Below are positions 1 to 13,780 of a stretch of 13,780 bases of DNA, piece after piece. The stretch is from positions 1-13,780 of the forward strand of contig JAUYMQ010000378.1 in NCBI GenBank assembly GCA_030698575.1. The letters are read 5' to 3'. Under the pieces are notes generated by a model. That model did not search any database. It saw only the letters and a program-made list of their open reading frames with translations, and had not been told where the DNA came from. The DNA comes from Deltaproteobacteria bacterium (lineage in GTDB: Bacteria > JAUYMQ01). The translations under genes were made by a program, and so were the position numbers. Every line of letters starts with the position of its first letter. Position 1 is the first letter of the stretch.

Positions 1-492
<492 letters not shown>

Positions 493-1665
493 CTACTTGA
501 TCCCCGCGTCTGATTTGAGCGTGTCCGCCTTGTCCACCCGCTCCCAGGTGAAGTTCTCTCCCGAGCGGCCGAAGTGGCCGTGGCAGGCGGTTTCGCGATA
601 GATGGGGCGCAGGAGGTCGAGCATTTCGATGATCCCGCGAGGCTTCAGGTCGAAGTGCGTTCGAACGAGCCGGGAAATGTCTTCCTCCGAGACGACGCCC
701 GTGCCGAAGGTGTCGATGGCCACGGAGACGGGCTCCGCCACGCCGATGGCGTAGGCCACCTGGACCTCGCAGCGCTTCGCGAGACCGGCCGCCACGATGT
801 TCTTCGCAACGTAGCGCGCCGCATAGGCGCCGCTCCGGTCGACCTTGGTCGGATCCTTGCCGCTGAAGGCCCCGCCACCGTGCCGTCCCATGCCTCCGTA
901 GGTGTCGACGATGATCTTGCGCCCGGTGAGCCCCGAGTCACCCATGGGCCCGCCGACCACGAAGCGTCCCGTGGGGTTCACGTGATACACGGTGCTGTCG
1001 TCGAGGAATTGCGCCGGGACGGTCTTCTTGATGAGCTTGGTGATGATGGTTTCGCGGATATCGTCGTAGGCAACCCGCTCATCGTGCTGCGTGGAGATGA
1101 CGACCGCGGTCACACGGACGGGGCGGTTGTTCTCGTACTTGATTGAAACCTGGGATTTTCCGTCGGGGCGAAGCCAGCTCACCTCGCCCGAGCGGCGCAG
1201 CTCGGCGAGGCCGGCCACGAGCTGGTGGGCGAGCTGGATCGGAAGCGGCATCAGCTCGGGCGTCTCGTCGCAGGCGTAGCCGAACATCATCCCCTGATCG
1301 CCGGCCCCCTGATCCTTGTGGAGCCCCTCGTTCTCATCCACCCCCTGGGCGATGTCGGGCGACTGCTTGTCGAGCGCCACGAGCACGCCGCAGCTCGCGG
1401 CGTCGAAGCCCATCTCGCTCGAGGTGTAGCCGATGTCCCGGACGGTTTCGCGGACCACATCGGGGATGTCGACCCGGGCGCTGCTGGTGATCTCGCCAGC
1501 CACGACGACGAAGCCGGTCTTGAGGAGAGTCTCGCAGGCCACCCGGCTTCGCGGGTCCTGGGCCAGCATGCTGTCGAGGATGGCGTCGGATATCTGGTCC
1601 GCCATCTTGTCGGGATGCCCCATCGAGACGGACTCGGAGGTAAAAACGAAGTTCTTCGCGGACAT
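493..1665 (-). CDS. metK: S-adenosylmethionine synthetase (methionine adenosyltransferase)
   Basis: Makes S-adenosylmethionine from methionine and ATP, releasing phosphate and pyrophosphate; cytosolic homotetramer in known members. The 390-residue length is usual for bacterial MetK. Visible motifs are GHPDK (16-20) in the N-terminal ATP/methionine site, GAGDQG (120-125), and the glycine-rich [16 protein letters not shown] loop (263-278) that binds the triphosphate. The start is the ATG at 1665-1663, which has GGAG 8 nt upstream and gives the normal MSAKNF N-terminus. The frame stays open 18 codons further up, but those codons are unlike the family and lie in the leader. A sigma-70-like promoter lies about 80 nt upstream, so metK probably heads its own unit with ahcY downstream. 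Confidence 0.97.
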
Positions 1666-1671
1666 GAAGGC

Positions 1672-1715
1672 TGCTCCAGAAGGCCGTCTTCGGGCGGGCC
1701 GGGCCGTTTTGACGG
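1672..1715 (-). promoter_or_regulatory. metK leader stem, loosely resembling a SAM/SAH riboswitch
   Basis: In the metK 5' leader, CCGUC (1715-1711) can pair with GACGG (1688-1684). The loop begins AAAACGGC, and the stretch after the stem contains UGGAGCA, which is also the Shine-Dalgarno region. SAM/SAH riboswitches, known upstream of metK in Rhodobacterales, also combine a short stem, a loop with AACGGC and a 3' GGAGCA, as I recall them. However, the loop here has no good partner for GGAGC, so the required pseudoknot looks poor. An alternative hairpin CCGU-CAAA-ACGG (1715-1704) is possible. Confidence 0.2.
1674..1677 (-). promoter_or_regulatory. Ribosome binding site that fixes the metK start
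   Basis: GGAG on the minus strand, followed by 8 nt and the ATG at 1665. It decides between this start and a longer reading frame that begins at 1719. Confidence 0.6.
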
Positions 1716-1743
1716 GCAAGTCAGCGGAAAATGAGAGTCGGCT

Positions 1744-1771
1744 AGGGTATCAGAGCATCGCGGTTTGTCAA
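1744..1771 (-). promoter_or_regulatory. Sigma-70-like promoter for metK(-ahcY)
   Basis: Perfect -35 hexamer TTGACA (1771-1766), 16-nt spacer, and -10 TACCCT (1749-1744) preceded by TG one base away (extended -10). A start near 1737 would leave a leader of about 70 nt. It begins just after the ptsI stop codon, so metK can be transcribed separately from the PTS genes. Confidence 0.6.
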
Positions 1772-1782
1772 CGTCCGGGAGA

Positions 1783-1792
1783 GCCCTAGGGC
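1783..1792. repeat. 10-bp perfect palindrome over the ptsI stop codon
   Basis: GCCCTAGGGC reads the same on both strands and contains the ptsI TAG. It lies 11 bp upstream of the metK -35 box. No T-run follows it, so it is not an intrinsic terminator. It may be an operator or chance. Confidence 0.3.
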
Positions 1793-3540
1793 AGGACGCC
1801 GGGGAAGCGGCGGTCGGTCTCCTCCTGGAGAAAACCCTTCACCTCCTCCGCCGTCGGCAAGGTCAGGGCCTGCGCAACGATCTCGCGGGCCTCCCTGAGG
1901 GTGGTCCCCCGTACGATCCGCTTGACGCAGGGGATGGCGAGGGAGTTCATCGAAAGCTCGTCCAGGCTGAGCCCGATGAGCATCAGGATGTTCCGGGGGT
2001 CGTTGGCCATCTCGCCGCACATCATCACGGGGATTCCGGCGGCGTGCCCTGCCTCGACCACGCGCTGGATGAGGCGCAGATGTGCCGGGTGAAGCGGCTC
2101 GTAGAGATAGGCGACCTGCTCGTTCCCGCGGTCGACGGCCAGCGTGTACTGGATGAGATCGTTCGTCCCGATGCTGAAGAAATCCACCTCCGGCGCGAGG
2201 AGATCGCTGATCATCGCGCTGCTCGGCGTCTCCACCATGATCCCCACGGGGAGGTCGGGATCGTAGCGCTCCGACCGGGCGTCCAGCTCCTCCCTGACCT
2301 CCGCGAGTATCAGCTTCGCTTCACGAATCTCGCTCACATCGGAGATGAGAGGAAACATGATCCGGGCGCGCCCGTGCGCGCTCGCGCGGAGGATGGCGGC
2401 AAGCTGAGTCTTGAACAGCTCACGCTCCCGGAGGCAGAAGCGCATGGCGCGGAGCCCCAGCGCCGGGTTCGACTCCTGGGAGAGATTGAAGGGGCCGGCA
2501 AACTTGTCGCCGCCCAGGTCGAGCGTGCGAATGACGGCGGGATGGGGCGCCACCCGCTCGACCACCGACCGGTAGATGCGGTAGTGCTCCTCCTCATCCG
2601 GCAGATCGGTCCGGTTCATGTATAGGAACTCGGTCCGGAAGAGCCCCACCCCTGCGCCGCCATGCGCCAGCAAGGAAGGAATCTCCTCGACGAGCTCGAC
2701 GTTTCCCACCAGCCGGAGCTCGTAGCCGTCCCGCGTCTCGGCCGGAAGATCGGTGTACCTGAGCAGTTCCCGCTCCAGCGCGAGATACTCTCCCCGTTGC
2801 TGCCGGCACTGCTCGAGTGTGGCCGGGTCGGGATTGACGCGAACGACCCCCGTGCAGCCATCGACCACGAGAAGGTCGCCCGGCTTGATCAGGCTCGTGG
2901 CGTTCTCGAGCCCGACCACGGCGGGAATCTCGAGGGCGCGCGCGGTGATTGCGGTGTGGGAGGTTTTTCCGCCGGCGTCCGTGACGAAGCCCATCACGAG
3001 TTTCCTGTCGAGCTGCGCCGCATCCGCCGGTGAGAGGTCGTGCGCAACGATGATGATCTCGGTGAGCGATCGCTGGATGGTCTCCTGCTTTTCACCCAAC
3101 AGGTTCCGCATCACGCGATCAGCCACAACCTGGAGATCGGTCCGGCGCTCACGGATGTACTCGTCGTCGATCGCTTTGAAGACATCCATGACGCGATCCA
3201 CGATCATCCGGAGGGCGTGCTCGGCGTTAACCCGGTGCTCGGAGATGTTCCGGCCGGTCTCCTCGAGGATCATGACGTCCTCGAGAATCAGCAGGTGGGC
3301 ATCGAAGATGTGGCTCAGCCCCTCCGGCCCGGAAAATTGCTCCTTCACGCGGAGCAGCTGCTCGCGTGACCGCTCGACCGCTCCCTTGAAGCGGGCGAGT
3401 TCGGATTCGATCCGGTCGGGCTCGATCTCGTAGCGTGGAATGGAGACTTCACGGGAACGGAGGACGTAGGCTTCGCCTATCGCGATGCCCGGCGAGGCAT
3501 CTATCCCGGTCATGATGGTCTGTTTTTCTGCGCTGGTCAT
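1786..3540 (-). CDS. ptsI: PTS enzyme I (phosphoenolpyruvate-protein phosphotransferase)
   Basis: Soluble first enzyme of the phosphotransferase system: it takes phosphate from phosphoenolpyruvate onto a histidine and passes it to HPr. The 584-residue length matches the family (about 570-590). The order is normal: HPr-binding N-terminal domain; phosphohistidine domain with GGKTSHTAI (190-198, active His195); then the PEP-binding barrel with FRTEFLYM (301-308), ETPSSAM (437-443), SIGTNDLIQYT (456-466) and the catalytic Cys508 in MMCGEMA. The ATG at 3540 has only a weak GAG-type ribosome site; ATG codon 10 (3513) is an alternative with no better one. It follows ptsH after 61 nt. No EIIB or EIIC genes are nearby, so its role here is likely to feed a regulatory phosphorelay. 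Confidence 0.97.
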   Translation of the reverse strand: MTSAEKQTIMTGIDASPGIAIGEAYVLRSREVSIPRYEIEPDRIESELARFKGAVERSREQLLRVKEQFSGPEGLSHIFDAHLLILEDVMILEETGRNISEHRVNAEHALRMIVDRVMDVFKAIDDEYIRERRTDLQVVADRVMRNLLGEKQETIQRSLTEIIIVAHDLSPADAAQLDRKLVMGFVTDAGGKTSHTAITARALEIPAVVGLENATSLIKPGDLLVVDGCTGVVRVNPDPATLEQCRQQRGEYLALERELLRYTDLPAETRDGYELRLVGNVELVEEIPSLLAHGGAGVGLFRTEFLYMNRTDLPDEEEHYRIYRSVVERVAPHPAVIRTLDLGGDKFAGPFNLSQESNPALGLRAMRFCLRERELFKTQLAAILRASAHGRARIMFPLISDVSEIREAKLILAEVREELDARSERYDPDLPVGIMVETPSSAMISDLLAPEVDFFSIGTNDLIQYTLAVDRGNEQVAYLYEPLHPAHLRLIQRVVEAGHAAGIPVMMCGEMANDPRNILMLIGLSLDELSMNSLAIPCVKRIVRGTTLREAREIVAQALTLPTAEEVKGFLQEETDRRFPGVLP

Positions 3541-3553
3541 GGAGCTCGCTCGG

Positions 3554-3569
3554 GCGCCTGTTCGGGCGC
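3554..3569 (-). promoter_or_regulatory. Small hairpin upstream of the ptsI start
   Basis: GCGCC and GGCGC flank a six-base loop, 13 nt before the ptsI ATG. It is part of a short repeat in which GCGCCCGA occurs twice, 4 nt apart. The hairpin could influence ptsI translation, since no strong Shine-Dalgarno sequence is visible. It could also be chance. Confidence 0.25.
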
Positions 3570-3601
3570 TCGCTGGGGGAGCTTGCTCGGCAGGGGTCTG
3601 C

Positions 3602-3910
3602 TCACTCCTCTCCGAACTTGTTCTCGATCAACTCGCACAATCGCGCCACGGCGGCGCTCGCTTCGGCCCCGCTGGCGCGCAGCGTCACCTGCGTGCCCTT
3701 GCTGGCCGCGAGAGTGAGAATCCCCATGATGCTCTTGCCGTTCACCTCGTTGCCGTCCCTGGCAAGAAAGATCTCGCACGGAAACCTGGCCGCCGTCTGG
3801 ACGAACAGCGCTGCGGCCCGGGCGTGAAGCCCCAGCTTGTTCTTGATGGTGCAGGTTCTGTTCGTCAGGGAGCCTGCGCCCGCCCCCTCCTGCTCGTGAC
3901 CCGGTTCCAT
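3602..3910 (-). CDS. ptsH: HPr, histidine phosphocarrier protein of the PTS
   Basis: Small cytosolic carrier that takes phosphate from enzyme I and gives it to EIIA proteins. The 102 residues include about 14 extra N-terminal residues compared with a typical 85-90-residue HPr. The active histidine is His29 in LGLHARAA. The second site, NGKSIMGI with Ser60 (equivalent to the usual Ser46), is the target of HPr kinase/phosphorylase, whose gene is in this cluster, so both the PEP-driven and ATP-driven switches look intact. Its ATG shares one base with the stop codon of the upstream EIIA gene (TAATG), indicating translational coupling. ptsI follows after 61 nt. Confidence 0.96.
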   Translation of the reverse strand: MEPGHEQEGAGAGSLTNRTCTIKNKLGLHARAAALFVQTAARFPCEIFLARDGNEVNGKSIMGILTLAASKGTQVTLRASGAEASAAVARLCELIENKFGEE

Positions 3911-4320
3911 TATTTCTTTCCTCGACTGCGCAGGATCTCGCTCGCGATGGAGATGTTCCGCTGGCCGTAGGCCTTGATGAAGGCGGCCAGCTCCTCCAGG
4001 GTTTTCCCTTCGCGGAAGCTCGCGAGTTTGATCAGCATCGGGAGGTTGACCCCGGAGATCACCTCCACCTTCTTCTCGTCGAGGAACGTCAGGCTTATGT
4101 TCGATGGCGTTCCGCCGAACATGTCCGTCAGGATCAGCGCACCCGCGCCCCGGTCGACCTTCTTCAGTCCCGATGCGATCTCGGACCGTATCGCTTCGAC
4201 GTCCTGCGTGGGCCCGATGGAAACCGCCTGAAACCCCTCCACCGGCCCGATGATGAGTTCAAGAGTTTTCAGAAACTCCTGGGCAAGGTCGCAATGGCAA
4301 ACAATGACGACTCCGATCAT
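3910..4320 (-). CDS. PTS EIIA component, mannose/fructose (Man) family, stand-alone
   Basis: Soluble EIIA domain that accepts phosphate from HPr on a histidine. The 136-residue protein is a single domain: a hydrophobic first strand followed by CHCDLA, with His9 as the expected phosphorylation site, and the family motif DMFGGTPSN (66-74). In sugar transporters this domain hands phosphate to EIIB(Man), but no EIIB, EIIC or EIID gene follows. The next gene is ptsH, overlapping by one base. A stand-alone EIIA(Man) beside hprK and rapZ suggests a regulatory acceptor or a phosphate sink. Its target is unknown; mannose import itself is not supported here. Confidence 0.93.
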   Translation of the reverse strand: MIGVVIVCHCDLAQEFLKTLELIIGPVEGFQAVSIGPTQDVEAIRSEIASGLKKVDRGAGALILTDMFGGTPSNISLTFLDEKKVEVISGVNLPMLIKLASFREGKTLEELAAFIKAYGQRNISIASEILRSRGKK

Positions 4321-4358
4321 AAAATTCCCCGAATAGGTTCAGGCCCGGTTGAGCGCGG

Positions 4359-5234
4359 CTAGTGGCGTCCGATGTCCCGGTGATCCACCAGGACGTGATC
4401 GTGGCGCGCCTTCAGGTACTTCTCCAGCTCCCGAACAATGACCACCGAGCGGTGCCGGCCCCCGGTGCAGCCGATGCCGATGGTCAGGTACGCCTTCCCC
4501 TCCTTCTCGTAGAGGGGAACCAGAAAATCGATCAGGTCGAAGAACTTCTCGATAAAGGCTTGTGTTTCCGGCTGCGACAGCACGTAGTCGGTTACCGGCT
4601 GCTCGAGCCCCGTTCGTAAGCGCAACTCTTCCACGAAGTTCGGGTTCGGCAGAAACCGGACGTCGACCGTGAGGTCGGCATGCTCAGGAAGCCCGTTCCG
4701 GTATCCAAAGGAAACGAGCGACAGGGTCATTTTAGTGGCATCCGGGGAGCCGGTAAACAGCCGGTTCACCTCGCGGCGCAGATCGTGCACCGTGAGACTC
4801 GAGGTGTCTAGGATGTGGTCCGACAACCGCCGGACGTCCTCGAGCGCCCGCCGCTCGAGGCGGATGCCATCCAGCACCGTTCCGGTCGGCGTGAGCGGGT
4901 GGCGCCGGCGCGTCTCCTGGAAACGGTGCGTGAGAGCCTCGTCGCCGGCCTCCAGGAACAGCACCTCCACGGGCGTCCCCCCCTCCCGGAGCTGCTTGTG
5001 GATGGCCGGGAACTCCTTCAGGAATTCCCCTTCCCGGACATCGGCCACCAGGCCGACTTTCTGAATGGTCCCCGACTGGCGGCACAGGTCGACAAAAGTG
5101 GTCACCAGGACGAGCGGAAGATTATCGACGCAATAATAGTCCAGATCCTCCAGGACCTTGACGGCTGTCGACTTCCCCGAGCCGGAGAGCCCGCTGATGA
5201 TCACGACCTTTATCGACTGATCACCCGAGATCAT
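4359..5234 (-). CDS. rapZ: RapZ/YvcJ-family P-loop nucleotide-binding protein
   Basis: The 291-residue length is normal for the family. In E. coli RapZ is an RNase E adaptor that binds small RNAs controlling glucosamine-6-phosphate synthase; in other bacteria the role is less clear. Visible features are Walker A GLSGSGKS (15-22), the family motif DYYCVDNLP (about 33-41), and the conserved C-terminal CTGGRHRSV (about 256-264). The end of the protein (VDHRDIGRH) resembles the general family rather than an obviously lysine-rich RNA-binding tail. Its ATG overlaps the hprK stop codon as ATGA, so the two are translationally coupled. The EIIA(Man) gene follows after 38 nt. Whether it binds RNA here is an inference. 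Confidence 0.95.
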   Translation of the reverse strand: MISGDQSIKVVIISGLSGSGKSTAVKVLEDLDYYCVDNLPLVLVTTFVDLCRQSGTIQKVGLVADVREGEFLKEFPAIHKQLREGGTPVEVLFLEAGDEALTHRFQETRRRHPLTPTGTVLDGIRLERRALEDVRRLSDHILDTSSLTVHDLRREVNRLFTGSPDATKMTLSLVSFGYRNGLPEHADLTVDVRFLPNPNFVEELRLRTGLEQPVTDYVLSQPETQAFIEKFFDLIDFLVPLYEKEGKAYLTIGIGCTGGRHRSVVIVRELEKYLKARHDHVLVDHRDIGRH

Positions 5235-6295
5235 GGCTTTCCACGCTTCCTGCCGCGGCCCGATTTCGCCGCCCGCTTGACGCCCCGCCCCCCGGCGGCG
5301 CGCCCTTGCTTGGCGGCCCGCGGGGCAGGCTTCGTCGAGCCATTGTCCGGCATGGCCGGGGTGGCCCGCCTGAGCCGCGTCAGAAGCCGCTCGTTGAACG
5401 TCTGCGCCGACAGCGTCCCTCGCTTCTTGAGAATCTCGTTTCGCGAGGCCACCTCGATGATCGTGGCCAGGTTCCTCCCCGGCTTCACGGGCACGTGAAC
5501 CTTCGGTATCTCGACGTCGAGGAGGACCTCGATATCCGCCTCGAGGCCGGTGCGGTCCGGATTGGGCAGGTCGCCCCAGTCGACGAGATGCACGATCAGA
5601 TCGATCGGCATCCGCTCCCGGGTGGACGTGGCGCCGTAGAGGTCCAGCACGTTGATGATTCCAAGGCCCCGGATCTCCATGTGAAATCCGAGGCTCGAAT
5701 TGGGCATGCCAAGGAGCCGCTTGTGGGCGACCCGGCGGATCTCCACTACGTCGTCGGCAACGAGCCGGTGCCCCCGGGCCACGAGATCGAGCGCAGCCTC
5801 GCTCTTTCCCACGCCGCTCTTCCCCTGCAGCAAAATTCCCAGGCCGAAGACGTCCACGAGCACGCCGTGCACGCGCGTGCGGTCCGCGAGCTTTTCCTCG
5901 AGAAAGCGGGTGAGCCGGCTGACGATGCGGGCTTTGGCCAGGCGCGCGCGAAGAAGGGGGATCTTGCGCGACTCACAGGCCTCGAGCAGAGATCGCGGAG
6001 GCGCGAGGTTGTAGGTAACAATGATGCAGGCAAGCGGCAGGCCGCAGAACTCTTCGATGATCTCGCTGCGCCGCTGCGAGGTGAGCGATTTCAGGTAAGC
6101 AAGTTCGGCCTTCCCGAGCAGCTGCACCCGCTCGGTTTCCATATACGCGCGAAACCCCGCGAGTGCGAGGCCGGGCTCCTGGATCCTGGGAATCGAGATG
6201 ACGTTGGAAAGACCGTCGCGCCCCGCCAGGACGTGGAGCCCGAGGTCCTTGTCGGCCTCATCGAGGATGTCCTGAACCCGCAATTGAGAAGCCAT
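5231..6295 (-). CDS. hprK: HPr kinase/phosphorylase with an extra basic C-terminal tail
   Basis: Bifunctional enzyme that phosphorylates the regulatory serine of HPr with ATP and removes it by phosphorolysis. The N-terminal regulatory domain covers about residues 1-130. The catalytic domain shows His143 in HGVLVDVFG, Walker A GKSGVGKS (158-165), RGHRLVADD (174-182) and the signature EIRGLGIINV (207-216). The length of 354 exceeds the usual 305-330 because the last 35 or so residues are almost only Lys, Arg, Gly, Ala and Pro, resembling a histone H1-like tail. The catalytic core is complete, so the tail is an addition. The gene lies 27 nt after ptsN and overlaps rapZ by ATGA. Its substrate HPr is encoded three genes downstream. 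Confidence 0.96.
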   Translation of the reverse strand: MASQLRVQDILDEADKDLGLHVLAGRDGLSNVISIPRIQEPGLALAGFRAYMETERVQLLGKAELAYLKSLTSQRRSEIIEEFCGLPLACIIVTYNLAPPRSLLEACESRKIPLLRARLAKARIVSRLTRFLEEKLADRTRVHGVLVDVFGLGILLQGKSGVGKSEAALDLVARGHRLVADDVVEIRRVAHKRLLGMPNSSLGFHMEIRGLGIINVLDLYGATSTRERMPIDLIVHLVDWGDLPNPDRTGLEADIEVLLDVEIPKVHVPVKPGRNLATIIEVASRNEILKKRGTLSAQTFNERLLTRLRRATPAMPDNGSTKPAPRAAKQGRAAGGRGVKRAAKSGRGRKRGKP

Positions 6296-6315
6296 CGCCG
6301 CTGTCCGCTCCGATC

Positions 6316-6335
6316 CGCCAGCTCACTGGCTGGCG
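6316..6335 (-). promoter_or_regulatory. Hairpin at the ptsN stop codon, upstream of hprK
   Basis: A perfect 7-bp stem, CGCCAGC with GCTGGCG, encloses a 6-nt loop that contains the ptsN TGA stop. It lies about 20 nt before the hprK ATG. No T-run follows, so it is not a classical terminator. It could mark an RNA processing site or modulate coupling between ptsN and hprK. Confidence 0.4.
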
Positions 6336-6781
6336 TCCCCCTCATCAATGATCGTGAGGATCTCCTCGGCCGTCTCGACCTCGAGCAGGCGCTTCCGGAT
6401 GTCGGCGTCCTTCAGCAGCCGGGAGAGGCGAGCCAGCATTTTCAGGTGATCCCCGACGGAGCCCTCTTGGGCAAGCAGCACGAAGAAGAGCATCGTGGGC
6501 TTCCCGTCCATCGCATCGAAGTCGATCCCTTCGCGGGACCGGCCGAAACCCAGGTGGAGCCGGCTGAGTCCGCGCATTTTGCCGTGCGGGATCGCGATAC
6601 CGTCGCCGATTCCCGTGCTTCCGAGCTTTTCGCGATCGAGCAATACCTGCACGACCCGCTCCGGATCCGAATCGAGGGCGGGCGCCATGGCGGCGCTGAT
6701 CTCCTCCAGAACGCCGCGTTTGTCGCGCCCCGCAAGATTGGGGAGCACCGCCGCCTTGTCGAGAACATCCAGGATTCGCAT
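6323..6781 (-). CDS. ptsN: PTS IIA-like nitrogen-regulatory protein EIIA(Ntr)
   Basis: Soluble regulatory EIIA of the fructose-like family. In proteobacteria it is the end acceptor of the nitrogen PTS and affects potassium transport, nitrogen metabolism and envelope stress. At 152 residues it has the usual length. The active histidine is His66 in GDGIAIPHGK, and the FVLLAQEGSVGDHLKMLARLS region (about 110-130) is typical of PtsN. The start is the ATG at 6781. A GGGAG lies about 12 nt upstream, a rather long spacing. The position downstream of rpoN is the classic one, but a 260-bp gap replaces the hpf gene often found between them. It heads the run ptsN-hprK-rapZ-EIIA-ptsH-ptsI. Confidence 0.95.
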   Translation of the reverse strand: MRILDVLDKAAVLPNLAGRDKRGVLEEISAAMAPALDSDPERVVQVLLDREKLGSTGIGDGIAIPHGKMRGLSRLHLGFGRSREGIDFDAMDGKPTMLFFVLLAQEGSVGDHLKMLARLSRLLKDADIRKRLLEVETAEEILTIIDEGDASQ

Positions 6782-6860
6782 TGGACTATCAGACTCCCGC
6801 CGGTCGCCTCGTTTAGAGCGCGCACCCCGGAGCCGGCCTGTTTCGGGATTGCGCTTGATC

Positions 6861-6889
6861 CTTATAGATAATCGGCAGCCGCCCCGAAA
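6861..6889 (-). promoter_or_regulatory. Weak promoter-like site before ptsN
   Basis: TATAAG (6866-6861) is a 5/6 match to the sigma-70 -10 box in a locally AT-richer patch. Seventeen nt upstream is a poor -35, TTTCGG (6889-6884). If real, it would give ptsN-hprK-rapZ-EIIA-ptsH-ptsI a transcript independent of rpoN. Confidence 0.3.
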
Positions 6890-6964
6890 CCTCGATCTTT
6901 TCCCCGCGGTGTGCCGCCCTCACGAAGAGGGGCTTTGCGCAGGTTCTTCAGGGGTTTGGGGGTT

Positions 6965-7011
6965 CCGGTGCTCGCCGATGCCGTCTCACGGGCCCGGCGA
7001 ACGTCACCCGG
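6965..7011 (-). ncRNA. Candidate structured RNA element: long nested hairpin after rpoN
   Basis: Read on the minus strand, CC and GGTG pair with CACC and GG (one G bulged). Inside are TCGCCG/CGGCGA (7000-6995 with 6977-6972), a 3/3 internal loop, and CCGT/ACGG (6991-6988 with 6984-6981) closed by a GAG loop. That makes about 16 pairs in 47 nt. No T-run follows in either direction, so it is not an intrinsic terminator. It may protect the rpoN 3' end, be a processing site, or be a chance product of GC-rich sequence. Confidence 0.35.
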
Positions 7012-7041
7012 CTGGGGAAAAGGAGCAGAGGGAGACGCGCG

Positions 7042-8466
7042 TCAGTGGGGCGCGGCTTTGCGCTTCGTGCTGGAAAGAATGCCGAGAATCTCGCGATACT
7101 TCGTCACGGTACGGCGGGCGATCTCGATGTCGCTCTTCTTCAGGATCTCGACGATCTTCTGGTCGCTCAGGGGCCGCTTGGAGCTTTCCGCGACAATGAT
7201 CCTCCGGATCTTGTCCTTCACCGCCTCGGACGCCATGTGTTCGCCGCCCGTGAGATTGATTCCGCTGTTGAAGAAGTACTTCAGCTCGTAGATCCCCTGG
7301 GGCGTATGGACGTATTTGTTCGTCGTGACCCGGCTGATGGTGGACTCGTGCATGCCGATGTCGTCCGCCACGTCGCGAAGATTCAGCGGCTTCAGCAGGT
7401 TGATCCCCTTGTCGAAGAAGTCCCGCTGGAACTTCACGATCGACTCCATCACCTTGTAGATCGTCCGCTGGCGCTGATGGATCGACTTGATCAGCCACAC
7501 CGCCGACCTGAGCTTCTCCTGGATGTATTCCTTCGTGACCTTGCTCGTGCTCGAATTGCCGTGGAGGACGTCCCGGTAGAACGGGCTTATCCGGAGCTTG
7601 GGCATCCCGTCTTCGTTCAGGACGATGACGTAGTCCTCACCCACCTTGTGCAGGTAGATGTCAGGGGTGATGTAGAAAGGTTCCTGCTCGGAGAAGGGGC
7701 GGCCGGGCTTGGGCTCCAGCCCCTGGATGACCCTGGCCGCCTCGACGACCTTCTCGACGGGAACAGCCAGTGATTTCGCGATGCCGCGGTAGTCCGCGCG
7801 CTCCATGCGGGATAAGTGCCCACTCACGATATTCTCAACGAGAGAGCCCCGCAGACCGATTGGACCCAGCTGTAAGAGCAGGCACTCCTTCAGATCACGC
7901 GCCGCAACCCCGAGGGGATCGAACTCCTGCACGCGCCGCAACACTTCCTCGACCGCCGCCACATCAGCGTCCGCCACCTCGGCGATGTGCTCCAGCGTCT
8001 CCTCCAGGTAGCCGTCCTCGTTCAGGTTGCCGATGATGAGCGCGCCGATGGTCTGCTGGTCTTCGCCCAGATTCGACATCTTGAGCTGCCACATGACGTG
8101 GTCGGAGAGGCTGGCTTTCTTGACGAGGGTGCTTTCGAGCGAGGGGCGATCTGATTCGATATCGGCGGGCTTGTATCCGATGGAGGAGTAAGTGTCGAGG
8201 TAGCTGTCCCAGTCGATGTCGGGCAGCTTTTGTTCCGCTTCCGGCGCGACGTTGTCGGCGCCCAGCTCGATCGACTCCTTCTTGGTCTGCGCCTCGTCCT
8301 CGTAGTCCGGGGCGTCTTCGAGGATGGGGTTTTCCTGAAGCTCGGCTGAGACGAGATCGACCAGCTCCATCCGGTTGAGCTGGAGGAGCCTGATGGCTTG
8401 CTGCAGCTGGGGCGTCATCACCAGCTGCTGCGTGAGTTTCAGGCTCTGTTTGATCTCAAGCGCCAT
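7042..8466 (-). CDS. rpoN: RNA polymerase sigma-54 factor
   Basis: Alternative sigma factor that directs RNA polymerase to -24/-12 promoters and needs an ATP-driven activator. The length of 474 residues is normal. Region I is the glutamine- and leucine-rich N-terminus (about 1-48) bound by activators. An acidic region II follows (about 50-92). The core-binding and DNA-binding domains come next, and the diagnostic RpoN box ARRTVTKYRE is at 450-459 near the C-terminus. The start is the ATG at 8466; the ribosome site is weak. It follows lptB after 82 nt, the usual lptB-rpoN order, so it is probably transcribed from the promoter in front of lptC. Confidence 0.98.
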   Translation of the reverse strand: MALEIKQSLKLTQQLVMTPQLQQAIRLLQLNRMELVDLVSAELQENPILEDAPDYEDEAQTKKESIELGADNVAPEAEQKLPDIDWDSYLDTYSSIGYKPADIESDRPSLESTLVKKASLSDHVMWQLKMSNLGEDQQTIGALIIGNLNEDGYLEETLEHIAEVADADVAAVEEVLRRVQEFDPLGVAARDLKECLLLQLGPIGLRGSLVENIVSGHLSRMERADYRGIAKSLAVPVEKVVEAARVIQGLEPKPGRPFSEQEPFYITPDIYLHKVGEDYVIVLNEDGMPKLRISPFYRDVLHGNSSTSKVTKEYIQEKLRSAVWLIKSIHQRQRTIYKVMESIVKFQRDFFDKGINLLKPLNLRDVADDIGMHESTISRVTTNKYVHTPQGIYELKYFFNSGINLTGGEHMASEAVKDKIRRIIVAESSKRPLSDQKIVEILKKSDIEIARRTVTKYREILGILSSTKRKAAPH

Positions 8467-8526
8467 AGGGTCTCTTTTCCGCAGTTACCAGATTAAGCCG
8501 TGCCTGATGAAACCGTCCGAGCGGGC

Positions 8527-8542
8527 CCCGCCGGTTGGCGGG
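8527..8542 (-). repeat. Hairpin between lptB and rpoN
   Basis: CCCGCC and GGCGGG pair perfectly around an AACC loop, about 6 nt after the lptB stop. The following bases are not a T-run, so read-through into rpoN is expected. It may be an attenuator or a processing site. Confidence 0.35.
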
Positions 8543-8548
8543 CGCCGG

Positions 8549-9271
8549 CTACAAAGTGAAATCGTGGCCCAGATAAATCTCCCGTGCCTTGGGACTGCTC
8601 GCAATGCGCTCCGGCTCACCCTCTTCGACGATCTTGCCGTCCGCGATGATGTAGGCCTTGTCACACACCTTCAGGGTGTCGCGCACGTTGTGGTCAGAGA
8701 TCAGGACCCCGATTCCCCGCGACTTCAGCTGCGCGATGATCCGCTTGATGTCGGCCACCGCCAGCGGATCGATCCCCGCAAAGGGCTCGTCGAGGAGCAT
8801 GAAGCGCGGCGAGATGACCAGTGCCCGCGTTATCTCGAGGCGCCTTCGCTCACCGCCCGAAAGACTGAAGGCCATGTTGCGCCGGAGCGGCGTGAGATCC
8901 AGTTCCTCCAGGAGCATCTCGAGGCGCCGCTTCCGCTCACTCGTTTTGATCGGGAGCGTCTCGAGAATGGCTTTTATGTTGTCCTCCACCGAGAGCTTCC
9001 GGAAAACCGACGGCTCCTGGGGGAGGTAGGTGATCCCCTGGCGCGCCCGCTTGTACATGGGCTCCTGGGTGATGTCCCTGTCGCCGAGAAAAACCTGGCC
9101 GGCGTCCGGCTTCATCAGTCCCACCACCATGTAGAAGCTGGTGGTCTTTCCCGCGCCGTTGGGGCCGAGCAGGCCGACGACCTCGCCCCCCTTCACCGCG
9201 AAGCCCACGTCGTTCACGACGCGGCGGCCGCCGAAGCTCTTGCACAGCCCTCTCGCGGCGATGTAGCTCAT
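8549..9271 (-). CDS. lptB: LPS export ABC transporter ATP-binding protein
   Basis: Cytoplasmic ATPase of the LptB2FGC complex, which extracts lipopolysaccharide from the inner membrane and pushes it across the periplasm. The 240-residue length is exactly typical. Walker A is GPNGAGKTT (36-44), the Q-loop glutamine is Q85, the ABC signature is LSGGE (137-141), Walker B ends in DEP (161-163) and the switch histidine is His194. FAGIDP after Walker B and the LGHDF-type C-terminus are characteristic of LptB. The ATG overlaps the lptA stop as ATGA, so the two are translationally coupled. rpoN follows. Confidence 0.97.
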
Positions 9272-10368
9272 GGGCTAGTTACCCCCGTCCCCGATCGCGC
9301 GGCGGCTGCGCCGCCCCCCTGGTCGAGAGTCTGCATGCCCTGGGGGCTGATCGTGACCGTTGCCTGGCGGACGGTGAAGCGGTTGTCTTCCAGGTAGACG
9401 CTGATCTTGTCGCCGAGCACCGTGTCAGAGCCCCGCTTGACGACCGGATCACCCGTCAGGTCGATTCTTCCCTCCGCGCTGTAGTAGATCCCTTGATCGC
9501 AAGTCGCAGTGATCTTCTCGGAGGCGTTCCCGCCCTTGCCGTCGCCCTCGTGAATGATCCGCACGTTCCGGTCGGCGATGATCTTGTTGATGCCCTTGCC
9601 GTCCGAGGAGTAGAGCACCGTCATGACGTCGCAGTAGATCCGCAGCCTGCCCTGCTTCGCCTCGACGTTTCCGCGGAAAACCACGGTATTTCGCTTGTTA
9701 ATCGCCTCCAGCGTGTCCGATGTGATGGCGATCGGCGTCCTGTTGTCCCGAACCCTGAGACCGAGGGGGTCCTTCACCCCCGAATCTCCCGTCGCCCCCG
9801 CTCTGGCGCGGCTATTAGAAGAATCGGCCGCCCCGCCGGAAACTTGACCCTCCCCTGTGTCGCCCCCGGATATCGCTTCCGGCGCTGCCGGCTCCAGGCT
9901 ACGGCCGACCTCGGCCGCCAGATTGGGAAGCTTCCCGATCAGATCCTCCCGGCCCGCGCCCTCGCGGAAGAAGGCCGCCTTTGATTTGCCGTCATCCGGG
10001 TCGTACAGCCGTGCATCGAAGCTGTAGGTGCCCCCGAGCTGCGTCAGGCTGCCATAGAGCACGTAGGTCGCTCCGGCCCCGGCCGCCGTTTTCCCGAGCG
10101 CCTCGTTCGTGAGCGGACTGGAAGCCGCATCCTCCGCCCCCTCCGGCGCCGTCACCGCAACGAACCCCTGCAGGTCGTCCAGCGCGTCCGCGAGCTTCGC
10201 GCGAACTTCCTTCGCGGCGGACTGGAGCGTCGGCAGACTGCCGTGCACCTCCAGGGGCGCCACGGCTATCTTGATGTCCCCCTGGATGCCCCGGGCAGGT
10301 CCCGGAATGAAAAACGTTGCCAATAGGGCGAGTACGATCGCCCCTCCCCCCCCACGCTTCGTTCTCAT
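9268..10368 (-). CDS. lptA: Periplasmic LPS-transport protein LptA fused to an N-terminal TolB-N/CsgG-like domain
   Basis: LptA forms the periplasmic bridge that carries lipopolysaccharide from LptC to LptD. The 366 residues are about twice the usual 170-200. An N-terminal signal peptide is likely (basic MRTKR, hydrophobic core to about residue 22, cleavage near 27-30). Residues 31-157 form a domain with [10 protein letters not shown] and [15 protein letters not shown]...FDARLYD, the pattern of TolB N-terminal/CsgG-like domains. A low-complexity Gly/Ser/Ala linker follows (158-205). Residues 210-345 are the OstA/LptA repeat domain ([49 protein letters not shown]). The gene lies between lptC (one-base TGATG overlap) and lptB (ATGA overlap), confirming the LptA role. 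The extra domain's function is unknown. Confidence 0.9.
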
Positions 10369-10919
10369 CAGTTCCCCGTCGCCCGGACCTGGTTCAGCAG
10401 CTCGACGGTCTCTCTCTCGACATCGACCGTCATGCCAATCCCCTCGGTCTCGAACCCGCTGCCGACGATCTTGACCGGATCGCCAGTCGTGATTTCACGT
10501 TTCTCGTAGGTGTACTTCAGTGTGGATGTGAAGAATTCGAGCCCATCGCTCGACCGGCCCCGAATGTCACCAGCGGCCGTCATGTCGCGTGTGTCCGTGT
10601 CCAGCTCCCCGCTGTTGCTGTACAGATGCATCTCCCGCCCGTCCCTCGCAAAGAAGGTGATGTGAACGCCTTCGAAGGCCGCGCGGTTCTTGTCCTTGAA
10701 GAGCCGGGCGGTGCGGGATTGCACCACCCAGTTGCGCTTCCCCTGGCGGCTGTCGACGAACTTCACGTTCGTCATGACCATGTCCGCCTTGGGCAGCTGA
10801 AGGGTCGCCTTTCGATCTTCCTGGCGCTCGCCCTCGCCCACGTTGCGGAGAAGCGAGAAGGCGATGGAGCCCACGGTGAAGACCAAAAGGAAGGAGAGCA
10901 GGGTCGTCAGCCGCCTCAC
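10368..10919 (-). CDS. lptC: LPS export periplasmic protein LptC, membrane anchored
   Basis: Bitopic inner-membrane protein that receives lipopolysaccharide from LptB2FG and passes it to LptA. It has one N-terminal membrane segment (about residues 4-24) and then a periplasmic beta-jellyroll domain with ADMVMTNVKFVD, WVVQSRTARLF and SGELDTDTRDMTAAGDIRG, a typical LptC layout at about 183 residues. Three GTG codons stand in a row (10925-10917). The third is chosen because GGAG lies 7 nt before it; starting at the first would add two valines. Its stop overlaps the lptA ATG by one base. It is the first gene after the promoter region at 11060-11089. Confidence 0.92.
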   Translation of the reverse strand: MRRLTTLLSFLLVFTVGSIAFSLLRNVGEGERQEDRKATLQLPKADMVMTNVKFVDSRQGKRNWVVQSRTARLFKDKNRAAFEGVHITFFARDGREMHLYSNSGELDTDTRDMTAAGDIRGRSSDGLEFFTSTLKYTYEKREITTGDPVKIVGSGFETEGIGMTVDVERETVELLNQVRATGN

Positions 10920-11006
10920 CACCACTCTCCCGAACGTCGAAGGGGAAAAGGGCCGTTTATTACCGCCGGCCGCATTTCGTGCTTCCGATGGCCCATGATC
11001 TGAACG

Positions 11007-11049
11007 CCCGGTAAGCTAGAAAGTTTAGGTAGTTCAGGAACTTGCCGGG
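11007..11049 (-). promoter_or_regulatory. Leader hairpin at the predicted 5' end of the lptC transcript
   Basis: CCCGGCAAG (11049-11041) and CTTACCGGG (11015-11007) pair over nine positions with a single C/A mismatch. The loop carries the near-perfect palindrome AGTTC-CT-GAACT (11042-11031), which could instead act as a DNA operator. The stem starts about 5 nt after the predicted transcript start, so it could stabilise the mRNA. Confidence 0.4.
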
Positions 11050-11059
11050 TCAGGTGGGG

Positions 11060-11089
11060 ACCCTAGCACAATGCGTGCCAGCCTGTAAA
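11060..11089 (-). promoter_or_regulatory. Promoter for lptC-lptA-lptB-rpoN: sigma-70-like, overlapping a sigma-54-like site
   Basis: Sigma-70 reading: -35 TTTACA (11089-11084, 5/6), 18-nt spacer, extended -10 TGC-TAGGGT (11065-11060). Sigma-54 reading in the same bases: TGGCACG-N4-GTGCT (11080-11065), with the invariant GG and GC exactly 10 nt apart, one base off the TTGC consensus. Both predict a start near 11054. The sigma-70 reading is the simpler explanation for an essential lpt operon. The sigma-54 match is notable because rpoN is the last gene of the unit. Confidence 0.5.
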
Positions 11090-11108
11090 GAAGAATGAAG
11101 GGGCGGTG

Positions 11109-11133
11109 ATGCAAGTTGGCGTGATAGTTGCAT
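11109..11133. repeat. Inverted repeat ATGCAA-N13-TTGCAT upstream of the lptC promoter
   Basis: Two perfect 6-bp half-sites with centres 19 bp apart (about two helical turns), centred about 67 bp upstream of the predicted start. This geometry fits a dimeric regulator or activator binding site. No regulator can be named from sequence alone. Confidence 0.35.
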
Positions 11134-11180
11134 GATAAGCGTCGAACCCCACGGGAACTGAGGGGCTTTCCCATCTCCCC

Positions 11181-12167
11181 TTAACGTGTCGCTCCGACGG
11201 CCCGCGGCCCCGGCGCCGCGGACTGGGCCTCGTCCGGCGGGCGCCGACGCCAGCGGCGGTGCATCCAGACCCACTGCTCCGGCACGCGCCGGATCTGCGC
11301 CTCGATTCTCCGCGTGAACTCCGCTGTCGCCAGCCTCTGATCCGCTTCGGGGTCGCCGGTTTGTGGAAGCTCGACCGGCCCCGAGTAAATGATGCGGTGC
11401 CGCCCGTCGGGCAGCCGCTCGATGAATCCCACGATCACCGGCGCATCCATCCGGTAGGCAAGAGACGCGGCCGCGACCGGCGTGTTCGCGGGCTTCCCGA
11501 AGAAATCCACGAACACGCTCTGAACCTTCGTGTCCTGATCGATCAGCATCGCGAGCACTTCGTTCTGCCGGAACGCGCGAATGAGGTCGCGGATGGAGCG
11601 CGCGTCGCCGCGCTCGACTGTCCGGACGCCGTTTTCGGCCCGGATACCCACGAGTATCTCCTGCATCCGCCGGTCGTAGGCGTGCCGCGAGATCGCGTTG
11701 ACCTTGTAGTGCTGGTAGCGCGCGAAGTAGGAGGCGAGGATCTCCCAGTTTCCGAGGTGACCCGTGACCCAGATGAGCCCCTTGCCGCCTTCCAGGCAGC
11801 GGTCGATCCCGGCGCGATCCTGCAGCTCGACGTAGGTATCGAGGCGGTCCCACATCTTCCGGAAGTTGGCGAGTTCGACGAAGTTCAGCGCGAGGTGGAC
11901 GAAGCTCCGCCGGGCGATGCGCCGGCGCTCCGAAGGGGTTTTCTCGCCCCCGAAGGCGATCTCGAGATGGCGGAGCGCCTTCGCGCGCTCCGGCCAGAGC
12001 AGGTAGTAGGCCAGGTTCCCCGCCACCCGGCCGAGCGCCATGCCGACCCGGATCGGAAGCAGGCGCAGCGCGCCGAGCACCCCGCGGAACCCCAGGAAGA
12101 TCAGCTCGTTCCTGCCGCGCTTGATCGCGCGCCGCAGCCGACGGGGGAGGAAGCGCCGCCTAGCCAA
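11181..12167 (-). CDS. lpxL: Lysophospholipid/lipid A acyltransferase of the LpxL/HtrB family
   Basis: Inner-membrane enzyme that adds a secondary acyl chain to lipid A precursors (or, in some relatives, acylates other lipids). The 328-residue length fits the family. The N-terminus is very basic, followed by a hydrophobic anchor (about 22-57). The catalytic HX4E motif is HLGNWE (137-142) after VTG, and the C-terminal EQWVWMHRRW (about residues 294-303) is characteristic. The start codon is TTG (12167-12165), with a strong GGAGG 6 nt upstream and no in-frame ATG nearby. The gene overlaps the preceding peptidase gene by 8 nt, implying coupled translation. It is followed by the lpt operon, which exports its likely product. 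Which acyl position it modifies cannot be told. Confidence 0.9.
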   Translation of the reverse strand: MARRRFLPRRLRRAIKRGRNELIFLGFRGVLGALRLLPIRVGMALGRVAGNLAYYLLWPERAKALRHLEIAFGGEKTPSERRRIARRSFVHLALNFVELANFRKMWDRLDTYVELQDRAGIDRCLEGGKGLIWVTGHLGNWEILASYFARYQHYKVNAISRHAYDRRMQEILVGIRAENGVRTVERGDARSIRDLIRAFRQNEVLAMLIDQDTKVQSVFVDFFGKPANTPVAAASLAYRMDAPVIVGFIERLPDGRHRIIYSGPVELPQTGDPEADQRLATAEFTRRIEAQIRRVPEQWVWMHRRWRRRPPDEAQSAAPGPRAVGATR

Positions 12168-13080
12168 CCCATACCTCCACCGGCATGGCCGCGGTGTTGA
12201 AGGCGGCGCCCACCCCTCCGCGGCGATCGACCGTGATCACCCCGCACTCGCACCCCGCGGCCGTGGCGGCCTCGATGGCCCGGGCGGCGGCGCTGCTTGC
12301 ATCGAGATCCCGCAGGAGCGCCTCGGTCTGCCGCGCGACCTGGGTCCGCAGAATCTCCTCCCCCTGCCCTGTCGCCGAGACGGCGCCGCCGGGGCCCACG
12401 AAGGTGCCGGCGCCGGGAAAGGCGCTGTCCCCCACGCGACCGCGGAGCTTCAGCCAGACGCCGCCCGTGCTGGTCGCCGCCGCCGCACGTCCGTGACGAT
12501 CCAGCGCCACAGCACCCACGGTGCCGGGCGTGCCGCGAACTTCCGGATGCGCCCGCACGAGTTCGACGAGATTCTCGTAACCCGGGGGTCCCTTTGCGCC
12601 GCGCCCCGGGTCCCTGCGCGCGGCGGCCAGGATCGCGCGCCGGAGTTTGCGCCACTGCGCCCGCCGCTCCGGCGTCAGGGTCTTCCAGTCGTCAAAGCCG
12701 CGCTGCCGCGCGAAGGCCACCGCACCCGGGCCGGCCAGCAGCCAGTGGGGCGTCTCTTCAAGGACGCGCCTCGCGACGCGCACCGGGTTGCGCACGCCGG
12801 TGATGGCCGCGACGGCGCCGAAGCGATCCCCGTCTTCCATGATCGATGCGTCCATCTCCACCCGGCCGTCCCAGGTGAGCACCGACCCGGTGCCCGCGTT
12901 GAAGCGCGCATCGTCCTCGAGCAGCGCCACCGCGCGCTCAACGGCGTCCAGCGCGGCGCCGCCCGCAGCGAGAACCGTCGCGCCGGCCTCCATGGCGGCC
13001 CGGAGCACGGCGTGGCGCGCGGCGGGATCTTCCTGATCAGCGCGGCCCGCGCCGCCGTGCACCGCGAGCGCGCAGCTCAA
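12160..13080 (-). CDS. Isoaspartyl peptidase/L-asparaginase, T2 family (Ntn hydrolase)
   Basis: Enzymes of this family hydrolyse beta-aspartyl (isoaspartyl) peptides and asparagine, after cutting themselves into two chains to expose a threonine nucleophile. The 306-residue frame shows AVHGGAG (6-12), FNAGTGS (60-66), MDASIM (76-81), the self-cleavage site GTVGAVALD with nucleophile Thr187, ATSTGG (202-207) and VGDSAFPGAGT, all in family order. The start is taken as TTG at 13080-13078, with GGAG 5 nt upstream, overlapping the M20 stop as TTGA. The frame runs open much further upstream, but only as a shadow of the M20 gene. Asparaginase versus isoaspartyl-dipeptidase specificity cannot be told apart. 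The M20 gene beside it suggests a peptide- or amide-degrading pair. Confidence 0.92.
   Translation of the reverse strand: MSCALAVHGGAGRADQEDPAARHAVLRAAMEAGATVLAAGGAALDAVERAVALLEDDARFNAGTGSVLTWDGRVEMDASIMEDGDRFGAVAAITGVRNPVRVARRVLEETPHWLLAGPGAVAFARQRGFDDWKTLTPERRAQWRKLRRAILAAARRDPGRGAKGPPGYENLVELVRAHPEVRGTPGTVGAVALDRHGRAAAATSTGGVWLKLRGRVGDSAFPGAGTFVGPGGAVSATGQGEEILRTQVARQTEALLRDLDASSAAARAIEAATAAGCECGVITVDRRGGVGAAFNTAAMPVEVWVG
12174..12178 (-). promoter_or_regulatory. Ribosome binding site that fixes the TTG start of the acyltransferase
   Basis: GGAGG on the minus strand, 6 nt before TTG at 12167. It is embedded in the last codons of the peptidase gene. Confidence 0.6.
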
Positions 13081-13780
13081 GAATTCTCCAGAAAGCTTCC
13101 GAGCATGCGCGCGTACAGGCGGCCGGCCTCCTGCAACTCCTCGACGCGCACGTGCTCGTTGGCCGCGTGGGCCTGCGCGAGATCGCCCGGCCCCAGAATG
13201 AGCGACGGTATCCGGGCCGAATGGATCAGGAAGCGGGCGTCGGTGGTGCCGGGGAGCGCCATTCGCCGGGGGCTGAAGCCGCCCGCCCGCAAGGCCTCCT
13301 CGGCGAGCCGCACCACCTCGCTCTCTCCCGGGATCTCGGACGGGGGCGCGAACACGCCGTACTCGATCCTGGCCTTGAAATCCGGATGGGCGCGGCGAAC
13401 CTCGGCCACGGCCGCATTGATCTCGCGCCGGAGCTGCGCCGGCTTTTCTCCCGGAAGAATTCGCCGATCGAACTCGATGACGCACTCGGGGGGGACCACG
13501 TTCGATCGGACGCCTCCGTGGATCTTCGTGACGACCAGGGTGGGGCGCCCGAGGAGCGGGTGCCGCGCATCGAAGCGCATGCGGGAGAGGCGCTCGACGA
13601 GGTGGGCCGCATGGCGAATGGCGTTCACCCCCCGTTCGGGCATAGACGAATGGGCGGCGCGTCCCAGCACGGTGACCCTGCCGCGCAGCGTCCCCTTCGC
13701 CGCCAGCACCGGCTGCAGGCTCGTCGGTTCGCCCACCACCGCCAGGCTCGCGCGCACGAGCCCCTTCGCGACGAGGTATC
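13077..13780 (-). CDS. M20-family metallopeptidase (ArgE/DapE type), C-terminal part, partial
   Basis: Zinc-dependent amidohydrolase/peptidase related to acetylornithine deacetylase and succinyl-diaminopimelate desuccinylase. The frame enters from the right edge of the window, so the N-terminus, with the first metal ligands and the catalytic Glu, is missing. Visible parts are GEPTS (carrying a metal-binding Glu), the dimerisation domain starting at KGTLRGRVTVLGRAAHSS, GGVRSNVVPPECVIEFDRR, the GTTDARFL loop, and the late metal ligand His in HAANEHV. About 234 residues remain of an expected 370-420. The substrate cannot be assigned: several amidase activities share these motifs and no arginine or lysine synthesis genes are adjacent. 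Its stop overlaps the start of the T2 peptidase gene. Confidence 0.92.
   Translation of the reverse strand, partial: YLVAKGLVRASLAVVGEPTSLQPVLAAKGTLRGRVTVLGRAAHSSMPERGVNAIRHAAHLVERLSRMRFDARHPLLGRPTLVVTKIHGGVRSNVVPPECVIEFDRRILPGEKPAQLRREINAAVAEVRRAHPDFKARIEYGVFAPPSEIPGESEVVRLAEEALRAGGFSPRRMALPGTTDARFLIHSARIPSLILGPGDLAQAHAANEHVRVEELQEAGRLYARMLGSFLENS
13086..13089 (-). promoter_or_regulatory. Ribosome binding site for the TTG start of the T2 peptidase
   Basis: GGAG lies inside the last codons of the M20 gene, 5 nt before TTG at 13080. It supports a coupled start at a rare codon rather than the longer open frame. Confidence 0.5.

Follow-up and report, generated by a model that had tools for sequence, protein, structure and literature searches.

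The window (the whole 13,780-nt stretch of DNA analysed here) encodes an LptA with an extra N-terminal domain of the TolB-N/CsgG/FlgT-M type, and the BamA of the same genome carries the same domain at its mature N-terminus. LptA ferries lipopolysaccharide (LPS) through the periplasm, whereas BamA assembles outer-membrane proteins; the sharing hints at a possible physical coupling of these two assembly lines in this bacterial group. How LPS export is matched to the insertion of outer-membrane proteins is still poorly understood, and the known links are mainly the folding of LptD by BAM. A domain common to LptA and BamA, taken with BamD proteins that bear an LptA-like domain, offers a concrete case in which Bam-Lpt coupling, covalent or through a domain, can be tested.

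The operon LptA and its extra domain

The lptA ORF occupies 9268-10368 on the minus strand and encodes 366 aa. The N-terminus is signal-like (residues 1-27; 10288..10368, minus strand), as read directly from the translation rather than from a predictor, and there is no Cys in this signal region that could form a CsgG-type lipobox. The extra domain follows at residues 28-165 (9874..10287, minus strand), then a Gly/Ala/Ser linker at residues 166-208 (9745..9873, minus strand), evident as low complexity in the translation and as low pLDDT, and then the LptA/OstA domain at residues 209-345 (9334..9744, minus strand). Pfam matches LptA/OstA (PF03968) to residues 215-328 with E 4e-17 (62.8 bits, cut-off 20.4). 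The NCBIfam LptA model (TIGR03002) matches residues 208-336 with E 5e-18, its 65.4 bits falling just below the equivalog cut-off of 71.7. In a full-length AF2 model the OstA domain was beta-rich, with pLDDT mostly 75-93; the N-domain was not resolved in that model because the alignment rows span OstA alone.

Gene order on the minus strand of the window is lipid A acyltransferase (HtrB/LpxL type; 11181..12167; PF03279, 3e-49), lptC (10368..10925; TIGR04409, 1e-28; PF06835, 7e-22), lptA, the lptB ATPase gene (8549..9271; PF00005, 1e-33) and rpoN (7042..8466; assigned to RpoN by reading the ORF sequence), followed by a PTS-type cluster. From 493 to 8466, all on the minus strand, the genes after rpoN read as ptsN, hprK, rapZ, EIIA, HPr, ptsI and metK. 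The start of lptA shares 1 nt with the lptC stop (TGATG) and its stop shares 4 nt with the lptB start (ATGA). Third-position GC is 84% in the extra domain and 87% in OstA. Because of these overlaps and the similar third positions of the two domains, lptA reads as a single coding sequence. Nor does the fusion show any sign of being an assembly chimera, since an identical domain layout occurs at this place in the operon in seven other genomes (see below). The gene is the LptA of the cell's lptC-lptA-lptB-rpoN operon, with an added N-terminal module.

The preliminary description had proposed a TolB-N/CsgG-like domain here, and the predicted structure bears this out. AF2 was run on residues 28-165 (~138 residues) as a single sequence, with no alignment; two of five models were good, and the best had pLDDT 83 and pTM 0.79. 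Structure comparisons by Foldseek and VIA-align matched it to the FlgT middle domain (Z 14.2), PelC (Z 12.7), TolB domain 1 (Z 12.3–12.5 over ~119–128 residues; for 1crz, Z 12.3 over 128 residues at 3.2 Å), CsgG (Z 11.4) and LpoB (Z 9.2). These solved relatives of the fold act at the outer membrane or in the envelope. The model contains the alpha/beta core only and lacks the membrane hairpins of CsgG, and LptA has OstA in place of a TolB-type C-terminal beta-propeller. Sequence matches were fainter. The NCBIfam TolB model touches LptA residues 27-128 (E 9e-4, under its curated cut-off), and a PDB sequence search gave weak hits to FlgT (E 0.12) and LpoB (E 1.1). An alignment of 11 sequences shows conserved core residues P11, G79, S89 and D91 (numbered within the domain). 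Judged by its model, the extra domain shares the TolB-D1-type fold while falling outside PF04052 (TolB_N), which scores it at 12.1 bits, below the 22.4 gathering cut-off.

The same domain on BamA and other envelope proteins

When the six-frame translation of the 4.1-Mb genome was searched with LptA, the sole other match at E ≤ 1e-3 was the N-terminus of BamA (E 4e-5), which aligned with LptA residues 31-166. This BamA is a frame of ~1,100 aa whose N-domain precedes POTRA domains, with a C-terminus of the Omp85 type; its gene adjoins a gene for a LolD-like ATPase, near an LpxA-like gene. Compared pairwise, the two N-domains gave E 3e-8 at ~22% identity, and comparison of their profiles gave a probability of 99.6 and E 1e-23, a likeness that by these scores exceeds chance. 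The domain stands in front of the POTRA domains at the mature N-terminus of BamA, the end farthest from the membrane. The preliminary description placed such a domain on BamA in some deltaproteobacteria, and the BamA of the window's own genome has it. The true TolB is encoded elsewhere in this genome (contig C267). A further TolB-N-like protein of this genome stands alone and begins with a signal-like segment (L227:966-1817, plus strand, contig C346).

We placed the window genome by its MetK, for which the nearest genome was G309 (68%). In a MetK tree it fell into a supported cluster (98/88) with G309, G399, G411 and two genomes that were sampled from outside the phylum of G309. From gene order, our guess is that this phylum is Desulfobacterota. 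A sample of 247 genomes from that phylum contained 242 with LptA matches. The N-domain fusion was present in only seven of the 247, five from family f293 and one each from f332 and f326, all at lptC-lptA-lptB-rpoN loci with an rpoN homologue after lptB in every case. Linkers in these seven are longer than the ~43 residues of the window protein, and often acidic or proline-rich. Typical LptAs seen lack the extra domain, with frames of about 150–250 aa. Across a broader set of 386 genomes from the whole domain of life (including G170, G309 and G023 of the same phylum), comparison of listed match coordinates revealed no further LptA match behind a match of the domain. The LptA fusion is recurrent but rare.

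It had been left possible that the fusion would prove common and already described. Neither was found: its frequency is the 7/247 above, and searches of the open-licence literature yielded no description of it or of the BamD-LptA fusions treated below. The passages matched by term in the 2014 Omp85 survey (PMC4104836) and in PMC3359395 describe neither fusion, and those of the former mention no TolB-N-type domain on BamA.

In all seven other fusion genomes a POTRA-containing frame of BamA size bears the domain as well, making 8/8 with the window genome; three of these BamA N-termini were read directly (L215-L217). This co-occurrence is suggestive, the count being uncorrected for kinship and representing about 3–4 lineages. 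The BamA N-domain is itself more widespread: counting listed matches that span the N-domain and the first POTRA, at least 114 of 247 phylum genomes have it.

The domain also precedes FG-GAP repeats in many genomes of the phylum, including in proteins of ~540–600 aa. Its occurrence on FG-GAP proteins and in the stand-alone protein marks it as a promiscuous module of the envelope, one that is not restricted to the Bam and Lpt machineries. Proteins of ~530–630 aa with a TolB-N-like domain before FG-GAP or beta-propeller-like repeats are common in the phylum (L114, L130-L142, L144-L150), FG-GAP being assigned by Pfam for L114, with similar C-termini in others.

LptA has been elaborated in other ways too. 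An LptA in G023 (L008:1444-2694, minus strand) has two N-terminal SH3-like repeats, one matched by Pfam SH3_3 just below cut-off, and the BamA of G023 carries the TolB-N-like domain. An LptA in G204 (L046) has a C-terminal SPOR-like tail, read by eye, and those of G072 and G344 (L041, L045) are tandem OstA-OstA proteins.

Three trees were used to ask whether the LptA fusion arose once. In the MetK tree the window sits with G309, G399 and G411, apart from f293 and f332. The N-domain tree groups all LptA N-domains, weakly (81/50), with the window domain on a very long branch (4.1 changes per site). The OstA tree puts the fusions in three places with weak support, the window being ungrouped with f293/f332. 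The trees of the N-domain and of OstA are compatible with either a shared or a separate origin of the window fusion and those of f293, f332 and f326.

BamD-OstA fusions

A different joining of BAM and LPT-like parts was found in 26 genomes of seven families (f267, f311, f283, f279, f300, f268 and f272): a single ORF in which a linker runs from the BamD/YfiO lipoprotein to an LptA-like OstA domain at the C-terminus (L053, L058, L059, L061, L063, L066, L071, L084, L086, L087, L090, L091, L093, L095, L096, L098, L100, L101, L103, L104 and L106-L111). The domains were confirmed by Pfam on three of the proteins. These families demonstrate that BAM and LPT-like parts are joined by different means, and theirs is possibly a more surprising finding than the LptA fusion.

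In each of the 26 genomes the fusion protein is the only strong YfiO match (95–148 bits). Some of them also have weaker YfiO matches of near 50 bits, possibly YbgF-like; Anwari et al. 2012 (PMC3359395) report that their BamD model cross-hits YbgF weakly. We rejected the BamD-OstA protein as the cell's LptA in five genomes, where a separate plain LptA is present in the lpt operon. That check took in f267 (twice), f300, f272 and f268 and was positive in 5/5; because of the separate LptA, the fusion in these five is BamD with an extra LptA-like tail. For 23 of the 26 genomes the BamA N-domain was not among the listed matches, so that the two types of fusion seldom share a genome. The f279 proteins (L090, L091, L106) have a further C-terminal NTF2-like domain, identified as Cds6_C by Pfam in L091 and by eye in the others.

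Possible roles of the shared domain

The leading explanation, which we hold tentatively, is that the extra domain tethers LptA to the BAM site, directly or through a shared partner. It leads because the same domain is on BamA and because BamD-OstA fusions exist in other families. The recurrence of the LptA fusion at one operon position, its 8/8 co-occurrence with the BamA N-domain and the envelope roles of the solved fold relatives also count in its favour. The module, an alpha/beta domain of the TolB-D1/CsgG/FlgT-M type on a flexible linker to the LPS-carrying OstA domain, would hold LptA near the site where BamA is also held, whether by putative binding to the BAM complex itself or to one partner common to LptA and BamA. 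The LPS bridge would thus form at sites of outer-membrane protein insertion. Established Lpt models orient LptA with its N-terminal end towards LptC and its C-terminal end towards LptD; a linker-borne N-terminal module need not disturb this bridge and could reach a neighbour. Against the tether stand the presence of the domain on FG-GAP and stand-alone proteins, the identity of only ~22% between the LptA and BamA domains, the position of the BamA domain far from the membrane, the co-occurrence count being uncorrected for phylogeny, and the rarity of the BamA N-domain among the BamD-OstA genomes.

The preliminary description had suggested a shared docking module linking LPS transport to envelope assembly. 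The sharing with BamA and the existence of BamD-OstA are consistent with that suggestion; the domain, being also on FG-GAP and stand-alone proteins, is not confined to these two machineries. That LptA and BamA dock via a common module (directly or with a shared partner), coupling LPS delivery to outer-membrane protein assembly, and that the BamD-LptA-like families reached the same coupling otherwise, seems to us possible, with less assurance than the tether itself.

Ranking close behind the tether, and nearly as likely, is a general envelope-localisation module that binds a BAM-unrelated partner (such as Tol-Pal, peptidoglycan or some other protein of the outer membrane) and was gained independently by BamA, LptA and FG-GAP proteins, with no Bam-Lpt coupling. 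The wide occurrence of the domain on FG-GAP proteins and in other frames fits such a module, as does the same fold in domain 1 of true TolB, and the separation of the window LptA from the f293/f332 fusions on the weakly supported OstA tree fits repeated capture. However, LptA fusions were seen only where BamA has the domain (8/8), and the LptA N-domains tend, if weakly, to group.

We think it unlikely that the N-domain self-associates into rings or stacks, organising LptA bridges or gating their length. The best matches of the fold include CsgG and PelC, which forms dodecamers, but the window LptA shows no Cys for a lipid anchor, and the domains of this fold in TolB and LpoB do not form rings. 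That the fusion is degenerate or neutral to selection, or that it is an artefact of annotation, is most improbable, already disfavoured by recurrence in three other families. The very long branch of the window domain would suit it; the core residues conserved across 11 sequences, the tight overlaps with lptC and lptB, the coding-like third positions and the confident fold from a single sequence would not.

The window protein has the same OstA domain and lptC-lptA-lptB-rpoN operon as LptA (YhbN/OstA), the periplasmic bridge of LPS export, with an N-terminus that reads as a Sec-type signal, and differs from the usual LptA in the ~138-aa TolB-N-like domain and linker added in front. With BamA proteins bearing the N-terminal TolB-N-like domain it shares that domain at the mature N-terminus; BamA continues with POTRA domains and an Omp85 barrel, LptA with OstA. 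TolB domain 1 (PF04052) has a common fold with the extra domain, which in LptA lacks the following beta-propeller. The FlgT-M/PelC/CsgG/LpoB group likewise has this fold; the window LptA has no lipobox Cys in its signal region, and its domain is tethered within a transport protein. Finally, both the window LptA and BamD-OstA join a BAM part or domain to an LptA-like domain, the latter with the BamD lipoprotein in front.
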